Shown one piece after another: positions 1 through 64,000 of a stretch of DNA of 64,000 nucleotides. The stretch's first letter is position 1; each line of letters starts with the position of its first letter. The translations under genes and the position numbers were made by a program. Source of the DNA: a virus; IMG/VR virus record IMGVR_UViG_3300036820_000003, positions 1-64,000 of that record; one strand, 5' to 3'. The notes under the pieces are model-generated. The model was not told the DNA's origin and searched no databases. It saw only the letters and a list, made by a program, of their open reading frames with translations.

Positions 1-30
1 AGGCGAGTAAATTCGAGCTAATCAAAATCT

Positions 31-288
31 TCACTCTTGCACCACCTCCTTCAGCGAGGGGTGCGGACACCCCCCTTCGTGCTGACATTTTGCTGTACAT
101 GACTGAGAGCAATGTCGCACGCGATCGTATCGGTTGCTGAAGAAGACAGTATCACACTTGTGGCAGGTCTGTCCAACTGTATCCCGGCCCTCTTTTCGTC
201 GATTCGCGGACTTGCACGCCTTCGAGCAGAACAACTGATCACTACGTCCATGTCCCGGACTTCGGGTTGTGATTCCGGAGGTATGCAT
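31..288 (-). CDS. Small Cys-rich zinc-finger protein
   Basis: An 85-residue protein with an FCSKAC pair, a TCHKC pair, an HCSQSC pair and a late C-x4-C, spaced like FCS-type zinc ribbons. The order matches the N-terminal half of the HNH protein at 3898-4491 (FCSREC, TCDYC, YCSRSC), so it is probably a truncated or HNH-free relative that binds nucleic acid or protein through zinc. ATG start at 288. The ribosome site GGGAAG lies rather far upstream, so the start is not certain. It is last in a minus-strand run and the window edge cuts off what follows. Confidence 0.6.
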   Translation of the reverse strand: MHTSGITTRSPGHGRSDQLFCSKACKSANRRKEGRDTVGQTCHKCDTVFFSNRYDRVRHCSQSCTAKCQHEGGCPHPSLKEVVQE

Positions 289-340
289 GGATGGTAACGT
301 AGAGCTTCCCGCCGACTTCTATGGGTTGATCATCCGTCAT
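242..340 (-). CDS. Possible 32-residue ORF overlapping the zinc-finger gene
   Basis: Starts ATG at 340 after a G-rich stretch and ends TAG at 242, overlapping the next gene by 47 bp. The peptide (MTDDQPIEVGGKLYVTIHAYL...) looks protein-like but has no family match. It may be a real small gene or the displaced N-terminus of the neighbouring zinc-finger gene. Confidence 0.25.
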   Translation of the reverse strand: MTDDQPIEVGGKLYVTIHAYLRNHNPKSGTWT

Positions 341-369
341 ACCCCATAGTACCATCAGGTACGGGATGC

Positions 370-411
370 AAAAAGTCTCCCCGCTAGATCTAGATAGATC
401 ATAGCGAGGAG
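370..411 (-). terminator. Hairpin terminator after the BldC-like gene
   Basis: Arms 377-385 and 403-411 pair over nine positions with one mismatch. On the minus strand they are followed by five T residues (complement of 370-374), the pattern of an intrinsic terminator. Confidence 0.55.
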
Positions 412-433
412 GCCTTTGCTTGTCAAACAGCTG

Positions 434-625
434 TCACAGCTGGTCGCGACCGGTCCGACGGGCGTATCTCCTGACCGAGACCGCCTTGTAGCGCCGATGA
501 CCGCCCGGCGTTCGAATTGCCTTAATCTTACCCTCTTCCGCCCAGCGGGAGAGGGTTTTATCGGTGCAATGCAGAATCGCCATAGCCTCAGCGGGAGTGA
601 GCAGCTCATTTTCGTCTTCACTCAT
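434..625 (-). CDS. BldC/MerR-like helix-turn-helix regulator
   Basis: A 63-residue single-domain winged-helix protein: LTPAEAMAILHCTDKTLSRW, then a Lys-rich turn and IRTPGGHRRY. That is the signature of actinobacterial BldC and of excisionase-like HTH_17 proteins, which bind DNA as head-to-tail oligomers. Start ATG 625 follows AAGAAGGAAAC. It lies between two hairpin terminators, so it is probably a monocistron. Likely role: phage transcription control. An excisionase is possible, but no integrase is in view. The fold is clear; the target is unknown. Confidence 0.8.
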   Translation of the reverse strand: MSEDENELLTPAEAMAILHCTDKTLSRWAEEGKIKAIRTPGGHRRYKAVSVRRYARRTGRDQL

Positions 626-645
626 GTGTTTCCTTCTTAATGAAA

Positions 646-693
646 GAGCGTCCCGGCCGCCGTGGGATGGGGTGGAGTCCGGCCGGGACGCTC
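646..693 (-). terminator. Strong hairpin after the AAA ATPase gene
   Basis: A perfect 13-bp GC-rich stem (646-658 with 681-693) with a 22-nt loop, followed on the minus strand by TTTCATT. It separates the ATPase gene from the BldC-like gene. Confidence 0.7.
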
Positions 694-725
694 AACTTCA
701 TGCTACCAGATTGCGCGCAGGGGCG

Positions 726-2246
726 CTACCTGACGGGCGGGGCGACCTCGACGGGCCTCCCCAGGACGGTTGCCCTTTGCAGGACCCGGGCGATGGCGTC
801 CTCGGTGGTGGAGGTCATGTCCGGGACGTGCTCGTGCTTGGCCTCGTTGGAGCCCTCCATCCGCTTCCGCTGCTCCTGGAGGATGGCGGCGGCCTCGATG
901 AGCTCCTTAGTGCCGACCGCGAATGCGCCGTCGCTCACCGACAGCTTGGCCAGGTACGCCGTCCTGGCCGCCTCCGAAGCGAACGCCGGGAGCAGTCCCG
1001 CGAACGCCTCCGCGACTTCCGCGTAGTTGATGTCCACGGTACGCCGGATGTCGGGAATCACCGACTCGATGATCTTGCGATGCGCCTCCGGATCCGGATC
1101 CCCGAACTCGATGACGTGATCGATGCGACCGGGTCGCAGCATCGCCTTGTCGATCTTGTCCAGGAAGTTGGTGGTGGTCAGCAGGATGACCTGGACGCCC
1201 TTGTTGTGGGCGCTGTCGACCGCGTCCAGCAGGCGGCTGACGTCCTGCCGGGACCGCTGGGCCACCAGGTTGTCCAGATCCTCGATGAAGACGACCGCCG
1301 GGGAGTATATCGAGGCGGTGCTGAGAGCGTCGAACGGGTCGTCGTCGGCTCGCACCGTGACGAACGTCCACCCGTTCTCGACCGCCTTCTGCGCGGCGAG
1401 GAGCGCGGCGAGGGACTTGCCGGTCCCGTACTTGCCCGCCAGCAGGATGCCCGACTTGACCTGCACGCCGTCATCCAGCAGGCGCTTGGTCTTCATGATG
1501 GGAGTGAACAGGTGAATGGTCAGCTCGCTCATCACGTCGACCGGGTAGATGATGTCCTCGGCCGCGAAGGAGTACGGATTGACGAACCCGGGGGTCATCT
1601 CGGCGGCCGTGATCATCTTGCCACGGTAGATGCTGTGCTCGCTCAGGAACGTGTCGATGATGGCCCAGAAGCCCTCGATGTGATTCTTGTACTTGCGCGG
1701 GGCCTTGCAGGTGATGTGGGACACCACCCCGAGATCCTCGTGGTAGTTGTAGCCCACGTTGAACTCCGCGTCCAGGGGCTTGAACCCGATCTTGCCCCAC
1801 GGCGCTTCCGTGAACTCGTCAATCCCGGTCTGGACGCTGATGAGCTTGGGCTCGATGTCACCCCAGGCGGTCTTGGTGACCTTGCCGATGCCCTGCCCGC
1901 CGAACACCAGGGCCATCGCCCGGCTGAACGCCACCGCGCCGTCATACGGACGATGCAGAAACGTCCGATTGAATTCGATGACCGATTCCTCGGACTTGGC
2001 GAACTGCCTGAGCTGCTCGATAGCGCCCTGCAGATTGCCCCTCATCCGCTCCGGGAGGACAAGCGCGTCCCCCTCGTAGCGAATGCCGTCCTGACTGGAC
2101 ACCATGCTGCCCAGCTTCTCCATATTGGAGATGATCGCTTCCTTGTCGAGATCCTCCGTGGAGGCTTCGACCTTCGTTTCGGTGATTGGAATTCCCTTCG
2201 CTTCCTTGTTCCTGTCCTTCTTGGCTGCCTTGCCGTTGCTTGCCAT
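726..2246 (-). CDS. AAA+ ATPase
   Basis: A 506-residue ATPase. Walker A is GKYGTGKS (about residue 275), Walker B is VVFIEDLD, sensor 1 is LLTTTN, and a second-region arginine motif is RPGRID, as in the classic AAA clade (FtsH/Vps4/spastin type). The N-terminal half has no recognisable domain and probably binds the partner; the last 50 residues are charged. Phage proteins of this kind are generally annotated only as AAA ATPase; remodelling of a protein or DNA complex is inferred. The ATG at 2246 lies 6 nt after a TAGTGT -10 box, so the mRNA is probably leaderless. It ends at a 13-bp hairpin terminator. Confidence 0.85.
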   Translation of the reverse strand: MASNGKAAKKDRNKEAKGIPITETKVEASTEDLDKEAIISNMEKLGSMVSSQDGIRYEGDALVLPERMRGNLQGAIEQLRQFAKSEESVIEFNRTFLHRPYDGAVAFSRAMALVFGGQGIGKVTKTAWGDIEPKLISVQTGIDEFTEAPWGKIGFKPLDAEFNVGYNYHEDLGVVSHITCKAPRKYKNHIEGFWAIIDTFLSEHSIYRGKMITAAEMTPGFVNPYSFAAEDIIYPVDVMSELTIHLFTPIMKTKRLLDDGVQVKSGILLAGKYGTGKSLAALLAAQKAVENGWTFVTVRADDDPFDALSTASIYSPAVVFIEDLDNLVAQRSRQDVSRLLDAVDSAHNKGVQVILLTTTNFLDKIDKAMLRPGRIDHVIEFGDPDPEAHRKIIESVIPDIRRTVDINYAEVAEAFAGLLPAFASEAARTAYLAKLSVSDGAFAVGTKELIEAAAILQEQRKRMEGSNEAKHEHVPDMTSTTEDAIARVLQRATVLGRPVEVAPPVR

Positions 2247-2252
2247 ACGTAA

Positions 2253-2258
2253 ACACTA
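2253..2258 (-). promoter_or_regulatory. Leaderless promoter -10 of the AAA ATPase gene
   Basis: On the minus strand TAGTGT is followed by exactly six bases and then ATG. There is no ribosome site and no clear -35. The TGTTTACG at its 3' side is shared with other minus- and plus-strand promoters in the window. Confidence 0.5.
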
Positions 2259-2325
2259 CCGCAAACGAGCTTGCCCCGCGCGGTTTTAGGGCTTCGAAGC
2301 TGGTCGGGGCCACAATGACTGCAAC

Positions 2326-3054
2326 TCAGCGGGGGTTGCCAGGCGCTCCTGAGACTCCTGAATCCGAGCCTCCTCTCGTGCTCGCGGAGTGAATGCGGTT
2401 TGCAGCCGACGCAGACGTCGGGCCGTGCCGGGGGGAAGTGGCAGTTGCTTCATGACCTCGTGAGTTGTCCCGGTTGCTCATCATGGACAGGATGCGGGAC
2501 TCGGAAACCGGAGTCAGGCTCCAGGCGTCCATCCCGACGTGGATTTCGCGCGGAGACGTGCGACGAACGGCGCTGTGCGTGTGCCCGTGCAGGAGGATCG
2601 CCCCCTCATCACGGAGTCGGAACTGGGTGAATCTGTCTTCCCCGGAGTGATCCCCGTCGCCCTTGTACGGGAAGTGGCTGAGCAGAACGATCCGGGATCC
2701 GATGCTCACCTGGGCGAACGGCTGGACGGAGGCGAACACCTCCAGGTACGGTCCGTACTTGTTCCAGGAGTTCTTGTTGCCGGACCACGGGTCGTCGTGA
2801 TTGCCGGTGATCAGGTGCTTGACGCCGTTCATGCGATCGAACAGCCTGAGATTGGCGGATCGATTGCCCATCACCGCGTCCCCGAGCAGGAAAACGATGT
2901 CGAGGGCGGAGACCTCCGCGTTCCAGCGACGGATGATCTCCTCGTCATGCGCTTTGAGATCAGGTCTCTCGTCCGGCTTGAAAAACCCTCGCTTGCCCGC
3001 TAGCAGCAGATGTCCCAGATGCGTGTCCGAGGTGAAGAACCGCTTGACGCTCAT
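2326..3054 (-). CDS. Calcineurin-like metallophosphoesterase
   Basis: A 242-residue protein with the ordered metal-binding motifs of the family: SDTHLGH (D-x-H), LLGDAVM (GD), GNHDD, SHFPY and HGHTHS. It should use a two-metal site to hydrolyse phosphodiesters or phosphomonoesters in the cytoplasm. Phage members are of unknown substrate. The C-terminal 50 residues after the core are Ser/Gly-rich and look disordered. Start ATG 3054 follows GGAAGGAGGAA. It overlaps the upstream HTH ORF by 95 bp, so one of the two ends may be misjudged. Confidence 0.85.
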   Translation of the reverse strand: MSVKRFFTSDTHLGHLLLAGKRGFFKPDERPDLKAHDEEIIRRWNAEVSALDIVFLLGDAVMGNRSANLRLFDRMNGVKHLITGNHDDPWSGNKNSWNKYGPYLEVFASVQPFAQVSIGSRIVLLSHFPYKGDGDHSGEDRFTQFRLRDEGAILLHGHTHSAVRRTSPREIHVGMDAWSLTPVSESRILSMMSNRDNSRGHEATATSPRHGPTSASAANRIHSASTRGGSDSGVSGAPGNPR

Positions 3055-3340
3055 TCATCCGTTCCTCCTTCCACTTCCGACCGCCGCCCGTCCCCCAGTG
3101 GGCCGGAGGCGGCGGGGTGTAACGCGAGTACCAGTCCAGAACCTCGCTGATATCCCATGCCTTGAAGCCGTCATCATCCAGGTGATGCGGCGCGGGGAAC
3201 CCGTTCCGACGGGTGCGCAGATACCAAGCCCTCACGCCCTGTCGGGAAACCGGCCTAGGCCCGGCGTCGCTAAGACGCCGGGCCAGCTCCGCGTAACCGC
3301 CGTACACAGCGGCTTTGTGTGTAAGTATACCAAGCGCCAT
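2960..3340 (-). CDS. Putative helix-turn-helix protein
   Basis: 126 residues. Residues 10-75 (YAELARRLS...VSRQGVRAWYLR...FPAP...AWDISEVLDWY) resemble AlpA/MerR-like winged helices that read DNA. The tail after residue 95 lies entirely inside the phosphoesterase gene in another frame. A TAGTGT box sits 11 nt before ATG 3340 and a weak TTGAGG could be the ribosome site. Real gene likely; the C-terminal extent is uncertain. Confidence 0.55.
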   Translation of the reverse strand: MALGILTHKAAVYGGYAELARRLSDAGPRPVSRQGVRAWYLRTRRNGFPAPHHLDDDGFKAWDISEVLDWYSRYTPPPPAHWGTGGGRKWKEERMNERQAVLHLGHASGTSAASGQARVFQAGRET

Positions 3341-3354
3341 GCCTCAAGTGTACA

Positions 3355-3879
3355 CTAGAACGGCAGCTCCGGAGCCGTCGGGTTCGCGTGATGGTGATGC
3401 GCGACTGGAGGCGTCGGGGAAAATGATCCGAACACGCCCATGTCCGAGTCCGGGACGGGACCGGATGCGTGATGGACTACGCCGTCGGTCGGGGGCTTGA
3501 CCGTGTTGATGTCATTGCGATTCGTGCCTTGGAATTCGCGCTGGGTTACCTCAGCGATACACCGGCGATTTTCCAAGTCGTCGGCGATCTTTTCGAGACT
3601 CGGGTTCTTGGCGAGATACTCTCGATCCAGTCCGAACGCCGCGAGCTTGCGGATGAGAAATCCGAGGGCGGCAGGACTTTCTGGAGAAATTACCATGTTG
3701 GTAAACACCTTGGATCCCTCGTTCGGTCCGCCCTCGACTGCTAGAACGAGCTTTAGCATGTCCTTACCACTGCTCGACTGCGTGGCCGTGCACTTGTCCA
3801 CGTACATGTCGTACGTTCCCACCGGCAGGGCGCTGAATCCCTGGTCGTCGGCGGCGGAAAGCCATTCTGACCATTTCAT
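3355..3879 (-). CDS. DUF669-like single-stranded DNA-binding protein
   Basis: 174 residues. The first 125 have the layout of phage DUF669 proteins (GTYDMYVDKC..., GKDMLKLVLAVEGG, FTNMVISPES, then a helix and TQREFQGTNRNDI). A Gly/Pro/His-rich linker follows and the chain ends PELPF, which resembles the conserved DIPF tip of bacterial SSB. It lies near a Sak4-like RecA protein, the usual setting of phage SSB-type proteins. Inference: coats ssDNA and recruits partners by its tip. Start ATG 3879. Confidence 0.6.
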   Translation of the reverse strand: MKWSEWLSAADDQGFSALPVGTYDMYVDKCTATQSSSGKDMLKLVLAVEGGPNEGSKVFTNMVISPESPAALGFLIRKLAAFGLDREYLAKNPSLEKIADDLENRRCIAEVTQREFQGTNRNDINTVKPPTDGVVHHASGPVPDSDMGVFGSFSPTPPVAHHHHANPTAPELPF

Positions 3880-3897
3880 GGTGGAAATTGTAATCTC

Positions 3898-4491
3898 CTA
3901 CCTCTCCTGATGCTGGTTCTTGTGCTTGATTTTCCGAGCATGCTCGGAGGTGTAGATGACCCGATGAGCTTTCTCATCATACCACCAGTGACACTGTCTG
4001 CACATTGGCCGAAAGTGGTTAAGCGGATCGGTCCCGTCCGTGCCATGCGTCCAAGCCCAGTCCTTTGCGGGACCCTCGCACATGATACAGTCGTATTCGG
4101 AGGCACTTCCCCGCTTATGACGAACATGATAGTGAACGCTCCAGTACGTCACCTCTTGGCTGTGCTTGCCGCAGGTGCATCCAGGCTCACATTTCTTCAT
4201 GTTCTTGAACCCGCATGTACAATCTGGACTGCACTGATGACGCGGCCGAGGGCCGATTCCGCGAGTAGAGCACGACCGACTGCAGTATTGTCTTGCTAGG
4301 TATACCTTGAGAGAATCTTTGACCCGCTTTTTGATAGGTCCACCGCAGTAATCACAAGTGTTACCGCTGAACTGCCTGTCCCAGAACTCTTTCTTGCACT
4401 CCCGACTACAGAACTCCTGCCGTTCATATGGTCCTTGCCTCTGATTTTCACGGCGTCCGAAGTCTTTTCCGCATCCTTTACACGCTTTCAC
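3898..4491 (-). CDS. HNH-type endonuclease with zinc fingers
   Basis: 197 residues in three parts. First are FCS-type zinc ribbons (CKGCGKDF, FCSREC, TCDYC, YCSRSC). Next are two repeated CxPxCTCG loops around residues 88-112. Last is a degenerate HNH module (WSVHYHVRHKRG, DCIMC, THG, MCRQCHWWYDE). It should cut DNA with a metal-bound beta-beta-alpha core; such genes are often homing endonucleases. GTG start at 4491 overlaps the Sak4-like gene by 14 bp, implying co-translation. Its N-terminal half is duplicated at 31-288. Confidence 0.7.
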   Translation of the reverse strand: MKACKGCGKDFGRRENQRQGPYERQEFCSRECKKEFWDRQFSGNTCDYCGGPIKKRVKDSLKVYLARQYCSRSCSTRGIGPRPRHQCSPDCTCGFKNMKKCEPGCTCGKHSQEVTYWSVHYHVRHKRGSASEYDCIMCEGPAKDWAWTHGTDGTDPLNHFRPMCRQCHWWYDEKAHRVIYTSEHARKIKHKNQHQER

Positions 4492-5215
4492 TGCCCCGGA
4501 TCCTCTCGATCATCCGACTGATGACCTCTGTGTCCCCATCCGGAACATCTACGTAAGTTCCGAGTTTACCTCCGACACGCTCCCCCGTCTCGTAGCCGGG
4601 AGCTGATCCGATGTAAAGTCTCCGGAACGAAATGCCTTCTTCCGTGACTCCCTGAGCTAGATATCCGACTATGTCCACGAAGTATGGCATCGTCGTCGCT
4701 AGTCGACCCTGCATGAACGGGTACCAGCTCCCGCCGTCGGGGCGTTGTGCGGCCATCGCGATGAACACCACCGCGTCCATCGGACGAATCGGATTGGTGA
4801 TGAGATCCCGGAACTTGCGAATCATATCCGATCCGATACGCAGCACGTCACCCCACTGCTGGACCTTGAGCTGCTGAGTGCCCGCAAGATCATCTATAAT
4901 TCTTTGCTGGCACTCTGAGATCGAGTCGATGATCACACTACGGAACGGGTGCTTGCCGGAGTTCAGCCACTCGAACGTCTTGGTCACGTCTTTGAACGAC
5001 CTGACCGGAACGATTGCGGTTTCCCATGAGCCATCAGCCTCGGGCGGCCCGCTTTTCGTCGGTTCCCACAGGATCTTCTTACTGGGGGTGAAGCGGCTGC
5101 CCGCCTCCGCGTCGAGCACCACCCGTGGAGCTGGGGTCGTGTCCCCGAGCCAGGATTTCCCCTGCTTCGGGTGGGAAAACACGATCATGTTGAGGCCGTA
5201 ATGCACGTCGGTCAT
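4478..5215 (-). CDS. Sak4-like RecA/AAA_24 ATPase
   Basis: 245 residues. A RecA-type core starts at once: MIVFSHPKQGKSWLG is a Walker A of the HPKQGKS form lacking the usual first Gly, VVLDAEAG follows, VIIDS is Walker B, and FIAMAA is the strand with the sensor. This is the pattern of phage Sak4 single-strand annealing/recombination ATPases. The start is placed at ATG 5215 because GGAGG sits just before it; the open frame runs on upstream as the shadow of the divergent nuclease gene. Likely works with the SSB-like protein two genes on. Confidence 0.75.
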   Translation of the reverse strand: MTDVHYGLNMIVFSHPKQGKSWLGDTTPAPRVVLDAEAGSRFTPSKKILWEPTKSGPPEADGSWETAIVPVRSFKDVTKTFEWLNSGKHPFRSVIIDSISECQQRIIDDLAGTQQLKVQQWGDVLRIGSDMIRKFRDLITNPIRPMDAVVFIAMAAQRPDGGSWYPFMQGRLATTMPYFVDIVGYLAQGVTEEGISFRRLYIGSAPGYETGERVGGKLGTYVDVPDGDTEVISRMIERIRGSESV

Positions 5216-5274
5216 TCCTTGCCTCCTTCGCTGACCTGATAAGCATACTCCGGTCGGCGGGGAAGCGCAACTCC

Positions 5275-5303
5275 TTGTCCTACTCAGGTTCCCGTGGTAC
5301 ACT
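5275..5303 (+). promoter_or_regulatory. Promoter of the RuvC-like to deaminase operon
   Basis: TTGTCC (5275-5280), 17 bp, TACACT (5298-5303). The GTG start of the first gene is at 5309, so transcription should begin at or next to the start codon. It sits in the divergent gap between the Sak4-like gene and this operon. Confidence 0.6.
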
Positions 5304-5308
5304 GAGGT

Positions 5309-5767
5309 GTGAGCGATGAAGGCGGAGCCGCCCTGTGGCTCGACCCCGGCGGCACGACCGGCATGGCCGCGTGGTTCTTCGAGACCGGCGAGTTTCGCAG
5401 CTGGCAGGAGGACTTCAAGGGAACCGGAGCGCGCATCGAGTCGCTGGCGTTTCACGTGAAACATCTGTCGATCGGCTACGAGCAATACAACATATCGCCT
5501 GGCCGCTACGTCCGGCACGACGGCTCGTCGCTGATGGTGATCGGCATGACCCGCTGGCTCGCGCTCGTGCACGGGGCCTCGATGCTTCCGTCACAGCCCC
5601 CGTCGGCCCGCAACCTGGGACTCAAGCATCTTAAAGTTCTCGGCTGGCACCGACCCGGACTCGGTCACGCAAATGACGCAGCAGCTCATTTGGCATCGTG
5701 GGCCATTTCAAATGATCTTCTACCCGAGGAACTGAAGGAGCGACTGCGTGGCAACAGCAGGGCTTGA
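5309..5767 (+). CDS. RuvC-like RNase H-fold nuclease
   Basis: 152 residues. LDPGGTTG near the N-terminus, a mid-chain EQY and a late HANDAAAHL supply the spaced acidic residues of phage RuvC-like resolvases. It probably cuts branched DNA made during recombination or replication. GTG start, no ribosome site, leaderless promoter. It overlaps the helicase gene by 20 bp. Sequence outside the motifs is too divergent to say whether it acts on Holliday junctions. Confidence 0.7.
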   Translation: MSDEGGAALWLDPGGTTGMAAWFFETGEFRSWQEDFKGTGARIESLAFHVKHLSIGYEQYNISPGRYVRHDGSSLMVIGMTRWLALVHGASMLPSQPPSARNLGLKHLKVLGWHRPGLGHANDAAAHLASWAISNDLLPEELKERLRGNSRA

Positions 5768-7514
5768 CGGCGACTGGATCAGCCTGGACTGCAGCTACAG
5801 TCAGAGGGATCTCGCACTCCAAATCCCGGGCGGTCGCTGGTCGAAGGAGTCCCAGCTATGGAACATGCCCCGAACCTGGGCCGCATGTTTGCAGCTACGC
5901 GGACTGTTCGGCTCGGATCTGGAGATGACCGAAGAGCTGCGGGAGTGGGCCGCCGAGCTGCGCGAGCAGCGGATTGACCCCGCGCTCCATTTGCGTGAAC
6001 AGCTAGTGTCCGGCGAGTTCCTGTCCCCCGTCGAGGAGTGCCTCCGGAAAATCGAGGACGGCTCGGGGTTGCGGCTCAAGGAGTTCCAGGTGGCGGACGT
6101 GGAATTCCTCGCCCTGTGCGGACAGGCTCTGCTCGCTAACCAGCCGGGCACGGGGAAGACGGCGGTCACCATCCGCACGCTCCAGGTGCTGAGCCGGATG
6201 GGGCTGGAGCCCTTCCCGACGCTGATCGTGTGCCCGAACAGCCTCAAGAACACGGTGTGGGCGCAGGAACTGGCCCGCTGGGCACCCGAGCTGACGCTCA
6301 CCGTCGTCGGAGGGACGGCGGGAGCCCGTCGCAAGCAGATCCTTACCGAGACTGACGTGACCGTCATCAACTACGAGAGTCTCCGACTGCACACGCGGGA
6401 GGAAGGCTACGGGACCATCCGGCTGAGTGACAAGTCGAAGGAGCGGAAGGAACTCAACGCCCGGGGATTCCGAACCGTCGTGTGCGACGAGGCGCATCGG
6501 ATGCGCAACCACGACACCGCCCTCACTCGCTCGGCCTGGGCGGTACTGCACGAGGCGGAGTACCGGTTCCTGCTGACGGGGACGCCGGTGAACAACCACT
6601 GCGGGGATCTGTGGGGGCTGATGCACGGGATCCTCCCCGACTGGCACCCTCGCTACACACGGTATCTAAGCCGCTACGGATTGCTAGGTTACAACTGGTT
6701 CGGGGGGACCGAGGTGCTGGGACTCCGGCCTGAGACTGCGGAGGAGTTCCGGGCGATCACCGAGCCGACTTATCGAAGAGTGCTCAAGACCGCCGTCCTC
6801 CCGCAGCTCCCCCCGAAGCTGCCGCCGTCCATCCGCGAGACCCCGATGTCGCCCAAGCAGGCGAAGGCGTACGCTCAGATGGAGGCGAACCTGCTGACGG
6901 TGCTGGACGACGGGGAGATCCTCGCCGCGCCCTCCGCACTCGCGCAGCTGACCCGTCTGCTGCAGTTCGCAGCCGCCGACGCGATGGTGGACGAGAAGGG
7001 CGAGGTGCAGTTGAAATCGCCCTCGTCGAAGGTCGATGACCTGCTGGAGTTCCTCGGGGAGATGGACGACGACGAGCCGCTGGTCGTCGCGGCGGTCAGC
7101 CGGAAGCTGATCGAGCTGGCGGCCGGGAAGCTGAAGGAAAAGGGCGTGAGGTACGGCCTGGTGACCGGGGCTGTCTCGACGGTCGAGCGGGCGAAGGCGG
7201 TGGCGGACTTCCAGGACGGTCGGTCGCGGGTGATCCTGCTGACGCTGGGTGCGGGCGCGGAGGGGCTGACCCTGACCCGAGCCAGTTGCATGCTGTTCAT
7301 GCAGCGCTCGTGGAGTCCGCTCGAAAACGAGCAGGCGGCTGACCGGATCCATCGAATTGGATCCGAAGTACACGAATCCATCCGATTCGTGTACCAGGTG
7401 ACACCAGGGACGGTGGAGAGTCGTGTCCGCGATGTGCTGGAGGCGAAGGAAGGTCGCATTCAGGAGATCTGGCATGACCGCGACGCGCTGAGGAGGCTGC
7501 TGGGAAATGGATGA
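5748..7514 (+). CDS. SNF2-family DNA helicase/translocase
   Basis: 588 residues with all superfamily 2 motifs in order: NQPGTGKT (I), TLIVCPNSL (Ia), VVCDEAHRM (II, DEAH), LLTGTPVNN (III), then the second RecA lobe with LGAGAEGLTLT (V) and QAADRIHRIG (VI). The N-terminal 110 residues resemble the short substrate domain of phage and SMARCAL1-type helicases. It should move along duplex DNA with ATP and probably assists replication-fork or recombination remodelling. GTG 5748 after AAGGAG. The ATG of the next gene overlaps its end. Confidence 0.85.
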   Translation: MATAGLDGDWISLDCSYSQRDLALQIPGGRWSKESQLWNMPRTWAACLQLRGLFGSDLEMTEELREWAAELREQRIDPALHLREQLVSGEFLSPVEECLRKIEDGSGLRLKEFQVADVEFLALCGQALLANQPGTGKTAVTIRTLQVLSRMGLEPFPTLIVCPNSLKNTVWAQELARWAPELTLTVVGGTAGARRKQILTETDVTVINYESLRLHTREEGYGTIRLSDKSKERKELNARGFRTVVCDEAHRMRNHDTALTRSAWAVLHEAEYRFLLTGTPVNNHCGDLWGLMHGILPDWHPRYTRYLSRYGLLGYNWFGGTEVLGLRPETAEEFRAITEPTYRRVLKTAVLPQLPPKLPPSIRETPMSPKQAKAYAQMEANLLTVLDDGEILAAPSALAQLTRLLQFAAADAMVDEKGEVQLKSPSSKVDDLLEFLGEMDDDEPLVVAAVSRKLIELAAGKLKEKGVRYGLVTGAVSTVERAKAVADFQDGRSRVILLTLGAGAEGLTLTRASCMLFMQRSWSPLENEQAADRIHRIGSEVHESIRFVYQVTPGTVESRVRDVLEAKEGRIQEIWHDRDALRRLLGNG

Positions 7515-7857
7515 CGACAGGCCGAATCCGGGGCTGCACCCCTTTGACTTGCAGGCTCCCGTCAAAATCCTGTATCCGCAGTACACGTTGCTCGGACGGG
7601 GACCGAAGATCGATCGGCTGCAACTGGGCCAGACGGCGGACACTGCTACCTTCGAACGGTTCAGCTACCCTGACGGGACCGTCGTGTTCCGGATCGAGGT
7701 CCCGTGTGACAGGGGTCATTGCTACACCTGCGAGTGCAGCACCGGTCATTACATAGATATGTCATTCGACCAGCTCATTGCAATGCGAGCGCTACTGGGA
7801 GTCGTCAATGGTGTGCAGGGAATGTCGTACAAGGAAGCACGAGGAATGCCGTGGTAG
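7507..7857 (+). CDS. Conserved-looking unknown protein
   Basis: 116 residues starting ATG 7507 inside the helicase stop region (8-bp overlap), so translation is coupled. A central HCYTCEC motif could bind one metal with nearby His. No family recognised. Confidence 0.6.
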   Translation: MDDDRPNPGLHPFDLQAPVKILYPQYTLLGRGPKIDRLQLGQTADTATFERFSYPDGTVVFRIEVPCDRGHCYTCECSTGHYIDMSFDQLIAMRALLGVVNGVQGMSYKEARGMPW

Positions 7858-7904
7858 TTCGTGGTGCGACTGCCAGCACATGCCTGTCAGGGAGGATTCC
7901 CCGA

Positions 7905-8441
7905 TTGAGATTCGCTTACGCTGACCCGCCCTATCTCGGCAAGGGCAGGAAGTTCTATTCCGAGCACCCCGACGCCGCTGAATGGGATGATCCAGCGACG
8001 CATGTCAAGCTAGTTGACCGGCTGTGCCAGGAGTTCCCTGACGGCTGGGCACTGTCCGCGTCGACACCCTCGCTAAGGGTCCTGCTGCCCGCATGCCCGA
8101 CGGATGTCCGCATCGCGGCTTGGGTGAAGCCGTTCTGCATCTTCAAGAAAGGCGTCCGTCCCGCCTACGCCTGGGAGCCGGTGCTATTCTGCGGAGGACG
8201 CAACAAGAATCACCCTCCGCCGCTCAAAGGCGGGAGGCAGACCACTCCGAAAGACTACATCGCAGAGGTGATCACCCTGCGGAGGGGTCTGGTGGGAGCT
8301 AAGCCCGAGAAGGTCTGCCGCTGGGTGCTGGACCTGCTCAACGTCCAGCCAGGGGACGAGGTTGTGGACTTGTTTCCCGGAACCGGCGCGATGAGCCGGG
8401 TGATCAGCGAGGTGTGCTCAGATGACGCTGACCGCACTTGA
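7905..8441 (+). CDS. DNA methyltransferase (DPPY type)
   Basis: 178 residues from TTG 7905, chosen because GGGAGG lies 9 nt upstream; the longer open frame overlaps the previous gene and looks non-coding. FAYADPPY is the catalytic motif IV of N6-adenine or N4-cytosine amino-methyltransferases. DLFPGTG near the C-terminus is the SAM-binding motif I, so the order is IV then I (beta-like). It overlaps the C5 methyltransferase gene by 20 bp. Probable role: modifying phage DNA against host restriction. Target base unknown. Confidence 0.8.
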   Translation: MRFAYADPPYLGKGRKFYSEHPDAAEWDDPATHVKLVDRLCQEFPDGWALSASTPSLRVLLPACPTDVRIAAWVKPFCIFKKGVRPAYAWEPVLFCGGRNKNHPPPLKGGRQTTPKDYIAEVITLRRGLVGAKPEKVCRWVLDLLNVQPGDEVVDLFPGTGAMSRVISEVCSDDADRT

Positions 8442-9093
8442 CCTGTTTTGCGGCGGGGGTGGCTCCGGCCTCGGCCTGATGCGAGCCGGGTTCGACCGGG
8501 TGATCGGCGTCGATGTGTCGGATCACGAGCGATCGTACTCGTCGTGGGGTGGGGAGTTCCACCGGATGGGATGGGAGGAGGGCCTCGCCCGCTTCGCGAT
8601 CGAGGCCGACCTCATCTGGGCGAGCCCGCCGTGTCACCGGTATTCTCGGATGACCAAGTGCATCCCCGGTCTGGCCGACACGAAGCCCGACCTGGTGGGA
8701 CCGGTGCGCGAGGCGCTGAGGGGGTCGGGGGCTCCGTGGATTATCGAGAACGTGGACGGGGCTCCCCTGCGGCACGCGATCATGCTATGCTGCTGGAGCT
8801 TCGGGTACGAAACTTACCGGCACCGGTACTTCGAAACGTCGCATCCCGTGCGCGAGAAGGAGCATCTGCCGCATGTCGTTCGAGGATCGCGCTCGGGTCA
8901 CTACGAGCCAGGGACGTTCATCTCGGTAGCGGGGCACTGCGACCCCATTGCCGAGGCCCGGCGGGTGATGGCGATAGACTGGATGTACCGGGACGAGCTG
9001 GTGGAGGCGATCCCGCCCTATATGGCCGAGTACGTGGGAAGGGAAATGATCCGTGCCGCTCAACTCGGAGTCACCGAGAGCGCAGATACTTAG
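8422..9093 (+). CDS. DNA (cytosine-5) methyltransferase
   Basis: 223 residues with the ordered motifs of the family: DLFCGGGGSGLGL (I), SPPCHRYS (IV, with the catalytic Cys in a PC pair), IIENVDG (VI), RHRYFE (VIII, variant of QRRYF) and IPPYMAEYVG (X). It is short, so the target-recognition domain between VIII and X is only about 60 residues, as in many phage enzymes. Coupled to the preceding methyltransferase. It transfers methyl from SAM to C5 of cytosine. Likely acts against host restriction. Confidence 0.85.
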   Translation: MTLTALDLFCGGGGSGLGLMRAGFDRVIGVDVSDHERSYSSWGGEFHRMGWEEGLARFAIEADLIWASPPCHRYSRMTKCIPGLADTKPDLVGPVREALRGSGAPWIIENVDGAPLRHAIMLCCWSFGYETYRHRYFETSHPVREKEHLPHVVRGSRSGHYEPGTFISVAGHCDPIAEARRVMAIDWMYRDELVEAIPPYMAEYVGREMIRAAQLGVTESADT

Positions 9094-9352
9094 CGAGGCT
9101 AAGGATCTTATCTGCGGGGACCGCAACGTCCAGTACGGGCCGCCTACGGCTGACTTCGATCGGATTGCGTCGCTGCTGAACGCGCTCGGCTACCAAGCTG
9201 GAGGTGGTCGCCCTATCGAATCGCACGACGTGGCGGTGATCCAGATCTGCCTCAAACTCAGTCGGCTGGCCTGGAAATCGCAGAAGAAAGACAGTTGGAC
9301 TGACATCATCGGGTACGCAGCATGCGGGTGGGAGTGCGTTGACGGTGACTGA
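9053..9352 (+). CDS. DUF6378-like protein
   Basis: 99 residues. The block DRNVQYGPPTADFDRIA, then SHDVAVIQICLKLSRL and SWTDIIGYAACGWE, is typical of the DUF6378 family found in many phages and sitting near nucleotide-metabolism genes. The helical pattern with conserved acids is reminiscent of MazG-type folds, but no reaction is established. GTG 9053 follows GGGAAGGG. It overlaps genes on both sides. Confidence 0.7.
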   Translation: MPLNSESPRAQILSEAKDLICGDRNVQYGPPTADFDRIASLLNALGYQAGGGRPIESHDVAVIQICLKLSRLAWKSQKKDSWTDIIGYAACGWECVDGD

Positions 9353-9833
9353 GCGGCCGGACTGGGACTCGTATTTCTTGGACATCTGCCGGGCGGTGGC
9401 GGCGCGGGCGGACTGCACTCGCCGTCGAGTGGGAGCCGTCATCGTCGATCGGAGCCATCGAATCTTGTCGTGCGGCTACAACGGCGCTCCCTCGGGGGAG
9501 CCAGGCTGCCTGAGTGACGGAGCATGCCCGCGCGGACGGCACTATCTCCTTGGTCGTGAGCTGCGACTGGACGCTTCCACAGGATCGCAGTGCGCCTGCG
9601 GAAACCGATGGCCGTGCCCGAATGCTGTGAGCCCGAGCAGCAGCTATGATTCAGGGCCGGGGACATGTCCGGGGATCCACGCTGAGATGAATGCGATAAT
9701 GTTTTCGAGCTGGGAGCCTCGTCAGGGCGGGGTTATCTACGTGACTTGCGTGCCGTGTCCCGGCTGCCGTAGGATGATCAGGGGGTCGGGGATCAAGCGG
9801 ATCGTGTGGCCGGAAGGAACTGAAATACTCTGA
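9339..9833 (+). CDS. Deoxycytidylate deaminase
   Basis: 164 residues. HAEMNA holds the catalytic Glu and first zinc ligand, and PCPGC supplies the two Cys. An extra Cys-rich loop (GCLSDGACPRG..., CACGNRWPC) before the core suggests a second zinc site, as in phage T4-type dCMP deaminases. It converts dCMP to dUMP, feeding thymidylate synthesis. Start TTG 9339 with GTG 9345 as alternative. Last gene of the 5309 operon. Confidence 0.85.
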   Translation: MTVTERPDWDSYFLDICRAVAARADCTRRRVGAVIVDRSHRILSCGYNGAPSGEPGCLSDGACPRGRHYLLGRELRLDASTGSQCACGNRWPCPNAVSPSSSYDSGPGTCPGIHAEMNAIMFSSWEPRQGGVIYVTCVPCPGCRRMIRGSGIKRIVWPEGTEIL

Positions 9834-9840
9834 CTGGACG

Positions 9841-9869
9841 TTGCATACCTGCGCGCACTACTGTAGTGT
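9841..9869 (+). promoter_or_regulatory. Promoter before the 9937 gene
   Basis: TTGCAT (9841-9846), 17-bp spacer, TAGTGT (9864-9869). Both boxes match those of other promoters in the window. The transcript would carry the hairpin at 9890-9910 in its leader. Confidence 0.65.
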
Positions 9870-9889
9870 AGCAAGTGTTAGCAGGTAGT

Positions 9890-9910
9890 CCCGTCCGCTG
9901 GGCGGACGGG
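9890..9910 (+). terminator. Leader hairpin or terminator
   Basis: A perfect 9-bp GC stem (9890-9898 with 9902-9910) around a 3-nt loop, followed by GCTCCCCTTA rather than a true U-run. It lies between the promoter and the next gene, so it may terminate the upstream operon, attenuate, or stabilise the mRNA end. Confidence 0.5.
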
Positions 9911-9936
9911 GCTCCCCTTACGGCAAGGAGATGCCC

Positions 9937-10629
9937 ATGCCTGAAGAAGAGTCTACCATACAGAATGGCGTGGTAGCCATTAAGCGGATCGCCTCAGAGA
10001 CTATCTACGTTCCGTTGATCGGGACTTCGCCGCTCATCGTTAGCAAATTCTCGCAAAAGGCGAAGCGTCAGATGCTAGACGCACAGCAAGGACGAAAGAG
10101 CCCCCGGGAAGCGCGTAATCCGCAAGCGGAGTACGAGGCTTCCAAGTACGAGGGGAAGGACGACGGCGGGAACACCATCTACGGGTTCCCCGCCTCCGGG
10201 TTCAAGAACGCGACCGTCAGCGCGGCACGGTTCTATGGTCGGGACGTCAAGATGACGGAGCTACGGCAGTTCATCTTCGTCCGTGGACGCTACTTCCCGG
10301 AGGAGAAGCAGCAGTTCGCTGTCATCGAGGGCACCCCGAACATGCGCGAGGACTGCGTCCGCCTCGCCGGAGCCGGACGACCGGCTGATCTGCGTTATCG
10401 CGCGGAGTTCACTCCCTGGCGCGCTATTCTCGTAGTCACCTACGTCGCGTCGCTACTGTCCAAGGACTCAGTGCTGTCCCTCATCGACGCAGCGGGCATG
10501 GGCGTCGGGATCGGTGAGTGGCGACCGGAGCACAAGGGCGAGTTCGGCACGTTCCAGATCGACGAGAAGCGTGACCCGGCCGACATACTGGTTAATGTCA
10601 AGGCGTGCTACGGGGACGCCAATGGCTGA
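9937..10629 (+). CDS. Conserved phage protein, possible ferredoxin-like/RAMP fold
   Basis: 230 residues. ATG 9937 is preferred to ATG 9931 because AAGGAG sits 6 nt before it and directly abuts the other. Features: PLIGTSPLIVSKFS, a basic loop, GFPASGFKNATVSAAR, and near the end the Gly-rich stretch GMGVGIGEWRPEHKGEFG. This last pattern recalls Gly-rich loops of Cas7/RAMP-like proteins, but the likeness is weak. First gene of a two-gene operon with its own promoter; it sits just before the periodic array. Function unknown. Confidence 0.65.
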   Translation: MPEEESTIQNGVVAIKRIASETIYVPLIGTSPLIVSKFSQKAKRQMLDAQQGRKSPREARNPQAEYEASKYEGKDDGGNTIYGFPASGFKNATVSAARFYGRDVKMTELRQFIFVRGRYFPEEKQQFAVIEGTPNMREDCVRLAGAGRPADLRYRAEFTPWRAILVVTYVASLLSKDSVLSLIDAAGMGVGIGEWRPEHKGEFGTFQIDEKRDPADILVNVKACYGDANG

Positions 10630-11044
10630 CCTGCGAACCGAGCTTGCCAAGATTTACGAGCAATACGGCAAGCTCACTGCGGAGATCGTGCTAGAGGAGG
10701 CAACTCCGGTAGACCACCCGCTTCACTCCCAATTCACCTGGGACGACAGCGAGGCAGCTCGCCTGTACCGTCTCGAAGAAGCACGACGACTCATCCGAAT
10801 CGTCCGGGATCCCATCACCACGTCCAGTGGTGAGGTGGCGCGCGTCCGAACGTATCACTCACTCCCTCAGGAGGGTGGTGACCGTGCCTATCAGTCTACG
10901 GATGACATCGTGAAGGACGATATCTCCACGCAGATTCTTCTCCGGCAAGCCGAACGAGAGTACCGTACACTCCTCACGAAGTACGGTCATCTCAAGGAGT
11001 TCATCGAGATGGTGCGGGCGAGCCTGCTCGAAGAAGTAGCTTGA
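10622..11044 (+). CDS. Helical protein of unknown function
   Basis: 140 residues, mostly charged helices with likely coiled coil at both ends. HPLHSQFTWDDSEAA and the following Arg-rich helix recur in many actinophage hypothetical proteins as far as I recall. ATG 10622 overlaps the previous stop by 8 bp. It ends where the periodic array begins, so array transcripts could start in this operon. Confidence 0.7.
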   Translation: MADLRTELAKIYEQYGKLTAEIVLEEATPVDHPLHSQFTWDDSEAARLYRLEEARRLIRIVRDPITTSSGEVARVRTYHSLPQEGGDRAYQSTDDIVKDDISTQILLRQAEREYRTLLTKYGHLKEFIEMVRASLLEEVA

Positions 11045-11054
11045 CATAAGTGTT

Positions 11055-11705
11055 ACGGTGCGGTACGGCAGTCGAGTCAAGGCACGGAGTGTTCAGGCGG
11101 GGTTAGTTAGGGTTTGTTACGGTGATGTCTGGTGCGTCGGGTGTGGTTGAGCAGTCGAGGTGAGGTGTCGCGAGTCACGTCATGGCTTGGCGGTGTACGT
11201 CAGTCGAGGCGATGTACTGTATCGTGAGGCGCGGGTAGGTCATGTCCGTTCGGGTATGGTCAGGTAAGTCAGTCTAGGTGCGGTTTCGTGGGGTGTCGCG
11301 GGGACAGGTTAGGCTGGGTGCGGCAGTCAAGGCGATGTGCGGTTTCGCGGGGCACAGTCCGTTTTGGCATGGTGTGGCAGTCGCGGTGAAGTGCGGGTTG
11401 GCGGGGTCTGTTACGGTGTAGTCAGTTCGGGCGTGGTATGGTCGGGCAGTCTAGGTTTGGCTAGGTTGGGTCAGTTCGTGCGCGGTTCGGCGTGGCTTGG
11501 CGGTCACGGTACTGCGTGGCGTGGCTAGGCTCGGCAGTTATGGCCCGGCTTGGTAGAGTATGGTATGTCCTGGTGTGGTCAGGTAAGTCAGTTACGGCGG
11601 GGTTTGGCTTATCAAGGCGTGGCCCGTCAAGGTGAGTCATGGCAGTCCAGGTAAGGTGTGTTTGGGTCTGTCATGGTCAGGTCTGGTGGGGCAGTCAAGG
11701 TTCGG
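11055..11705 (+). repeat. Degenerate array of GG every 5 nt with CAGTC/CAGTT joints
   Basis: About 650 bp without a credible gene. On the plus strand GG recurs every five bases while the other three positions vary. The phase slips by about one base at each CAGT(C/T) joint. Joints start at 11069, 11152, 11201, 11270, 11324, 11355, 11378, 11423, 11447, 11472, 11535, 11589, 11643 and 11692; the spacing is 54 nt three times and 49 nt twice. A 17-nt exact repeat occurs at 11257 and 11576. The strand is strongly G/T-rich. It ends at the promoter of the DNA polymerase gene. See findings. Confidence 0.8.
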
Positions 11706-11706
11706 A

Positions 11707-11715
11707 TGCTATACT
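11707..11715 (+). promoter_or_regulatory. Extended -10 promoter of the DNA polymerase gene
   Basis: TGCTATACT: the TATACT box is at 11710-11715 with TGC just before it. Six bases later comes ATG 11722, so a leaderless transcript is expected. No -35 is obvious; the last CAGTC joint of the array ends only 11 bp upstream. Confidence 0.6.
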
Positions 11716-11721
11716 TAGGAC

Positions 11722-13494
11722 ATGAGCGCACTCTCAGATGTCCAGCTCCACCTGATCACCAGTCTCGATGAGGCACTAGAACTCAAGCGCTGGCTGGGAG
11801 AGCGGCGCGAGATTCTCGCAGTGGACACGGAATCGTCCGGCTTGAGTCCCACGAGAGACAAGCTACGTCTTGTCCAAGTGGGAGATCACAAACAAGGCTG
11901 GGCGATTCCGTGGCCTATGTGGGGCGGTTTCGTAAAAGACATCTTCCGTGACTACGACGGACCAATTGTCATGCATAACCTCCCGCATGACTGGCGTTTC
12001 TTGCATCTTCAGGGGGATATCACACTCCCTTGGCATCGTCTAGATGATACATTGCTCATGGCTAGCCTTGACGATCCCGCCCGTCCCCGTGGACTCAAGC
12101 CCCTGTCGAAAAAACTTGTTGACCCCCGGGCGGATTCGGGTCAAAGAGCGCTCGATGATGGAATGAAGGCCGCAGGCTGGACATGGGCTACAGTTCCAGT
12201 AGACTTTGTGCCCTACTGGTATTATTCAGCACTCGACCCGGTGCTAACCGCTCACCTGTGGTCGTATTTGAAACCACGAGTGAGTCGTGATTGCCCTCTA
12301 GCGTACGATCTAGAACTAGGCACTAATCGGGTGTGCACTCAGATGATGCTACGTGGTATTCGACTCGATCGAGAATATGTAGCCGAAGCACAAGACAAAC
12401 TGGAAAAATACTCTAAGGATGCACGCTTCTGGCTTGATGCTGCTTACGGAATTAACAGCGTACTGAGCGCTAAGCAAATCTCAAGTGCTCTATCTTCACA
12501 CGGTGAGCCTCCTACAGCCTGGACTCCCACTGGCTTGCCGAAGATGGACAAGGAGTTTCTAACCCGCATTCGTGACTTCGGTCGGACCTCGGAGGCCCGC
12601 GAGATCGCGCAGCAGGTGCTCGGGGTGCGTCATGCTGAAAAAATGATCAGCTCTTACCTCGAAAATTTCGTTAAGCGCATGGATGACGATGGCATGGTAC
12701 GCTGCAGTATCTGGTCTGCGGAGGCAATCACGGGACGGATGAGTTGTACCGATCCCGCATTGCAGACTCTTTCGCGCGATGATACATTTATCCGTGGAAG
12801 CTTCATCCCCCGCGAGGGAAATGTCTTCATCTCCTGCGACTACTCGCAGGTTGAGGCGCGGCTGGCGGCGCATTATGGTCGCGACCTGGACATGATCCAG
12901 GCATTTCTAGACGCGGACGCGGGCGGGCCGGACTTTTTCACGACGATCGCCTCCCAGATCTACAACCGTCCGATCTCGAAGGCGGACATCGAACGCCAGT
13001 TCACTAAGAACGTCACCTACTGCACCATCTATGGCGGCGGACTCGAAAAGATGGCGAAGACCGGCGGGGTGAGTCCGGAGGTGATGGCCCCGGTGAAGGA
13101 GGGGTTCGACACTCGGTTCCCGGGGTTGCGCCGGTTCATGGCGGAGATCACAGCCGAAGCCAAAGAAACGGGCCGCCGGGAAGGTCGCCCGGCGGTCCGT
13201 TCTGGGATGGGACGCTACCTGCCGGTGGAGGAGCGCAAGGAGTACGTGGCGTCCAACCGGGTGATCCAGGCCGAGGCCGCCGAGGTGCTCAAGCGGGCGA
13301 TGCTCGACCTGGACGCGGCAGGGCTGGGCGAGTACATGATCCTCCCCATCCACGACGAGGTACTGTTCGATGTCCCTCGTGAGGAATCCGAGGAGGCGTG
13401 CAAGCTGATCGGTGATGTGATGACCGTGACGGACCGCTACCTGGTCCCGCTTACCGCTAAGGCCCAGATCCTTGAGGAGCGCTGGGCGAAGTAG
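11722..13494 (+). CDS. Family A DNA polymerase
   Basis: 590 residues. The N-terminal 3'-5' exonuclease domain has VDTES (Exo I), HNLPHDWRF (Exo II) and YSALDPV (Exo III). The polymerase domain has motif A DYSQVEARL, motif B with the conserved Lys-Tyr-Gly series (FTKNVTYCTIYGG) and motif C PIHDEV. There is no 5' nuclease domain, as usual for phage enzymes. It is the replicative polymerase, probably paired with the primase-helicase at 28636. The first half is lower in G+C than the second half, which may record recombination. Confidence 0.9.
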   Translation: MSALSDVQLHLITSLDEALELKRWLGERREILAVDTESSGLSPTRDKLRLVQVGDHKQGWAIPWPMWGGFVKDIFRDYDGPIVMHNLPHDWRFLHLQGDITLPWHRLDDTLLMASLDDPARPRGLKPLSKKLVDPRADSGQRALDDGMKAAGWTWATVPVDFVPYWYYSALDPVLTAHLWSYLKPRVSRDCPLAYDLELGTNRVCTQMMLRGIRLDREYVAEAQDKLEKYSKDARFWLDAAYGINSVLSAKQISSALSSHGEPPTAWTPTGLPKMDKEFLTRIRDFGRTSEAREIAQQVLGVRHAEKMISSYLENFVKRMDDDGMVRCSIWSAEAITGRMSCTDPALQTLSRDDTFIRGSFIPREGNVFISCDYSQVEARLAAHYGRDLDMIQAFLDADAGGPDFFTTIASQIYNRPISKADIERQFTKNVTYCTIYGGGLEKMAKTGGVSPEVMAPVKEGFDTRFPGLRRFMAEITAEAKETGRREGRPAVRSGMGRYLPVEERKEYVASNRVIQAEAAEVLKRAMLDLDAAGLGEYMILPIHDEVLFDVPREESEEACKLIGDVMTVTDRYLVPLTAKAQILEERWAK

Positions 13495-13498
13495 TGCG

Positions 13499-13657
13499 CT
13501 AGGCCGGTGCGACGATCCCCGCGAGGGTGACCGCCGCCAGTCCTCCCGCCAGCAGCCACTCCCAATCCGGAGGTTTAAGGATCACGCTCCCCGCCGCGAG
13601 AGCCGACAGCACGAAGAACGCGAACCCGAGGATCATCAGCAGCTTCGATATAGGCAT
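13499..13657 (-). CDS. Small two-helix membrane protein
   Basis: 52 residues: residues 5-24 (KLLMILGFAFFVLSALAAGS) and 34-50 form two hydrophobic helices joined by KPPDWEW. ATG 13657, stop TAG 13499. It converges on the polymerase gene, whose stop is 4 bp away. The ribosome site is poor (GGGTAGGG). Unknown role. Confidence 0.55.
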   Translation of the reverse strand: MPISKLLMILGFAFFVLSALAAGSVILKPPDWEWLLAGGLAAVTLAGIVAPA

Positions 13658-13680
13658 ACCGTCGCCCTACCCAGCCAAAC

Positions 13681-13707
13681 GCGCCTCACACATCTCGTGT
13701 GAGGCGC
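13681..13707. terminator. Bidirectional hairpin
   Basis: A perfect 11-bp stem (13681-13691 with 13697-13707), 5-nt loop. It lies downstream of the polymerase gene on the plus strand and downstream of the 13742-17043 gene block on the minus strand. T tracts on both sides are weak. Confidence 0.6.
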
Positions 13708-13741
13708 GATTAACTCAGGCCATTGCTTCACGTCACAGGAG

Positions 13742-14086
13742 TTAGAGTTCGGAGGCAGAGGGCATCACCTCCTCGTCGTACTCCCACAAGGTCAGCTGCT
13801 CGTGATTCCACACCCTGGAGTGCCGCTGGAAAATCCGGGCCTCGACGGCGGCGTTCAGCTCCCGCCACGTCTCGATCGAAATGGGAATCTCGCGTTCCTG
13901 CCTGGACTCGTAGTACTTGGACTGGTACTGGAACCAGATTACCGGCAGGTCTTGCAGCACTCCGTCCCGCCATATCGAGCTGACAAGGAACCACAGAGCC
14001 TGCGGAGCCCCGCCCTCGTTGTGCTCCTCGACGTACACGATCTGCGGTCCGCCGTCGTCAATCAGTTGCTCGTCGTAGTCATTCAT
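13742..14086 (-). CDS. Acidic unknown protein
   Basis: 114 residues, acidic and rich in aromatic residues (WFLVSSIW, VIWFQYQSKYYE), predicted mixed alpha/beta. ATG 14086 overlaps the upstream gene by 8 bp. No family recognised. Confidence 0.6.
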   Translation of the reverse strand: MNDYDEQLIDDGGPQIVYVEEHNEGGAPQALWFLVSSIWRDGVLQDLPVIWFQYQSKYYESRQEREIPISIETWRELNAAVEARIFQRHSRVWNHEQLTLWEYDEEVMPSASEL

Positions 14087-14378
14087 CTTCGTCCGCTCCT
14101 AGTTGCAGCAGCCTCCGCACCCACGCCAGATCCGGCAGCACAACAGGCCGGGCTGCGGGCGCGTCGGCCGGCTTGAGCAGGATGTCCTGCTTCCACGGCT
14201 CGGCATAATATGCGTTGTCCGAATGCGAGTTGTTGCTTCGCAGGCAGATAGTCCTGTCAGCGCGAATGCCGTTCAGGTACACTCCGCAGAACTGCTTGAC
14301 CTCCTCGATCTCGAAGTTCTTTTCGAGCGGCAAGATCAGATAATCCCTGATTCCGATCTTATACTGATAGACTGTCAT
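14079..14378 (-). CDS. Unknown protein
   Basis: 99 residues; begins MTVYQYKIGIRDYLILPLEK with alternating hydrophobics suggesting a beta sheet, and ends in an acidic helix. AAGGAAGC precedes ATG 14378. Overlaps the nuclease gene stop by 20 bp. Confidence 0.6.
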   Translation of the reverse strand: MTVYQYKIGIRDYLILPLEKNFEIEEVKQFCGVYLNGIRADRTICLRSNNSHSDNAYYAEPWKQDILLKPADAPAARPVVLPDLAWVRRLLQLGADEDE

Positions 14379-15360
14379 GCTTCCTTCCGAATTCCGTCAG
14401 AATCTCATCGATTGCACGGTCTGCGTATCTCGCGTACGGATCTACCTGCACGTAGTTGCCTCGCATGGCATCCTCGGCCCGGGATCCGTCGTCCCACATG
14501 CTGCAGACGGAGCTGAAGGGGCAGTACCACTGGCAGTCGTCACCCTCGACGTACCGTACGACGCTTTGATGATACTCGCCCGCCTCGATTCTCGCCCGCG
14601 CGTCCCGGATCTCGGTCGCGAGCTGTCGCACCCGCAGCCAGGTGGAATTGAGGTCGTGCCGGTTGTAGGCAAACTCCACTACCTGGTAGAACGGCCCCTT
14701 CGCACGCGGCGTTCGTTTTGATCGCAGCAGCATGACGTACTGCCCGCCGTCGGGACGACGGAGATGAGGCGTGTCAAGCGCCTGCAGCGCCTGAATCATG
14801 GTGTAGGTTTTCATCTGCGTGCTGATCGCCAGCCGGTCGGCCTTCGAAAAAGTTCCGACCGTCTTGTAGTCCCGGAAGAACACGGCTCCGTCGTCAAGTC
14901 TACGGACGAGCGCGTCCAGCTTGCAGATGAGCCGGAACTCCCCCCCGTCCGTCATGAACGGGAGGGTCACCGACGTCTCGCGCTCCGTGGCAATCACCTC
15001 GTACCCCGAGTTGTATCCCTCCTCGGCCGCCCAGTCGAGGAACCCCTCCAGCATCGCGAAGGCAAGCTCGCGTTCCTTCAGCAGATCGCCCTCCTCGCCG
15101 GACTCCTCTATCGCCCTGCGATAGATGAAATCGAGAGCGTCGAGTCCGGGTATCCCGTGTCCCTCGTGCGCTTCGAGCGCTAGGTGCAGCCGGGTGCCGA
15201 GGAGCGCGGATCCGGTCACAGGGGCGGTGACCGGATCCCGTCCCCACCTCAGGTACGTCCCCAGGTACCAGCGACGCGGGCAGCGCGCCCACGTCGCCAG
15301 TTCCGAGTGCGATAGAGTCAGAAGGTCATCCTGACTGCGGCCTGCGTTCGAGCTGATCAC
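14359..15360 (-). CDS. PD-(D/E)XK nuclease, Cas4/RecB-like
   Basis: 333 residues. LSHSELATWARCPRRWYLGTYL is the N-terminal Cys-containing motif. The catalytic core has FFRDYKTVG (the D...K pair) after a long helical part. The C-terminus has CQWYCPFSSVCSMW, giving three Cys that with the first could bind an iron-sulfur cluster as in Cas4/AddB. It is an exonuclease expected to process DNA ends in replication or recombination. GTG 15360 lies within the preceding gene's stop region (35-bp overlap). Confidence 0.8.
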   Translation of the reverse strand: MISSNAGRSQDDLLTLSHSELATWARCPRRWYLGTYLRWGRDPVTAPVTGSALLGTRLHLALEAHEGHGIPGLDALDFIYRRAIEESGEEGDLLKERELAFAMLEGFLDWAAEEGYNSGYEVIATERETSVTLPFMTDGGEFRLICKLDALVRRLDDGAVFFRDYKTVGTFSKADRLAISTQMKTYTMIQALQALDTPHLRRPDGGQYVMLLRSKRTPRAKGPFYQVVEFAYNRHDLNSTWLRVRQLATEIRDARARIEAGEYHQSVVRYVEGDDCQWYCPFSSVCSMWDDGSRAEDAMRGNYVQVDPYARYADRAIDEILTEFGRKHDSLSV

Positions 15361-16456
15361 TCTTAGATCTTAGCAGGCCGAGGAACCGCTGCGCAATGCG
15401 GTCCACGTCCCGGTCGTTCAGCCGGGTGCCGTCGCGCAGCTGGTCCTCCAGGTACTTGACCCGGTTCTCGGCGGCCTCTGCCCGCATTTTCAGGCCGATG
15501 TTCTCAGTTTCCATGGCGGCCACCTGCTGCGCGAACACTGCCGCCTGGGCGGACAGCGTGCCGACAGGCACCTGAACAGGAGCGGCTGGAGGGACAGGCG
15601 GCTTGAACGTGACGGGAGGCGCGACTGCAGGGGAGCGCGGCTGGTCCACAAGCGAGCGTGTCCTGGTCGGCACGGTCGACGTGACGGGGGGCGGCGACGG
15701 CGGCGGATCGGATTCGACTGCGACGCCCGCCTTGGCGAGCATCTCCTCCCTGACCTCCCCCGCTTCCTGTATGAGCTGATCGTGCATGAAGGTTCCCGGC
15801 TTGAACTTATGCACGACCCCGATATGCTTGCTGAGACTCAGCTTGTCAGTCGGCTCGATCTGATTGCAGTAGTTCGCGAGGGGGCACCACCAGTCTTTCT
15901 CGACTGACTTCGGGCTGGTCGCGGTTGCGGTTGCCTGTTTTGCCTGGGACTTGCGCTCTCCTGTGTCAACCTTGAGCGCCTCGGGCTCCGGGGGCTGGAG
16001 TTTCCTGGTGATTTCCTGCACCGCCACGTTGGGCAGGCGCATGCCGTCGGCCCCGTTGAACTCCAGGGCGATCCACCAGTGCTGCGAGCGGGCGGGGACC
16101 GTCCCGTTGCGCGAACTTGAGCTGGCCTCGCGACCGCGCTCGATCACCCGCAGGTTGCGTTTGGTGATCAGCCATGTCGTGATGGGACTTTGCGACTTCT
16201 TCCAGTCCATCTCGTGGAGCGGGAGCGGGGACGCCCCGTACGGCCACAAGGCGTGGAAGACGTCCTCCATATTTCCCGTCCACTCGTAGCCCTCGAAGCC
16301 GTCGAGAAGGTAAACACCCCCCTCGCGGGACGCCCGAGCATTGATATAGCTGTAAACCTGCCAGGCGGAGTGGATGATCTCCTCCGCCTGGCTCCCCGGG
16401 GTAGGGATGTCGCCGCCTCGCTTGGTCACGACGGCAGACTCGGCTAGTGTGGGCAT
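15326..16456 (-). CDS. Zinc-finger and coiled-coil DNA-binding candidate
   Basis: 376 residues. Residues 1-140 look like a winged-helix domain (ITTWLITKRNLRVIERG). A C2H2-like finger follows near 190 (WWCPLANYC...SLSKHIGVVH). Then comes a Pro/Thr-rich linker (about 240-310) and a final coiled coil (AAMETENIGLKMRAEAAENRVKYLEDQL). Likely a modular nucleic-acid binder. ATG 16456 after GAAGGAAGGA. Coupled to the nuclease gene. Confidence 0.65.
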   Translation of the reverse strand: MPTLAESAVVTKRGGDIPTPGSQAEEIIHSAWQVYSYINARASREGGVYLLDGFEGYEWTGNMEDVFHALWPYGASPLPLHEMDWKKSQSPITTWLITKRNLRVIERGREASSSSRNGTVPARSQHWWIALEFNGADGMRLPNVAVQEITRKLQPPEPEALKVDTGERKSQAKQATATATSPKSVEKDWWCPLANYCNQIEPTDKLSLSKHIGVVHKFKPGTFMHDQLIQEAGEVREEMLAKAGVAVESDPPPSPPPVTSTVPTRTRSLVDQPRSPAVAPPVTFKPPVPPAAPVQVPVGTLSAQAAVFAQQVAAMETENIGLKMRAEAAENRVKYLEDQLRDGTRLNDRDVDRIAQRFLGLLRSKSDQLERRPQSG

Positions 16457-16485
16457 TCCTTCCTTCTTCCTTCCTGCTGCACGTG

Positions 16486-17043
16486 CTACATCAGCACCCT
16501 GGGCTTGCTGAACTCCCTTCTGATATCCTCGTAATCCTTCGAGAGCCCTAGCAGGAGACGACTCACCACGTAGGAGAACCCGTCACCCGCCCTGCTCTTG
16601 TCTCGCAGCGATTTGACCAGCTCGGCGGCGTTGCCCGAATGGATGGTGGGGATGTCGATCTCCACGTTGAACAGGCGCTCCCCCATTCCGGAAGCGCGAT
16701 AGTCACCCGGACGGCAGTCCACGCAGGGCACCCTGCCGTCCTCCATTTCCTTCCCGAGCCTGGGAATCCCCGTGTTGCAGGTTCTCGAGCCGGTTTCGGA
16801 CGTATTCGAGTAGTGACGGTGGTACTCTACGGACTTCCCGAGAACTCGTACGACCCACTTGCCCGTGGTCGTCTTGTAAGCCTCTATCTCCGTCCATCGA
16901 GTTTGATCTGTCTCGGTGGACTCCGTCCGGACAAGCCGCCCCTCGAACACGTTGGGCCGGTTCACCTTGTCTAGAAGCTCGAAATGCTGAAACGGGCCTT
17001 CCTCGTTGCTTTCGTCGTGAGCTTCAGCTATTGCCACGCTCAT
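16486..17043 (-). CDS. Unknown protein, first gene of the nuclease block
   Basis: 185 residues with a central strand-rich part (GKWVVRVLGKSVEYHRHYS) and a Cys pair (CNTG..., CVDC) that may hold a metal. GGAGGAAGA precedes ATG 17043. It heads the 13742-17043 minus-strand operon behind the promoter at 17069. No family recognised. Confidence 0.65.
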   Translation of the reverse strand: MSVAIAEAHDESNEEGPFQHFELLDKVNRPNVFEGRLVRTESTETDQTRWTEIEAYKTTTGKWVVRVLGKSVEYHRHYSNTSETGSRTCNTGIPRLGKEMEDGRVPCVDCRPGDYRASGMGERLFNVEIDIPTIHSGNAAELVKSLRDKSRAGDGFSYVVSRLLLGLSKDYEDIRREFSKPRVLM

Positions 17044-17068
17044 TCTTCCTCCGTTCCTTGTGACCTCC

Positions 17069-17074
17069 AGTATA
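17069..17074 (-). promoter_or_regulatory. Minus-strand -10 box
   Basis: TATACT preceded by GTG on the minus strand, 25 bp before ATG 17043. No convincing -35. It lies in the divergent region next to the palindrome at 17126. Confidence 0.45.
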
Positions 17075-17125
17075 CACCACCCGGACCGACCGTGAGGCTG
17101 CTCCGCGTTGCGCGCTACCTGGCCA

Positions 17126-17151
17126 CCCCCCTATACTACCCTATAGGGGGG
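17126..17151. promoter_or_regulatory. Palindromic operator-like site
   Basis: Two 10-bp arms, CCCCCCTATA and TATAGGGGGG, flank a 6-bp centre. The arms contain -10-like sequences on both strands, so a dimeric regulator here could control both divergent operons. A short GATA repeat follows at 17180-17193. Confidence 0.5.
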
Positions 17152-17209
17152 CACGGTAAACAAGGCGGAGCCCCGCCTGGATAGATAGATAGAGTAGAAC
17201 GGGAACCTG

Positions 17210-17479
17210 ATGGCTGATCATGCGCGCAAGCGCAAGGGCAGACGCGGCTCCGACAAGGAGCGCGCGTTCAACCGACAGGACGTCCGGGACACCCCGAGGC
17301 GCAGACGCAGGCTGAAGCACAAGGAGATGAGCCGCAAGACCCATTCTCACGATCGGGAGTCGGTTCCTGAGAGCGAGAAGTTCCGCTGCCCGCGCTGTCG
17401 TCCGCTGCCGTGGCGAGAGAGCACGGCCATCCGCCCGGAGGCGGGACCGCGCGACTGGAAGCCGGCGAGGCGCGGATGA
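17210..17479 (+). CDS. Highly basic protein
   Basis: 89 residues, about a third Arg/Lys, with one CPRC pair. Likely nucleic-acid binding or ribosome-associated. ATG 17210 follows a weak GGGAA. Its TGA overlaps the next ATG (ATGA). Confidence 0.55.
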   Translation: MADHARKRKGRRGSDKERAFNRQDVRDTPRRRRRLKHKEMSRKTHSHDRESVPESEKFRCPRCRPLPWRESTAIRPEAGPRDWKPARRG

Positions 17480-17625
17480 GCGATCATCCGTGCGCGTGCC
17501 GATCGGACGGGACGCCATGTCCCCTGAGGGTGTCCCGTCCGGGGGAGTTCTGCAAGTTCTGCAGCACGTCGGTGGTGTGCATCAGCCGCCGACTGGAAGG
17601 AAAGGGAATCGATCGCGGTGACTAG
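17476..17625 (+). CDS. Cys-rich mini zinc protein
   Basis: 49 residues with seven Cys (CACRSDGTPC, FCKFC, VC), enough for one zinc site or more. Start chosen at ATG 17476 because of the ATGA junction with the basic gene. The TCS-type layout is seen in other small phage zinc ribbons. Confidence 0.6.
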   Translation: MSDHPCACRSDGTPCPLRVSRPGEFCKFCSTSVVCISRRLEGKGIDRGD

Positions 17626-18226
17626 GATATATCTCAACGCCCAGTTTAGCGACGGTCACAATCGCCCGCATCTGCTGAGCGTGGGGATGGTGTCGGAGCT
17701 GGGCGAGTTCTATCGCATCGTGGACGACGCGGACGCGGTGAACCACGCGCTGAAGAACGAGTGGATCCGGGAGCACGTCCTTCAGAGACTGCCCCTTGAA
17801 GTCGAGGGCCGGGAGTGGCACTGGACCCCGGAGGACAGGGAGTCCCGGTCCGATGTCCGGGATCCCCGGATCGCCACCGGTCTGGAGCTTATCGATGATT
17901 TGATCGACTTCGTCGACAGTCATCCGGAGCCGGAGCTGTGGGGCTGGCAGTCCGCCTACGCCTACACCCTGATCCGACGGCTGTTCGGGAAGATCACCGA
18001 TCGGCCTGCGAATTTCCCCCTGTGGTGCGGAGAGCTGGCCGCCAAGTGGTCGCAGGCCGGAAGACCGGAGCTTCCGGAGCGGGGGGCCGGGGGTCACCAC
18101 GCCCTGGAGATGGCGCGCTGGGCGCGAGACGTGGACGCCTACATCGATCGGATTGACCCGGTGGAAGTCGCCGCCCTGAAGAATGACACGGTCAGGGAGG
18201 CGATAATCGCGGCTAAGCCTCAGTGA
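17618..18226 (+). CDS. RNase AS-like DEDDh protein lacking all catalytic acids
   Basis: 202 residues that follow the actinobacterial 3'-5' exoribonuclease AS (Rv2179c) throughout: DGH...LLSVGMVSE..., WIREHVLQRLP, ELWGWQSAYAY, FPLWCGELAAKW and HHALEMARWARD. The active-site acids are replaced: the DxE pair is N7-A-Q9, the third Asp is A115, the last Asp is M165; only H160 remains. It should keep the fold and perhaps bind RNA but not cut. It ends at a strong terminator. See findings. Confidence 0.75.
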   Translation: MTRIYLNAQFSDGHNRPHLLSVGMVSELGEFYRIVDDADAVNHALKNEWIREHVLQRLPLEVEGREWHWTPEDRESRSDVRDPRIATGLELIDDLIDFVDSHPEPELWGWQSAYAYTLIRRLFGKITDRPANFPLWCGELAAKWSQAGRPELPERGAGGHHALEMARWARDVDAYIDRIDPVEVAALKNDTVREAIIAAKPQ

Positions 18227-18230
18227 CATG

Positions 18231-18266
18231 GCAAAAGCCCCGGTCGCAGGCGACCGGGGCTTTTGC
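18231..18266. terminator. Bidirectional terminator
   Basis: A perfect 16-bp stem (18231-18246 with 18251-18266) with AAAA on one side and TTTT on the other, between convergent genes. Confidence 0.85.
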
Positions 18267-18278
18267 GCTGCTCACGTG

Positions 18279-18695
18279 CTACGCCTTCGCCTTCTCGCGT
18301 GCCAGGACCTGGCGGCTCAGATCCGTGACTGAGCGCCTAAGCTCCTCTGCCATGATCAGATCCCTGAACTTGGCGAGGGCGAACCGGCGGGTGAGACGGC
18401 CGTTGAAAACCGATGTGACCCCGCCTTCCGTGCGGACGCTGTAGTACTCCTCGTTAGTGAGCCCGAGCAGATCGCGGGCTTCCTTCCCGGGGTCCTTCAC
18501 CCGAGTGAGGCCGTCCGGCTTGAAGAACCACGGCCCGATGAGCCGGTACCCCGCTGCCAGGAGGGTGTGACCCCCGAGGCAGGCGTGGTAGCAGCGGCCC
18601 GGACCCCAGCGGAATCCCCACGAGGCCATCCGGAAATTCCCGGGCCTGTCGCTGACGCGAGCATCCGCTGACTTTGCGAGAGCTAGATCCTGCAT
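18279..18695 (-). CDS. Unknown protein
   Basis: 138 residues from ATG 18695 (AAGGAAGGAA upstream); the open frame extends further but without support. GFRWGPGRCYHACLGGHTLL is a Cys/His-bearing Gly-rich turn. The C-terminal half is helical and basic. Own promoter candidate at 18726. Confidence 0.6.
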   Translation of the reverse strand: MQDLALAKSADARVSDRPGNFRMASWGFRWGPGRCYHACLGGHTLLAAGYRLIGPWFFKPDGLTRVKDPGKEARDLLGLTNEEYYSVRTEGGVTSVFNGRLTRRFALAKFRDLIMAEELRRSVTDLSRQVLAREKAKA

Positions 18696-18725
18696 TGCGT
18701 TCCTTCCTTGTTGTGTGGTACTGCC

Positions 18726-18731
18726 ACTATA
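18726..18731 (-). promoter_or_regulatory. Minus-strand -10 of the TAWACTGGCA class
   Basis: TATAGT followed by GGCAGTA on the minus strand, 30 bp before ATG 18695. The same box plus GGCA occurs at 38862, 43609 and 52966. Confidence 0.45.
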
Positions 18732-18744
18732 CCGCAGGCGAACG

Positions 18745-19188
18745 CTACGAGCCAGCCGCGCGCGCCTCATGATGCCCCGTCGCGGTGATGTGCGCGCCGA
18801 GGGCGTCCATCAGCTCCCGGGGCGTGAAGAACCCGCCGAAACTGTAATCGCACATCATGAGGTACTTCCCGCCCGCGCGCTCCTGCAGGACCGTCGAGTC
18901 GCAGGCGACGAAGTCGGACCCGTAGGCGTCGGTCACGTGCAGCGGCCAGTCCCACGCCGAGGTGGTCACCTTGACGTACTCTACGGGGAGACGTCGGAGA
19001 ACGGGCCGTGCGCTGTCCCTGGCGGACATCTCCTGGTAGTAGCGGACCTTGGCGACGTCCGCCGGATCCGACGAGTCCTGGTGCTCGCCGTCTCCGCGAC
19101 ACGGAACAAAACGACCGTGCGCGAGGCACACGACGGCGGCGTCGTGCTCGTACTCTTCGTTCGTCAGATCATCACTCCACGGCGACAT
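18745..19188 (-). CDS. Unknown protein
   Basis: 147 residues, acidic N-terminus, mixed alpha/beta with Cys at CLAHGRFVPC and MMCDYSFGG. ATG 19188, with AAGG about 10 nt upstream. No family recognised. Confidence 0.6.
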   Translation of the reverse strand: MSPWSDDLTNEEYEHDAAVVCLAHGRFVPCRGDGEHQDSSDPADVAKVRYYQEMSARDSARPVLRRLPVEYVKVTTSAWDWPLHVTDAYGSDFVACDSTVLQERAGGKYLMMCDYSFGGFFTPRELMDALGAHITATGHHEARAAGS

Positions 19189-19298
19189 GAACTACCTTGC
19201 CCCTCCGCTTTTAGGGCGCGTGCGCGGTAAGCGCGGTGTGTTTTTATGGTAGGGTTATTGTACCGTAGCCGCGCTAGTGCACGGCAGTTAGGAAGGGC

Positions 19299-19877
19299 AT
19301 GCTAGAGGAAGCGGAAATTGACAGGAAGAAAGCAGAGCTTAAGCAGTTTCTGCAGAGGGGCAGGATCACCGACGCGGTGATCGCGGATAACAGGGAGTCT
19401 ATCTCGGAGATCTTCGCGCCGCTCCCGCCTCCGTGGGACTGGCAGATCTGGCGCGAGCTGGCCGGGATGACCGCCGCCGGCATGGCGCAGCTCTCAGGCG
19501 TCCAGGCCGGGCGCATCCGGCAGTGGGAGAACGGGGCCGGCTCGCTGGACGTGGAGGAGTGGCTGGGCTACGGCAACCTGCTCGTGGAAACAGTCGCAAA
19601 GGCCCTGGGCGAATCGGATCCGGTCGAGCTGACGGCAGTCGTCACGCGCAGGATGCAGGTCGCCAGCCAGAACCAGTCGATCATCGCCATCGAACGCCAG
19701 CAGCGGACCACCATCAGCTCGATGGAGTCGTGGATCGCCCAGATGGGCGACAAGTGCTCGCCTGACGAGGCGTTCCAGCTGATGAAGGTCTCCAAGGAGG
19801 CGATAGTCGAGCTGCGACGGCTGCAGTCCAGGCTGCGCGCTATCCGCGAGACCAGGAAGGGAGGAACCGAGGGATGA
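19299..19877 (+). CDS. XRE-like helix-turn-helix protein
   Basis: 192 residues. IWRELAGMTAAGMAQLSGVQAGRIRQWENG fits a Cro/CI (XRE) HTH, flanked by a charged N-terminal helix and a long C-terminal coiled coil. AGGAAGGGC precedes ATG 19299. It is fused by an ATGA junction to the ParB-like gene, suggesting a regulator and nuclease-fold pair. Confidence 0.65.
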   Translation: MLEEAEIDRKKAELKQFLQRGRITDAVIADNRESISEIFAPLPPPWDWQIWRELAGMTAAGMAQLSGVQAGRIRQWENGAGSLDVEEWLGYGNLLVETVAKALGESDPVELTAVVTRRMQVASQNQSIIAIERQQRTTISSMESWIAQMGDKCSPDEAFQLMKVSKEAIVELRRLQSRLRAIRETRKGGTEG

Positions 19878-20776
19878 TCCCACCCGATCTTGAGTGGACG
19901 CAGGAGACGGTCCCGGTCAAGGATCTTGTCCAGGATCTGCGGGTCAACCCGCGCAATCCGTCTGACAAATGGGTGCGCGACCAGCTGGACAGCTACAACC
20001 CGGCTCTGGTGGGGTTGTTCATCGTGTCAGAGCGGCTCGGCGAGGGCGGTACCCGGGAGCTGGTGCTGCTGGACGGCGCTAACCGGCAATCGCTGATGCG
20101 CATGGCGGGAGTCGAGGAGACCCCGGTGCTGTGCCAGGTCTTCCACGGGCTGACCATCGCCCAGGAGGCCGAGATAGCCCTGGAGTACAACGACCGTCGT
20201 TCGTGGACGGCGGTGCGCGAGTTCCAGAACCGCATCACGATGGGGGACCCGGTCGCAGTTCAGATCCGGGATATCCTGGAGGCATCCGGGTGGTGCGTGG
20301 ACTCGGCTTCGGTTCCGGGCACCGTGGTGGGCGTCAAGTCATTCGAGTCGCTCATCAAGACGGCGTGCCGTCGGGCGGCGGACGCCACCGGAGCGCATCG
20401 GGGCACCGAGACCTGGAAAGCCGGGCTGGCGTCTGGCGAGAAGGACGCGATGCGCGTGCTGCGGCTGGCCGTGGAAATCTACACGGAGGCGTTCCCGGAG
20501 AGGCAGTCCGGGCACTCGTCGGTCATCTTCTACGGGCTGGCGCTGGTGCTGCTGAAGTTCGAGGGGCAGATCGACCTCGCCCGGCTGACGGAGAACTTCA
20601 GGGAGCATTCCCGGGGCATCCGCCAGCTGATGTCCGACGCCCGGGGCGCGCACGAGACCTACGGCTACTCGCAGCCGGATGCCGTCGCGTTCATGATGGT
20701 GCAGTACTACAACAAAGGCCTGGCTCGGAACTCCAAGCATGCTCTGCCCCCCTTCTGGGTCAAGATGGCGAAGTAG
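19874..20776 (+). CDS. ParB/DUF6551-like protein
   Basis: 300 residues. The first 110 show the ParB/sulfiredoxin-like fold signature: VKDLVQDLRVNPRN, LVLLDGANRQSLMRMAG and the following Val-rich strand. The rest is helical and resembles phage DUF6551. Members may be DNA-binding or nuclease-like; the activity is not established. The ATG overlaps the HTH gene stop (ATGA). Confidence 0.7.
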   Translation: MIPPDLEWTQETVPVKDLVQDLRVNPRNPSDKWVRDQLDSYNPALVGLFIVSERLGEGGTRELVLLDGANRQSLMRMAGVEETPVLCQVFHGLTIAQEAEIALEYNDRRSWTAVREFQNRITMGDPVAVQIRDILEASGWCVDSASVPGTVVGVKSFESLIKTACRRAADATGAHRGTETWKAGLASGEKDAMRVLRLAVEIYTEAFPERQSGHSSVIFYGLALVLLKFEGQIDLARLTENFREHSRGIRQLMSDARGAHETYGYSQPDAVAFMMVQYYNKGLARNSKHALPPFWVKMAK

Positions 20777-20782
20777 AGGGAC

Positions 20783-21109
20783 TTGCCTTACCCGAGCCTG
20801 CGGTGCGTCCTATGCCGGAGGCCGCTCGCAGTCAGGGCGGGGGAGTTCGAGGCTCCCCCGCCTGGCTGCCTGCTGTTCTACTCCCGGGGCGCGGACGGAT
20901 CCGAGGTGTACGATCCGGGGGAGAGCCAGGCTGACCTGCGGCATCTGGTCCTCGGGGTGTGCGATCCGTGCCTGCGCGTCGCGGGGGAGAGGGGAGACGT
21001 CGCATACGGCGAAATGAGGCCGCGCCTTGGCGAGGTGCTGCCGGGGCAGTGGAGCTACAGGACGTGGCGGCTGCCGACTGACGAGGAGGAACGTGAACCA
21101 GGAGCCTGA
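20783..21109 (+). CDS. Zinc-ribbon protein
   Basis: 108 residues; CVLCRRPL near the start and CDPC in the middle make a four-Cys zinc ribbon with a 45-residue insertion. TTG 20783 after GAGGG. Overlaps the next gene by 17 bp. Confidence 0.6.
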   Translation: MPYPSLRCVLCRRPLAVRAGEFEAPPPGCLLFYSRGADGSEVYDPGESQADLRHLVLGVCDPCLRVAGERGDVAYGEMRPRLGEVLPGQWSYRTWRLPTDEEEREPGA

Positions 21110-21434
21110 TGATGATACGGACTATCCGGGCGAAGAGGAGCTGCGACGTCTGCTGGCGGTCGTGGGGGAGTGGGACGGGGACACCTTCCGGTTTCGCGAG
21201 CCGCTGACGATGGGGAACAGGCAGATACGGTCGATGGTGATACCGCCAGGCAGCCTGTCCGACCTGCCTCCGGGAGTCACCCGGGACGATCTGATCTACT
21301 CGATGCTCAGCCCGCTGACGGAAATCGGCGAGATCAAGACGAACAGCGGCATGCCCCTCGGCTACGACAACATCACGCTGCCGAGGAGGAGGGACGAGGA
21401 TGCCGGTGAAGGGCCGTGCGACGACGAACGCTGA
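21093..21434 (+). CDS. Acidic unknown protein
   Basis: 113 residues. GTG 21093 is chosen because GAGGAGGAAC lies just before it; the upstream extension is shadow. Acidic N-terminus, then strand-rich WDGDTFRFREPLTMG. No family. Confidence 0.55.
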   Translation: MNQEPDDDTDYPGEEELRRLLAVVGEWDGDTFRFREPLTMGNRQIRSMVIPPGSLSDLPPGVTRDDLIYSMLSPLTEIGEIKTNSGMPLGYDNITLPRRRDEDAGEGPCDDER

Positions 21435-21663
21435 CAAGGATCGAATTATGGCGATCATCGGGGAGGCGTGGAAGGCCGAGCCCGAGATGCGACTGGGCCA
21501 GCTGATCATCGCGTGGGCGGGCGTGACCTGGGGGAAAGGCGACGCCGGAGCGATGGAGTCCAGGCGCAGGATCTTGGATGAGCTGTTCTTCATCGAAGAC
21601 GCCGACCTGGCGGCCGGGCTGTTCCTGTACTCTACGAGGGAACGGGGACCTGACGGCGGCTGA
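21400..21663 (+). CDS. Small helical protein
   Basis: 87 residues. MRLGQLIIAWAG followed by RILDELFFIEDADLAAGLF resembles a widespread small family (MRLGQLL...LFYIEDEEL) of unknown role. ATG 21400 overlaps the preceding gene by 35 bp. Confidence 0.6.
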   Translation: MPVKGRATTNADKDRIMAIIGEAWKAEPEMRLGQLIIAWAGVTWGKGDAGAMESRRRILDELFFIEDADLAAGLFLYSTRERGPDGG

Positions 21664-21664
21664 C

Positions 21665-21694
21665 TTTACAACCGGCTGCAAGTTCCTGTATGCT
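21665..21694 (+). promoter_or_regulatory. Promoter of the DUF6197-like gene
   Basis: TTTACA (21665-21670), 18 bp, TATGCT (21689-21694), then GTTTACAGC. The TATGCTGTTTAC string recurs at 25745 and, on the other strand, at 36481-36493. A small CGGCGG/CCGCCG hairpin follows in the leader. Confidence 0.6.
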
Positions 21695-21738
21695 GTTTAC
21701 AGCGGCGGGGAACACCGCCGTCGGAAAGAAAGGAAGTC

Positions 21739-22320
21739 ATGAAGTACGCAACGGACTTCAAGACTGTGGCAGCATCCCTTCAAGCCCCGGCAGGATGGCA
21801 CATGTACGGCTTCGAGCCTGTCGGGCCGCAATTGATCACCCCCCCGGCTTCCTCCCCCGTCCCCTGGGCGGACGTCGCGCAGGCCCTGCAGGAGACAGGG
21901 GACTATCTGCGGGAGCACGGGTGGATTAAGCACTCGATGACGGCTCCGGGGGGGATGGCGTGCACGTACGGCGCGTTCCTGGCGCGGAAGGCAGACGCGC
22001 AGTCGGACGGGGTGACCCCCCTCGGGGAGGCGGTGTCCGCGTTGCTGGTCAGCCAGCTGCCCTCCGGGATGTTCATGGTCGCGCCGGGCTTCATGCAGTC
22101 GTGGAACCTCGTCATGAGCTACAACGACTGGCACTGCACGAGCTTCGCGGACGTGATCGACTGGATCGACAGGTCCCGGAACGTGGCGCTGGAACTCGCC
22201 AGGGCCGAGGAGACCCCCGAGGTCAAGCCGGATCCGGATACGACTCCGGTATCGGTCCCGGATTACATCCCCGGGGAGTTCCTGGGTGCGGTCCCGCTGC
22301 CGGAGCTTGTCGCCGTGTAA
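21739..22320 (+). CDS. DUF6197-like protein
   Basis: 193 residues. The mid part (LREHGWIKHSM, GGMACTYGAFLA, YNDWHCTSFADVIDWIDR) matches the pattern of the actinobacterial DUF6197 family, whose function is unknown. The tail is Pro/Asp-rich. AAAGGAAG precedes ATG 21739. Monocistronic: own promoter and terminator. Confidence 0.65.
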   Translation: MKYATDFKTVAASLQAPAGWHMYGFEPVGPQLITPPASSPVPWADVAQALQETGDYLREHGWIKHSMTAPGGMACTYGAFLARKADAQSDGVTPLGEAVSALLVSQLPSGMFMVAPGFMQSWNLVMSYNDWHCTSFADVIDWIDRSRNVALELARAEETPEVKPDPDTTPVSVPDYIPGEFLGAVPLPELVAV

Positions 22321-22346
22321 TCAGCGCAGTCAGATGTGCTAGGCTA

Positions 22347-22372
22347 CGGGTAGGCGCAAGCCTACCCGTTTT
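22347..22372 (+). terminator. Terminator with GCAA tetraloop
   Basis: A 9-bp stem (22347-22355 with 22360-22368), GCAA loop, then TTTT. Textbook intrinsic terminator. Confidence 0.85.
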
Positions 22373-22389
22373 GCTTGGAAGGAACCGGA

Positions 22390-22818
22390 ATGGGAATCGC
22401 GTGGCCGTGGCCGTGGCCGTGGCCGAGATGTACGCTGAGTTTCCAGGTGGAGATGACTGACGGCAAACCCGTCCTGTGGGCTGTCCTACGTGACGGAGAC
22501 CGGGAGAAATCCAGGATCGTCGCAAACGGATTCCACTACGAAATCTACGAGGATCGCGAGATGGGAACTCGATTCGCGGAATGGCTGAGAGGCTTAACGA
22601 TGCGAGTTCTTAACTTCACCGTGGAGCTGCAAGAGGAGCCGGAGGACGAGGAAACGGGGGAGATGAAAACATTCGCCGTGGTCAGACTGCAAGGCGAGGA
22701 GATTCTGCGACTCCCTGTGCAGCCTTATCGGATATGGCGAGTCGGGCGGGACGACGCGGCCGAGGAGGCAGTGCTGGACTGGATGAGGGGGAAGCTCAGT
22801 GCAATTCAGTCGGCATGA
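22390..22818 (+). CDS. Unknown protein with Trp-Pro repeat
   Basis: 142 residues. ATG 22390 follows GGAAGGAACC. Residues 5-13 are a WPWPWPWPR run made by a CCGTGG hexanucleotide repeat. The rest is strand-rich (KPVLWAVLRDG, LNFTVELQEE, FAVVRLQGEE). No family. Confidence 0.55.
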   Translation: MGIAWPWPWPWPRCTLSFQVEMTDGKPVLWAVLRDGDREKSRIVANGFHYEIYEDREMGTRFAEWLRGLTMRVLNFTVELQEEPEDEETGEMKTFAVVRLQGEEILRLPVQPYRIWRVGRDDAAEEAVLDWMRGKLSAIQSA

Positions 22819-23239
22819 TTATTTCGGGGCTCCGGAGTATATCACGAAAACTCGCAGGTGGAAGCTGGACGTCGAATGGAACACCCGCTTCCCCGGCGGG
22901 TTCTCTGCGACGCTCAGCTCGTTTCGCAAGGGGGTGCACAAGGACGGGAGCCTGCCCGCCTGGACCTGCTGCCTGGAGGTGAACCCCCCTATGGGCGAGC
23001 CGAACCGGCTGTACGTGTCAGCGTGGGGGTGGTTCATGATCCTGGGGCTGCCGTCGCTCAAGGGGGAGCGAATGATCTCCCGCGAGGGTAGGGCGGTTCA
23101 CACGGAGCGCTATCTGACCTGGCCGCATCTGGACGGGTGCAGTCGTTATCTACATCACAGGGACGAGGAAGGAAAGTGGGTGCGCAATGACCGCCCGGAG
23201 CGGGGGCACTGGGGGTGGCTCACCGTTTATCGCAATTGA
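22799..23239 (+). CDS. Unknown protein
   Basis: 146 residues, rich in Trp and Arg. GTG 22799 after GGGGGAAG overlaps the previous gene by 20 bp. No recognisable motif. Confidence 0.55.
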   Translation: MQFSRHDYFGAPEYITKTRRWKLDVEWNTRFPGGFSATLSSFRKGVHKDGSLPAWTCCLEVNPPMGEPNRLYVSAWGWFMILGLPSLKGERMISREGRAVHTERYLTWPHLDGCSRYLHHRDEEGKWVRNDRPERGHWGWLTVYRN

Positions 23240-23579
23240 CTACATGGTCGCGATGGAATTCCTCCGCGGGGAGGGGATGACCGACAGATGGATTGAGAAT
23301 TCGATTGACGAGTCGATCACCCCCTTGTGGGGGCCTCGTATCTGCGTCGACGGATGGCACATCGATCGCCTCAGGAAAGGGTATGTGCTGCAGGAATGCG
23401 ATTGCGCTCCTGCCGGGAAGAAGGAAAGGAATCGGAATGTCAGTGCAATTCAGAAATTCTTTCGGCGAGCTGTTCACCTGCGCGTGGTGCCGTCAGGAGT
23501 TTCAAAAAGGGAGAACGGACGAGGAGGCGCTGGCGGAGGCTCGCAAGCGCCTGCCCGCCCTCGATCTCAAGGCCTCTGA
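23187..23579 (+). CDS. Uncertain ORF overlapping two genes
   Basis: An open frame of 130 codons. Residues 20-95 (MEFLRGEGMTDRWIENSIDE..., CVDGWHIDRLRKGYVLQECDCAP) read like protein, but both ends lie inside neighbouring genes in other frames. The real gene may start at ATG 23244 and end after a frameshift near 23430. Confidence 0.4.
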   Translation: MTARSGGTGGGSPFIAIDYMVAMEFLRGEGMTDRWIENSIDESITPLWGPRICVDGWHIDRLRKGYVLQECDCAPAGKKERNRNVSAIQKFFRRAVHLRVVPSGVSKRENGRGGAGGGSQAPARPRSQGL

Positions 23580-23658
23580 CCTGGTGCTCATCTGCGAGTG
23601 GTGCAACCAGGGGGCGGAGCCGGTGCTGAAGCCCGATCCGCAGCCTTCCGAGAGCTGA
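23437..23658 (+). CDS. Zinc-ribbon protein
   Basis: 73 residues: CAWC and CEWC pairs 42 residues apart with a helix between. ATG 23437 follows AAGGAAAGGAA. Last gene before the terminator. Confidence 0.65.
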   Translation: MSVQFRNSFGELFTCAWCRQEFQKGRTDEEALAEARKRLPALDLKASDLVLICEWCNQGAEPVLKPDPQPSES

Positions 23659-23672
23659 CAGTTAGATAAACG

Positions 23673-23707
23673 AAAGAGCGAGCCGGGGGGTTCCCGGCTC
23701 GCTCTTT
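23673..23707. terminator. Bidirectional terminator
   Basis: A 15-bp stem (23673-23687 with 23693-23707), then TTATTTT on the plus strand and a matching A/T flank on the minus strand. It serves the convergent genes on both sides. Confidence 0.85.
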
Positions 23708-23712
23708 TTATT

Positions 23713-24177
23713 TTACTTAGGATTGTTCCTATTTCGATAGTACGGCGGAGGCTGGAACGTCAGCACGTTCATACTTTCCATCTGCCGGAGGATGAGAGCC
23801 TGCGCATGCCGGACTCGGTCGACCTCGGCCTCGTCCATCTCTGTCACGTCTACGGTGGCGGCGGTCCCGGCGACCCGGGTGAGCTTGCGTCGCACGGCGA
23901 GCGCACCGGTGATGGCCTTCTCGACGTGCGCGTTGCCTCCGACAAACCGGTACCCGACTCCGCGTTCCGTCAGCAGGGTCCGGGATCGATCATTCTCCAG
24001 CTCGATGCACGCCTTGGCGACCGCATGATAGTACTGACCGCGATGTCGCGCCTCGTCCCAGTTGAGCCCCGCTATCTGGCATAGCACGTCGTGCGTCGTC
24101 ACGTATCCGATAGGCGGCGGCTCCTCTGAGAAATATCGGTAGATCCTAAGCCACGCGGGGCTCGCTGGTGTTGTCAT
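23713..24177 (-). CDS. Winged-helix-like protein
   Basis: 154 residues. VTTHDVLCQIAG...YYHAVAKACIELE...LLTERGVGYRFV has the helices and the GVGYRF wing of OmpR/PhoB-type winged helices. The following TAATVDVTEMDEAEVDRV part is helical. ATG 24177 after GGAAAGGAAA. Probably DNA-binding. Confidence 0.55.
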   Translation of the reverse strand: MTTPASPAWLRIYRYFSEEPPPIGYVTTHDVLCQIAGLNWDEARHRGQYYHAVAKACIELENDRSRTLLTERGVGYRFVGGNAHVEKAITGALAVRRKLTRVAGTAATVDVTEMDEAEVDRVRHAQALILRQMESMNVLTFQPPPYYRNRNNPK

Positions 24178-24244
24178 GCAACTTTCCTTTCCGTCTCCCC
24201 CAGCCTACCACCTGCGGGAACGCCCGGCAAGTCCGCCCGGCGAG

Positions 24245-24273
24245 TTGCGGCGGACCCTCGTGACCGCTATAAT
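24245..24273 (+). promoter_or_regulatory. Consensus-like promoter
   Basis: TTGCGG (24245-24250), 17 bp, TATAAT (24268-24273), then GTAAACAGC. This is the best sigma-70/HrdB-type match seen in the window. Confidence 0.75.
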
Positions 24274-24318
24274 GTAAACAGCAACGCGCGCACGCGCGGG
24301 AGGAAGAGGAAGAGGAAG

Positions 24319-24777
24319 ATGAAGCTCAAGTTCGGGGTGTCCCCCGGTCAGATCGAGGTGCAGTCAGTCGACACCGTCGTGCGCTGGCGGGACTTCGTCG
24401 TGATTGAAATCGTAACAGCTCAGAAGTACCCGGAGATTCCGGGGTGGAATGACGCGGAGATCCTCATCGGGCCGAGTCAGTTCACCTTCGCCGACAGCTA
24501 CCGGTCGGCCGATCCCCCCACCGTGCTGCACCTCCCGCCGGAACTGCAAGGCTGGGAGGCTTGCCCTCGGGCGGGGGAATGGGGTAACGTAATCCTCGTG
24601 GCCTTCTACAAGCCGATGGAACGGGAATCCTGTACGATCGTCACACTCCCGGCCGGAGCGCCCGGCCCGTGGGACGGAAGGATTCCGGGTGCACGTGACC
24701 GATCTGCTCCTGCTGGCGATAGGGTTCATCGCGGGGATGATAACGATGGCGTACCTGTTCCGACCCCCGGCGGGTAA
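24319..24777 (+). CDS. Unknown protein
   Basis: 152 residues. The first 115 are strand-rich (VRWRDFVVIEIVTAQ, NVILVAFYKP). The last 30 overlap the small membrane gene in another frame and are probably shadow-like but open. A GAGGAA triple repeat precedes ATG 24319. Confidence 0.6.
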   Translation: MKLKFGVSPGQIEVQSVDTVVRWRDFVVIEIVTAQKYPEIPGWNDAEILIGPSQFTFADSYRSADPPTVLHLPPELQGWEACPRAGEWGNVILVAFYKPMERESCTIVTLPAGAPGPWDGRIPGARDRSAPAGDRVHRGDDNDGVPVPTPGG

Positions 24778-24784
24778 GAAATAG
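24689..24784 (+). CDS. 31-residue single-pass membrane peptide
   Basis: GTG 24689 with GGAAGG 8 nt upstream. Residues 4-24 (TDLLLLAIGFIAGMITMAYLF) form one membrane helix, with a PPAGKK tail. Overlaps the end of the previous gene. Confidence 0.5.
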   Translation: MHVTDLLLLAIGFIAGMITMAYLFRPPAGKK

Positions 24785-24793
24785 CGAGGATGA

Positions 24794-24961
24794 ATGCCAG
24801 GAAGCGAGAGCACTTGCCCGACTCCCCGGAAAAGAGCCTGGGGGAGTAGGCAACGTGCGCAAAGAGCCGCGACGGCTATAGGTCGTGCATACCGCAGGAA
24901 GTTCTACGTGTATCAGTGCCCTGGTTGCAGTCGATGGCATCTAACTAGTAGTCCGAGATAG
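24794..24961 (+). CDS. Small zinc-binding protein (WHLTS type)
   Basis: 55 residues, very basic N-terminal half, then FYVYQCPGCSRWHLTS. The C-x2-C-x3-WHLTS ending recurs in many small actinophage proteins as I recall. ATG 24794 after GCGAGGA. Confidence 0.6.
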   Translation: MPGSESTCPTPRKRAWGSRQRAQRAATAIGRAYRRKFYVYQCPGCSRWHLTSSPR

Positions 24962-24972
24962 GAAGGAGCAAA

Positions 24973-25104
24973 ATGCCACAAGACCAAATGCCCGAGGATC
25001 TGGAAGCCGAACTGGCAGAACTGATCGGCACTACCGTCGAACGGCTACGCCGGATGACCGAGGACGAGGTGATCAAGGCCCTCGTCGGGGACGACTTGTC
25101 GTAA
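24973..25104 (+). CDS. 43-residue acidic helical protein
   Basis: GGAAGGAGCAAA precedes ATG 24973, a strong ribosome site. The peptide has two amphipathic helices (EDLEAELAELIG, VERLRRMTEDEVIKAL). Its last 60 bp overlap the convergent gene at 25045-25440. Confidence 0.55.
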   Translation: MPQDQMPEDLEAELAELIGTTVERLRRMTEDEVIKALVGDDLS

Positions 25105-25440
25105 CTCCCCCGCAGGTTCGGGCAGGAGCACGACCCTGACCGGCTCGGGAGCGTGCACGCCATAGAAAACCCGAGCCGTGCCCGGTCCCTCGACGACAGT
25201 CACCTTGACGACGGACCGGGTCACCGGGTTGAGCACCTCGATAACAGGCGCCCCGACGGGGGCCGGGAGGACGGGATTGTCTTCATCGCCCCAGCGCCAA
25301 CTGGATTCAATCCCCCGTCCCGAAAGGAGCACGTCAGCCGACAGCTCGGCAACTGACGGCTCGGGGAGCGCAATCTCGATCACGTCCCCCCGGCTCGCCC
25401 ACTCCCGGACGCACAGCTCCTCGAATTCCCCGAGTGTCAC
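25045..25440 (-). CDS. Unknown protein
   Basis: 131 residues. GTG 25440 is chosen because GGAGGAG lies just before it; the frame upstream is shadow of the next gene. Strand-rich middle (VIEVLNPVTRSVVKVTVVEG, VRVVLLPEP). The final 20 residues overlap the plus-strand gene. Confidence 0.5.
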   Translation of the reverse strand: MTLGEFEELCVREWASRGDVIEIALPEPSVAELSADVLLSGRGIESSWRWGDEDNPVLPAPVGAPVIEVLNPVTRSVVKVTVVEGPGTARVFYGVHAPEPVRVVLLPEPAGELRQVVPDEGLDHLVLGHPA

Positions 25441-25694
25441 AGCTCCTCCGCAACGTCCCGCAGCACCGTCGCGATCAGCAGCTTGACGAACGCCTCCACC
25501 CCCGCCTCGACGTCCGCTTTGACAGCCGGCGGGATCTTGAGGTCGGGGGAGGCGACGGAGTTCGCCGTCATCGTCCCGGTGCTGACCTGCATCCCCGGCG
25601 AGGACGTCACCGTGACGACGGGGGAAGGAGGGTCGAGGCGGTCGGCGGCCTTGAGGAGGGCGGACTTGACGTGGAAGGCTGACATGAGGTCCAT
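25437..25694 (-). CDS. Unknown protein, leaderless
   Basis: 85 residues; helical ends around a Val/Thr/Ser-rich middle. The ATG at 25694 lies six bases after TAGACT, so no leader is expected. The stop overlaps the next GTG (GTGA). Confidence 0.6.
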   Translation of the reverse strand: MDLMSAFHVKSALLKAADRLDPPSPVVTVTSSPGMQVSTGTMTANSVASPDLKIPPAVKADVEAGVEAFVKLLIATVLRDVAEEL

Positions 25695-25700
25695 GTCCGC

Positions 25701-25706
25701 AGTCTA
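25701..25706 (-). promoter_or_regulatory. Leaderless extended -10
   Basis: On the minus strand TGCTAGACT, then GCGGAC and ATG. Same layout as the polymerase promoter at 11707 (TGCTATACT, TAGGAC, ATG). Confidence 0.6.
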
Positions 25707-25744
25707 GCACGATCCGACGAATGGCGCAACCACTTCGCATGCGG

Positions 25745-25750
25745 TATGCT
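25745..25750 (+). promoter_or_regulatory. TATGCTGTTTAC promoter motif
   Basis: TATGCT at 25745 followed by GTTTACG, 35 bp before ATG 25785. No clear -35. Confidence 0.5.
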
Positions 25751-25784
25751 GTTTACGTAGCACGGCGCATACGGAAGGAATAAG

Positions 25785-25955
25785 ATGGCGGAAGACAAAC
25801 GGCATGACCGGGACAAATGTGACCCTGCGGCGCAGGGTCAGCACTACTTCCCGACTGAGGAGGCGGCACGGGCGTCCGACCCTGCCGGGATGTTCGTTTA
25901 CAAGAAGTGCGAAGGCTGCAAGGGCTGGTACAACTACGGACTGAGGGCTAGGTAG
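25785..25955 (+). CDS. Small CxxC protein
   Basis: 56 residues, charged N-terminus, YFPTEEAARASDPAG, then CEGCKGWYNYGL. With C12 the pair could bind zinc. ACGGAAGGAATAAG precedes ATG 25785. Confidence 0.6.
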   Translation: MAEDKRHDRDKCDPAAQGQHYFPTEEAARASDPAGMFVYKKCEGCKGWYNYGLRAR

Positions 25956-25958
25956 TTC

Positions 25959-25987
25959 TTGCGTTCCCCTCTTGCGGATGGTAGAGT
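25959..25987 (+). promoter_or_regulatory. Promoter of the tandem-repeat protein gene
   Basis: TTGCGT (25959-25964), 17 bp, TAGAGT (25982-25987). The leader is about 23 nt and contains GAAGAGGTGA before ATG 26016. Confidence 0.65.
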
Positions 25988-26015
25988 CACGTGTATCTAC
26001 CTGAAGAGGTGAACA

Positions 26016-26321
26016 ATGAAAGAGCTTGACCAACTGCAAGAGGAAGTCGCCGGGATTCTGGGTATCTCTCTCAGTGACGTCCAGTCGATGTGCCTATCCG
26101 ACCTCAAGCACGCCGCTATGTGGGGTCCGGGAGCATGCCAGGCTCACCTCCCGGCCGACTCTCGCGAGGACAGGCTCGACTCGATTCGGCTGGAACGACT
26201 GCAGGCGGACGTCGCTAAGCTGGTAGACTGGCCGGAGGATGACATCCGGGTGTCGTACCAGTCGGAGTACGTGCACAACGGACTGTGGGGTCCGCTTCCC
26301 TGTCCGGTTCCGGTACCGTAA
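26016..26321 (+). CDS. Two-repeat WGP protein
   Basis: 101 residues formed by two copies of one unit. Unit 1 (about 4-47) has LDQLQEEVAGILG, a DV, then HAAMWGPGAC and P. Unit 2 (about 58-101) has LERLQADVAKLV, DDI, then HNGLWGPLPC and P. Unknown role; the conserved WGP-x-x-C suggests a surface for binding. Monocistronic. Confidence 0.65.
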   Translation: MKELDQLQEEVAGILGISLSDVQSMCLSDLKHAAMWGPGACQAHLPADSREDRLDSIRLERLQADVAKLVDWPEDDIRVSYQSEYVHNGLWGPLPCPVPVP

Positions 26322-26326
26322 ACCAC

Positions 26327-26354
26327 CGAGGCCCGCGCTACGGCGCGGGCCTCG
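26327..26354 (+). terminator. Hairpin terminator
   Basis: 12-bp stem (26327-26338 with 26343-26354) closing right after the stop codon, followed by TTC. Confidence 0.7.
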
Positions 26355-26408
26355 TTCATGCCCGCAGTCTAGCAGACGTCGGGGGCTGGCGCAAGACCTG
26401 CGGCATAA

Positions 26409-26440
26409 AAAGAGCGGGACGCTTGTGCGTCCCGCTCTTT
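26409..26440. terminator. Bidirectional terminator
   Basis: 14-bp stem (26409-26422 with 26427-26440) with TTGT loop, AAAA on the left and TTT on the right. It overlaps the stop codon of the minus gene. Confidence 0.8.
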
Positions 26441-26894
26441 AGTACGAGGTGATTGATATATGGATATCGATTTTCGACGTCATTCCACTGACTATTGTGG
26501 ACGTTATACTACCATCCGCGACGGGCTCCCCGACCACTTCTCTTCGTCCTTCGTTTTCTAGCCAGGTTTCCATTTCACGGGACATCACTTCGCGAATGAT
26601 ATTACCCCCTACAGGGAGACCCTTCTGGTAATTCTCAGCTGTTTCCACTGCCTCTTGGAAGTACTTGTACCACCCTTCCTCTAGGAGGCGATCACAAGCA
26701 CTTACATCCTCACTCCGTGCTTCCCAGAAAACGGGACCGACCTCGAGGAATGGGTTTTTGAGACAGCGTTTTGCTCCCATTGCACTCTTTGTGTACTCTT
26801 GAAAATGGTCACATCGAGGCTTAGTCCATACGAGCCATTTTTCACCGATGATTATGATAAGATTTGATCTGTTCGGAGGTGAATACAGTTTCAT
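26439..26894 (-). CDS. Lower-GC unknown protein
   Basis: 151 residues, visibly more A/T-rich than its neighbours. LIIIIGEKWLVWTKPRCDHF at the start, charged helices later, and an Ile/Ser/Thr-rich end. GGAAGGAATTCG precedes ATG 26894. It has its own promoter and terminator, so it may be a recently acquired single-gene cassette. Confidence 0.6.
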   Translation of the reverse strand: MKLYSPPNRSNLIIIIGEKWLVWTKPRCDHFQEYTKSAMGAKRCLKNPFLEVGPVFWEARSEDVSACDRLLEEGWYKYFQEAVETAENYQKGLPVGGNIIREVMSREMETWLENEGRREVVGEPVADGSITSTIVSGMTSKIDIHISITSY

Positions 26895-26924
26895 CGAATT
26901 CCTTCCGTCTGTGGGAACTCGAAT

Positions 26925-26953
26925 AAACTACCGTGCTGGTCAGCATTTGACAA
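26925..26953 (-). promoter_or_regulatory. Promoter of the 26439-26894 gene
   Basis: Minus strand TTGTCA (complement of 26948-26953), 17 bp, TAGTTT (complement of 26925-26930). Confidence 0.65.
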
Positions 26954-26998
26954 CATTCATTTTCCCGTCTCCGCCTAGCTTCCGCTTGCCTCATGTGT

Positions 26999-27004
26999 TA
27001 GACT
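26999..27004 (+). promoter_or_regulatory. Leaderless -10 of the helicase gene
   Basis: TAGACT, then six bases, then GTG 27011. No -35 of note. Confidence 0.55.
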
Positions 27005-27010
27005 GAGGTA

Positions 27011-28552
27011 GTGGACTTCAGTGAGGACCAGGCTATTACCCTGGAAAAAGTCGCGATCTGGCGACGTGAGGCATCACCTGTCCGGCACTGCCGCGAGCTG
27101 GCGTGCAGTCCCGGTTCGAGGGTGGGTCCGGACGGCAGGAAGGTGGGGCTCCCGCACACGCACGGCAAGGCGCAGGACTACCCCGTGTTCAGCCTCGCAG
27201 GGCTGGCGGGGACAGGCAAAACTTATCTCGCCGGGAGGCTGGCGGAGGAGCTTGGAATTCAGATCACATACGGGACTCCAACCAACAAGTCTGCGCACGT
27301 GCTCCGGAAAAAACTCGGAGGCCGGGCGGCCGAGATGGTTCGAACATACTTTTCGATCATGTACTTCCCGCATGAGGAGTTTCACTGCCTGACCTCCGGA
27401 CGCGAGGTGAACAAGAGGAGATGCGAGTGCGTCAGGGAGGGGAGGGGGGATGACGAGTGCTATTGCCCTCAGAAGTTCACCCCCTGCGGGATGTGCCCAC
27501 CTGATAAGTGCAAGGTGGACGGCACTCTCAAGTTTAAATTGCGCGAAAGTCTCGGCGGTTACCGTGACATCGTGCTCATCGACGAGGCCTCGATGATATC
27601 CGAGGAGAGGGTCAATGAAATCCGCTCATTCGGGGTGCCTGTCCTTCTCGTCGGTGATCATGGTCAATTGCCTCCGATTAAAGAAAAAATGAATCCGTGG
27701 ATGCTCAATCCAAACGTCGTGCTGACTGTGAATCACAGACAGGCCGAGGCAAACGGAATCGTGGACGCTGCCCTGCGAGTTCGAGCGACTGGTGAAATTT
27801 CGCACGGATCCTACGGTGACGGGTCAACTGTCTGCGTTAGCGCTAAGGAAAATCCGAGCATCTTCGAGATAATGAAGCCGGATCGACTGGCACCGGGACC
27901 GGACTCCGCTATCATCGTCCCGAGAAATTCCCTGCGCTCGAATATCAACAAGCAGATCCACTCCGAGATGATCGTGTCGGATGAGGATCGCAAGCGCAAT
28001 GAGTCTCGCGTCGGCCGGGGGCTGATGGAGCTTCCGTGTGTTGGCGACCGGGTGATATCACTGCAGAATCATTACCCTAACGAGAAGACCAAGCGGGAAG
28101 ACTACTTTGGCACCCTCGCTGTCCGCAGGTTCAACAACGGATGGAGGATGTTCGGGGACATCCTGGTCTGGAACGGGATGACGGGGACAGTCCGCGACGT
28201 CAACCCGCATGGTGAGACGTTCAAAAACCCGAAGCACAGGGTAGAACTGATCATCGAATTGGATGACGAGGACGATCCCGAAAGCGACACCGGGAAACTG
28301 CACATCCAGGTGCGCGCTGACATACGCCAGTTCGGGGCGGAGTCCAAGATGCGAGTCGATCAGTACGCTCGTGTCAAGGGAGAGATCACACAGCTCTGGG
28401 ATTACGCCTACGCGCTGACCGCTCACAAGGCGCAGGGCTCGGAGTTCAGCCGCGTGGTGGTGCTGGACGCCGGTCCGTACGAGCGCAAGCGCTGGATGTA
28501 CACCGCGATGACCCGCGCCAAGGACCAGCTGGTCGTGATCGACTGGCGCTGA
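27011..28552 (+). CDS. SF1 helicase, RecD/Dda-like
   Basis: 513 residues. Motif I GLAGTGKT, motif Ia TPTNKSA, motif II LIDEAS, motif III GDHGQLPPI, then NHRQ, and motifs V/VI TAHKAQGSEF and MYTAMTRAKDQL. Between Ia and II lies a roughly 50-residue Cys-rich insert (CECVREGRGDDECYCP..., CGMCPPDKC) that could bind zinc and contact DNA. A 5'-3' helicase for replication or recombination. GTG start, leaderless. Confidence 0.85.
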   Translation: MDFSEDQAITLEKVAIWRREASPVRHCRELACSPGSRVGPDGRKVGLPHTHGKAQDYPVFSLAGLAGTGKTYLAGRLAEELGIQITYGTPTNKSAHVLRKKLGGRAAEMVRTYFSIMYFPHEEFHCLTSGREVNKRRCECVREGRGDDECYCPQKFTPCGMCPPDKCKVDGTLKFKLRESLGGYRDIVLIDEASMISEERVNEIRSFGVPVLLVGDHGQLPPIKEKMNPWMLNPNVVLTVNHRQAEANGIVDAALRVRATGEISHGSYGDGSTVCVSAKENPSIFEIMKPDRLAPGPDSAIIVPRNSLRSNINKQIHSEMIVSDEDRKRNESRVGRGLMELPCVGDRVISLQNHYPNEKTKREDYFGTLAVRRFNNGWRMFGDILVWNGMTGTVRDVNPHGETFKNPKHRVELIIELDDEDDPESDTGKLHIQVRADIRQFGAESKMRVDQYARVKGEITQLWDYAYALTAHKAQGSEFSRVVVLDAGPYERKRWMYTAMTRAKDQLVVIDWR

Positions 28553-28572
28553 GCGTCGCTAGTCAAGGGGTC

Positions 28573-28607
28573 GGGGGAGTGCTAGACTTCAAGTCTCGCA
28601 CTCCCCC
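28573..28607 (+). terminator. Long hairpin before the primase gene
   Basis: Outer 10-bp stem (28573-28582 with 28598-28607) and an inner AGACTT/AAGTCT stem. The inner part contains TAGACT, the phage -10 box, so the site may combine terminator and promoter. Confidence 0.55.
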
Positions 28608-28635
28608 GTGTGTTCCCTTGACAAGGAGATTCTAT

Positions 28636-31278
28636 ATGGAAATTCGGCCCTTTGTCAACTCCGGACCCGAGATTCTCCCCCTGGACACGGATTTCTGGAT
28701 CCCGGACGGGTTCGAGTTCACGGGCTGCCGCTGGAATCACTACACACGCAAGAGGGCGCGGGACAACGACGGCCAGGTGACGTACGCCTACGTCAAAAAG
28801 TTCGCATTGGAAGGCGGGATCGGCAGCTACAAGTACGGCGAGCAGGTCGGCTACCCCTTGGACATCAAGTGCCAGGCTGGCCTGATCTGCTCCCCGCACA
28901 CGTTCTTCATGGTGGTCGAGTGTGACACCATCGAGCTTTGGGACGACTCAGTCCTCGGCGATGCAACCCCCACGGTACGGAGCCGTCGGGGGTTTCATTA
29001 CTATTTCCACGTTCCCGCCGGGCTAGTCCACCTGATGCCGACCGACGGGCCGATCTCGGGCGGCGACGTGCAGACTCGCGGTTTCGTGCCGTGTCCCGGC
29101 TCGGAGCACCCTTCAGGCGTGAAGTACGAGCTGGTATCGAACCGGATCAACGTGGCCGACTCCGACCTCCTGCACCGCATCAGCAAAGCTCGCGAAATTC
29201 GCAAGGCGCAGGAGCTGGAGGCGTACCGCAAGTCCGGGGGCGAGGGCGCGTGGTCCGGCGACGGCGGAGTTTACGGTCACGATGATTACCTCGCTAAGAT
29301 CGTGACCTGGAACGCCGTGTTCGAGGGCAAGACGGAAGACGAGGTGCGCTCAGTCTGGCAGGCCGAGGCGGCGGCATTGCCCCAGACTCCCGGCGATCCG
29401 TTTACCGAGGATGACTTCCAGCGTCATTACAAGGGAGCTGCCGACGAGTGGAAGATCCGACAGGCAGCCCGGTCCGAGACCGAGGTAATTGACGCCACTA
29501 TCATGGACTGGGTGCGCAGCACGCAGGGTAGCGGCGGATCTGGTTCCGGGGGTGATGGCGTCAGCATCAACGGATTCGAGGATGACGGGGACCGGTTCCT
29601 CCCCGTGGGCTATCGGCTCCCGGCCGACTACTCGCTGGCCGGGGGCGTCAGCCACACGACCAGGCACGGCAAGGACGAGGACGAGGAGCAGATAGCGCAG
29701 CTCCCCATCTACGTATCCGGTCTGGAGATCGACTCCGATGACGTGTCCTGGTACGAACTAACCTGGGAAACCCACGACGGGAGCGGCCGCAAGATCATCA
29801 TTCCGTCCGGGCACATCGCGGATCGGACCAATCTGATGCGTGCCTTCCCCGAGGTTGTGGTCACCACCAAAGGCGCGACCGCCGCAGCCGAGTACCTGGC
29901 GGCGTGCCGGAAAGTGAACGCGGACTGGCTGGCACAGGAGAATCGCACTCGCAGGGTCGCGCTCCGCCTCGGCTGGTACGGCAACCGGATCGAGGAAGGA
30001 TTCGTTTCCGGACCGGAACGCCCCTATCAAGTCCGTGATGTCGCTAACCTGGGCGGATGGCTTCAGGGGCACCGGCCTCACGGGCATCTCGCGGAGTGGA
30101 CGGCGATCCTGTCCCGCATGCCGATCCGGGTGGTGATGCTGACGGCGGCGGCGCTGGCCGCCCCGCTGCTCAAGATCCTGGAAGTCCCGGGGTTCGTGCT
30201 CGACAACTCAGGCGGCACCACGCAGGGCAAGACTCGGGCCGCTCGGGTGGCGGCGAGCGTGTGGGGTGATCCTGATCGGCTGCTGCTGTCGTGGTCAGCA
30301 ACGAAGGCAGCTCTGGAGATTCACGCCCAGAAGGCTAACGGAACGCCGCTGCTCATCGACGACTCGAAACTGGCGCGTGATGGGGAGCAGATCGCGGGAC
30401 TAGTGTACCAGGTCACCTCGGGCCTGATGACGGGCCGCCTGGAACGCTCGTCGGACCGCCTGCGCGGCGGCGATGAGATCAAAACGGTGATCCTGACCAA
30501 CGGCGAGACCCCGCTGCTGACCGCCGGTAAGTCAGGACGTCGTGACGGAGGTGCTGTCGCACGGGTGCTGGAGATGTGGGGAGCCCCCTTCGGGACAGCT
30601 GAGGAGGCAGACTCAGTCAACGCCGTCATCAGGGAGAATTACGGGCTGGCCGGGGAGGAGTTCGTGCGGTCAGCGCTGAAGACGGGGGCCGGGGAGCTGC
30701 GATCACAGTACCAGGAACTGAGACTGCTGGCGAGGGGGATGGGCACCACCGACGTCGCCCGGCGACGGGCTGACGCAGGTGCTGTCGTGATGCTGGCAGC
30801 GCAGATCGCTAACCGGGCGGGGCTTCTGCCCATCGTACCGACGGCGTTCTGGCCGACTTTGCTGGGCGAGGGCGCTGCCGGGGACAGTTCCGATGACCTG
30901 GCACTCGCTGCACTTGAGCTGGTGTGGGGCGAGGTCGCGTTCAACGACAACAGCTTCTGGCGTCCCGACTCCGGCGCGATCACCAACTCCTTCGATCGTC
31001 CTCGCGACGGATGGAAGGGCAGGTACGATCGGAAGGAAAGCTGGCTCGCGGTGAAGCCTGACTGGCTGGACAGGTTCCTGGCAGAACGAGGATTCGAGTC
31101 CGAGGGGGTTCGCCGTCAGTGGGACGACCGAGGCTGGACCGCCAAGGATACCAAGGGGCGCAGGAGCATCTCGATCAGAATCGCTGGTGAGGTGGCCCGG
31201 TGCGTCAAGATCATCCATCGCCCAGAATCTATCTCCACCGACTCATCGGCGATCGAGAATTCGGAAGCCGAGCTGTAA
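28636..31278 (+). CDS. Primase-polymerase with DUF927-type helicase domain
   Basis: 880 residues. N-terminal 200: archaeo-eukaryotic primase-like domain with VVECD in place of the usual DxD strand, RSRRGFHYYFHVP, and DVQTRGFVPCPGS. Middle: linker with Gly/Ser and acidic stretches. Residues 480-690: DUF927 ATPase with SGGTTQGKT (Walker A) and PLLIDDSK (Walker B). C-terminal winged-helix-like part. It probably opens the origin and makes primers. ATG 28636 after ACAAGGAG. It directly precedes the iteron region. Confidence 0.8.
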   Translation: MEIRPFVNSGPEILPLDTDFWIPDGFEFTGCRWNHYTRKRARDNDGQVTYAYVKKFALEGGIGSYKYGEQVGYPLDIKCQAGLICSPHTFFMVVECDTIELWDDSVLGDATPTVRSRRGFHYYFHVPAGLVHLMPTDGPISGGDVQTRGFVPCPGSEHPSGVKYELVSNRINVADSDLLHRISKAREIRKAQELEAYRKSGGEGAWSGDGGVYGHDDYLAKIVTWNAVFEGKTEDEVRSVWQAEAAALPQTPGDPFTEDDFQRHYKGAADEWKIRQAARSETEVIDATIMDWVRSTQGSGGSGSGGDGVSINGFEDDGDRFLPVGYRLPADYSLAGGVSHTTRHGKDEDEEQIAQLPIYVSGLEIDSDDVSWYELTWETHDGSGRKIIIPSGHIADRTNLMRAFPEVVVTTKGATAAAEYLAACRKVNADWLAQENRTRRVALRLGWYGNRIEEGFVSGPERPYQVRDVANLGGWLQGHRPHGHLAEWTAILSRMPIRVVMLTAAALAAPLLKILEVPGFVLDNSGGTTQGKTRAARVAASVWGDPDRLLLSWSATKAALEIHAQKANGTPLLIDDSKLARDGEQIAGLVYQVTSGLMTGRLERSSDRLRGGDEIKTVILTNGETPLLTAGKSGRRDGGAVARVLEMWGAPFGTAEEADSVNAVIRENYGLAGEEFVRSALKTGAGELRSQYQELRLLARGMGTTDVARRRADAGAVVMLAAQIANRAGLLPIVPTAFWPTLLGEGAAGDSSDDLALAALELVWGEVAFNDNSFWRPDSGAITNSFDRPRDGWKGRYDRKESWLAVKPDWLDRFLAERGFESEGVRRQWDDRGWTAKDTKGRRSISIRIAGEVARCVKIIHRPESISTDSSAIENSEAEL

Positions 31279-31745
31279 CACCTAGACCGTTAGAACGCCG
31301 GAGCTGTCACCTGGGGTGATAGTTCCGGCGTTTTCTATTCTGCTCGCTGACCTGCTGTAACCACCTAGAAGGTCGTGTAACACCTTCTGTAACCACCCTA
31401 AAACCGCCTCTGAGCTGCGGTTTCCCCTCGGTGTAACACCGTAACACCTAAAACCTTGTAGTCCTAGTGCGCACGCGCTTCTCTAGAGGGGGCCTGTAAC
31501 ACCGTAACACCTAGGTGTTACAGGAGGTGTTACGGCATAACCCCAGGTCACACACCTCTGTAACACCGTAACACCTAAATTCAGGTTTTCACTGTTGTAC
31601 CCGCAGGGGAATCCCATTTCCGTTTCCGTCCCGGGGTCGGGCCCTCGCGCGCCTACGCGCATATGCGTGAGTTATGTGTTACACGTGTTACGGTGTTACA
31701 CGGGCGTCTGACCTGCACAGACACCGTAACACCCTCTGTAACACC
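31275..31745 (+). repeat. GTAACACC iteron cluster, candidate replication origin
   Basis: At least eleven direct copies of GTAACACC: 31275, 31377, 31433, 31441, 31496, 31504, 31560, 31568, 31726, 31738 and further one-mismatch copies. There are inverted copies at 31514, 31526 and 31692. Three tandem pairs start at 31433, 31496 and 31560, i.e. 63-64 bp apart. The centre (31504-31521) is the perfect palindrome GTAACACCTAGGTGTTAC. The block is gene-free and lies directly after the primase gene. Confidence 0.75.
31294..31334 (+). terminator. Terminator of the primase gene
   Basis: 12-bp stem with one G-T pair (31294-31305 with 31321-31332) followed by TTTTCT. Confidence 0.8.
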
Positions 31746-31805
31746 TTGTAACACACAGAGAGAAAGATAATCAGAGAGTTAGAATTAAGTAGCAGAAAGT
31801 AATCC

Positions 31806-31834
31806 TTGCATGGGTGGAGAAGATCGTCTAGACT
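31806..31834 (+). promoter_or_regulatory. Leaderless promoter after the iteron region
   Basis: TTGCAT (31806-31811), 17 bp, TAGACT (31829-31834), six bases, GTG 31841. The most complete example of the leaderless type. Confidence 0.7.
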
Positions 31835-31840
31835 CAGTCT

Positions 31841-33202
31841 GTGGTCCGTAATGAGAAGAACCCCCGAGGGGACTCGATCGCCGAGCAGTACGGGACTCCC
31901 GTCACTGCGTCTGACGTCGAGGACCTCCTTTATCGCGAGCAGATCCCGGCCGGGTCCCGGATGAAGATCATGGACGTCGTCCGCAAGGCCCTGAGCTGGA
32001 GCCGGGTGTCGTCCTCCCGTCCGTACGCCCGTGACCTGGAGAACGGGCTGACCCGCCAGGAGGACGCCCGGGCTCAGAAAAGGCGCGAGGCACTGGCCGA
32101 GGCACTCCGGGAGGAGGGTCGGCTCGCGGCGGCGGCGAAAAATGCAGACTCCCCAGGCGTAAACAGCCCGAGGGAGGACGCTGAGGAGGCGGCGGCGGAC
32201 CTGGCCGCGCGCCGGGCGGGCTGGAGGGGGCCGGAAAAGGCCCTGGGAGCCACGCTGAGCCCCCTGGAGGGGCTGGGCGGCACAATCACCCCGGAGGCCC
32301 CCCTGAAGCCCGCTACGGCCCGCTCAGAGCCTCTGACGGATATCCCGACTGTCAGCCCTCAGATCAGGAATCCGAAATCGGCGACTTCCGGCGGGAAGGC
32401 CCCGTTCGAGATCCGGGTCGAGCCGTGGATCCCGGCCGGATGGTCGGTCACGCACACCGAGCCCGTGAAGCCCGAGGCCCCGGAGACCCTCGACGACGTG
32501 TTCGCGGAGATGCGGGAGGAGCTGGCTGCGGCGGTGCCGGGCGGCGGGGGCCAGGATGCCGTTTCCGAGGCCGCAGGGACCCCGCAGGCGGGTGCGGAGG
32601 CCCCCCCGCGTGTAACGGGCGGGGGCGGGGGTCCCGAGGCTTCTGAGGGCCTCTCCGAGGCTGCGGAGCGGAAGACGTGCTCGCAGTGCGGGCACGAGCG
32701 AGGGCTGGGGCAGTTCCAGCGCGACAAGCGGGCCTCGGACGGACGCAGGCCCAGCTGCAAGATCTGCACGGCGCGATATGACGCGATGAGGCGAAGTCTG
32801 CGGAAATCCGCGAAAAAGGCGGTTGACGTCGCGATCGAGGCGGGTGAGGACGCGAAAAAGGCGGTTGAGGCGGAAATCGTGGCTCCGCCTCCTGAGAAGC
32901 CGATTCCCAAAAAACCGGTCGCGCCCTTGAAGATCGTCAAGACCCCGAAGCCGGTGAAGGTCGTCAGGCCGGCTGACCGGCCGGTCGTGCTCCAGAAGAT
33001 CTTCCGGCCCCCGGTTGAAGACGAGATCCCCGAGCTGGAGGAGGATCTCAGCCTGCGGAAGTGCAGGTCGTGTCACGTGGGGAAGTCGGAGGAGGCGTAC
33101 TACACCCGAGCGGACGGGAGAATCAGGTCGGTCTGCAAGGAGTGCGAAATCCGGGAAAGCCGCGAGCGACGGATCGCGAGGAAGCTCCGTGAAGTTCTCT
33201 GA
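31841..33202 (+). CDS. Two-zinc-finger linker protein
   Basis: 453 residues. Helical N-terminus (about 1-130), a long Pro/Ala/Glu linker, then a finger CSQCGHERGLGQF...CKIC (about 275-305), a Lys/Pro/Val-rich linker, and a second finger CRSCHVGKSEEAYY...CKEC near the end. These C-x2-C...C-x2-C fingers occur in many phage DNA-binding proteins. Its place beside the iterons suggests an origin or DNA-binding role. Leaderless GTG. Confidence 0.7.
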   Translation: MVRNEKNPRGDSIAEQYGTPVTASDVEDLLYREQIPAGSRMKIMDVVRKALSWSRVSSSRPYARDLENGLTRQEDARAQKRREALAEALREEGRLAAAAKNADSPGVNSPREDAEEAAADLAARRAGWRGPEKALGATLSPLEGLGGTITPEAPLKPATARSEPLTDIPTVSPQIRNPKSATSGGKAPFEIRVEPWIPAGWSVTHTEPVKPEAPETLDDVFAEMREELAAAVPGGGGQDAVSEAAGTPQAGAEAPPRVTGGGGGPEASEGLSEAAERKTCSQCGHERGLGQFQRDKRASDGRRPSCKICTARYDAMRRSLRKSAKKAVDVAIEAGEDAKKAVEAEIVAPPPEKPIPKKPVAPLKIVKTPKPVKVVRPADRPVVLQKIFRPPVEDEIPELEEDLSLRKCRSCHVGKSEEAYYTRADGRIRSVCKECEIRESRERRIARKLREVL

Positions 33203-33902
33203 GCCCGAGCCCGGCCCGGGGGCTGACGGCGACCCGGAGATGTGGGTTGACGATCTGGCCGAGCCGATCCGGGCACATGAGGCTTGCCCGGAGTGCGGGT
33301 GCTCGGGGATGTCGTCAGTTGTCCGGTTCATCCCGGTGGACGCGGACGGCGGCGGGATTCTCACGCCGGAGGACTATGCACGGCGCAGGAAACGTGCTAT
33401 GCTCGAACTGTCGCGGGAGCTGGAGCGGGAAGCGGCCGAGGGACTGGACCCGGTTGACGTGTGGCTGGGGGATGAGATCGTCATGCAGGTTCTCGGACTT
33501 TCGAACGGGACCTGGAGGGCGACGATCATCGCGACCGGCGGCAACTTCGGGCAGACGAGGGTGAAGTACGGACGGGGGAGCCGGGCGCACGGGGCGAAGT
33601 CCTGGAGACACGCGCTTGCTCTCGCAAGCGCTGCGACCGAGGTCACGACCGAGGCCGAGAAGATGAACGGGATCCGGGCTTTCGAGGGGGAGCCCGGAAC
33701 CCTGATGTTCAGGAAGCAGCAGCTGAGTCACTACACGCCAGACCGGATCACGGAGCAGCAGAGAATCGAGCGGAATCTGCGGGACCGGCTGTCCCCGACC
33801 ACGGCCTGGGAGCGGCACGGCAAGCCGCAGGACAGACGCAGAAAGGCTCGGGAGGCGGCGCTGGAGTTCAGTGAAAAGCCCCCCTCAGGAGGGGAATCCT
33901 GA
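33189..33902 (+). CDS. Zinc-containing unknown protein
   Basis: 237 residues from GTG 33189 (GAGGAAG upstream), overlapping the previous gene by 14 bp. CPECGC early, then helical regions, VLGLSNGTWRATIIATGG, and a basic C-terminus. Coupled to the two-finger protein. Confidence 0.6.
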   Translation: MKFSEPEPGPGADGDPEMWVDDLAEPIRAHEACPECGCSGMSSVVRFIPVDADGGGILTPEDYARRRKRAMLELSRELEREAAEGLDPVDVWLGDEIVMQVLGLSNGTWRATIIATGGNFGQTRVKYGRGSRAHGAKSWRHALALASAATEVTTEAEKMNGIRAFEGEPGTLMFRKQQLSHYTPDRITEQQRIERNLRDRLSPTTAWERHGKPQDRRRKAREAALEFSEKPPSGGES

Positions 33903-33909
33903 GGGGGGC
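33878..33909. terminator. Bidirectional terminator
   Basis: 13-bp stem (33878-33890 with 33897-33909). On the minus strand it is followed by TTTTCAC. It separates convergent genes and overlaps the plus-strand stop. Confidence 0.75.
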
Positions 33910-33924
33910 GCGGACGGCGGGGGG

Positions 33925-34719
33925 TCAGGGAGAGACTGACTCGCGCCCCGCGTCCTGGTTCCGGAGGTGGCGGACGCCCCACGCCCGACCCGAGGCGACG
34001 GAGCTGCGATGAGCGTGCTCGTCGACGAGGCGGGCGCGGGTCGCGTCCTTGAACGGAGCGGGGCGCGTGGTCCCGGGCTCGCGAAGCGTCGCGGCCGCTC
34101 CCTGCACGAATCCGGCGATCGAGGCGCGCGTGAGACGCGTGACGTCGTAGCTGCCCTTGAAGGCGCGACCTTCCTTGCGAGCGGCGGCCCGGACGGACGC
34201 GGCGTGCGACTCGGCCTCGGGCGCTATGATGTCGTAGACGTCGTTTATCCGCTCGAAGAGAGGGAGAGGGGCGGTGACGGTCACCTGGAGAGGGCTAGCC
34301 CCGGTTGAGCGGGTTCCGCCCTGAGTGAGCTCGGCCTCGACGTTGAGCGCCTTGGCGACGGCGATGTAGCCGTACGCCCGCGCGACTCCGTGACCCGCTG
34401 ATCCGGGGATGTCACGGGTGAAGGTCTCGAGTTCGGGGGCGGTCAGCCGCTCGAACGGCTCTTTCCAGGAGTCATCCGGTTCCGGAGATGCTTCCTCGTC
34501 CTTGACTTCCTCATCAGCGGGAAGCTGCTGAACAGAGGGTACTTCCGGTTCCACCACAGGTACCTCAAGTGCCGGTACGCTCTCCTCTGCATTGTCCACC
34601 TCCTCGCTAGGATTAGCTGCGACCTGCTCCGACGCGGCTTCCTGCTCGATCGACGTATCTGCCCGGTTCGAGGCCGGGCGGAATGTGAACTTCGTGGGCT
34701 CCGGGGGGCTTGCGGTCAT
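33925..34719 (-). CDS. Unknown protein with acidic N-terminus
   Basis: 264 residues from ATG 34719 (AGGAGGAAG upstream). Residues 25-100 are Glu/Pro/Val-rich and likely disordered. The C-terminal half is Ala/Arg-rich helical (YDVTRLTRASIAGFVQGAAATL), somewhat like DUF7168/DUF2786 tails, but the match is loose. Confidence 0.6.
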   Translation of the reverse strand: MTASPPEPTKFTFRPASNRADTSIEQEAASEQVAANPSEEVDNAEESVPALEVPVVEPEVPSVQQLPADEEVKDEEASPEPDDSWKEPFERLTAPELETFTRDIPGSAGHGVARAYGYIAVAKALNVEAELTQGGTRSTGASPLQVTVTAPLPLFERINDVYDIIAPEAESHAASVRAAARKEGRAFKGSYDVTRLTRASIAGFVQGAAATLREPGTTRPAPFKDATRARLVDEHAHRSSVASGRAWGVRHLRNQDAGRESVSP

Positions 34720-34799
34720 AACTTCCTCCTGGTAAGGTGGGAGTTGCAGGACCGGGGGGTCGTGCAACCGGAGTGGCTTTAGGGAGTCACTCCGGTTTA

Positions 34800-34828
34800 A
34801 ACATAGCACACAGGACGGCGGTTGTAAA
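34800..34828 (-). promoter_or_regulatory. Promoter of the 33925-34719 gene
   Basis: Minus strand TTTACA (complement of 34823-34828), 17 bp, TATGTT (complement of 34800-34805). The leader holds an 8-bp hairpin (34766-34796 area) that could attenuate. Confidence 0.6.
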
Positions 34829-34969
34829 CAGATGCGAGCATCCGAGTTTCCCTGCCTCCCAGGAGGCCCGTAAGCCTCGCGACCCTGCCCCCGCCCCCCT
34901 TTTACACGCGGCCCGGCCACGCGACGTCGTCAGGGGCCTCCCCGCGCCTCGGAGGCGGCTCCGGGCGGG

Positions 34970-35131
34970 CTACCAGCCGTGCGCCAGCGCCCAGCCCACG
35001 AATGACAGCCAGCATGCGAGAATGAGAATGAGCAGGGCGATAGTGAAGCTAGCCCTCTGCCGCAAACTCCACGACGACGGCCACATGGTTTCCAGCAGCC
35101 AGTACACGAACTCCTCGATGAGGCGGATCAT
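34970..35131 (-). CDS. Small membrane protein
   Basis: 53 residues. Amphipathic N-terminal part (MIRLIEEFVYWLLETMWP), then one strong membrane helix (FTIALLILILACWLSFVGWAL). ATG 35131 with AGGA upstream, 3 bp past the preceding stop. Confidence 0.55.
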   Translation of the reverse strand: MIRLIEEFVYWLLETMWPSSWSLRQRASFTIALLILILACWLSFVGWALAHGW

Positions 35132-35134
35132 CCG

Positions 35135-36433
35135 CTAATCCTGGACGTAGGTGCGGACGGGCGGGCGCGGATCGGCGGGCTGTTGCTGCGCGGGCTGCCG
35201 GCCCAAACCACCCGCTACACCCGCTACACCCGCTACATCCTGCTCGTCTTCGTAGCCGGGAACCGGACCCTCGTCCACTTCCTCGTCCTCGTCGTAGGCG
35301 AACGGGTCAATCTCCTCCGGAAGCTCCCCGTCCTCCGGCTCCGGCGGCTTCACCTGATCCCACGCCCGGAGCACATCGCGCAGGTAGTAGCCGCGCTGCG
35401 GGATCTCGAAGCCGGGGATGCGACGCTGGTGAGTGTTCACCGGCATCTCGTCGGATATCATCCTTGACATGCTGTTGAGCGAGTGATCCTCCTCCTCGTA
35501 CTCCTCGTGCGCTCGCATCGCGTTTGACAGGTCAGGCGATCGCACGAACCCCCGAAGGTACGTGTCGAGGCCGGGTGCGAGCTCGGCCGCTATCTGCAGC
35601 ATCCGCTGGCCCGGCGTCAACGCCGGCGCGTCCATCTCGGAGAATGCCAGCGCCCGGAACGCCTCGGTGCAGTACCGAAGCCAGCGGGGACCGCCAAGCT
35701 TGATAGCGACGGCGAACATCAGCTCCCACACCTCGGCCCTGCGCCCGCTGAGTCCCTTGATGTCCAGGCTGTCCGCCCGGAACCGGGCGATCTGGTCCGC
35801 CTTGGCGCGAGTCTGCTGGCCGAGCGCCCGGCCGTAGCGGTACATCTTGGGCTCGGCGTCCCGCACGTCGTAGTATTTGCGCGGCTTGCCTCGCTCGGTG
35901 GTTATGACGACGCAGCGGCTGCGGACGTCTCGCTTGACGCAGTCCCGGAGGCCGGTGAATATGAACGGCCCGTAGGTGCTGTAAGTCTCCTGGACGCCGC
36001 TGACGGAGCGGCCCCGGGTCGCGTTGCAGTGGTACCCTTCTCGGAGGACGTCCCCGATGATGCCGGAATTGGAGAGCTTCCTGGTCATCTCGTCCCGATA
36101 GACGACAAGCGGGATCTTGCGCTCAAGCGCGTTCCCCGCCTCCGCCAGCGCGGACGCCAAGTCGAATCCGGTACCGGACGCGTTGACGGCACGGGGGGAA
36201 AGTGCCAGCGTGATTCGCATTCCGAGGGTCTTTGCGGATTCCTCGTCTGCGGAGGTGAACATCAGGCGGCCGACTGTCGCCCCCTTGTCAGCCACCCAGG
36301 AAGCAGCCGCGTACAGGATCATCGCGCGTCGCTGCTCGTCGCTGGATACGAAATACCGTGCGACCGCACGGTCTATCTCGTCCAGTATCCCCAGCTGCTC
36401 TACTGATCCTTCGGACTCGTCTTGATTCGTCAT
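35135..36433 (-). CDS. DUF3631-like protein with degenerate ATPase site
   Basis: 432 residues. The layout follows DUF3631: a RecA-like strand set with VVYRDEM where Walker B is expected, GYHCNATRGRS, PFIFTGLRDCVKRDVRSRCVVI, and the helical lid. The P-loop position reads SADEESAKTL, so ATP binding is doubtful. The tail is acidic, with a VAGVAGVAGG run encoded by a 9-bp repeat. GGAAGGAAGGAG region precedes ATG 36433. Confidence 0.6.
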   Translation of the reverse strand: MTNQDESEGSVEQLGILDEIDRAVARYFVSSDEQRRAMILYAAASWVADKGATVGRLMFTSADEESAKTLGMRITLALSPRAVNASGTGFDLASALAEAGNALERKIPLVVYRDEMTRKLSNSGIIGDVLREGYHCNATRGRSVSGVQETYSTYGPFIFTGLRDCVKRDVRSRCVVITTERGKPRKYYDVRDAEPKMYRYGRALGQQTRAKADQIARFRADSLDIKGLSGRRAEVWELMFAVAIKLGGPRWLRYCTEAFRALAFSEMDAPALTPGQRMLQIAAELAPGLDTYLRGFVRSPDLSNAMRAHEEYEEEDHSLNSMSRMISDEMPVNTHQRRIPGFEIPQRGYYLRDVLRAWDQVKPPEPEDGELPEEIDPFAYDEDEEVDEGPVPGYEDEQDVAGVAGVAGGLGRQPAQQQPADPRPPVRTYVQD

Positions 36434-36487
36434 TCCGTCCTCCTTCTTCCTGTTCCTTCCTGCGGGCGCGCATGCGCGCCCGTAAAC

Positions 36488-36543
36488 AGCATAGCACTCC
36501 GCAGCAAGCCGCGCAAGGGCGCGACTGCGGCGGAGTGCTATGC
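36488..36543 (-). promoter_or_regulatory. Terminator hairpin overlapping a TATGCT promoter
   Basis: 14-bp arms (36489-36502 with 36530-36543). The minus strand reads out of the hairpin into TATGCTGTTTACG, the recurring promoter motif, and then a second GC hairpin at 36466-36482. Termination of the upstream block and start of the 35135-36433 block share bases. Confidence 0.6.
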
Positions 36544-36547
36544 CCGA

Positions 36548-36721
36548 CTATTCCTCTCGACTGATGAAACTAACCTCCTGAACTGACACGAGACGCCATT
36601 CCGGCGGGATCCCGGACTGAGCCTCGACAGCGGCGTGCACGATGGACTGGCAGTCGTAATCAGCCTCGAAAATCTCGGCGTCATCGAGATTATCCACGAA
36701 TACAGCCTGATAGATAGGCAT
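36548..36721 (-). CDS. Small acidic protein
   Basis: 57 residues (MPIYQAVFVDNLDDAEIFEA...). GGAAGGAGTGAAGG precedes ATG 36721. Beta-alpha-beta-like pattern; no family. Confidence 0.6.
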   Translation of the reverse strand: MPIYQAVFVDNLDDAEIFEADYDCQSIVHAAVEAQSGIPPEWRLVSVQEVSFISREE

Positions 36722-36749
36722 CCTTCACTCCTTCCGCGAAGGCATCCTA

Positions 36750-37115
36750 TCACATGGCCGGAGGATCCGACGCGGGGTGCTCGGGCTCGGGCTCGGAGGC
36801 TGAAGGAGGATCCGGCACATTCCACACCGTCGTCTGGCCGAACAGGATCATCCGCAGCGCGGCCTGCATTCTACCAGCTCGGTATGAGGGTCCGATGACG
36901 GGGTCAGACAGAGCGCACTGATCGCAGATAAGACTCTCGATCATCCCCTCGACCTCCGGGGGCATCACCTGGTCAGCCTGGACCCACACCGGCAGGTCGC
37001 ATTCCCTGCACGCGCCCCTGACGACGGTTAGGATCTCGAGGCCCATCAGCGGGTTGTCCTCTACGCGACAGCAGACGCGGGTGCGAGTCTCAGGTTCCGG
37101 TGCGGGGTCGCTCAT
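36750..37115 (-). CDS. Zinc-ribbon protein
   Basis: 121 residues with CREC and CDQC pairs about 28 residues apart; disordered Pro/Glu ends. The start overlaps the upstream gene by 26 bp. Confidence 0.6.
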   Translation of the reverse strand: MSDPAPEPETRTRVCCRVEDNPLMGLEILTVVRGACRECDLPVWVQADQVMPPEVEGMIESLICDQCALSDPVIGPSYRAGRMQAALRMILFGQTTVWNVPDPPSASEPEPEHPASDPPAM

Positions 37116-37425
37116 TCCATTCCCTCTGGTAGTCGGCGGCCAGCTTGTCGATCTCGTTTTCGGATGGAGGCTTGAGCGCGAAGCTGCGCTCCATATGCTC
37201 CTCCAGCAGCTTGAGCGCCGCCTCCAGGCGACTCACCTGCCACAGGAGCCGCTGCATGTCCTCGACTCCCGCCTCCGCGATCTCCCGGGCTCCCTGCGGC
37301 GGCTCCCCCAGCAGCCACCACGCATCCAGGATGTCGCCCAGTTCGGACTCGATGAAGCCGTCCGGCATCGACTCAAGCGACTCCGCCAGCTCCCGGAGCC
37401 TGTGAATTACCTGGCTTTTTGTCAT
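37090..37425 (-). CDS. Coiled-coil protein
   Basis: 111 residues, almost wholly helical with heptads (VIHRLRELAESLESM, LLWQVSRLEAALKLLEEHME). ATG 37425 after AAGGGAAGG. Confidence 0.6.
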   Translation of the reverse strand: MTKSQVIHRLRELAESLESMPDGFIESELGDILDAWWLLGEPPQGAREIAEAGVEDMQRLLWQVSRLEAALKLLEEHMERSFALKPPSENEIDKLAADYQREWNERPRTGT

Positions 37426-37825
37426 CTCGCCGCCTTCCCTTCCTTGATTGATGCGCCGGGCGACGTGCCCGGAAGTCACGGCGCTGCCACTTGTAGCGAA
37501 GCGCGGAGCGAAGCCGGAGGAAAGGGTACACGAACGTCCGCAGAAAAGGCCAGATGACATATCGTCCGAACGTGCGCCGGAACAGCCTGCGGAGGAAAGC
37601 CCGGATTCTGCGAGGCTTCACGTGCCCGATGTGATAGTGCAGCCGGTACGAGCGACCGTTTTCGAACACCGGCCCCCAGCGACATTCGTAAGGCGTGATC
37701 ACCTGAGCCCGCCGGGTGTCGCGGATGAGGCGGCCGACCGCGATCCACGCCTCACCACGAGTGGAGTAGGAACGTTTCCGCAGATGGGAGTACATCCACC
37801 GCTTACGACGCTTCTTGACGCTCAC
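37373..37825 (-). CDS. Very basic protein
   Basis: 150 residues, Arg/Lys-rich, with FLRRLFRRTFGRYVIWPFLRTFVYPFLRL in the middle, which could be an amphipathic membrane-binding or RNA-binding helix. GTG 37825. The last 17 residues overlap the next gene, so the end is doubtful. Confidence 0.5.
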   Translation of the reverse strand: MSVKKRRKRWMYSHLRKRSYSTRGEAWIAVGRLIRDTRRAQVITPYECRWGPVFENGRSYRLHYHIGHVKPRRIRAFLRRLFRRTFGRYVIWPFLRTFVYPFLRLRSALRYKWQRRDFRARRPAHQSRKGRRRDDKKPGNSQAPGAGGVA

Positions 37826-38126
37826 TCAGCAGCTCCGTCCCCTCCGCCAGCAGGCTCAGCATCTCGGCGGGGAACTCCAGCTCGAAGTCGAACTCCCGGA
37901 CGGGGAATCCAGAGTCGAGGGAGCGAATCCACTGCTCGCGATCGGCGGGATTATACACCCGATAGTGAACTTCCCACGGCGGCGGCAGCACGATGTTGAT
38001 CGCGTGCTCAAGGACGGCGACCCTGCACCGGGGGAACAGACGGCTGACCGCCACCTGGATCGGACAGCTTCGCGCGTCACCCCGACACCCCTCGTCGGGA
38101 TCGACGTGAACCTGAACCTTCGGCAT
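37803..38126 (-). CDS. Unknown protein
   Basis: 107 residues, strand-rich first half with Cys at CRGDARSC and CRVAV, helical acidic end. ATG 38126 after GGAAGGAG. Confidence 0.6.
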   Translation of the reverse strand: MPKVQVHVDPDEGCRGDARSCPIQVAVSRLFPRCRVAVLEHAINIVLPPPWEVHYRVYNPADREQWIRSLDSGFPVREFDFELEFPAEMLSLLAEGTELLSERQEAS

Positions 38127-38205
38127 ACCCCATTCTCCTTCCTGGCGGACTCAGCCCGCTCCGCCGACCGCCTCGAACGAGGCGGGCGACGGGCCGGGTT
38201 GAGGC

Positions 38206-38457
38206 CTACTTGAAGGTGACCTCCCAGGTGCCGTTGTCCAGACGACGCGGCGGGTGCTTGTCCATGCTGAGCTTTTTCGCGTCCAGTTTGAGGTACTCTG
38301 AATGCGAGACGATCTTGTGCTTGGAGTTCTTGGAGCTCTCCTCCTTCAAACGCTCGAACTCCGCCGTCCTGGCGTCGTGCCGATCGTTGCGACCCTGCTG
38401 ACCGCTCTTGCGGAGCTGCTCAGCGGCAGCTTCCGCGATTTTCCTTCCGATTCCCAT
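38206..38457 (-). CDS. Charged helical protein
   Basis: 83 residues, Lys/Glu/Ser-rich helices, closing strand NGTWEVTFK. AGGAAGG precedes ATG 38457. Confidence 0.6.
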   Translation of the reverse strand: MGIGRKIAEAAAEQLRKSGQQGRNDRHDARTAEFERLKEESSKNSKHKIVSHSEYLKLDAKKLSMDKHPPRRLDNGTWEVTFK

Positions 38458-38470
38458 GAAGGTTTCCTTC

Positions 38471-38683
38471 CTAAGAGTACTTCACCCAGTACTTGCCGTG
38501 CTTGTCCACGTGGACCGCATCCACGTTGTCCATTCCCTTCTCCGCCATCAGCTGCTCGGGGCTGACCTCCACCGCGCCGTGCGGCTTGCCGGTCATCGTC
38601 TGGACAGTCCTGCCGTGGGCGTTCCTCGCGCCGCCGTGCAGCTTCCGGGCCAGCTCGACCGCCTTCTTGGTCTTCTCGAACAT
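38471..38683 (-). CDS. Unknown small protein
   Basis: 70 residues, His/Lys-rich, ending DAVHVDKHGKYWVKYS, a beta hairpin like those closing many genes of this arm. AAGGGAACAGG lies upstream of ATG 38683. Confidence 0.6.
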   Translation of the reverse strand: MFEKTKKAVELARKLHGGARNAHGRTVQTMTGKPHGAVEVSPEQLMAEKGMDNVDAVHVDKHGKYWVKYS

Positions 38684-38726
38684 CAGCTTCCTGTTCCCTT
38701 CCTCTTCGGTGCCCAGCGCACCGAGC

Positions 38727-38748
38727 CGCCCCCGACACGTCGGGGGCG
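38727..38748 (-). terminator. Hairpin
   Basis: Perfect 10-bp stem with a 2-nt loop between the tiny ORF at 38754 and the 38683 gene. Confidence 0.55.
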
Positions 38749-38753
38749 ACCCG

Positions 38754-38816
38754 CTAGGCTGGACGCCAGGCCCCGCTGTCGCAATGGGCGACGCGAGGAA
38801 TCGTGAACCTTTTCAT
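38754..38816 (-). CDS. 20-residue leader-like peptide
   Basis: ATG 38816 with GGAAAGGAGGAAC directly upstream encodes MKRFTIPRVAHCDSGAWRPA. It is the first ORF after the 38862 promoter and is followed by a hairpin, as expected for a leader peptide or a very small gene. Confidence 0.35.
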   Translation of the reverse strand: MKRFTIPRVAHCDSGAWRPA

Positions 38817-38861
38817 GTTCCTCCTTTCCCCTTACGGTTGCGCGTGCGTGCGCACGCTGCC

Positions 38862-38888
38862 AGTTTAGCAGCCGGGAACCCCGGCTGC
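38862..38888 (-). promoter_or_regulatory. TAAACTGGCA promoter overlapping a hairpin
   Basis: Minus strand TGCTAAACTGGCAG (box 38862-38867). A 9-bp hairpin (38868-38876 with 38880-38888) ends just upstream and would terminate the 38892 gene. Confidence 0.5.
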
Positions 38889-38891
38889 CAC

Positions 38892-39074
38892 CTAGGAATG
38901 CCGGGACGAGGGCCGGATATCCTTGAGAATCGTGTTGATAAGACTATCTCGGCTGGCGATCCGCACCGCGCCCCGGGCGAGCATCCGCTGCACGCCCGGA
39001 AATCGATCTGCCTGGGTCATCGCGATCTTCCGAAGCTCCGAAGTCCGCATTCCCTCAAGCTCCTCGCGCGTCAT
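38892..39074 (-). CDS. SAP/Rho-N-like small protein
   Basis: 60 residues: MTREELEGMRTSELRKIAMTQ... SRDSLINTIL has the two-helix pattern of SAP or Rho N-terminal domains that bind nucleic acid. It overlaps the upstream gene by 20 bp. Confidence 0.55.
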   Translation of the reverse strand: MTREELEGMRTSELRKIAMTQADRFPGVQRMLARGAVRIASRDSLINTILKDIRPSSRHS

Positions 39075-39249
39075 TGACTCTCCCTCCGTTGTCTCGCACG
39101 AACTTCTCCAGCACGGCGGGGGACATCATCCGCACCCGGATCGGAATGTCCGTCGCGCTCGGATCCAGACTCGAGAGGATATCCGTCGCCTGGGCCGTCA
39201 GCGCCGCCAGCCTGTCATCACTCGCGTTCGCTCTCTCGATCGCGCTCAC
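39055..39249 (-). CDS. Unknown small helical protein
   Basis: 64 residues, GTG 39249; helical, ends MSPAVLEKFVRDNGGRVNDARGA. Coupled to genes on both sides by short overlaps. Confidence 0.55.
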   Translation of the reverse strand: MSAIERANASDDRLAALTAQATDILSSLDPSATDIPIRVRMMSPAVLEKFVRDNGGRVNDARGA

Positions 39250-39569
39250 GCCTTCAGCGCCTTCCTTATCACCAGGACGGCGAGCATGCTAGCCCCTGAG
39301 ATCGCCAGGAAGCTGCATCCCCAGATGAGCAGCCAGAATCCAGGCTCCAGACGAATCCCGAAGATCCCGGTCCCGGCTGCCGACAGCCACACCGAACTGC
39401 AGAAAGGGCAGCTGATCAAGTCGAAAGCCCAGCGAGTGACAGCGTTCGGACGCCTGGGCCTGGCGAGCTTCATGCGGAGCGGACGCGAGATCTGCGCGCT
39501 GCTCGCAATCTGCGCGACGGTCCCGACGGCGAGGGCCAGAACCCCCGCCGCCAGCAGCGGACCGGTCAC
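39246..39569 (-). CDS. DUF1360-like membrane protein
   Basis: 107 residues from GTG 39569 (the GTGA junction with the upstream gene decides the start). Three membrane helices; between the first and second is the segment AFDLISCPFCSSVWLS, resembling the CxxC-x3-W signature of DUF1360. Unknown function. Confidence 0.6.
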   Translation of the reverse strand: MTGPLLAAGVLALAVGTVAQIASSAQISRPLRMKLARPRRPNAVTRWAFDLISCPFCSSVWLSAAGTGIFGIRLEPGFWLLIWGCSFLAISGASMLAVLVIRKALKA

Positions 39570-39880
39570 TCCGACTCGTACCTGTAGAAGCCACTGCCAC
39601 AGCAGTCCTCGCCGAAGCGAAGTCCCAGATGCGCGTACTCGGCCTGCCACACGCGCAGCTCGTCCGAGGTCTGCGCGTAGCTGATCTCGACTCGCTCGAA
39701 CTTCGCCTTGATCTCGTCAAACTCCCGAGTCGCCTTGTCCTTCTCGGACTCGACCTCGGCGAGGCAGCAGGCTGTGTCCTCGTCGAGCCGCTCGTTGCGC
39801 TGATCCTGCGGAGTCTCGTCGACGGGCTGGTCTGCCTTCGAGGCCGAGCCGGAGGTCGCGCGCTGCTTGCGTTCTGACAT
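39566..39880 (-). CDS. Charged coiled-coil protein
   Basis: 104 residues: disordered basic start, acidic coiled coil, and Cys pairs (TACCLAE, EDCCGSG). ATG 39880 after AAGGAAGGAC. Confidence 0.6.
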   Translation of the reverse strand: MSERKQRATSGSASKADQPVDETPQDQRNERLDEDTACCLAEVESEKDKATREFDEIKAKFERVEISYAQTSDELRVWQAEYAHLGLRFGEDCCGSGFYRYESE

Positions 39881-39988
39881 CTTCCGTCCTTCCTTGCGTG
39901 CGTTGCATGTGCTTGCAGCCGCAGGCCCGGAGGGGCCTGCGGACGTCGCCGGGTGCCTCCGGGAGGTCGCGCGGGCGTGGCGCGCGGT

Positions 39989-40017
39989 TGCGCACGCGCG
40001 TTAAGCGCGCGTGCGCA
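39989..40017 (-). terminator. GC hairpin
   Basis: 12-bp stem of alternating GC (39989-40000 with 40006-40017). A second hairpin lies at 39919-39940. They separate two gene blocks. Confidence 0.55.
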
Positions 40018-40043
40018 CGGCCTCCTGCGAGGCTCCCGCCGGC

Positions 40044-40331
40044 TCACTCGATATCGCGCTCTTCCGGATCGGCCGGAGACGCGGGAGTCGAGGGGTCGGT
40101 GTCGTACCTGACGATCTGCGAGGCCTGGGTGGCGTTAACGAGCCGCAGGATCTGAACCAGCTCCTCGTAGCGAGCCCTGGCGGCGTTCCGCAGCGGAATG
40201 TAGTGATCCCGCAGGCTCCGCTGCGCGTCCAGGTAGGTCATGCGGTCCTCCGCCCGGGTGCGGATGATCTCCGGCTCGGGGCCGCTCCAGTCAACCTGAA
40301 AGCCCTCGGCCGGGACGCGGGTGCCGCTCAT
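40044..40331 (-). CDS. Helical unknown protein
   Basis: 95 residues from ATG 40331 (ATGA junction with the upstream peptide). Helical centre rich in Arg and Gln, disordered Pro/Asp end. Confidence 0.6.
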   Translation of the reverse strand: MSGTRVPAEGFQVDWSGPEPEIIRTRAEDRMTYLDAQRSLRDHYIPLRNAARARYEELVQILRLVNATQASQIVRYDTDPSTPASPADPEERDIE

Positions 40332-40420
40332 CGGGTGAGCCTGGCGAAGACCGGGATGAAGAGCACCGCCAGATTGGCGGCGATAAGAGACACCCCGATC
40401 TCGATTCCGATCGTGAACAT
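40328..40420 (-). CDS. 30-residue membrane peptide
   Basis: ATG 40420 with AGGAGG upstream. One hydrophobic helix (IGIEIGVSLIAANLAVLFIPVF) and a basic tail. Confidence 0.55.
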   Translation of the reverse strand: MFTIGIEIGVSLIAANLAVLFIPVFARLTR

Positions 40421-40429
40421 GCGAGCCTC

Positions 40430-40612
40430 CTAGCGCTCGAACTTCACCAGATAGTCGATTATCTCTATGCGAGGCTGCCTGCACAGCTTTGCGATTGCGG
40501 ATTTCTTCTCGTCCGCCTTCAGCGTCGTCCAGCTGTTGAACATCTTCTCGACCCGCTTCTTCAGGTCCCTCTCGCTGAGTGCGTCCAGCTCCCGGCGCTT
40601 GGCGTCAGACAT
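40430..40612 (-). CDS. Small basic helical protein
   Basis: 60 residues of charged helices. GGAGCAAGGAG precedes ATG 40612. Confidence 0.6.
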   Translation of the reverse strand: MSDAKRRELDALSERDLKKRVEKMFNSWTTLKADEKKSAIAKLCRQPRIEIIDYLVKFER

Positions 40613-40640
40613 TGTCGCTCCTTGCTCCTTTCCTTCCGGG

Positions 40641-40847
40641 CTACCCGAGAGACTGAAGCCACCTGCGCAGGCTGGCGGCGTCCCAGGTGCCGGTCTTGTC
40701 GTAAATCCCCTGACGGTATCTCTTGATCATCGCCACCGGAAGCTGCAGCAATTCCGAGATCTGCCCGTCGGTCTTCTCATGGGCCGCGTGTCGCGCGATT
40801 TGACTTTCGCGGGCCGTGAAGATATGATTGGTGTTGGCGGCGGTCAT
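40641..40847 (-). CDS. LuxR/GerE-like HTH protein
   Basis: 68 residues. FTARESQIARHAAHEKTDGQ, then ISELLQLPVAMIKRYRQGIYDKTG, follows the GerE/LuxR C-terminal DNA-binding domain. A stand-alone regulator. Its ATG overlaps the stop of the upstream gene (ATGA). Confidence 0.65.
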   Translation of the reverse strand: MTAANTNHIFTARESQIARHAAHEKTDGQISELLQLPVAMIKRYRQGIYDKTGTWDAASLRRWLQSLG

Positions 40848-41191
40848 GTGACGGTGAACTTGCCTTCCTCAATGCAGGTAAGCGTGGCGATCCACGCGTG
40901 CGCGGACCTTGAGTAGCCGAGTGCCCTCGCGTCCGGATGACCCTCAACGTCGAGGCTCATCCCGGGCTTGAGACTGATGACCCGGATGTAGGCGACCAAA
41001 CCCCAGCCGCCCGAAGCGGCTGATGTCACGGGCACCTCCCCCGGAAGCTGGAGTATGACCAGCTCCGGGTATTTGAACACCGCCTCCCGGAACACCGTGA
41101 TCGACCCGTCGTATGGCGGCAGCGCGATGAGCGCGTCTGTCACGGGCTCCGAACCGGGTTCCGGTTCCGGGGTGATTGCAGGCTCTGACAT
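40844..41191 (-). CDS. Unknown protein
   Basis: 115 residues; Pro/Glu-rich start, then alternating beta strands (LVILQLPGEV, GLVAYIRVISL, AWIATLTCIEEGKFTVT). Paired with the GerE-like gene. Confidence 0.6.
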   Translation of the reverse strand: MSEPAITPEPEPGSEPVTDALIALPPYDGSITVFREAVFKYPELVILQLPGEVPVTSAASGGWGLVAYIRVISLKPGMSLDVEGHPDARALGYSRSAHAWIATLTCIEEGKFTVT

Positions 41192-41228
41192 CGGGCCTCC
41201 TTTCGAACTTCGGTCCTGAGGACCGGAC

Positions 41229-41251
41229 CCGGCACGGCGCAGCCGTGCCGG
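41229..41251 (-). terminator. Hairpin terminator
   Basis: 10-bp stem, GCA loop, between the 41266 gene stop and the next block. Confidence 0.6.
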
Positions 41252-41265
41252 ATCCCGCGCTCAGG

Positions 41266-42066
41266 CTACTTGTTCCTGCTCCTAGCCCGGATGATAGTAA
41301 CCCCGACCGCCATCATCAGCGCTACGAAGAACACCCAGAGGTCGTAGCCCTGGGCTTTCAGGCCCTGATCCCCGAACATCCCACTAATCGCCGCGCTCGA
41401 CATCAGCATGCCAGCCATAGCGAGAATCATCTGAAGATGCCTGTCGTAGCTCTTGCTGCGCCGGACTAGCTCCGTGACCTTGGCGTCGGGCTTTTCCAGC
41501 TCGCTCCTGAAGCCTGACGGCATATCCGGCAGATTAACCAGCAGCGCCTTCAGGTCGTCGTCGAAGCGCGCCTCCATGCACGCCTCCATCCGCGCGGTGA
41601 ACTCCTCGACCTTGAGACGGCCCTCGGCGAGGCATTGCTCCAGGTAAGCGCGGTAGCGCTCGCGGGTTTCGTCTTTGACGAAGATGCGCGTTTCCTTCAC
41701 TTCCGGTTCCTTTTCCGATTCTTGAACTGCTTTCAGATCGTCCACCAGGCTCCGCGCTGCCACCACAGCCAGATGGTCAATCTTGAACTGCCCGCCTTTA
41801 CGAACTGCTTCCATCAATTGCCAGACCACCTCGAAACCCCGGCGTATTTCCGGGTCGTCGAGTGTGAATCGGGTAATATCCAGTCCAGGCGTCACCAGCA
41901 GAATGCCCTTATCGACCCAGTGGGCGTGCATAATCGACTGGATCTGCTTATCTTGCTCTTGATTCGCCCGGATGATCCGACTCCCTTCGGGAGTCGCCCA
42001 GCTGTAAACGACAGCGCCGTTCTGAATGTCACGACGAACGACCCAGTAGCGAATGCCTGACGTCAT
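41266..42066 (-). CDS. DUF1707-like membrane-anchored protein
   Basis: 266 residues. Residues 130-185 (RERYRAYLEQCLAEGRLKVEEF, LKALLVNLP) match the actinobacterial DUF1707/SHOCT-type pattern. The end has two membrane helices (MILAMAGMLMSSAAISG, LWVFFVALMMAVGVTII). Probably faces the cytoplasm from the inner membrane. GGAAGGAGGAAGG region precedes ATG 42066. Confidence 0.6.
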   Translation of the reverse strand: MTSGIRYWVVRRDIQNGAVVYSWATPEGSRIIRANQEQDKQIQSIMHAHWVDKGILLVTPGLDITRFTLDDPEIRRGFEVVWQLMEAVRKGGQFKIDHLAVVAARSLVDDLKAVQESEKEPEVKETRIFVKDETRERYRAYLEQCLAEGRLKVEEFTARMEACMEARFDDDLKALLVNLPDMPSGFRSELEKPDAKVTELVRRSKSYDRHLQMILAMAGMLMSSAAISGMFGDQGLKAQGYDLWVFFVALMMAVGVTIIRARSRNK

Positions 42067-42134
42067 CCTTCCTCCTTCCGAGGCCGACTAGCCCGCGCCG
42101 CGCTCAGCCGATTCCGGGCTGAGCGCGACGCCGG

Positions 42135-42317
42135 TCATCCGGATTCGCGAGCGAGCGCTCCCGCAATTCGCCCGATCAGGCTGAAACGAGGGATCGGCTT
42201 CCTGAAGGAGGCTGACCTCGCCGTCTTCCGGGCCTCCCGTGCGAGCCTGGCGTTGCGTCCGCGCTGGAGCGCCTCGGCGTGTTTCAGCCGGGTCAGCTCC
42301 ATGTGGATGTCGTTCAT
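42135..42317 (-). CDS. Small basic protein
   Basis: 60 residues from ATG 42317 (GGAAGGAAATC). Arg-rich helix (LKHAEALQRGRNARLAREARK). Confidence 0.6.
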   Translation of the reverse strand: MNDIHMELTRLKHAEALQRGRNARLAREARKTARSASFRKPIPRFSLIGRIAGALARESG

Positions 42318-42327
42318 GATTTCCTTC

Positions 42328-42402
42328 CTAGGTGAAGTACAGCAGCACGCCCACGACGACAAGCGCGATGAACAGCCACGCGATCCTCTGCCAGTCATTC
42401 AT
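42328..42402 (-). CDS. 24-residue membrane peptide
   Basis: ATG 42402; single hydrophobic helix (WLFIALVVVGVLLYF). GGAG upstream. The start overlaps the preceding stop. Confidence 0.5.
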   Translation of the reverse strand: MNDWQRIAWLFIALVVVGVLLYFT

Positions 42403-42581
42403 CAGCAGTCTCCAAGCGTCGCGGAGATCTCGCAGTACGATCTCCCCTGGCCCCCGCCCGTCCCCGGGCTGCCCATGAGCATCAGCCCGGCGATCAGGCA
42501 GCCGAGCGCCCCGGCGAGGATGATGATCGAGATGACGCCGCCCCGCCGGCTCTCCTGCTCGTCCCCCGGGGCGGGGGTCAC
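42402..42581 (-). CDS. Single-pass membrane protein
   Basis: 59 residues from GTG 42581 (GTGA overlap). Helix VISIIILAGALGCLIAGLML, then a Gly-rich tail with two Cys. Confidence 0.55.
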   Translation of the reverse strand: MTPAPGDEQESRRGGVISIIILAGALGCLIAGLMLMGSPGTGGGQGRSYCEISATLGDC

Positions 42582-42799
42582 GGGATGCTCCAGCTGATGA
42601 CGTACTGGAACACGTCCACGCGCAGCGGCCGGGCGACGATCGTGATGTGACCGTCTCGCCACGGGATGTACACGCCCCTCGCCCCGGCTGAGTGCGATCC
42701 GGACACCTGGCCCCGAGCCTGAGGCCGGGGCATCCCCAGAGCGAACAGATGGTCGACTGCGGCCTGGAAGGTGTCGCAATCCTTGGAGCCCGAGGTCAT
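42578..42799 (-). CDS. Small helix-plus-hairpin protein
   Basis: 73 residues: helical half (FQAAVDHLFALGMPRPQAR) then strands (GHITIVARPLRVDVFQYVI). Same plan as the paralogues noted in findings. Coupled on both sides. Confidence 0.6.
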   Translation of the reverse strand: MTSGSKDCDTFQAAVDHLFALGMPRPQARGQVSGSHSAGARGVYIPWRDGHITIVARPLRVDVFQYVISWSIP

Positions 42800-43014
42800 G
42801 ACGGAGGCCCTTCGGTGATGACGAGCCTGCGACGGAAGCCAGCCCGTCGCACTTCGACTCGCACGACGTTCCCGGATCTGAGTGAGATCCGGCCCGGCTG
42901 GCCGAGGACGGCGGCGGCGACCATGTCCGTCGCGTCCCTCCCCGAAAGCCCCAGTCCCGTCAGGTAGCCGGACGCCGCCGCCTCCTCCGCGACCGGGAAC
43001 ATGCGCTCGCTCAT
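42796..43014 (-). CDS. Small helix-plus-hairpin protein
   Basis: 72 residues from ATG 43014. Ala-rich helices, then ISLRSGNVVRVEVRRAGFRRRLVITE. Confidence 0.6.
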   Translation of the reverse strand: MSERMFPVAEEAAASGYLTGLGLSGRDATDMVAAAVLGQPGRISLRSGNVVRVEVRRAGFRRRLVITEGPPS

Positions 43015-43181
43015 GTCGCGGCCCCCTTCTTCCTGCGACACGAGGGGCAGAGAATCTTCAGCTCCCCGCCCGGAAGCGTCGCCAGCGACAAATCCCGATC
43101 CGGCTTCCCGCACTCCGCGCAGACCGGGGGCGACGGAGGCCTCCGCTCGGCCGGGGCGCGGTTCTTCGGGTAGTTGTTCAC
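43011..43181 (-). CDS. Zinc-ribbon protein
   Basis: 56 residues from GTG 43181: CAEC and CPSC pairs. Coupled by overlaps to both neighbours. Confidence 0.6.
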   Translation of the reverse strand: MNNYPKNRAPAERRPPSPPVCAECGKPDRDLSLATLPGGELKILCPSCRRKKGAAT

Positions 43182-43387
43182 GCCCGGTCCATTCCCGAGA
43201 AGGACAGATTCCGGATCGCCCGCAGGGCGTTCCGCTTGTGACGCGGACACAGCTTGCGCACGGCGATCGTAGCCCCGTCAACGACGAAACTGACTTTCGT
43301 CACCGGCTGCTCGCCGGTCTTGCCGTCGTAGTCGCATCTAGGCTGCGGCGGCCCGGTCGCGGGCCTCACAACCCGCTCTCTGCTCAC
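43178..43387 (-). CDS. Unknown small protein
   Basis: 69 residues from GTG 43387. TKVSFVVDGATIAVRKLCPRHKRNALRAIRN: strand hairpin then basic helix, with Cys at CDYDG and LC. Faintly like Lsr2 N-terminal folds; not firm. Confidence 0.55.
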   Translation of the reverse strand: MSRERVVRPATGPPQPRCDYDGKTGEQPVTKVSFVVDGATIAVRKLCPRHKRNALRAIRNLSFSGMDRA

Positions 43388-43566
43388 GTACTGGTCACCA
43401 CGTAGGTGCCGGCGACTTCCATCACGACGACGCCGCCCGGACCGGTCCAGGATCCCTGGGCGTCCGCCGTGTCGACGGCGTCGTACAGCTGACGGCCCCT
43501 CAGCTCGGGGAGCAGTCCGGCGAGATGATGAATCGCGTCTGACTGCTGCGTGAATGTATTTTCCAT
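43384..43566 (-). CDS. Helix-plus-hairpin paralogue (GSW type)
   Basis: 60 residues from ATG 43566 (GGCAGGAAA). LYDAVDTADAQGSWTGPGG, then VVVMEVAGTYVVTST. Related by eye to 51409-51594 and 52061-52237. Confidence 0.6.
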   Translation of the reverse strand: MENTFTQQSDAIHHLAGLLPELRGRQLYDAVDTADAQGSWTGPGGVVVMEVAGTYVVTST

Positions 43567-43608
43567 TTTCCTGCCTGCCTTCCTTTGCGGGCCTGCCCGC
43601 ATACTGCC

Positions 43609-43663
43609 AGTATAGCAGCAGCGAGCCCCGCATGCCGCTCGCTGGCGGCATCACGGGGCTCGC
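43609..43663 (-). promoter_or_regulatory. TATACTGGCA promoter behind a hairpin terminator
   Basis: Hairpin 43621-43630 with 43654-43663 (10 bp plus an inner 6-bp stem), then minus strand TGCTGCTATACTGGCAG with the box at 43609-43614. It starts the 42135-43566 block. Confidence 0.55.
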
Positions 43664-43754
43664 GCCGGGCCGCCGCATAGGGCAGCGGCCCGCCCGGCTC
43701 TGTCGGGGGGACATGTGCGGAGCCGGACGTCGGACCCGGCCCTCCGGCCGGGAG

Positions 43755-45128
43755 TCAGGGAATCATCATCGCGAACGCCGCCGTGTAGGGAAGCGTCCGG
43801 AACATGGAGTCGACGTTGTCGGGGATGAGCGCGACAGTCGGATCATCGACCTCCGCGCGCATGAACGGCAGGGCGGCGATGGTGCCGATGCCGTACATCT
43901 CCCGGTCCGGCAGCTTGCGGGCGACCGGGACGACGGACCCCCTGGAACCGGTGAAAACGGGCCAGGATGACGGACTGGGAACCGCCCTCATGTTCCCGGT
44001 GCGGGTGTTGCCCGCGCACACGACGACCAGGTCGTACTGGCGACGCGCCACGATGCCCCCGGCGGGGGTGTCGATTGGCTGCTCCTTGACCCGGAAGGTG
44101 CGGAGCCTGCGCTGACGGGTGAGGTCGGGGGTGTTCGGCGTGGAGAGGTCGACCGCCCGGGGAAGCTTGGCGCCGATCATCTGGTAGCGAGCCGGGGCGG
44201 TCGCCTTCCACTCCTGGCAGGTGCGCGGCAGGTTCGTGTTGTACCAGTCCACCTGGCGAATCCAGTCCAGGCCGGGCACGCTGTAATGCGACCCGAAGAT
44301 GTTCAGCGCGGACTCGACGGCGCAGTTCCCGGCGTTGCCCCTTCCGGCCCCGCCGCCGATGATCGCGACGGAGGAAATCCCCTGGAACGGGAAGGGCCGC
44401 GCCATCCGCTCCATGAACTCCCACCAGGTTTCCACGTGGAAGCGCACGTCAGGAAGCGCGAGGGCGCTCTCGTATCCCTTTCCCCGGGCGTCGACGATCC
44501 GGGCGGGGGTGATCTCCGTCCCGTTTGCAAGGCTGACCAGGTTGGTGTACCCTGAGCCGTAGGCGGCAACCGTTCCCAGCCGGACGTCCGCGTAGGCGGC
44601 GAGCGTCCAGCGAATGAGGAAGCGCATGGCGGCGTTCGTGGGGTAGTCGCCGGACTCCAGCTCGTTCGGCTGTACGACAGCGCCGGGGATGTAGTTGAGA
44701 TTAGCCTCCCGGGGCAGGCCGCCCATGCCGGGACGGGACGAGGAGTTCAGCCGGAAGACCGGCTTCCCGCCGCCGACTGCGAAGGAGCCGCCCGGCCGGT
44801 CAGTGATTACGACGGGAGGTTCTTCCCCCATCGCCGCTCGGCAGGCGGCGTAAACAGCGGAGTGGACGCCGCCCCCGATCACCAGGTCCTCGACGGGGGG
44901 GAAACCATAGATCCCGTACACCTGACCGGCCCAGTACTCGTCCAGGAGACGATCGGCGTACTCACGCGCGTCGGGATTCATGTAGATGGCGGCCAGAGTT
45001 GCGGCCCATGGGGTGCTGAACTCATCCTTCCGGGCTTCCATCAGCCCGATGAGCCGATTCTTAATCGGAGTCTTGCGAATCGTGTCCAGCGTCTTGGTGA
45101 ACCAGCCGGACGGGACAGCGAGCGCCAT
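43755..45128 (-). CDS. FAD/NAD(P)-binding flavoprotein-like protein
   Basis: 457 residues from ATG 45128. DLVIGGGVHSAVYAACRA begins a Rossmann dinucleotide fold, with GGSFAVGGG and FRLNSSSRPG downstream. A second nucleotide-binding strand is VAIIGGGAGRGNAG near residue 255, and YDLVVVCAGNTRTG follows. The plan resembles lysine/ornithine N-monooxygenase-like oxidoreductases. Substrate unknown. It is five to ten times longer than its neighbours and stands alone between a promoter and a terminator. Confidence 0.6.
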   Translation of the reverse strand: MALAVPSGWFTKTLDTIRKTPIKNRLIGLMEARKDEFSTPWAATLAAIYMNPDAREYADRLLDEYWAGQVYGIYGFPPVEDLVIGGGVHSAVYAACRAAMGEEPPVVITDRPGGSFAVGGGKPVFRLNSSSRPGMGGLPREANLNYIPGAVVQPNELESGDYPTNAAMRFLIRWTLAAYADVRLGTVAAYGSGYTNLVSLANGTEITPARIVDARGKGYESALALPDVRFHVETWWEFMERMARPFPFQGISSVAIIGGGAGRGNAGNCAVESALNIFGSHYSVPGLDWIRQVDWYNTNLPRTCQEWKATAPARYQMIGAKLPRAVDLSTPNTPDLTRQRRLRTFRVKEQPIDTPAGGIVARRQYDLVVVCAGNTRTGNMRAVPSPSSWPVFTGSRGSVVPVARKLPDREMYGIGTIAALPFMRAEVDDPTVALIPDNVDSMFRTLPYTAAFAMMIP

Positions 45129-45235
45129 AGGCTCTTCCTTCCTACCTTTCCTGCGGATCGCTCCTGCGAACCGCACCCGACCTGGCCCTGCCAGGTCGGA
45201 TGCCGCGCTCAGGGGCGGGTGCGCGTGCTGTAAAC

Positions 45236-45241
45236 AGCCTA
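45236..45241 (-). promoter_or_regulatory. TAGGCTGTTTAC promoter motif
   Basis: Minus strand TAGGCTGTTTACAGC, 108 bp before the flavoprotein-like gene. Variant of TATGCTGTTTAC seen at 21689, 25745 and 36488. Confidence 0.5.
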
Positions 45242-45266
45242 GCGGTCCCGAGCCCGGGAAACCAGG

Positions 45267-45512
45267 CTATGAGCCCGGGGCATTGCGCTTCGTAATTTTC
45301 ACCGTGAATGTGATCTCAGTCCCCGACCCGCCGGGTCGAAGAGCCGTCACGGCGAAGTTCCGCAGGGCCGTCGCGTCGTACTGAGGATGACCTACCCGGA
45401 CGACGGCCCGGCTCAGCATCCGATCCACCGTGCGAGGGAACAATCCCATCTGCTCCATGTACACGCGCACCTCCTCGCGCGTGCCGGTGAAGTCGCGCGA
45501 GATCGGGCTCAC
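45267..45512 (-). CDS. Helix-plus-hairpin protein
   Basis: 81 residues from GTG 45512. TREEVRVYMEQMGLFPRTVDRMLSRA, then a strand pair ending EITFTVKITKR. Confidence 0.6.
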   Translation of the reverse strand: MSPISRDFTGTREEVRVYMEQMGLFPRTVDRMLSRAVVRVGHPQYDATALRNFAVTALRPGGSGTEITFTVKITKRNAPGS

Positions 45513-45733
45513 GGGACGACTTCCAGCTTGAAACGCCAGTTCAACTGATCGATGAAGGCGATAAGCCGAACCTTGTCCGCCTCCCGGGCCACACGACTCG
45601 GAGCCGGGCGAACCGGATTTCCGGGGGTCCCCTTCGCGCGCTCGATCAGATCGTCGGTGATCGCGTCGCTCATGAAGAACCGGCTGGTCAGATAGGAGCG
45701 CGCCCACGCCTGCGGGCCGGTCAGCTCGCTCAC
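45509..45733 (-). CDS. Helix-plus-hairpin-like protein
   Basis: 74 residues, GTG 45733. Helical module (RFFMSDAITDDLIERAKG), basic middle, final strands (LNWRFKLEVVP). Confidence 0.55.
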   Translation of the reverse strand: MSELTGPQAWARSYLTSRFFMSDAITDDLIERAKGTPGNPVRPAPSRVAREADKVRLIAFIDQLNWRFKLEVVP

Positions 45734-45924
45734 GCGCCGCCCCTTCGAATGCGGAACACGCCGGGGCCGACGCAGATCAGCAGCTCATTATTGAGGAAGA
45801 ACGTGCTGCCGCGCTCCTTAGCGCGCCGGACGGCCTCCTCGGCCTGCCCCTTGATCATCCCGAGTCGCTGCATTTCCCGCAGGACCTCGGCCTCGCTCAT
45901 GCGAGGTCCATTCGAGTCTGTCAT
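45730..45924 (-). CDS. Helix-plus-hairpin protein
   Basis: 64 residues. MSEAEVLREMQRLGMIKGQAEEAVRRAKERG followed by ELLICVGPGVFRIRR: the clearest single-module member of the family. GGGAGCGAAGGAA precedes ATG 45924. Confidence 0.65.
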   Translation of the reverse strand: MTDSNGPRMSEAEVLREMQRLGMIKGQAEEAVRRAKERGSTFFLNNELLICVGPGVFRIRRGGA

Positions 45925-45964
45925 TTCCTTCGCTCCCTTCCAGAGCTCCCCGTGAGCTCAAAAC

Positions 45965-45988
45965 CGCCCGCGTCCGGAGACGCGGGCG
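45965..45988 (-). terminator. Hairpin terminator
   Basis: 10-bp stem (45965-45974 with 45979-45988), CGGA loop, followed on the minus strand by TTTTGAG. It ends the 46025-47857 block. Confidence 0.75.
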
Positions 45989-46024
45989 ATCTTCAACCGG
46001 GGAGTGCGGGAGTGCGGGAGATGA

Positions 46025-46204
46025 TCACGTCTTGCGAATGATGATCCTGCCGTTGTCGTGCACGAGCTGAACGCGAGTGCCCGGGATGGTGAAGATGGTG
46101 AAAATGAGGACTGTGAGCACGGCGGCCCGCGCTTCCCCGCGACTCACATTGTGCTTGTCGACAAGCTCATCGACGGCGATCTCGGGATCGAGTGCCTCTG
46201 ACAC
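46025..46204 (-). CDS. Helix-plus-hairpin protein
   Basis: 59 residues from GTG 46204 (AAGGGG upstream). AVDELVDKHNVSRGEARAAV, a hydrophobic stretch LTVLIFTIFTIPG, then RVQLVHDNGRIIIRKT. Confidence 0.6.
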   Translation of the reverse strand: MSEALDPEIAVDELVDKHNVSRGEARAAVLTVLIFTIFTIPGTRVQLVHDNGRIIIRKT

Positions 46205-46346
46205 GAGGTCTCAGCCCCTTTCTAATTGAAGGGAACAGCAGTGCGACGGCGGCCGTCACGATGACGGCTGTCGCGATGACGCACACGGCCCTGAACCAGG
46301 TCGGGAGCGCGTCCGGAGCGGATGTGACCACGTAGGATGGAATCAT
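46167..46346 (-). CDS. Single-pass membrane protein
   Basis: 59 residues from ATG 46346. Helix VCVIATAVIVTAAVALLF, then a very basic tail. Overlaps the next gene by 38 bp. Confidence 0.55.
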   Translation of the reverse strand: MIPSYVVTSAPDALPTWFRAVCVIATAVIVTAAVALLFPSIRKGLRPRVRGTRSRDRRR

Positions 46347-46486
46347 TCCCGTCGCTTGCCCATCCAGTAGTTGAAGACGATCCCCGCCGCGAAGAACGCG
46401 ACGGGGATCGCGACAAGCTGCCACGGCTGGAGATGCAGGGTGATGACGCGAGGCGTCGTGCGGGCGACCGCGTCGGAGAGTCTCAC
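46343..46486 (-). CDS. Small membrane protein
   Basis: 47 residues from GTG 46486 (GAGGAG upstream); helix LVAIPVAFFAAGIVFNYW, basic end. Confidence 0.55.
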   Translation of the reverse strand: MRLSDAVARTTPRVITLHLQPWQLVAIPVAFFAAGIVFNYWMGKRRE

Positions 46487-46761
46487 GTCAGGAACTCCTC
46501 GATGAACGGGTGAATCGGATAATCCATCGGGAGCAGCTTCCTGCTCCCGAACCTGACCCATCCCCCCTGCCGACGTCGGTACCACACCCCGTCCGCGTCC
46601 CGGATGACAGCGCCGATCGGATACGATCTGCCCGCCTGGCGAAGCTTCTGCACCTCCCGGATAATCAGCCGAGTGAGATCGGAGTTTCCCATCCCGGCGG
46701 TGTTGTGAACTTCCCTGACCTTGCGAACTGCGGTCTCCAGCTCTCGCTCCCTGATCCTCAC
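46483..46761 (-). CDS. Single-module protein with RDAxGxW ending
   Basis: 92 residues from GTG 46761. One helical module (RERELETAVRKVREV...LIIREVQKLRQ), then PIGAVIRDADGVWYRRRQGGWVRF, which is nearly repeated at the end of the next gene upstream. Confidence 0.65.
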   Translation of the reverse strand: MRIRERELETAVRKVREVHNTAGMGNSDLTRLIIREVQKLRQAGRSYPIGAVIRDADGVWYRRRQGGWVRFGSRKLLPMDYPIHPFIEEFLT

Positions 46762-47579
46762 TTGTCGTCCATCCGGGTGAGCGGCTGGACGGGAGAGCGA
46801 TCGAGGTACATGTGCCCCGCCTCGGCGAAGCGGGACCAGGTCCGGCCCTCCTCGCGTCGGAACCACTTCCCTTCGGCGTCGCGGACGACAGCCCCGACGG
46901 GGAGCTCGATCCGCTGGGCACGGATGCTCTCGCGAATGACATTGTTCATCCACAAGACCGAGGAAGGGCTGCCCGGGCCCCAGCTCTGCAGCCGGATGCG
47001 CAGCTCGCTGAGCGCGTTCACCAGCTCGTCCCAGGTGGGATGATCAGCGAGCACGTCCGGCCCGGATGCCTGCGACGGCGGACGGGACTCGCGAAAGGCC
47101 CGCGCCTCGCGTATGAGATTCCCCGCGACGACGCGATCCGAACTGAGCCTGTCGGCCGCCGCGTTAAGGTCCTCCTCGGTGTACCTCTCCGGACGAGCGG
47201 GACGCTTCCAGGCGGCTCGCGCATTCGAGATCAAATCCGACATCTGACCGTCGGTGATCCCGGTGCCCGCCCCCGCCGTCCGCATCTCCGCCGCCGTGAA
47301 CTCCATCTCCCCGAATCGGGGCTCGGGCTCGGGCGCGATCGGCTTGCCCCGGTTCAACCTCGCGAGAATGATCGATCGGGCGACGGCGTCCTGCGCGAGC
47401 GGCCCGATCTCACGGGCCGCTCGTCGCAGCTCCACCTGGGTGAACGTCTCCGGCTCGTTTGAGCTGAAATTCAGGGATCTCAGACTGTCGATCACATCCC
47501 GGGCGGCAGGATCGCGAACGTGAGAGTCAGACAGAGCCCTCATGACCTGGATCTCGCTGTAGCGGCGTTCTCGCGTCAC
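46758..47579 (-). CDS. Five-module repeat protein
   Basis: 273 residues from GTG 47579. About five copies of a 30-40-residue helical unit, each opening with an aromatic or Pro then T/S and an acidic helix: YSEIQVMRAL, FTQVELRRAA, FTAAEMRTAG, YTEEDLNAAA and PTWDELVNAL. Then PVGAVVRDAEGKWFRRE closes the chain. The units resemble tandem DNA- or protein-binding helical hairpins. Confidence 0.65.
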   Translation of the reverse strand: MTRERRYSEIQVMRALSDSHVRDPAARDVIDSLRSLNFSSNEPETFTQVELRRAAREIGPLAQDAVARSIILARLNRGKPIAPEPEPRFGEMEFTAAEMRTAGAGTGITDGQMSDLISNARAAWKRPARPERYTEEDLNAAADRLSSDRVVAGNLIREARAFRESRPPSQASGPDVLADHPTWDELVNALSELRIRLQSWGPGSPSSVLWMNNVIRESIRAQRIELPVGAVVRDAEGKWFRREEGRTWSRFAEAGHMYLDRSPVQPLTRMDDK

Positions 47580-47857
47580 AGCATTCCCTCCAGCTTCTCC
47601 CGAACATCCGGGTCGACGGAGCTGACCTGCACGCTGAACCAGTTGCCCTGGGCATCCCGGAGCTGAAGCCCCGTCGCAGCCGGATGGAAGTTGCTCTCGC
47701 ACTCCCGGCTGAAAGGCGCGATCTCGGGCTCCGACGGGAGAACGGATATGTCGGTGACCGTCACATCCGGATTCTTCGCGAGAGCCTGGCTGATGATCGC
47801 CGCCGCGCCCTGATTGCGAGCGCACTGCACGTGATCGCAGCTGTCCTGCACTTGCAT
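47576..47857 (-). CDS. Cys-containing unknown protein
   Basis: 93 residues from ATG 47857. CDHVQC near the start, helix, then GLQLRDAQGNWFSVQVSS, related to the RDAxGxW element of the two previous genes. Coupled by overlap. Confidence 0.6.
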   Translation of the reverse strand: MQVQDSCDHVQCARNQGAAAIISQALAKNPDVTVTDISVLPSEPEIAPFSRECESNFHPAATGLQLRDAQGNWFSVQVSSVDPDVREKLEGML

Positions 47858-47932
47858 GTTATTCCTTCCTTCTTCCCGGTGCGGATTAGCACCGCACGCC
47901 GGGCGTCCCCCTCGGACGTCCGGCATGCCGCG

Positions 47933-48142
47933 TCAATCCGCGTCCGCGTCCGCGTCCGCGTCCGCGACAGGCGGCAGGTACACCCGCGCTCGCTGTTCCC
48001 AGTTCCCAGCTTCCAGCACCCAGACGCAGAACGGGTCCTGGCACGCGCACAGCGCGCTGACGACTCGCTCCCGGCCGACGGTCGTGAACCGGATCTCCCG
48101 AGTTCGAACCGTCTCGGGCCGCCGGGTGTGCGGGGCGCTCAC
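47933..48142 (-). CDS. CxC...CxW paralogue with Asp-Ala tail
   Basis: 69 residues, GTG 48142. VVSALCACQDPFCVWVLEAGNWEQRARVYL, then a DADADADAD tail encoded by a GTCCGC hexanucleotide repeat. Confidence 0.6.
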   Translation of the reverse strand: MSAPHTRRPETVRTREIRFTTVGRERVVSALCACQDPFCVWVLEAGNWEQRARVYLPPVADADADADAD

Positions 48143-48327
48143 GCCGGATCACGCTCCTTGACGTCCGTGCCGGAGCCCGTGTAACGGAGCCACTCGCCCC
48201 CGCGCCGAATCCAGATGCAGTCCGGGTTCTTCGGATTCGCCTGGCAGACGCAGAGCTGGCGCGCCACGCCCGCGATCCAGGTCTCCTTGCCCGGCATCCG
48301 GGCGTGCCGGACCGTATCGTCGCTCAC
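48139..48327 (-). CDS. CxC...CxW paralogue
   Basis: 62 residues from GTG 48327. RQLCVCQANPKNPDCIWIRR, GGEWLRYTGSG. Overlaps neighbours by 4 bp at both ends. Confidence 0.6.
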   Translation of the reverse strand: MSDDTVRHARMPGKETWIAGVARQLCVCQANPKNPDCIWIRRGGEWLRYTGSGTDVKERDPA

Positions 48328-48545
48328 GGGTTCGGATTCGGATTCGGGTCGGGCTCGGGACCGTTCTTCAGCAGATCCGAGCAGTCCACCAGATCGTCGC
48401 CCATGAGACCGTCCGGGTGGACCCACCAGCGTCCCCTCGGGGCGCTGAAGCCCCCCGAATTGGAGACGGTGCCCCACTTTCGGAGCGGCTTGACGTACAC
48501 TCGCATTCCCGATGTGATCGGGATGTTATCGGCTGTCCTGTCCAT
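48324..48545 (-). CDS. Unknown protein with Pro-Asn tail
   Basis: 73 residues from ATG 48545. Strand-rich, small SH3-like look (MRVYVKPLRKWGTVSN, GRWWVHPDGLMGDDLVDCSDL), ending PEPDPNPNPNP from a GGATTC-type repeat. Confidence 0.6.
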   Translation of the reverse strand: MDRTADNIPITSGMRVYVKPLRKWGTVSNSGGFSAPRGRWWVHPDGLMGDDLVDCSDLLKNGPEPDPNPNPNP

Positions 48546-48550
48546 GCGCC

Positions 48551-48697
48551 TCAGTTCCAATCCCAGTCGCCGTTAGCGTAGAAGGTCCACTTGCAGGTGA
48601 TGCTGCCGCAGATGCAGTAGCACACGGTGACGGTCTTCCCTGAGTCGAGCCTGACCTTGCTGTCAGTTTTCCTGTTCGCCCGGTGGACGGTCTTCAT
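48551..48697 (-). CDS. CxC...CxW paralogue
   Basis: 48 residues from ATG 48697 with GGAAGGAGGGAA upstream. KTVTVCYCICGSITCKWTFY, then ANGDWDWN. Too short to be caught by a 60-residue cut-off but clearly of the family. Confidence 0.6.
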   Translation of the reverse strand: MKTVHRANRKTDSKVRLDSGKTVTVCYCICGSITCKWTFYANGDWDWN

Positions 48698-48769
48698 TCG
48701 GGTCGTTCCCTCCTTCCCCTCCGTTCGACGGAGGGGGCCGAGCCCGGGCGCGGAGCCCGGGCGCGACCC

Positions 48770-49021
48770 TCACAGCCGAGTCGGATCCACCCTTCTGAAC
48801 TCGGGACGCGGATTCGCGAAGGAGATCTCCAGGCCCGCGTCCCTGACGCTGCGCTGACTGGTCAGCCTCGCGATGACGCTGGCGGCGGCCTTCTCCTGCG
48901 CAGGAGTCAGATAAGGTCCGGCGACGCAGTGCACCCGATCTTTCACGCAGTAGAACACGTGCCAGCGCGGGACGCTGTAAAGATCGCCCTCGCGCCGGGG
49001 CGGCGGATCGAGGGTGCTCAC
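48770..49021 (-). CDS. Unknown small protein
   Basis: 83 residues, GTG 49021. YLTPAQEKAAASVIARLTSQ helix with flanking strands and two Cys (FYCVKDRVHCV). Confidence 0.6.
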   Translation of the reverse strand: MSTLDPPPRREGDLYSVPRWHVFYCVKDRVHCVAGPYLTPAQEKAAASVIARLTSQRSVRDAGLEISFANPRPEFRRVDPTRL

Positions 49022-49419
49022 GCGGGCGCGTGGCTGACGCTCATCACGTCGAATCCGGAGCCTCGCCGGGTCTGCTCGATGTGCTCGATGAACGGCCGGT
49101 CAGCCCGGACGGTCACCGTGGAGCCGTCGGGAGACGGACTCCAGAGGATCATCTGCATCTCCTGCTCCGCGAACTCGCAGCGGAACAGCAGCTCCGACAT
49201 CGCGCTGCATATCAGCTCGACGGGGGACGGGTAGTCCTCAACCGCGAGGAGCTCGAGGTAGGCCTGGTCGCCCACGTCGTGCCACGACATGGTGAGCTTG
49301 GACGGCCACAGGTTCATCAGTCCCGTCGGAACCGGGCCGGGATCCTCGCCGTCGCCGGTTTCGAGGAGGTTGCGGTTCCACGCCTCCTCCTCGGGATCGC
49401 GTTCGTCTTGATTGTTCAT
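49018..49419 (-). CDS. Acidic unknown protein
   Basis: 133 residues from ATG 49419. Acidic start, middle with LELLAVEDYPSPVELICSAMSELLF, and a final strand STVTVRADRPF. GGAAGGAAG precedes the start. Confidence 0.6.
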   Translation of the reverse strand: MNNQDERDPEEEAWNRNLLETGDGEDPGPVPTGLMNLWPSKLTMSWHDVGDQAYLELLAVEDYPSPVELICSAMSELLFRCEFAEQEMQMILWSPSPDGSTVTVRADRPFIEHIEQTRRGSGFDVMSVSHAPA

Positions 49420-49597
49420 TTCTTCCTTCCTTTTGCGCGTTTGCGCTGCTTTTAGCTTACACCCGCCGAGCCCCCTGCGGGCCTCGGAGAGGCACTCGGC
49501 TGCCTCGCAGGGGCGGGCCGCGCTGTTTACCATGCAGCTGCCCGCGCGAGGGGGCCGACCCCGTCACGAAAGCGACGGGGGCGACCCTCACGTTCGG

Positions 49598-49828
49598 TCA
49601 GCAGGTGTCGGTGCGCTCGCTGAGCGGGATGAAGAAGATCACGGACGATTCCTCGTCCTCTTCGTCGTCCGGCTCGATTTCGCAGACGCCGTTCTCGTGA
49701 TCGCACATCAGATGCGGATCGGAGGCGTAGTCCGGCGGGATCCAGTTGCACGGAAGACCGGAGCCGTCGTCATGCTCGCAGCACGGAAAATCTTCGCAGC
49801 GAGCGGGAAGATCGGGGTTAACCGCCAT
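49598..49828 (-). CDS. Cys-rich CxW-type protein ending TDTC
   Basis: 76 residues: CEDFPCCEHDDGSGLPCNWIPP, CDHENGVC, acidic run, then ERTDTC. Five to six Cys could hold zinc. Shares the last four residues and 17 bp of DNA with the next gene. Confidence 0.6.
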   Translation of the reverse strand: MAVNPDLPARCEDFPCCEHDDGSGLPCNWIPPDYASDPHLMCDHENGVCEIEPDDEEDEESSVIFFIPLSERTDTC

Positions 49829-49842
49829 ATTGCCTCTCCCTT

Positions 49843-50082
49843 TCAGCAGGTGTCGGTGTAGTCACTCGGATGCGCCCTCCCCTTCTTGCGGATCTCCCGG
49901 CGGCCCCGGACCGCGTAGCGAGGCGACAGAACCCGGTAGACGACGTCGCGCGGCGGGGACTCGACCTTGTCGAGGCTGATCCACTTCCGCCCTCGAAGGC
50001 AGGTGTTGAAGACCTTGCCGTATCTGATCTCGAGGACGTCGTGGACCTCGCGATAGACCTCGAAGTCGGCGTCGGAGCTCAC
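49843..50082 (-). CDS. Basic strand-rich protein ending TDTC
   Basis: 79 residues from GTG 50082. VLEIRYGKVFNTCLRGRKWISL and a basic end, closing YTDTC. Confidence 0.6.
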   Translation of the reverse strand: MSSDADFEVYREVHDVLEIRYGKVFNTCLRGRKWISLDKVESPPRDVVYRVLSPRYAVRGRREIRKKGRAHPSDYTDTC

Positions 50083-50273
50083 AGGGACCTCCTTCGGAAC
50101 AGCCCGCCGATTCGCCTCATGAGGCGGAGTCGCCGGGCTTCGACTTCCCTGCGATCGGATTCGATCTGCTCGGGGGACGCGTTCCGGCAGTCCTTCGTGT
50201 GCAGATGGACGTACCCGTGCGGCTGCTCCCGTGCGATGGGGCATCTGCCGGGCTTCCACCCGTCGTCGCTCAC
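50079..50273 (-). CDS. Small Cys/His basic protein
   Basis: 64 residues, GTG 50273: CPIAREQPHGYVHLHTKDC could bind one zinc; Arg-rich helix follows. Confidence 0.6.
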   Translation of the reverse strand: MSDDGWKPGRCPIAREQPHGYVHLHTKDCRNASPEQIESDRREVEARRLRLMRRIGGLFRRRSL

Positions 50274-50503
50274 TTCTTGCGCAGGTACGCGTAGAGCGCG
50301 TACCAGCCCGGCTGCTCCGGGTCGGCCTGCGGCTCGCTGACCTTCCAGCCTCGGTACAGCGGGTCAGTCAGCATGTGCGGGGCGTGATCGTGACGCCCGG
50401 CGTTCGCCTTCGGCCTGGAGGAATAGCGCTCCAGGAATCGCTTGCCGATGATCCCCTCGGCCGCCTCGGCCGGGGTGATGCCGACCTTGTCGCCTGATCT
50501 CAT
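50270..50503 (-). CDS. Unknown small protein
   Basis: 77 residues from ATG 50503 (GGAAGGAAA). ITPAEAAEGIIGKRFLERYSS helix; ends in WYALYAYLRKK. Confidence 0.6.
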   Translation of the reverse strand: MRSGDKVGITPAEAAEGIIGKRFLERYSSRPKANAGRHDHAPHMLTDPLYRGWKVSEPQADPEQPGWYALYAYLRKK

Positions 50504-50585
50504 GTGCTTTCCTTCCTGTTCGAGGCCCTGCGCCTCGGAGCCGCGCACGTCAGGGGACGTGCGCGACTCCCGGGTGCGGGCCGGG

Positions 50586-50762
50586 TCAGCTGTCGGGCTG
50601 CGGACCCGACTTGCCGTGGATTCGGCGCTCCCACTTGCCGTCGACGCGGATCCAGTAGCATTTGGAGTCGTCGCAGACGCAGAGCGCCGTCGTGACGGTG
50701 ACGCGTCCGTTCAGGATCTCGCTGGACTTCTCGGTCGACGGATCTCTTCCGTGCTCTCGCAT
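50586..50762 (-). CDS. CxC...CxW paralogue
   Basis: 58 residues from ATG 50762 (GGAGAGGAG). TTALCVCDDSKCYWIRV, DGKWERRIHG. Very close in plan to 48139-48327. Confidence 0.6.
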   Translation of the reverse strand: MREHGRDPSTEKSSEILNGRVTVTTALCVCDDSKCYWIRVDGKWERRIHGKSGPQPDS

Positions 50763-50836
50763 GTGACTCCTCTCCTCCCAGCTGGCGCCCGGAGTCGCGC
50801 CCGGCTCCTCCGGGCGCGACCCTCAACGTCAACCCG

Positions 50837-51076
50837 TCATTCGGAATTGCAGATGTCACACAGGTGGAGGAGTCCGACGTGCTCAGACTTGAGTCGTCCG
50901 CAGATGTGCGACTCCTCTGGGTGATTTTTCCGCGAGGCCGCGTTGTCCCATAGAAAATTGCAGAACTCGGACTTGTTCCGCGCCTCGGTCATCTCCCTGA
51001 CGATACGATCCCCTAGCCGGAGCATCCGGATCTCAAGTTCTCGCTCGCGATTGAGCAATTGCATTCCTCCTTGCAT
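50837..51076 (-). CDS. Cys-containing helical protein
   Basis: 79 residues from ATG 51076, or 75 from ATG 51064, which has GGAGG almost touching it. Charged helices, then CNFLW, HICGRL and CDICNSE, a possible zinc site. Confidence 0.55.
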   Translation of the reverse strand: MQGGMQLLNRERELEIRMLRLGDRIVREMTEARNKSEFCNFLWDNAASRKNHPEESHICGRLKSEHVGLLHLCDICNSE

Positions 51077-51079
51077 TCG

Positions 51080-51412
51080 CTAGAAGTCCCGCGCCGGGGC
51101 GTTGACGGTGAACTTGTCGATCCGGTAGCCGTAGAAGACGCCGTCGCCGGGGTCGGTGCGAGCCTGCCACGCGTCGTAGACGGAGGGAATCGGATTCCAG
51201 TCCAGCTTCCACGCCGTGTACTTCTCGTCCGACGTGAAAGCGTCGCCCGCCGTCGCGGCCTCCTTCTCGCGCTCGAAGTCCTGGGCCGCGCCCTTCGCCT
51301 TCTCAAGGGCGAGATCGAGCCCGGTGTCGTCGATATAGATCCCGAGTTCGATCCACTCGGCCGGGTCCGAGCCGTCCGACTCGCGAACGGACAGCAGATA
51401 AGCCGTCGTCAA
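51080..51412 (-). CDS. Paralogue of 52257-52580
   Basis: 110 residues from TTG 51412 (GGGAGG). Ends FYGYRIDKFTVNAPARDF, matching FGYSVERFTLDAPPREP in the second copy; both have a Leu/Ala helix and an Asp-Gly-x-Tyr-x-Pro/Ala middle. Function unknown. Confidence 0.6.
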   Translation of the reverse strand: MTTAYLLSVRESDGSDPAEWIELGIYIDDTGLDLALEKAKGAAQDFEREKEAATAGDAFTSDEKYTAWKLDWNPIPSVYDAWQARTDPGDGVFYGYRIDKFTVNAPARDF

Positions 51413-51594
51413 TTCGACCTCCCGTCGTGACTGATCTCGAACGTGTTGCGAGCCGTCCGGGTGATGAAGACGGTGTCCGACTGATTCGTCCAGCTCCCGA
51501 GCTTGTCAGCGTCCCGGAGGGCCTTGTCCGCCACATCGGCGGCGAGGCCGTACTCCCGGGACGTGAGCAGATCGTGCGCTTCGAAGAAGTTCAC
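51409..51594 (-). CDS. Helix-plus-hairpin paralogue (GSW type)
   Basis: 61 residues, GTG 51594. DVADKALRDADKLGSWTNQ, then TVFITRTARNTFEISHDG. Confidence 0.6.
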   Translation of the reverse strand: MNFFEAHDLLTSREYGLAADVADKALRDADKLGSWTNQSDTVFITRTARNTFEISHDGRSN

Positions 51595-51608
51595 GCTGAT
51601 TTTCCTTC

Positions 51609-52064
51609 CTAGCTGAGCGGATCCGGATTCCCGGACTCGCGGATTTCCTGCGCGAGGGCGGCGTCGGAGGCGGGATCCGAATTATCCGGATAACGCTCCT
51701 CGCCCCCGGCCTCCGTTCGCCACATCGCGTCCCGCGCCTCCTGGGTGATGAACTCCGGAGCATCACTCAGGACGCCGCTCAGATCGCGGGCGAACTTCAT
51801 CATTTCAAATCGCATGTGATCCTCGGTCTCGCCGTTGATCAGCCCGGCCTGTTCCATCATCCCCCGCAGGTACGTGACCTGCTGCTCCACGCTGAGCGGG
51901 GACGGGGCGGGAGTCCACCCCTGCGGCCGGTCCACCGCCACGTACAGAACATCCGACGGATCGGAATGCGGGTCAAGCTCGAAGACGGGACTCACGAGGC
52001 TCGCGCCTCCCGGACTCAGGTCGGTGACCGTCACCTGGAAACGTTTGGGGATCAACTTGCTCAT
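51609..52064 (-). CDS. Acidic unknown protein
   Basis: 151 residues from ATG 52064. Strand-rich start (KRFQVTVTDLSPGG), central helices with Met-rich stretch, acidic disordered end. ATGA junction with the next gene upstream. Confidence 0.6.
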   Translation of the reverse strand: MSKLIPKRFQVTVTDLSPGGASLVSPVFELDPHSDPSDVLYVAVDRPQGWTPAPSPLSVEQQVTYLRGMMEQAGLINGETEDHMRFEMMKFARDLSGVLSDAPEFITQEARDAMWRTEAGGEERYPDNSDPASDAALAQEIRESGNPDPLS

Positions 52065-52237
52065 GACGGCCTCTCGATTCGGAAGCGGCTCGTCGAGACC
52101 TGCACGACTCGGATTTCGCCGTTCTCCCACGCCCCGAACTCGGCGGCGTCGCTCACGAGCTGACGCGCCTCCTCGACGCTGAGATTATGAGGAGGCCGCT
52201 GAAGAAGCCCGACGGCCTCGTCCCTGGTGATACTCAT
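52061..52237 (-). CDS. Helix-plus-hairpin paralogue (GAW type)
   Basis: 58 residues from ATG 52237 (GGAAGGAAGG). LSVEEARQLVSDAAEFGAWE, then IRVVQVSTSRFRIERPS. Confidence 0.6.
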   Translation of the reverse strand: MSITRDEAVGLLQRPPHNLSVEEARQLVSDAAEFGAWENGEIRVVQVSTSRFRIERPS

Positions 52238-52256
52238 GTGCCTTCCTTCCCCCGGG

Positions 52257-52580
52257 TCAGGGCTCTCGCGGCGGCGCGTCGAGCGTGAAGCGCTCGACGC
52301 TGTAGCCGAAGCTCATGCGCTCGAAGACCTGGAGGGAGATGGCGTGCCACTTGTCCGGACGGGGGATGATCGTGCCGCCCTCTCCGTCGGGACAGGATTC
52401 CCGCTCCCAGGCGAGCTGGACAGGCTCGTACTCGCCGTCGGAGGCGAGGGCCTTGTCCGTCTCGATGCCCTGGGCTGCGGCCTGCGCGAGTTCGAGGGTG
52501 GTGTAGGCTCCCGCGTTGGAGGCCCCGTGATCGTGCTCGGTGAGCACGTAGATGCCGGTCTCGATCTCGGTCCCGGTCAC
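52257..52580 (-). CDS. Paralogue of 51080-51412
   Basis: 107 residues from GTG 52580. IYVLTEHDHG, TTLELAQAAAQGIETDKALAS, and the shared ending. The pair probably arose by duplication with 51409 and 52061 between or beside them. Confidence 0.6.
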   Translation of the reverse strand: MTGTEIETGIYVLTEHDHGASNAGAYTTLELAQAAAQGIETDKALASDGEYEPVQLAWERESCPDGEGGTIIPRPDKWHAISLQVFERMSFGYSVERFTLDAPPREP

Positions 52581-52777
52581 TTGACGTTCACGTGCTTCCA
52601 GGGCCTGATCCTGACGTTGCGCTTGTACCAGAAGCACGTTGACCGCCCGGATCCCGAATCCCCGTAGCAGGTCGCTATGGTGATGGTCGCGCCCGGCGCG
52701 TCACTGTGAATGAAGTAGAAGCTGTCCCTTGAGGTGCGCTCGGTGGAAGTCCTGCGCACGTGTTCCTGATCTCTCAC
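52577..52777 (-). CDS. CxC...CxW paralogue (diverged)
   Basis: 66 residues, GTG 52777. TITIATCYGDSGSGRSTCFWYKRNVRIRPW keeps the last Cys-x-Trp but has one Cys rather than two in the first pair. It has a likely RBS AGGAAGGAA. Confidence 0.55.
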   Translation of the reverse strand: MRDQEHVRRTSTERTSRDSFYFIHSDAPGATITIATCYGDSGSGRSTCFWYKRNVRIRPWKHVNVK

Positions 52778-52817
52778 TGTTCCTTCCTTCCTCCTCGGCG
52801 CTGACGCTGAGGGAGCC

Positions 52818-52839
52818 CGTCCCGACGGACGTCGGGACG
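52818..52839 (-). terminator. Hairpin
   Basis: 9-bp stem, GGAC loop, near another at 52846-52860; together they precede the 52777 gene. Confidence 0.5.
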
Positions 52840-52883
52840 GACCCTCACGGCGCAGCCGTGAGCTAGACGGATGCGGATGCGCT

Positions 52884-52934
52884 TTACCAGAGACCCATGT
52901 CGCACCTCCTTTTTAGGATGCTGTGTGCTCTCAT
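52884..52934 (-). CDS. 16-residue leader-like peptide
   Basis: ATG 52934 opens MRAHSILKRRCDMGLW. An internal ATG 52901 has a near-perfect AAGGAGGTG ribosome site and would make a four-residue peptide. Either may be a leader. No longer gene follows before the hairpins. Confidence 0.3.
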   Translation of the reverse strand: MRAHSILKRRCDMGLW

Positions 52935-52965
52935 TTCCCGCGTGTTTGGCTGCGCGCCCGTTGCC

Positions 52966-52971
52966 AGTTTA
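52966..52971 (-). promoter_or_regulatory. TAAACTGGCA promoter motif
   Basis: Minus strand CTGGTAAACTGGCAAC, the same core as at 38862. It precedes the tiny ORF and the 42-52 kb gene block. Confidence 0.5.
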
Positions 52972-53036
52972 CCAGCCCGGAGGCCCGCGAACGCGGGGAT
53001 GAGGGCTCACGCGGGCGGCGCGAGGGCGGGGGTCCT

Positions 53037-53288
53037 TCACTCCGGATCCCGGCGCTTCAGCAGCAGCTCGTAGGACGCCCCCTCCTCGCTGTGCACGATC
53101 ATCCCGGTGATGAGCGGGTCGACCGACTGGTGAGTCAGCGCCGGAAGGAAGTCGGCGGGGACCTCGAAGGTCCCGAGCGCGGTGACGCAGCTGATGGCGC
53201 TCCGGCCCTCGTTCAGCTGGCTGAATATCTGGGCGGTGACGCGAAGCTGGTCCTCGACGTCCGGATCGGGCTCTGGCTTGATGTACAT
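53037..53288 (-). CDS. Unknown small protein
   Basis: 83 residues from ATG 53288; GGAAGAGGAAGGAA upstream. Asp/Pro start, then helices and a final strand pair (YELLLKRRDPE). Confidence 0.6.
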   Translation of the reverse strand: MYIKPEPDPDVEDQLRVTAQIFSQLNEGRSAISCVTALGTFEVPADFLPALTHQSVDPLITGMIVHSEEGASYELLLKRRDPE

Positions 53289-53415
53289 GAGATTGATTCC
53301 TTCCTCTTCCTTCGGTGGTGCGCTTGTCACATGTCCTGATATTTCGTGTTAAACCGGACAGTCAGCGCACTCCGCCGGGTCCGGTCGGGCGACCGGACCT
53401 GACGGGGCGGGCTGA

Positions 53416-53760
53416 TCAGTTTCGGGGACGAGCGGAGTTCGGGTGCCAGGTTCCGCCTCCGCGCTTGCTCCAGTTCGGCCCGTAGGTGCTCTTGAGCAGC
53501 TCTACCTGCCCTCTCACCCCGGTGATTCCGTCGGCTGCGAGGGAGGCTCGGTCGTCCTCGTCCGGATAGCCGAGTTCAGCGGAGCGGAGGGTGAAGGCGT
53601 CGCAGTAGGCCGACAGAATCGTCTCCGGATCGCCGTCGAAGCCCGGGTGAATCATCTCGAGAATCTCGTCGTCGGTGCGAGGCACGTAAACAGGTGTCTC
53701 GGCACGCGCGTGCCCGAGGGCTGTGGCGATCTCGATGTCGTCGGGCGGCTGTGATGTCAT
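53416..53760 (-). CDS. Unknown acidic protein
   Basis: 114 residues, acidic helices (ETILSAYCDAFTLRSAELG), basic Gly/Trp end. AGGAGAGGA precedes ATG 53760. Confidence 0.6.
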   Translation of the reverse strand: MTSQPPDDIEIATALGHARAETPVYVPRTDDEILEMIHPGFDGDPETILSAYCDAFTLRSAELGYPDEDDRASLAADGITGVRGQVELLKSTYGPNWSKRGGGTWHPNSARPRN

Positions 53761-53824
53761 TTTCCTCTCCTCTCAGGACGCTTCAGCGTCCTGAGCCGGT
53801 CCCGCCCTCGCGGGCGGGGCTGAC

Positions 53825-54094
53825 TCAGGAGGTTGAATCGGATTCGAATCGCAGTCGGCTTCGCAGCTGACGGTCATGCGACATCAGCTCGGGGCCGGTC
53901 ATGCCGAAGGCCTGGGCGCGAGTGCGGAAGCCCCGGGCGAATCCGTTGCCGTAGGCGGGATAGGCCGGATCCCCTCGCCGGTAGATCTTGAGAGCGTAGT
54001 CGGGCGGATTGGAAATGCCGAGCAGGAACCCGGCGTCGTAGGGGCTGAAGGACGGATCGGTGATGCCCGCGTTGGCGTCAGCGTCGGAGGTCAC
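53825..54094 (-). CDS. Unknown protein
   Basis: 89 residues from GTG 54094. Tyr/Gly-rich (YDAGFLLGISNPPDYALKIYRRG, YPAYGNGFARGF). Stop and neighbour start are one base apart. Confidence 0.55.
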   Translation of the reverse strand: MTSDADANAGITDPSFSPYDAGFLLGISNPPDYALKIYRRGDPAYPAYGNGFARGFRTRAQAFGMTGPELMSHDRQLRSRLRFESDSTS

Positions 54095-54095
54095 G

Positions 54096-54485
54096 TCAGA
54101 ATCCCAGATGCTGGCAGCTGAGCCGGAAGGACTGAGTCGGATCCGTCGGGATGATGACGGGCCCGAGTGCGATGACGGCCCGGGTGACGTACGGGAAACC
54201 GGATGAGTCGGTCTGATGCGGGAGGTCGTTGCAGAGCGCCTCATGCCCGCACGAGTAGCAGTCCATGTAGTCCGGGCAGAACGCGAGCGGCCCCCGGGCG
54301 AGCTCGCGAGTCGTCCAGTTGACCTCGTGGTAGTTCCCGGGCAGCTCCATCACGATGACGGGATGGAAATACGGAAGCGGGAACATCTCGCCGTAGCGAA
54401 CTCCCGCCTGACGCTCGTAGCTGTAGAGCGTCCGGACGTGCAGGCCGTTTTCGGCGTGTCCGAGGATGATGCTCTTGGGTCGCAT
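54096..54485 (-). CDS. Cys-containing unknown protein
   Basis: 129 residues. Strands, then CPDYMDCYSCGHEALC, a possible zinc cluster; hydrophobic VTRAVIALGPVIIP. Divergent from the HNH-AP2 pseudogene. Confidence 0.6.
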   Translation of the reverse strand: MRPKSIILGHAENGLHVRTLYSYERQAGVRYGEMFPLPYFHPVIVMELPGNYHEVNWTTRELARGPLAFCPDYMDCYSCGHEALCNDLPHQTDSSGFPYVTRAVIALGPVIIPTDPTQSFRLSCQHLGF

Positions 54486-54509
54486 GTCTGTTTCCTTCCT
54501 TTACTGCGG

Positions 54510-54515
54510 TATGAT
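54510..54515 (+). promoter_or_regulatory. Leaderless -10 of the HNH-AP2 gene
   Basis: TATGAT, six bases, ATG 54522. No good -35. Confidence 0.5.
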
Positions 54516-54521
54516 GGTAGT

Positions 54522-55167
54522 ATGTCATGGCTTGATGGAAAACCGGCAGGTCCTACTCTGAGCGAACAATTCCCTGATGAGATGCTGCCCGTCCGAGTTA
54601 TAAGGCTCGGAGGAGTGAAGAGACTGTTCGCGATAGTCGACCCGGAAGATTACGAGTGGCTGACTTCGGATCATAACTGGTACCCAGATGGTGACGGGTA
54701 CGCCATGTCCTGGCACGAGCGTAAGCACATTCGGATGCACGTGGCTATCCGGGGAACCGCAGGGATAGATCACCGCAACAGGCAGCGAAGGGATAATCGT
54801 CGCTTTAATCTTCGTGTCTGCGATGACACAGGCAATAAGATCAACACAAGCCTGAAACCTCGCAACACGTCCGGGTACAAGGGCGTCACCAGGGACAATC
54901 GTGTGGATTGCCTCCATTAAGCTGCCTGACAGCCCATCTTCTATGCATCTGGCATCTAGTCCGGATCCTGTTGAGGCTGCTTATGCTTACGACCGAGCAG
55001 CTCGACGTCTTTGGGGCGATTTTGCTTGCACCAATGAGGATCTCGGAATCGTGCCTCCTGATGATGGGCATGAACTGCGGCTCAGACACGCCTATCCTTC
55101 CTGGTGCCTGCCTCTGGAGCAGGAGACCGTCACCGTACGAGACGGTGACGATCCTCCACCTCAGTAG
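54522..55167 (+). pseudogene. Frameshifted HNH-AP2 homing endonuclease
   Basis: Frame 1 (54522-54920): DYEWLTSDHNWY, IRMHVAI, IDHRNRQRRDNRRFNLRVC (HNH) and NTSGYKGVTRDNR, the start of an AP2 domain, then it runs into a stop. The continuation WIASIKLPDS... EAAYAYDRAARRLWGDF lies in the next frame and completes the AP2 domain. A one-base insertion (or two-base loss) near 54900 explains it. The only plus-strand gene in this arm, as expected for a mobile endonuclease. Decay, sequencing error and programmed slippage cannot be told apart. Confidence 0.75.
55128..55150 (+). terminator. Hairpin at the end of the HNH-AP2 gene
   Basis: Perfect 9-bp stem (55128-55136 with 55142-55150) near the stop. 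Confidence 0.5.
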
Positions 55168-55195
55168 TGGAACTGATGTTCGAGCCCGACGCCGC

Positions 55196-55645
55196 TCAGC
55201 CGGAGGTTGAAGTCGGAGCTGACGGAGCTGACGGTGTGAGGCTGTACTTCACGATCTGGAACATGGTGATGTGCCTACCGAGATCGGCGTAGTTGACGAT
55301 ATTCCAGATCTTGCGATCCGGATCGGAATCGTCAAGGGGAGACTCGATGTAAACTAGAGTCGTCGCAGGGTCCTCCATGATCCCGCAGTGCTGGCGATAG
55401 AGCCGCAAGCCGAACTCCTGCGCGTCCTCCAGGCGTCCGAAGTACTCGTAGCTGAAGGAGTCAAGCTCCGGATCGACCTGGTAGAAGTCGACCGGGGCGG
55501 GACCCGGGAGCCAGCCGAGCTCGGGGATGACCGGCGTGCCGGCGTCCGCGCGATAGATCGCGTCGGCGGCGTCGTCAGCCTGGACGCCCCGGAGATGGAC
55601 TGTCTCGCCGGTGTCCTCGTTGCGGACGGTGACTGAGAACGTCAT
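55196..55645 (-). CDS. Unknown protein
   Basis: 149 residues. Beta-rich start (MTFSVTVRNEDTGETVHLRG), helices, then a Ser/Ala/Pro tail. GGAAGGAAGC precedes ATG 55645. Confidence 0.6.
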   Translation of the reverse strand: MTFSVTVRNEDTGETVHLRGVQADDAADAIYRADAGTPVIPELGWLPGPAPVDFYQVDPELDSFSYEYFGRLEDAQEFGLRLYRQHCGIMEDPATTLVYIESPLDDSDPDRKIWNIVNYADLGRHITMFQIVKYSLTPSAPSAPTSTSG

Positions 55646-55764
55646 GCTGATGCTTCCTTCCTTGAGGGTCCTTTCGACTGGACCGCGCCGCCTCCGAGCT
55701 GTCTGGGATCGGAGACGACGCCGCTCAGCCGGGATCGCCGGTGAGAGGTTCGGGTTCGGCTGCG

Positions 55765-56181
55765 TTAAAGCGAGCCGACTTCAGCGGTTCGCTCGACGTG
55801 CGGAGGCGGTCGGAAGCTGACCGCGCCGTCGCCCGAGCCGGGGGCGGCCGGAACCGCCTCGCGCGCGGACCTGAAGACGTTCGCGGCGGCGAGGAAGCCG
55901 TTCAGCTCCAGGATCCTCGCGGCGAACAGCCGGATGCTGGTCGCGTGATCCAGATCCCGGATGCTGAGGGACGGATCCTGCACCCACTGGAGAATCGGAT
56001 CGTAGTAGGCGACGAACACGCCGTACTTCCCGGACGGACCCTGCACGCGATCCTCCACGTGCACGACGTGACGGCTCGGCTGATACGGGACGTCGGGGAT
56101 CTTCTCGGCCCCGATGACGGCGTAGCCGCTGAAGTCGGCCGGCAGGATGCCGGACAGGACGGGCGGCGGGGTTGAGTTCAC
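55765..56181 (-). CDS. Unknown protein
   Basis: 138 residues from GTG 56181. GKYGVFVAYYDP and ATSIRLFAARILELNGFLAAANVF. GTGA junction with the secreted-protein gene. Confidence 0.6.
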   Translation of the reverse strand: MNSTPPPVLSGILPADFSGYAVIGAEKIPDVPYQPSRHVVHVEDRVQGPSGKYGVFVAYYDPILQWVQDPSLSIRDLDHATSIRLFAARILELNGFLAAANVFRSAREAVPAAPGSGDGAVSFRPPPHVERTAEVGSL

Positions 56182-56669
56182 GAGCGGACCTCGAAGCTCT
56201 CTGTCTCGTTGTCGGGAGTAGCCTGCACGAACTGGGAGTCCGCGAAGGAGCGATGATCGGGGATGACCCACACGCCCGCGACCGTGTAGCGTCCGGTGGG
56301 AACGCCGGGGTTGCGCGGGAAGTACGCGCAGAGCGTGAAGATCGTGCCGTGCGTCATGACCGTGTTGCTGGAGATGACGCTGTTGCCCGTTGAATCGTTG
56401 GCGATCCACTGGACCGCGTAGACGACGCGCGGGTCGTGGAACGTCATGCACAGCCAGCTCGAGGGGTCCTTGAACGGACCCTCGTGCACGGTGCGCCGCC
56501 ACAGCCTATAATACGGCTGCGGAGCCCTCGCCGGGGCGCTTTGAGCCTGCGGCCGGGTGGTCGCGCTCGCTGCCGAGGCGGGATGCGCCCCGGTGATCGC
56601 GACTCCCGTGATGCCGAGGGCGAGAGCCGCTGACGCGACGGTCGCCCTCATCTTCCTTTTCCTTGTCAT
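56178..56669 (-). CDS. Secreted protein with signal peptide
   Basis: 163 residues. Basic MTRKRKMR, hydrophobic core ATVASAALALGITGVAITG, then HPASA-A as a signal peptidase I site near residue 34. Mature part: Ala/Pro-rich linker, then strands with two Cys (WLCMTF, TLCAYF) that could form a disulfide. Unusual in a phage early arm; it would act outside the membrane. GGAAGGAAAA precedes ATG 56669. Confidence 0.7.
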   Translation of the reverse strand: MTRKRKMRATVASAALALGITGVAITGAHPASAASATTRPQAQSAPARAPQPYYRLWRRTVHEGPFKDPSSWLCMTFHDPRVVYAVQWIANDSTGNSVISSNTVMTHGTIFTLCAYFPRNPGVPTGRYTVAGVWVIPDHRSFADSQFVQATPDNETESFEVRS

Positions 56670-56745
56670 GTTGCTGTTTTCCTTCCTGAGTCGGACCTGA
56701 CGGTCCGAGCCCCGTCCGCCCGGAGGGCGGGCGGGACTCGCGCTG

Positions 56746-57015
56746 TCAGGTCGCGTACGGATCGTCCTGCATGACGTAGGAGTCGTTCTGGACGTCCGCG
56801 ATGATGACGTTATCGCGTTCGGAGGAGTAGTAGTTGATCATCGCCGCGCAGCTGAGCAGATGGGCTGCGAGCTGCCGGTCGAGGCCCGACGCCCGGGCGA
56901 TGACCTCGCAGCTGAGCGGTCGCCCGTAGTTCGCCTTCAGGACGGAGCGAACCTTCTCCATCTGGGCTAGCCGGATGTCTCTCATCTCCTGCACGAACTT
57001 GTCGATGTCGTCCAT
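56746..57015 (-). CDS. Small winged-helix-like protein
   Basis: 89 residues: helices with CEVIARASGLDRQLAAHLL as an HTH-like pair, then NVIIADVQNDSYVMQ as a wing or hairpin. GAGGAGG precedes ATG 57015. Confidence 0.55.
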   Translation of the reverse strand: MDDIDKFVQEMRDIRLAQMEKVRSVLKANYGRPLSCEVIARASGLDRQLAAHLLSCAAMINYYSSERDNVIIADVQNDSYVMQDDPYAT

Positions 57016-57120
57016 GTGACGTGCCTCCTCGTCGGGGCTGAGCGCCCCGCACCCCGCCCGAGGCCCCTGCGCTCGGGCGGGATGCGCGTGGCTCAGGTCA
57101 GATGTTACGCGCGGCGCGCG

Positions 57121-57453
57121 TCAGCGCGTCGGAGGGGCGTTGTCGTAGAACTCCTGCGGGGTCTGGGCGAGGGGCTCCGGCGGCTCGGGCCGTATGACGG
57201 TGACCCGGGCGGTGTCGTGCGCGAAGGTCACGCCGACGTCGGGGACGTGCACGTTGCCGTTGTCCTCGGAGAGGGCGAGCATCCCGACCTTGCCGAGGCC
57301 CGCGACGTCGTCGACGTCCGGGTTGCTCACCTGATGCCCGCTGAGAAGCGCGAAGCAGGTGTGCGTCGGCTTCAGAATGAGCTGCAGATCCCCGTTGGTG
57401 AAGAGGATCTTGTCGTTCGGCTGGAGATCTCGCGCGTTGATCTCGAGTTCCAT
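57121..57453 (-). CDS. Beta-rich unknown protein
   Basis: 110 residues. INARDLQPNDKILFTNGDLQ opens a small barrel-like fold; ends Pro-rich. AAGGAAAAGGAAGG precedes ATG 57453. Confidence 0.6.
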   Translation of the reverse strand: MELEINARDLQPNDKILFTNGDLQLILKPTHTCFALLSGHQVSNPDVDDVAGLGKVGMLALSEDNGNVHVPDVGVTFAHDTARVTVIRPEPPEPLAQTPQEFYDNAPPTR

Positions 57454-57545
57454 GTGTTGTGCCTTCCTTTTCCTTGTGTGAAGCTCGAGCTGAGTTGCCC
57501 GGGAGGCGCTCGAAATTGTTTTCGAGCGCGACCCGCGTGACTCAG

Positions 57546-58289
57546 TTAGGACGCGCTGACCTCGACCTCGACCGCGCTGACGTCGATGTTCAGCTCGGGC
57601 CGGATGAGGTCGATCCGGCTGTTGACGATCAGCTGGAGATCCCTCACCTGCTCGGGATCGATGTTCGACCCGTCTGGGGTTCGGGCGCTGAAGCTGAAGC
57701 GAGCCGTGGAGGCGTCGACGTCGGTGACGTCGGTGCGGGGTCGGCTGACGCTCGCGGTGATCTCGCCCGTGTTGAACGGGGCGTCGTCGAGGAGGATGGC
57801 GATCCCCGCGATGACGCCGCCGATGTAGGCGGAATCCATGTCCTGATCGTTCTTGCGACTGACCGGGACGCTGAGGACGACCTGCTGAGTCCCCTCGACA
57901 CTCGATGTGACGGGGGGGAACAGGCTAGCCTCGGAGCCGAAGGTCGGCGTCCACGGGATGAGCTCCGCGCCCTGCGGTAGATGATCTATCATCCAGTTGA
58001 GGGCGTAGACGACGTGCTCTTCCTCGATCGTCAGCGTCAGCGTGTGATGGAGATTGTAGTTGCCGTACTCCTCCGACACGGAGGCGCTGGAGATGAGATC
58101 AGGCTCGCCGATGGCGTCGATCAGCTCGCCGACGAGCGTGTAGAGCTGCGTCGCCGGCGGCTTCGCGCCCTGTGCCGCGAGGTCGCCCCACGCTGGATAG
58201 ATGGCAGTATCCGAAGGCGGATCCTGACCGTCCGTCGGAGCGGGATGCTCCTGACTCCAGTTCCACGTGAGCGTGCGTGTGTCTCGCAT
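57546..58289 (-). CDS. Unknown protein
   Basis: 247 residues. Helical then beta-rich; HVVYALNWMIDHL in the middle and long alternating strands at the end. No family recognised. GGAAGGAAGGAGC upstream of ATG 58289. Confidence 0.6.
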   Translation of the reverse strand: MRDTRTLTWNWSQEHPAPTDGQDPPSDTAIYPAWGDLAAQGAKPPATQLYTLVGELIDAIGEPDLISSASVSEEYGNYNLHHTLTLTIEEEHVVYALNWMIDHLPQGAELIPWTPTFGSEASLFPPVTSSVEGTQQVVLSVPVSRKNDQDMDSAYIGGVIAGIAILLDDAPFNTGEITASVSRPRTDVTDVDASTARFSFSARTPDGSNIDPEQVRDLQLIVNSRIDLIRPELNIDVSAVEVEVSAS

Positions 58290-58365
58290 GTGATGCTCCT
58301 TCCTTCCTTGAGGCCGAGTGGCCCGAGCCCGGTCCGAACTGGGTTTTGTTCGGACTGGACTCCCG

Positions 58366-58683
58366 TCACTCGGGCGGGACGCGGTTGAACGGGATGACGT
58401 TCCAGGCGCGCAGGAGATAGGGATGGAAACCCTGACAGCGCTGGTCGGGTGGTCGGGTTCGCTTGCAGACGCAGTCGATGAGGATCATCATCGTCTCGTC
58501 ATCGGCTGCTGCATAGGAGGTCGCCGTCCGCAGGTCGGGGTGATGAGCCCGAGTGTGGATGACGGGAGGCTGCGAGGGCCGGGGCCGGGGTGTGACCGGC
58601 GGGATGAGATCGTGCCGGGTGGGGCCGCCGTGCGGCGGCGGATCCTGCTCGGGCGAGGTGACAACCTCGTTCGCTTCGCTCAC
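58366..58683 (-). CDS. CxC-type paralogue
   Basis: 105 residues from GTG 58683. Pro/Thr-rich first half, then MMILIDCVCKRTRPPDQRCQGF and a final AWNVIPF. Its start codon sits in the 58657-58695 hairpin. Confidence 0.55.
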   Translation of the reverse strand: MSEANEVVTSPEQDPPPHGGPTRHDLIPPVTPRPRPSQPPVIHTRAHHPDLRTATSYAAADDETMMILIDCVCKRTRPPDQRCQGFHPYLLRAWNVIPFNRVPPE

Positions 58684-58695
58684 GAGGTTGTCACC
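58657..58695 (-). promoter_or_regulatory. Perfect hairpin over a stop/start junction
   Basis: 14-bp perfect arms (58657-58670 with 58682-58695), 11-nt loop. One arm holds the end of the 58680 gene and the GTG of the 58366 gene. It could block initiation or end transcription. Confidence 0.55.
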
Positions 58696-58829
58696 GGCCC
58701 GATCAGCGCCGTGTACAGCTGGATCTGCTGAGCCTCGCTGTAGGACTTCCACATCTCGCGGAAGCGCTTGCGAGTCGGGGCTCCGAGAGAGCGTCGCAGG
58801 ATCGCGACGTTAGCCGGGCTGAAATTCAT
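58680..58829 (-). CDS. Small helical protein
   Basis: 49 residues: MNFSPANVAILRRSLGAPTR, KRFREMWKSYSEAQQIQLYT. AGGAAAGGAC upstream of ATG 58829. Confidence 0.6.
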   Translation of the reverse strand: MNFSPANVAILRRSLGAPTRKRFREMWKSYSEAQQIQLYTALIGPVTTS

Positions 58830-58909
58830 GATGTCCTTTCCTCCTTGTGTGCGAGTTGTTGAGCGCACAGGCCGTCGACCGGACGGAGTCCGGGCGGCAG
58901 CCGACGCGC

Positions 58910-59173
58910 TCACGTCGTGAGGCTCGTGCCCGCCGTGCAGTGAGGACACGACTTGACAAGCGAGTCGAAGTGCTCTAGAATGTAGGCGTCGAGGGACAGA
59001 TGCCGACGCAGATCGCAGGCGACGGTGTCGCGACAGAGCCAGAAGCCTCCGTAATGACGGCGGAAGCGCATCGTGAGGTAGGTTCCCTCGACGTTGCAAC
59101 TGGAGCAGATGCGAATGAGCGGCGGGAACTCCGGGATTTGAGCCGGAGCCGGGAGCGAGACGGGCTGAATCAT
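58910..59173 (-). CDS. Zinc-binding protein
   Basis: 87 residues with CSSC, single Cys at WLCRD and VACDL, and CPHC: two possible zinc sites. Confidence 0.6.
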   Translation of the reverse strand: MIQPVSLPAPAQIPEFPPLIRICSSCNVEGTYLTMRFRRHYGGFWLCRDTVACDLRRHLSLDAYILEHFDSLVKSCPHCTAGTSLTT

Positions 59174-59186
59174 GTCGGCCGTCGCC

Positions 59187-59378
59187 CTAGTTCCCCGTGC
59201 AGCTGGACGTGTCGGTCGCGCTGTAGGGGCTCTGGCTGTAGGTGCAGGTGGTGGTCGTGCTGTGCTGCGCGATCGCCACGATCATGACGAAGACCGCGAT
59301 GACGAGCAGGAGCAGCAGGGCCACGATCGCGCCCCCGTTCGAGGTTGAAGCGGACGGGGACGGGGTCTTGTCGTTCAT
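59187..59378 (-). CDS. Single-pass membrane protein
   Basis: 63 residues: Ser/Thr/Pro start, helix GAIVALLLLLVIAVFVMIVAIA, then a Thr/Ser/Tyr-rich outer tail with two Cys. GGAAGGAAAG precedes ATG 59378. Confidence 0.65.
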   Translation of the reverse strand: MNDKTPSPSASTSNGGAIVALLLLLVIAVFVMIVAIAQHSTTTTCTYSQSPYSATDTSSCTGN

Positions 59379-59523
59379 TTGATGTCTTTCCTTCCTTGGG
59401 GTTGTGCTCCGTCGTGTGACGGGGGCGAGGTCCCGCTCGCTGCGCTTGCGGGGCCTCGCGCTCTACACACGGTGGCTACACCTCACATGGGTGGATGCGA
59501 GGTGCCTTCCGTGACTCGGGGGG

Positions 59524-59802
59524 TTACAGCAGACTGCGAGGGATGTCGCGATCGCATCTGTGGCAGTGCTGAGTCGGGGCGTCATCTATCGCGAAGACGC
59601 CCGGGTGGATGCAGGGCTCCGGGAAAGCCGGAACCCTGAACGTGAAGACGCGCGCGTCCGCGAAATAGTCCTCCGCGAGGGTCACGACGTGAACGCCCCA
59701 GCCCTGCGGAAGCTCCTTTTCAAGATCTTCCGCCTGATCGGGCGTCGCGTCCAGAATCTCCGACTGCACGACGTTCCAGTCGTTGACGATCTGGATGTGC
59801 AT
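59524..59802 (-). CDS. Small zinc-like protein
   Basis: 92 residues from ATG 59802. Strand-helix start (IQIVNDWNVVQSEILDA) and C-terminal HCHRCDRD with an earlier Cys. GGAAGGAAAGG precedes the start. Confidence 0.6.
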   Translation of the reverse strand: MHIQIVNDWNVVQSEILDATPDQAEDLEKELPQGWGVHVVTLAEDYFADARVFTFRVPAFPEPCIHPGVFAIDDAPTQHCHRCDRDIPRSLL

Positions 59803-59913
59803 GTGGCTGCCTTTCCTTCCTTGTTGCCTGCTTCGTGCACAGGAGACCGTACCCCCGCCGATATCGGGCGGGGGTGCGATCCTCACTGCACGAGGTCGAG
59901 GTGCGTGATGGCG

Positions 59914-61020
59914 CTAGATGCCGAGCGTGGCGAACGCGGCCTGAAGGCCCGAGATGTCCGGGGCGGCCTGGACCGGAGTCCGGGTGACGCCCTGAGCGGG
60001 GGCCGGCGGGGCCGGGGTCATGCCGGGCGCGAGAACCGGGAAGCGATTGAGCTTGCTGCCCGCGAAGCTCGCGTTGTACAGCGCGGCGCTGGAGGCCTGG
60101 ACCCTGGCGAAGGCCGGGTCCGAGCTGAGCGCGGCGTGAACCCGCGCGCTGATCTCGTTGGCGACTCGCTGCATCGCGGCCCGGGAGCCCTTGTTCTTGA
60201 GCTGGTACTCCGTGGTCGGGAGACCCTGGGCGTCCGTCAGGCCGTGGAGCTTGACGTGCTCCGCGACGGAGGCGAGCGCCTGGTTCTCGGCGGCCACGAT
60301 CGGGCCGTTGGGCGCGAACTGCAGGAACTGGATGAGCGCAGTCCAGCTCGCCTTGAACTCGGTCGGGAGAATGCTGTAGACCCGACCCGGCTTCTTGGCG
60401 GACTTGTCGTGCGTGACGCAGTCGTGGACGGCCGAGCCGCCGATGGCCTGCGTCAGCTGCGCGATCGCGTTGCCGGGCTGCACGCTGCGACCCTGCTGGC
60501 CGGGGACGAGGGACTGCATGATCTCGCAGGCGATGTTCTCCTGCGAGACGGCGGCTGTGAGAAACTGCCTGGTCATGCCGATGGCGGCGTTGGAGAACGC
60601 CGTGACCTTGCCCGGCACGAGGACGTTGCCGTCCTCGTCCAGCAGGTCGAACACCGGCACGGTCGGGTCGACCGTGCGCTCCAGCTCCTGGCGGATGGTC
60701 CGCTCAGGGGCCGGGGCCGGGGCCGGAGCGGGCTCGGTCTCCTCGGCGACGGGGGCGTCCGTGATGGGCGTCTCGTCGCCGGGGGCGGTCTCGTCCTCGG
60801 TGTCCGGCTCGGTGTCCGTGACCTCGGGGGCGGGGGCGTCCGTGTCCGTGTCGTCCGTGCTGTCAGGCTCGGTCGGCTCGGGGGCGGTCGTGTCCTGCTC
60901 CGTGGTCACGGTCGGCTGCTGCTGCTCGGCGTCCGTGTCCGGCTGCGCGGGGGCGTCCGTGTTGGGGGCGTCCTGCGCGGCCGGGGTCGCGTTGCGGCGG
61001 TTGCTGCGGTTGCTGTTCAT
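59914..61020 (-). CDS. Large unknown protein with acidic N-terminal tail
   Basis: 368 residues. Residues 1-115 are Thr/Glu/Asp/Pro-rich, with APAPAPAPE repeats, surely disordered. The rest is a folded, mostly helical domain (TRQFLTAAVSQENIACEIMQSL...YNASFAGSKLNRFPVLAPG). Similar early tails occur in phage proteins that bind host complexes, but no function is known here. TAGGAAAGG precedes ATG 61020. Confidence 0.65.
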   Translation of the reverse strand: MNSNRSNRRNATPAAQDAPNTDAPAQPDTDAEQQQPTVTTEQDTTAPEPTEPDSTDDTDTDAPAPEVTDTEPDTEDETAPGDETPITDAPVAEETEPAPAPAPAPERTIRQELERTVDPTVPVFDLLDEDGNVLVPGKVTAFSNAAIGMTRQFLTAAVSQENIACEIMQSLVPGQQGRSVQPGNAIAQLTQAIGGSAVHDCVTHDKSAKKPGRVYSILPTEFKASWTALIQFLQFAPNGPIVAAENQALASVAEHVKLHGLTDAQGLPTTEYQLKNKGSRAAMQRVANEISARVHAALSSDPAFARVQASSAALYNASFAGSKLNRFPVLAPGMTPAPPAPAQGVTRTPVQAAPDISGLQAAFATLGI

Positions 61021-61126
61021 TTTTGATGCCTTTCCTACCCTTAACAGTCACACCGTGTCACTGTTTTGATTCTTTGCGCGCGGATTGGTTACCGTTCGCT
61101 TGTAGGCTGATTGCAACCTACGTGAC

Positions 61127-61155
61127 CGCACACAATCTGGTTTTGATTGTGTGCG
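61127..61155 (-). terminator. Hairpin terminator
   Basis: 11-bp stem (61127-61137 with 61145-61155), T-rich loop. A second hairpin lies at 61100-61122. They separate the 61166 gene from the 61020 gene. Confidence 0.65.
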
Positions 61156-61165
61156 ATCATGAGGG

Positions 61166-61435
61166 TTACGGGTGCTGCTGCGGCTGGATTTCTCCCGGAT
61201 GACAGTTGGGCGCGTTGCTGGTCAGAGCCAAGATTGCCAGGAGCGTACCGGGGGTCGCGCTGTAATAGGTGACCTCCATAGCGTCCGGATCGGTGCTGAA
61301 CGCGCATGAGTAGGGCACGTTGGCATCGGTGGTGATCTGACGCGCGGCGGCCGATAGCCACACTGCGCGGGCGGCCGGACGGGCCATAGTCTCAGGTTCG
61401 TCACTTGAGATTTGGACCGTGAGTCTCTCTTTCAC
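61166..61435 (-). CDS. Unknown protein
   Basis: 89 residues from GTG 61435, chosen because GGAAAGG lies 6-7 nt before it; ATG 61450 is the alternative. Helical with two hydrophobic stretches (AVWLSAAARQI, TLLAILALTS). Confidence 0.55.
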   Translation of the reverse strand: MKERLTVQISSDEPETMARPAARAVWLSAAARQITTDANVPYSCAFSTDPDAMEVTYYSATPGTLLAILALTSNAPNCHPGEIQPQQHP

Positions 61436-61525
61436 GCTTTGCCTTTCCATCCTTGATCTCTCCGCACTGCGCGGATTACACAACGCGCACCGTGGTGCGC
61501 ATCATGCAAAGCGTGCGTGCTGTTG

Positions 61526-61768
61526 CTATACCTCGGTTATGTCGCCGAAGTGGATATCCGGGGCGTCCCATTGGGTCAGCTTTTCGAGAGCTGTCTTGTC
61601 AGTAGATGAGAATGTCGTTACCAGCGTAGGCACGTCGATAACGAAGAACACCATACCGTCAAGTCCTGATTCCGTTATCAACATCTCGGCGGAATCCTCT
61701 AGCTCTAGTCCGATATCCTCCGGCCGGTCAAATTCCTCCGGATCGGCGGTTTCTGTGACTTGGTACAC
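61526..61768 (-). CDS. Acidic small protein
   Basis: 80 residues, strongly acidic with a hydrophobic strand (GMVFFVIDVPTLVTTF). AAGGAGGGAAGG precedes GTG 61768. DNA-mimic-like charge, but no evidence beyond that. Confidence 0.6.
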   Translation of the reverse strand: MYQVTETADPEEFDRPEDIGLELEDSAEMLITESGLDGMVFFVIDVPTLVTTFSSTDKTALEKLTQWDAPDIHFGDITEV

Positions 61769-61853
61769 GGAATGCCTTCCCTCCTTGATTGGTCGCTATT
61801 CACGGCCATGCCGGCGCACACCTCCGGGTGTGCGCCGGCAAAGCGGGGAATCG

Positions 61854-62081
61854 CTAGGGGTTGGTGTTGGGGTCGGGGGACTGGGACGCGAAACCGAGCG
61901 TTGCCACCCAGCCCGAATCGCAGTCATTGAGGTAGCCGTTGCCGGCCTTGACCGTGAGAACGCAATTGACCTGCCGGCCGGAATGCGTGAGCGCGTTTAC
62001 CCGTGTCGGATGCGCGCTGCACCCTATGACCAGAGCGGCGATCGTGGCCGCGCCGAGGATTGACGTCCCGAGCTTGCGCAT
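61854..62081 (-). CDS. Small lipoprotein
   Basis: 75 residues. MRKLGTSILGAATIAALVIGC is a signal with a lipobox (V-I-G-C, Cys 21). The mature chain has two further Cys (VNCVLTV, NDCDSG). It would be anchored on the outer face of the membrane, as phage exclusion lipoproteins are. AGGGAGGGAAAG precedes ATG 62081. Confidence 0.7.
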   Translation of the reverse strand: MRKLGTSILGAATIAALVIGCSAHPTRVNALTHSGRQVNCVLTVKAGNGYLNDCDSGWVATLGFASQSPDPNTNP

Positions 62082-62173
62082 GGTGCTTTCCCTCCCTTGA
62101 AGTGCGCCCGTGCGCACTGCTAGGCATGCGTCCGGGTTTGGGGGACGCATGCCAAGCGGCATGTAGGGTGCTG

Positions 62174-62554
62174 CTATTCGCATTGATCGCAGGTACCCGC
62201 TATGGGGAGCACGATGTGATGCACGTGGCAACGCGCGCCGTGCTTTGCCTGCGCTTCCGCGCGCTTGGCTATCTGCATAGTGGTCGCGCGCACCGCGAGG
62301 AAATCCTCGGAGTAGTTCTCTGGCCATTCCTTGCGCACTATCGTTTCCTTGACCACTAGCTTTACGTGGCCACGGTGTTGTTGGGTGCCGTTGGCGTACT
62401 CGCGTGGCTCGTTGTCCGCGTACTCGCCTTTAAGACCCCTACGGGTGTGGGAGTCGTCATTGCACTTGCGCCACGTCTGGACCGGGTTGCCCCGGTTCTT
62501 CTGGCCTTTGCGCTTTGACTTGCTTCCCTTACCGCGCTTGGCAGGCCTAAGCAT
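62174..62554 (-). CDS. Basic protein with Cys/His end
   Basis: 126 residues. Lys/Arg/Gly-rich start, helical middle, and CHVHHIVLPIAGTCDQCE at the end, a possible zinc site. Confidence 0.6.
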   Translation of the reverse strand: MLRPAKRGKGSKSKRKGQKNRGNPVQTWRKCNDDSHTRRGLKGEYADNEPREYANGTQQHRGHVKLVVKETIVRKEWPENYSEDFLAVRATTMQIAKRAEAQAKHGARCHVHHIVLPIAGTCDQCE

Positions 62555-62765
62555 CGGCTATGCCAAGCGCGGTCACGTACTGCGCATCGCACCAGTAGTA
62601 GGTAAGCCCGTTGTCGCGATTGCGATTGATGAGCTTAGCCTCATAGCGCGAACGGGTGAGATGCCAGCGAGTCGCCACGGAGCCGTATCGACCGCGCATG
62701 CTATGACCGCGCGTTAGCTGACCGGTCGCGATGCAATTCATAGCCCATTGCTGGTAAGAGAGCAT
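62547..62765 (-). CDS. Small basic protein
   Basis: 72 residues from ATG 62765 (AAAGGA 9 nt upstream); ATG 62783 lacks a site. MLSYQQWAMNCIATGQLTRG, then YGSVATRWHLTRSRYEAKLI looks helix-turn-helix-like. Confidence 0.55.
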   Translation of the reverse strand: MLSYQQWAMNCIATGQLTRGHSMRGRYGSVATRWHLTRSRYEAKLINRNRDNGLTYYWCDAQYVTALGIADA

Positions 62766-62930
62766 CTGTGTTTTTCCTTTCATGGTTACCCATAGTGCAG
62801 GCCGGAGGATTGCTCATCCGGCATGCGCCACGGGTGAGGAATGAGAGGCATAGCTCCGCTACGCTACGGGAAAGGATTACCCGCGCAGTCATTCCCCACC
62901 CATGCAAGGATAGGAAAGAAAGGCATCAAT

Positions 62931-63074
62931 ATGTCTAGGCGCGTTCGACCGCGCTTCCACCCCTCCCCTTTCAGGGTTGCCTTATTGCGTCACGCGCACT
63001 TTCATGCGCCCGCATGCACTCTTTTCAGCATGCTTTGGATTCCCTACCCACTACACCACACCAATGCCGAGTAA
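62931..63074 (+). CDS. Possible 47-residue basic peptide
   Basis: ATG 62931 after GGAAAGAAAGG. Arg/His/Pro-rich with one hydrophobic part. The only plus ORF near here with a ribosome site. Confidence 0.35.
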   Translation: MSRRVRPRFHPSPFRVALLRHAHFHAPACTLFSMLWIPYPLHHTNAE

Positions 63075-64000
63075 TACCCCCGTAAAGCAAGGTAAAAGCC
63101 CGGTAAAGGCATCCGCAGCCTCTCGGTTCGCCGCCGTGAATTGCGCGAAACGCGCAGTGACAATTCTCGCACTTTCCCGCTATTGCTGACCGGTCACCAT
63201 TGCTGGTTTCGGCCCACTACCCTATTGCGTATCATCGCGCAAATAATCGGATCGGGTGTCTGCTTTACCTTTCGCAAGCCCATAGATGAAAGACATTGGG
63301 TGACCGCCATTCCGCCATACAGGCCGGCAGTTACAAGATCACCCGCACGCTATTCGGGGTTACTAAGGGTTGCCCAAATTCGTAGGCTAGCAACGCCGCG
63401 CGCAGTCTAGGACTGCGCACGTGGGATGGAATTTGTATGCCCTACGCGGAATTGACCCGCGCATGAATAGGGCAGAAGAATCGTATGCGCACCTCCGCCC
63501 GGTCAGCTTGCGCCGCCCGTTCGGTGGGGCATGGCTACAGTCAACCACACATGCGCGGAATTGCACCTAACGGCTAGGCCACGAACGTATAACGGGAAGG
63601 TAACGCTCATAAAGGGGTCTCACAGCCACGTAGGCGCATGCAGAAGTCTTCCCGTGTGATCCGCCTACGGTCTACCCATGCGCGCGTCCTAGACCCCTCC
63701 CAGAGTCAGCAAGGCGCATCTACAGGCCGTCCCAGAATGCGCCTGAGAGTACGTGCGCGCCTGGTGAGCGAGTGCGCATCACCAGGCGCGCACGCCATTC
63801 GGTCGAATGCGCGGCGTGCGTCTAGGTGCCTTTGCGGAGCCCGCCGCCTAGCCTGCCTAGATACTAGGTAACCTAGTATCTAGGTAACCTAGTGTTTGCA
63901 CATGCAACTAGTTTCAGATGCCAGCGAGCCGGCCGGCTTGGTAGGGAATTGCATTCACGATCATGAATTCAGCAATTTGTCAAGCGCCTATATACACATT
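63075..64000. other. Gene-poor terminal region
   Basis: No credible gene on either strand. Composition differs from the coding arm, with frequent GCGCA words, a GCGGAATTG repeat at 63447-63455 and 63553-63561 (about), an 8-bp hairpin near 63399-63418, and the operator pair at 63858. It may lie near a genome end or hold a control region. Confidence 0.5.
63858..63892. promoter_or_regulatory. Tandem palindromic operator
   Basis: Two copies of CTAGGTAACCTAG (63864-63876 and 63880-63892), centres 16 bp apart, the first inside a longer 23-bp perfect palindrome (63859-63881 area). Typical of binding sites for a dimeric regulator on adjacent DNA faces. Confidence 0.6.

What the first reader, a model, noticed from the sequence alone, without database searches (positions are those of the whole stretch)
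11055..11705. A 650-bp array in which only GG spacing is conserved: GGNNN repeated, with phase-shifting CAGTC joints
Seen: on the plus strand GG returns every 5 nt over long stretches, while the three bases between vary freely. Fourteen CAGT(C/T) joints occur, often 54 nt apart (11270 to 11324, 11535 to 11589, 11589 to 11643), and the GG phase moves by about one base at each joint, as expected if a unit is ten pentamers plus 4 nt. So spacing, not sequence, seems to be kept. There is no ORF, and it ends at the leaderless promoter of the DNA polymerase. Inference: a binding track for a protein that takes 5 nt per subunit. TRAP, an 11-subunit ring, reads (G/U)AG triplets spaced to give a 5-nt period, and about 54 nt per unit is near 11 x 5. 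Other options are a two-tier G-quadruplex-prone RNA or ssDNA, or an origin. I know of no described element with this grammar.
Basis: partly seen in the sequence, partly recalled or inferred. Interest (0 to 1): 0.88.

Follow-up and report, generated by a model that had tools for sequence, protein, structure and literature searches.

The report
Phage VIPR guide-RNA array, actinophage member
The strange GG-every-five-bases stretch is the guide-RNA array of a VIPR system, a relative of CRISPR described in a 2026 preprint that phages use against rival phages; this is a new, tail-less example of it, with relatives in phages of laboratory Mycobacterium and Gordonia strains.

Summary
In detail: GG recurs at 5 nt (z 7.3 against dinucleotide shuffles), with a one-base register slip at CAGT joints. 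It is not a TRAP track, a G-quadruplex or an origin. The two genes just upstream are a Vipr protein (9931-10629; profile hit to PDB 36pp 'SUSP1 Vipr', E=6e-12; fold matches to CRISPR Cas7 proteins) and an accessory Vap gene (10622-11044). The array is therefore a vrRNA array of a Viral Interference Programmable Repeat (VIPR) system (preprint PMC13142463): GGY positions are held by Vipr, and NN positions spell a DNA target with one skipped base per repeat. Of 100 loci fetched by Vipr similarity alone, 95 carry such an array on the gene's strand; 0 of 40 control loci do. I parsed the window array into 12 complete units of n pentamers plus one tetramer (ten of them with 9-13 pentamers), with no SUSP1-like 3' tail. 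Over 987 units from many arrays, the one-base-skip rule gave 30 strong target hits against 1-7 for other skips and 0-8 for shuffles; several guides hit rivals' vipr genes. No convincing target was found for the window's own guides. Kind already known; new member.

The parts
9931..10629 (+). vipr gene: Cas7/RAMP-like protein, 232 aa (phrog_4652, unknown function in PHROGs), with glycine-rich loop GIGEWRPEHKGEFGTF
   Evidence: PHROG match 1.4e-30; profile hit to PDB 36pp 'SUSP1 Vipr protein' E=6e-12; AF2 model pLDDT 83, Foldseek best hits Cas7 of type VII and Csm3 of type III-A CRISPR, prob 1.0 but TM only 0.4-0.5
10622..11044 (+). vap gene (vipr-accessory protein), 140 aa, start codon overlaps the vipr stop; phrog_15946, motif F.WDDS.AA..YRL..AR
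   Evidence: PHROG match 8e-24; relatives on the same strand just upstream of 15 of 37 array loci; not alignable with SUSP1 vap; no solved fold
11057..11708 (+). vrRNA array: GGYNN pentamers in 12 complete units separated by tetramer joints, one partial unit at each end
   Evidence: GG autocorrelation, segmentation, positional conservation
11071..11139 (+). unit 1: 13 pentamers + joint GTCG
11140..11153 (+). unit 2: short, 2 pentamers + joint AGCA (remnant or parsing uncertainty)
11154..11202 (+). unit 3: 9 pentamers + joint GTCA
11203..11271 (+). unit 4: 13 pentamers + joint GTCA; NN read as codons resemble the Vap motif WDDTIAA..YR.HQ (weak, not significant)
11272..11325 (+). unit 5: 10 pentamers + joint GGCA
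11326..11379 (+). unit 6: 10 pentamers + joint GGCA; shares NN core GC-TT-GG with units 5 and 7
11380..11448 (+). unit 7: 13 pentamers + joint GGCA; NN read as codons A[DE]A[FL]GLTV[HQ]RV[IM]R, helix-turn-helix-like (weak)
11449..11502 (+). unit 8: 10 pentamers + joint GGCG
11503..11536 (+). unit 9: 6 pentamers + joint GGCA
11537..11590 (+). unit 10: 10 pentamers + joint GTCA; antisense codon reading resembles the family A polymerase motif CT.MML.GI (weak)
11591..11644 (+). unit 11: 10 pentamers + joint GGCA
11645..11693 (+). unit 12: 9 pentamers + joint GGCA

Best explanation
The locus is a phage VIPR system: vipr (9931-10629), vap (10622-11044) and a vrRNA array (11057-11708) on one strand. 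Inferred working: the array is transcribed downstream of vipr-vap. Vipr, a small Cas7-like protein, coats each guide with one subunit per GGYNN pentamer, holding GGY. The exposed NN pairs base-pair with DNA under the rule NN-x-NN-x (three target bases per five guide bases, the skipped base often at codon wobble positions), so a unit of 9-13 pentamers reads 18-26 letters over about 27-39 bp and represses or blocks a competing phage or prophage gene. Each tetramer joint (GGCA/GTCA) shifts the GG register by -1 and so separates one guide from the next. Shown here: the genes, the array grammar, the linkage, and for relatives the one-base-skip matches. Inferred from the preprint on SUSP1 and P. fulva systems: RNA expression, RNP formation, repression and anti-phage use. 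Targets of the window's own guides are not identified.
For: Vipr homology by profile to solved SUSP1 Vipr and fold to Cas7/Csm3. Neighbour analysis: vap-type gene in 15/37 and vipr-type gene in 13/37 array loci, all on the same strand. Reverse test: of 100 loci pulled by Vipr similarity only, 95 carry an array on the gene's strand; in all 93 in which the gene could be placed it lies within 2 kb (median 310 nt); 0 of 40 loci fetched with unrelated patterns do. GC of these loci spans 0.39-0.73 and the host records several phyla. Pentamer positions 1-3 carry 1.4/1.1/0.8 bits, positions 4-5 about 0 (the segmentation favours 1-3, the near-zero at 4-5 is not biased by it). Skip-rule test on 987 units: hits p<1e-8 are 7/30/1/4/6 for skips 0-4; shuffled skip-1 controls 2, 0, 7, 8. 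Rival vipr genes as targets: 5 of 989 units below 1e-8 against 0 shuffled. Published description.
Against: No target was found for the window's guides: pattern scans gave at most 23/26 and 18/20 matches, of chance quality; two guides gave nothing in 396 actinobacterial genomes at up to 3 mismatches. There is no 3' tail like SUSP1's, and the vap is not alignable with SUSP1's vap. The Foldseek TM-scores to Cas7 are only 0.4-0.5. No RNA data exist for this phage. Five of 100 Vipr loci lack a detected array, two of them cut by contig ends.
Confidence: 0.95

Rival explanations
1. TRAP-like or other ring protein track: an RNA leader with 5-nt spaced triplets binds a ring protein that controls transcription of the DNA polymerase gene.
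For: 5-nt period; about 11 pentamers per 54 nt; array sits just before the polymerase gene.
Against: TRAP triplets need A at position 2 of (G/U)AG; position 2 is G or T in 120 of 120 window pentamers. The linked protein is Cas7-like. Array length ranges from under 200 nt to over 3 kb in relatives and the gene downstream varies, while vipr is constant.
Confidence: 0.01
2. DNA element: replication origin, G-quadruplex-forming stretch or recombination hotspot read as DNA.
For: G-rich strand; near DNA polymerase and exonuclease genes in the window; two-tier G-quadruplex spacing is possible.
Against: Position 3 is a conserved pyrimidine and the register slips by exactly one base only at a GGCA-like tetramer. 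Relatives sit near tail, lysogeny or replication genes, but always with vipr. Target matches under one specific reading rule are unexplained.
Confidence: 0.01
3. Degenerate VIPR array: this copy is a decaying remnant without function.
For: GG is less perfect in the window (position 1 G 85%, position 2 G 76%) than over all arrays (91% and 82%); two short units (2 and 6 pentamers); no target found.
Against: vipr and vap are intact and conserved; ten units keep 9-13 pentamers in register; GT for GG is common in other arrays too (first pentamer GTC in 270 parsed units).
Confidence: 0.03

Closest known systems
VIPR system of Escherichia phage SUSP1 (type II; PMC13142463, PDB 36pp)
   Same: Cas7-like Vipr with the GxGxWRP loop, adjacent accessory gene, GGYNN tandem repeats on the gene's strand, 9-16 repeats per guide
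   Different: SUSP1 has separate guides of about 100 nt, each with a conserved structured 3' tail, and guides both upstream and downstream of the genes; the window has tail-less units abutting head to tail through a tetramer joint; the accessory proteins are not alignable
VIPR 'staggered arrays with overlapping vrRNAs' (preprint, fig. S18, not readable here)
   Same: possibly the same architecture: many guides in one continuous array with register shifts
   Different: over 445 joints in related arrays the GG register switches sharply, with no GG left in the old register, so the guides look end-to-end rather than overlapping at DNA level; the preprint's figure could not be checked
VIPR loci of mycobacteriophages (Saal, Brocalys, Mattes and others) and Gordonia phages (UmaThurman, Ecliptus, ODay, Pipp), found here
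   Same: Vipr 42-58% identical, GGCNN units ending in a GGCA tetramer
   Different: near-perfect GGC in the mycobacteriophages, and arrays between or before the genes; the window array is looser, with GT starts, and lies after vap
CRISPR Class 1 effector subunits (Cas7/Csm3)
   Same: predicted fold and guide-coating role
   Different: one short protein, no CRISPR repeats, pentamer instead of 6-nt periodicity, gapped code

Membership tests
VIPR system | Vipr protein: small RAMP homologue with glycine loop | tested here: met
   Profile to SUSP1 Vipr E=6e-12; Cas7-like fold; invariant G189, G193, G195, R198, G206 in A1
VIPR system | Guide RNA of alternating GGY and hypervariable NN, 9-16 repeats | tested here: met
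   Ten units of 9-13 GGYNN pentamers, plus two short ones; positions 4-5 about 0.05 bits
VIPR system | Accessory vap gene in a minimal two-gene locus | tested here: met
   Gene 10622-11044 directly after vipr, conserved next to arrays; which of vap1-6 it is could not be assigned
VIPR system | Noncontiguous DNA recognition with one skipped base per repeat | tested here: inconclusive
   Supported for arrays of relatives; no target found for the window's guides
VIPR system | Guides expressed and bound by Vipr | not testable with these tools
   No RNA data
VIPR type II (SUSP1-like) | Invariable structured 3' tail after the repeats; vap1 | tested here: not met
   No recurring tail between units; vap not alignable with SUSP1's
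TRAP binding site | (G/U)AG triplets at 5-nt period | tested here: not met
   A at position 2 in 0 of 120 pentamers
CRISPR array | Near-identical repeats separated by spacers | tested here: not met
   Repeat families are only 60-85% alike and reflect the pentamer grammar

The most novel reading that the evidence does not exclude
The window belongs to a widespread tail-less VIPR architecture in which guides abut head to tail and a single tetramer (GGCA or GTCA) both ends a guide and resets the repeat register, so that register slip itself marks guide boundaries; and guides encoded next to vipr are often aimed at the vipr genes of rival phages.
Probability: 0.35. Interest if true: 0.6.

Novelty: new member of a known kind. 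Interest (0 to 1): 0.55.

Why it matters
VIPR was reported as an RNA-guided system with a gapped code, proposed to predate CRISPR, and shown experimentally for Proteobacterial phages and prophages. This locus and its relatives provide (1) support, independent of the preprint's data, for the one-base-skip code, from loci chosen only by sequence; (2) a tail-less array architecture with a simple boundary rule; (3) native systems in phages of M. smegmatis mc2 155 and Gordonia terrae, where guide expression and targeting can be tested in standard laboratory strains; and (4) examples of guides aimed at rivals' vipr genes.

Tried and rejected
TRAP, G-quadruplex, origin and coding interpretations (see rivals). 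Rfam: no family. PADLOC and NCBIfam: no family for either protein; Pfam: none. BLAST of the array and of window 1-24000 against phage records: none. DNA-pattern scans for targets of units 4, 6, 7 and 10 in IMG/VR: unit 6 none; unit 7 three loci, 21-22/26; unit 4 best 23/26 in an unrelated gene; unit 10 best 18/20; all consistent with chance given the size of the collection. Units 4 and 7 in 396 actinobacterial genomes: none. Self-targeting in the phage's whole 130-kb record: best full-length unit 19/26, so none convincing; the six-pentamer unit 9 scores 11/12, which is uninformative at that length. Codon readings of units 1, 4, 7 and 10 as integrase, vap, helix-turn-helix and polymerase motifs are suggestive only. 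Foldseek of Vap: nothing. The RNA fold of the array is somewhat more stable than shuffles (z -2.6, 20 shuffles), not pursued. The preprint's supplement could not be opened.

Full report
WHAT WAS CHECKED. The described pattern is in the sequence. Autocorrelation of GG on the plus strand over 11041-11720 peaks at 5, 10, 49 and 54 nt with z of about 7-9 against dinucleotide shuffles, and non-multiples are depleted. A dynamic-programming parse gives 12 complete units, each n pentamers of the form G(G/T)YNN followed by one tetramer (GGCA, GTCA, AGCA, GTCG or GGCG): n = 13, 2, 9, 13, 10, 10, 13, 10, 6, 10, 10, 9. The free positions are two, not three: position 3 is C or T in 96% of window pentamers.

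WHAT IT IS LINKED TO. A motif scan of IMG/VR returned 119 loci, about a third of which contain such arrays (37 array loci other than the window were used for neighbour analysis). Two protein families recurred just upstream, always on the same strand: relatives of window 10622-11044 (15 of 37) and of 9931-10629 (13 of 37) (these counts include the window itself). The reverse test does not use the array: 100 loci were fetched by similarity to the second of these proteins (Vipr), and 95 of them carry a GG-period-5 array on the same strand; in all 93 in which the gene could be placed, the array is within 2 kb (median 310 nt). Forty loci fetched with unrelated patterns carry none. The loci range from 39 to 73% GC and include genome records from Actinobacteria, Alphaproteobacteria, Planctomycetota, Bacteroidota, Firmicutes and Verrucomicrobia.

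IDENTIFICATION. A profile of the protein family matches one solved structure by sequence, PDB 36pp 'SUSP1 Vipr protein' (E=6e-12). The AlphaFold2 model (pLDDT 83) is most similar to Cas7 subunits of CRISPR types VII and III-A, with modest TM-scores. The literature search found one paper, PMC13142463 (a preprint of April, version 2 of June 2026), which describes VIPR: Vipr, an accessory vap gene, and vrRNAs of 9-16 YNNGG repeats whose NN dinucleotides read DNA with one skipped base per repeat; the system represses competing phages. The window locus fits point by point.

THE CODE, TESTED SEPARATELY. For 987 array units, the NN letters were searched in 2.08 Mb of fetched phage DNA outside arrays with 0-4 skipped bases. 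Strong hits (p<1e-8) numbered 7, 30, 1, 4 and 6; order-shuffled guides at skip 1 gave 2, 0, 7 and 8. The 30 hits come from 12 units and include repeats of one guide on homologous genes, so they are not 30 independent events. The clearest case is a 14-pentamer guide in L123 that runs exactly from joint to joint and matches the antisense strand of the glycine-loop end of rival vipr genes (25/28 in L135, 24/28 in L144, L147 and L165), with the skipped base at the wobble position. Guides in L126, L133 and L163, which also lie directly after vipr, match other vipr genes at 17-19 of 18-20 letters. Against 96 vipr ORFs, 5 of 989 units fall below 1e-8 and none of the shuffled ones do. [quoted passage not shown]

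ARCHITECTURE. In 445 well-formed joints the GG register switches sharply: the old register disappears at the joint, and GG in the new register is at background before it. Units in mycobacteriophages are clean n x GGCNN + GGCA, and whole units are gained or lost between close relatives: Donkeykong has two extra units and ByChance lacks one. In seven homologous non-identical unit pairs (72 pentamers), differences at the five pentamer positions were 1, 0, 4, 11 and 4, so GG is kept while the other bases drift (small sample). SUSP1 instead has separate guides with a recurring 3' tail and an accessory protein not alignable with this one. The window is therefore not SUSP1-like (type II). Whether it is the preprint's 'staggered' architecture or a further one cannot be told without its supplement.

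WHAT IS NOT SHOWN. Nothing here shows transcription, RNP formation or repression by the window's system. No convincing target of its guides was found, and no convincing self-target exists in its 130-kb record. Units 5, 6 and 7 share an NN core (GC-TT-GG), which suggests related targets. Readings of units 4, 7 and 10 as vap, helix-turn-helix and polymerase motifs are leads only.

VERDICT. The kind was described before this analysis, so this is a new member of a known kind. It is of interest because it adds an unusual array architecture, support for the gapped code from other loci, and natural systems in laboratory phages.

Noticed in passing
L265 596-784, L266 596-784, L277 630-794, L276 629-871, L269 483-869, L261 4640-4963, L281 2126-2395: Short CDSs annotated as hypothetical proteins in mycobacteriophage and Gordonia phage records lie inside the vrRNA arrays and are probably not genes.
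   Followed up: partly
L123 5617, L126 5659, L133 5650, L163 5616: The guide encoded directly after vipr matches the vipr genes of other phages; one aims at the stretch encoding the glycine loop, with skipped bases at wobble positions.
   Followed up: yes
L145 5580-9790; L171 7290-10380: Detected arrays span 3-4 kb, which would mean many tens of guides in one phage.
   Followed up: no
L139, L183, L185, L211, L216: Vipr relatives without a detected array; L139 and L216 are cut by contig ends, the others may use another repeat consensus.
   Followed up: no
G000 90608-94957 (L283, beyond the window): 1449-aa ORF with ...RGYCLGPDTQVLCSDFQWRPVISLA near its start looks like an intein inside a terminase- or portal-type gene.
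   Followed up: no
G000 74480-75703 and about 122740-125035 (beyond the window): A radical-SAM-like ORF (CNLDCDYCYMY) and a cluster resembling heptose kinase, nucleotidyltransferase and SIS isomerase genes in the same phage record.
   Followed up: no
5748-9833: SNF2-type helicase, cytosine methyltransferase-like and deaminase-like ORFs precede the VIPR locus; a PD-(D/E)XK exonuclease lies at 14359-15360 on the other strand.
   Followed up: no

Follow-up and report, generated by a model that had tools for sequence, protein, structure and literature searches.

The RNase AS enzymes, for which Rv2179c (PF16473, NF033638; PDB 4oke, 4hvj, and 6s0m) serves as the reference here, have a DEDDh exonuclease fold, and DEDDh catalysis requires two metals bound by four acids. 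Its members are described as forming dimers. Relatives of these enzymes are frequent in actinophages, with matches in 209 of 50,697 phage records, and we are aware of no established function for them in these viruses. The phage relatives collected in PHROG 2259 and labeled "DnaQ-like" or "RNase H," among them those of the Streptomyces phages LukeCage and Coruscant, retain all four acids (D, E, D, D) at the catalytic positions. Nuclease folds that have lost their acids are represented by Exuperantia, Maelstrom, and EXD1 (DEDD) and Ssd1 (RNase II), pseudonucleases that have been tied to RNA binding (PMC8097288); Maelstrom is without the DEDD pentad (PMC7968707). In a limited literature search, no phage or RNase AS pseudonuclease was found, the DEDD cases being described in eukaryotes only.

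The window analyzed here, bases 1–64000 of a 129,940-base virus record, contains a plus-strand gene (17618..18226; GTG start) for a 202-aa protein, pseudo-RNase AS, with a DEDDh (DnaQ-like) fold but without the four acids. Pseudo-RNase AS has in common with Rv2179c the fold, the motif order, the histidine, and most conserved structural positions, whereas it lacks the acids and scores below both the equivalog and the Pfam cut-offs. With the PHROG 2259 relatives it shares the phage setting, a similar length, and 31–33% identity, but not their intact acids. Its likeness to Exuperantia, Maelstrom, EXD1, and Ssd1 lies in a kept nuclease fold, lost acids, and a presumed link to RNA, although those proteins are eukaryotic, multi-domain, and members of other subfamilies.

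Family, fold, and genomic setting

The reading frame, coordinates, and residue numbers given in an initial annotation of this DNA proved exact when checked on the sequence and its translation; an antisense ORF (17582–18229, minus strand) was regarded as a shadow ORF arising from the GC-rich frame. Pseudo-RNase AS matched PDB 4oke (Rv2179c) in phmmer with an E-value of 7e-13, the Rv2179c structures 4oke, 6s0m, and 4hec all matching at about 1e-12, and PHROG 2259 was matched at 4.8e-23. The score against NCBIfam RNase_AS (NF033638) was 82.1 bits, below the curated equivalog cut-off of 200, and that against Pfam PF16473 was sub-threshold (18.7 bits versus a cut-off of 27); among the equivalog features, the catalytic histidine is present, and the bit score and the four acids are lacking. 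Identity is ~28–30% to Rv2179c and does not exceed ~35% for any homologue. The protein is homologous across the entire domain and shows the family fold in its model; judged by sequence comparison, pseudo-RNase AS belongs to the RNase AS family as a genuine homologue of the phage type.

A model built from an alignment with 74 viral homologues (pLDDT 91.7, pTM 0.84) was superposed on Rv2179c, as the initial annotation had proposed, with a Z of 21.7 and 1.8 Å over 155 residues, compared with a Z of 14.6 or less for the next exonuclease chains outside RNase AS. A C-terminal helical extension (residues 181–199 of the model) lies beyond the Rv2179c match, and the EXO-like domain of Exuperantia appears among the fold matches. 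Retention of the RNase AS fold is predicted with high confidence. The initial description of an RNase AS-family pseudoenzyme with an intact fold was borne out by phmmer, by the model superposition, and by the 207-member alignment considered below, and the protein agrees with the definition of a pseudonuclease as a nuclease fold without some or all catalytic residues (PMC8097288).

Two small plus-strand ORFs precede the gene, namely a candidate ORF for a very basic 89-aa protein (17210..17479; net charge +17, with a CPRC motif), which overlaps the next ORF by ATGA, and a Cys-rich 49-aa ORF (17476..17625; CxC...C...CxxC), which overlaps the start of pseudo-RNase AS by 8 bases and is likely co-transcribed with it; neither upstream ORF gave a family match. 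Downstream, a perfect 17-bp inverted repeat with a 2-base loop and A4/T4 flanks (18231..18266; −34.7 kcal/mol, z −6.35) lies between pseudo-RNase AS and a convergent gene (18279–18770) and resembles a bidirectional terminator. The hairpin was missed by the terminator scan, probably because its T run is only four. Pseudo-RNase AS thus comes last in a short plus-strand gene unit that this hairpin closes.

Replication-type genes are found nearby: DNA polymerase A (11722–13494), a PD-(D/E)XK nuclease (14359–15360), a dCMP deaminase, and a helicase. The host is probably an actinobacterium, because the nearest relatives of the polymerase belong to phages of Arthrobacter, Micrococcus, Microbacterium, and Gordonia, at 38–43% identity. 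RNase AS was not found in DSL-LC01 or GodonK, distant polymerase A relatives of this phage, and PADLOC gave no match. Among phages with intact acids, the RNase AS homologue of LukeCage lies within a tRNA gene cluster near a tmRNA gene, and those of Coruscant and Beuffert are also beside tRNAs, which may hint at a tRNA 3′-end role of the active phage enzymes.

The four catalytic acids and the conserved histidine

All four acids are replaced in pseudo-RNase AS. In strand 1, N7-A-Q9 (17636..17644) stands in place of D-x-E, with N7 encoded by AAC (17636–17638) and Q9 by CAG (17642–17644); A115 (GCC, 17960..17962) replaces the third acid, and M165 (ATG, 18110..18112) the last. These residues correspond in the phmmer alignment to D6, E8, D95, and D145 of Rv2179c, and the DEDDh histidine is kept as H160 (CAC, 18095..18097; Rv2179c H140), all of these codons being on the plus strand. 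The alignment to Rv2179c/4oke is without gaps over query residues 105–167 (63 residues), and A115, H160, and M165 are therefore fixed on D95, H140, and D145.

A set of 207 distinct homologues was drawn from phages, phage-plasmids, IMG/VR contigs, and actinobacterial genomes, much of it collected by a search pattern outside the acid columns; a D-x-E-containing pattern, which is biased to active members, led to the same result. The acid columns hold D in 205, E in 206, D in 205, and D in 205 members, respectively, and the column of H160—the histidine five residues ahead of the last acid—is invariant. The initial claim that the four acids are replaced and H160 kept was thus confirmed by the Rv2179c and 207-member alignments, and the question it had raised, whether all phage homologues lack the acids, is answered in the negative: pseudo-RNase AS is the sole member of the 207 that lacks every one of the four.

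The initial annotation had also considered that other acids might occupy the metal site, and in the sequence comparison with the family no replacement acids adjoin positions 7, 9, 115, or 165. The Asp and Glu residues gained in this protein are mostly in loop 61–75 and in the C-terminal part. With the four metal ligands gone and no substitute acid nearby, two-metal catalysis is near certain to have been lost, and pseudo-RNase AS almost certainly cannot cut RNA. That it is still an enzyme, working through other metal ligands or by a metal-free mechanism, is highly improbable. The kept H160, and E164 adjoining M165, would favor such activity; however, other homologues have E164 next to an unchanged D165 as well (the plasmid homologue L012 reads HHALED), so it is no replacement ligand, and new acids near positions 7, 9, and 115 are absent from the sequence.

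A single base separates each of the codons of N7, Q9, and A115 from GAC or GAG, and three bases separate the ATG of M165 from GAC; thus, the loss was not a single slip. Nor does general divergence by itself account for it. Of the 48 positions at which at least 85% of the family agree, pseudo-RNase AS departs at 18, and the hypergeometric probability that all four acids fall among these 18 is 0.016. The 44 non-acid positions comprise 14 changed and 30 kept, the latter including F10, S21, G23, Y32, W49, W108, Y114, G124, P130, P134, P153, H160, A162, and A166. Divergent plasmid homologues with 22–23 changed positions nevertheless retain acids, L012 (22 changed) keeping all four and L010 three, and divergence alone is therefore no explanation. 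As far as these comparisons indicate, the acid loss appears somewhat specific, though statistically not overwhelming.

Acid-variant homologues and the question of decay

Single acids have been lost in four other lineages among the 207 homologues (D7G, D115G, D115N, and D165N). D7G occurs in a Nonomuraea genome and a viral contig (L185 1504–2091 and L135 3004–3591), D115G in a viral contig (L151 3001–3675), and D115N in the Streptomonospora phage-plasmid phiM2 (L262 244–834), the homologues being otherwise normal in each case. The last acid is changed from D to N in a distant homologue found on the phage-plasmids pCQ3 and pCQ4 as well as on an IMG/VR contig related to them (L010, L255, and L266); this homologue shares with pseudo-RNase AS its divergence, an acid replacement, and the rare residues R120 and I126, but has lost only the last acid rather than four. 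Between copies of this pCQ-type variant, 13 synonymous and 12 non-synonymous changes give a dN/dS of ~0.29 (p 0.002 versus neutrality), which demonstrates that selection can maintain acid-variant members of the RNase AS family. A further reading, in which the pCQ4 homologue also lacks D7 and E9 (MTRVYIEAKTF), was rejected: a later DTE fits the spacing of D-T-E + 8 to LLSLG, and the copy is therefore without the last Asp only. A clade of pseudo-RNase AS with the pCQ3/4 homologues received an SH-aLRT of 86, but long branches meet in it and the clade is not established.

In L266 (IMGVR_UViG_2935109043_000001, 66297–67478), a contig of the Streptomyces phage-plasmid type (G001/L266), the divergent D-to-N copy stands in tandem with a canonical RNase AS, as a partner pair might. 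Such an arrangement would suit a dominant-negative partner, in which an acid-variant protein associates with host RNase AS via the surface by which the family dimerizes and stops or retunes the host enzyme. The closeness of the predicted fold to the host enzyme is in line with this mode of action, as are the deposition of RNase AS chains as pairs (4oke A/B and 6s0m A/B) and the wide occurrence of host-type RNase AS in actinobacteria. However, a shared dimer interface is doubtful because identity to Rv2179c, and to any homologue, is so low; a second, canonical RNase AS was not found in the 129,940-base record, which may be a fragment; and pCQ3 and pCQ4 keep the acid-variant without a canonical copy, the rest of the pCQ4 locus being 93–95% identical to the L266 contig. 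Dominant-negative action is thus considered unlikely for pseudo-RNase AS. Two RNase AS copies are also present in the Saccharopolyspora pogona phage-plasmid NZ_CP031143.1 (4843–5376 and 70238–70771), equal in score and 65 kb apart, and could reflect either a genuine duplication or a repeat introduced by assembly.

The terminal branch of pseudo-RNase AS (2.3–2.6) is over three times the median of ~0.7, and together with the 14 changed non-acid positions this could indicate a recently dead gene, encoding an enzyme that was active until lately and is now drifting out. Close relatives that would reveal constraint are absent from the collections searched: none were retrieved from viral and genome contig collections with the single protein as query, and a joint alignment with the pCQ homologues retrieved only a pCQ-type contig. 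In contrast, no stop or frameshift occurs across the 202 codons, and GC by codon position (0.68/0.43/0.81) is like that of the neighbor genes. Under simulated neutral drift, only ~5% of gene copies were still stop-free at 0.15 substitutions per site, so a long branch without stops implies constraint during most of it; likewise, the coding signature and the 30 of 44 conserved positions kept argue that the gene is not eroded. Recent death would also require that all four acids changed (~six base changes) ahead of any disabling lesion, and is accordingly thought quite improbable. The initial view that this is not a decaying gene therefore holds for most of its history, on the strength of the open frame, codon-position GC, and conserved positions, although constraint may have been lost recently. 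Selection may equally have kept the gene after the acids were lost.

Binding without cutting as a possible role

The initial annotation had proposed three possible roles: an RNA-binding decoy, a cap protecting 3′ ends, or a partner blocking the host enzyme by way of its dimer surface. The mode of action judged likeliest here is binding without cutting. The old substrate groove, with four negative charges fewer and the histidine kept, would accommodate the 3′ end of an RNA, or a nucleotide, and bound phage transcripts or poly(A) tails would be shielded from host exonucleases, a mode that would resemble that of the RNA-binding DEDD pseudonucleases of eukaryotes. Amide versions of such active sites are common substrate traps. 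RNA 3′ ends would be the natural ligand for a site of this kind, and we infer binding as the working mode, with RNA as the ligand and protection as the outcome.

The residues gained and lost bear on this role in both directions. Arg is gained at six positions of the domain (16, 33, 120, 121, 129, and 155), of which 120, 121, and 129 sit just past the third acid position and, with the invariant H160, favor binding. Against RNA binding, the protein has a net charge of −11 (pI 5.2), below the family median of −7, and overall charge gives RNA binding no special support. Furthermore, the RNA groove itself may be altered, because the basic residues that the family conserves at 43, 86, and 141 are missing, and substitutions occur near the third acid at positions 111 and 116. 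Owing to the negative overall charge and the changed positions around the site, the shielding of phage transcripts by binding is given a little less than an even chance.

The same acidity and the several changed family-conserved positions around the former acids would equally fit a scaffold or binder of a non-RNA partner—a protein, a DNA end, or a nucleotide—for which the DnaQ fold is merely a frame. The C-terminal extension and the proximity of DNA-metabolism genes, namely the polymerase A and PD-(D/E)XK nuclease genes, also point this way. However, the upstream neighbors of RNase AS genes vary among phages, with no conserved upstream partner found among them and no candidate partner identified, and a non-RNA ligand is regarded as improbable.

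Overall, pseudo-RNase AS may be a phage RNase AS turned non-cutting that either protects the phage's own RNA 3′ ends or disables host RNase AS, a possibility held tentatively and at somewhat short of even. If true, the phage would be countering RNA decay in its host with a protein derived from the same type of enzyme that the host possesses. In a family member stripped of all its catalytic acids, binding and cutting are naturally uncoupled, which could help to tell whether RNase AS relatives serve phages through catalysis or through RNA binding; the DEDD pseudonucleases also gain an example from a phage.
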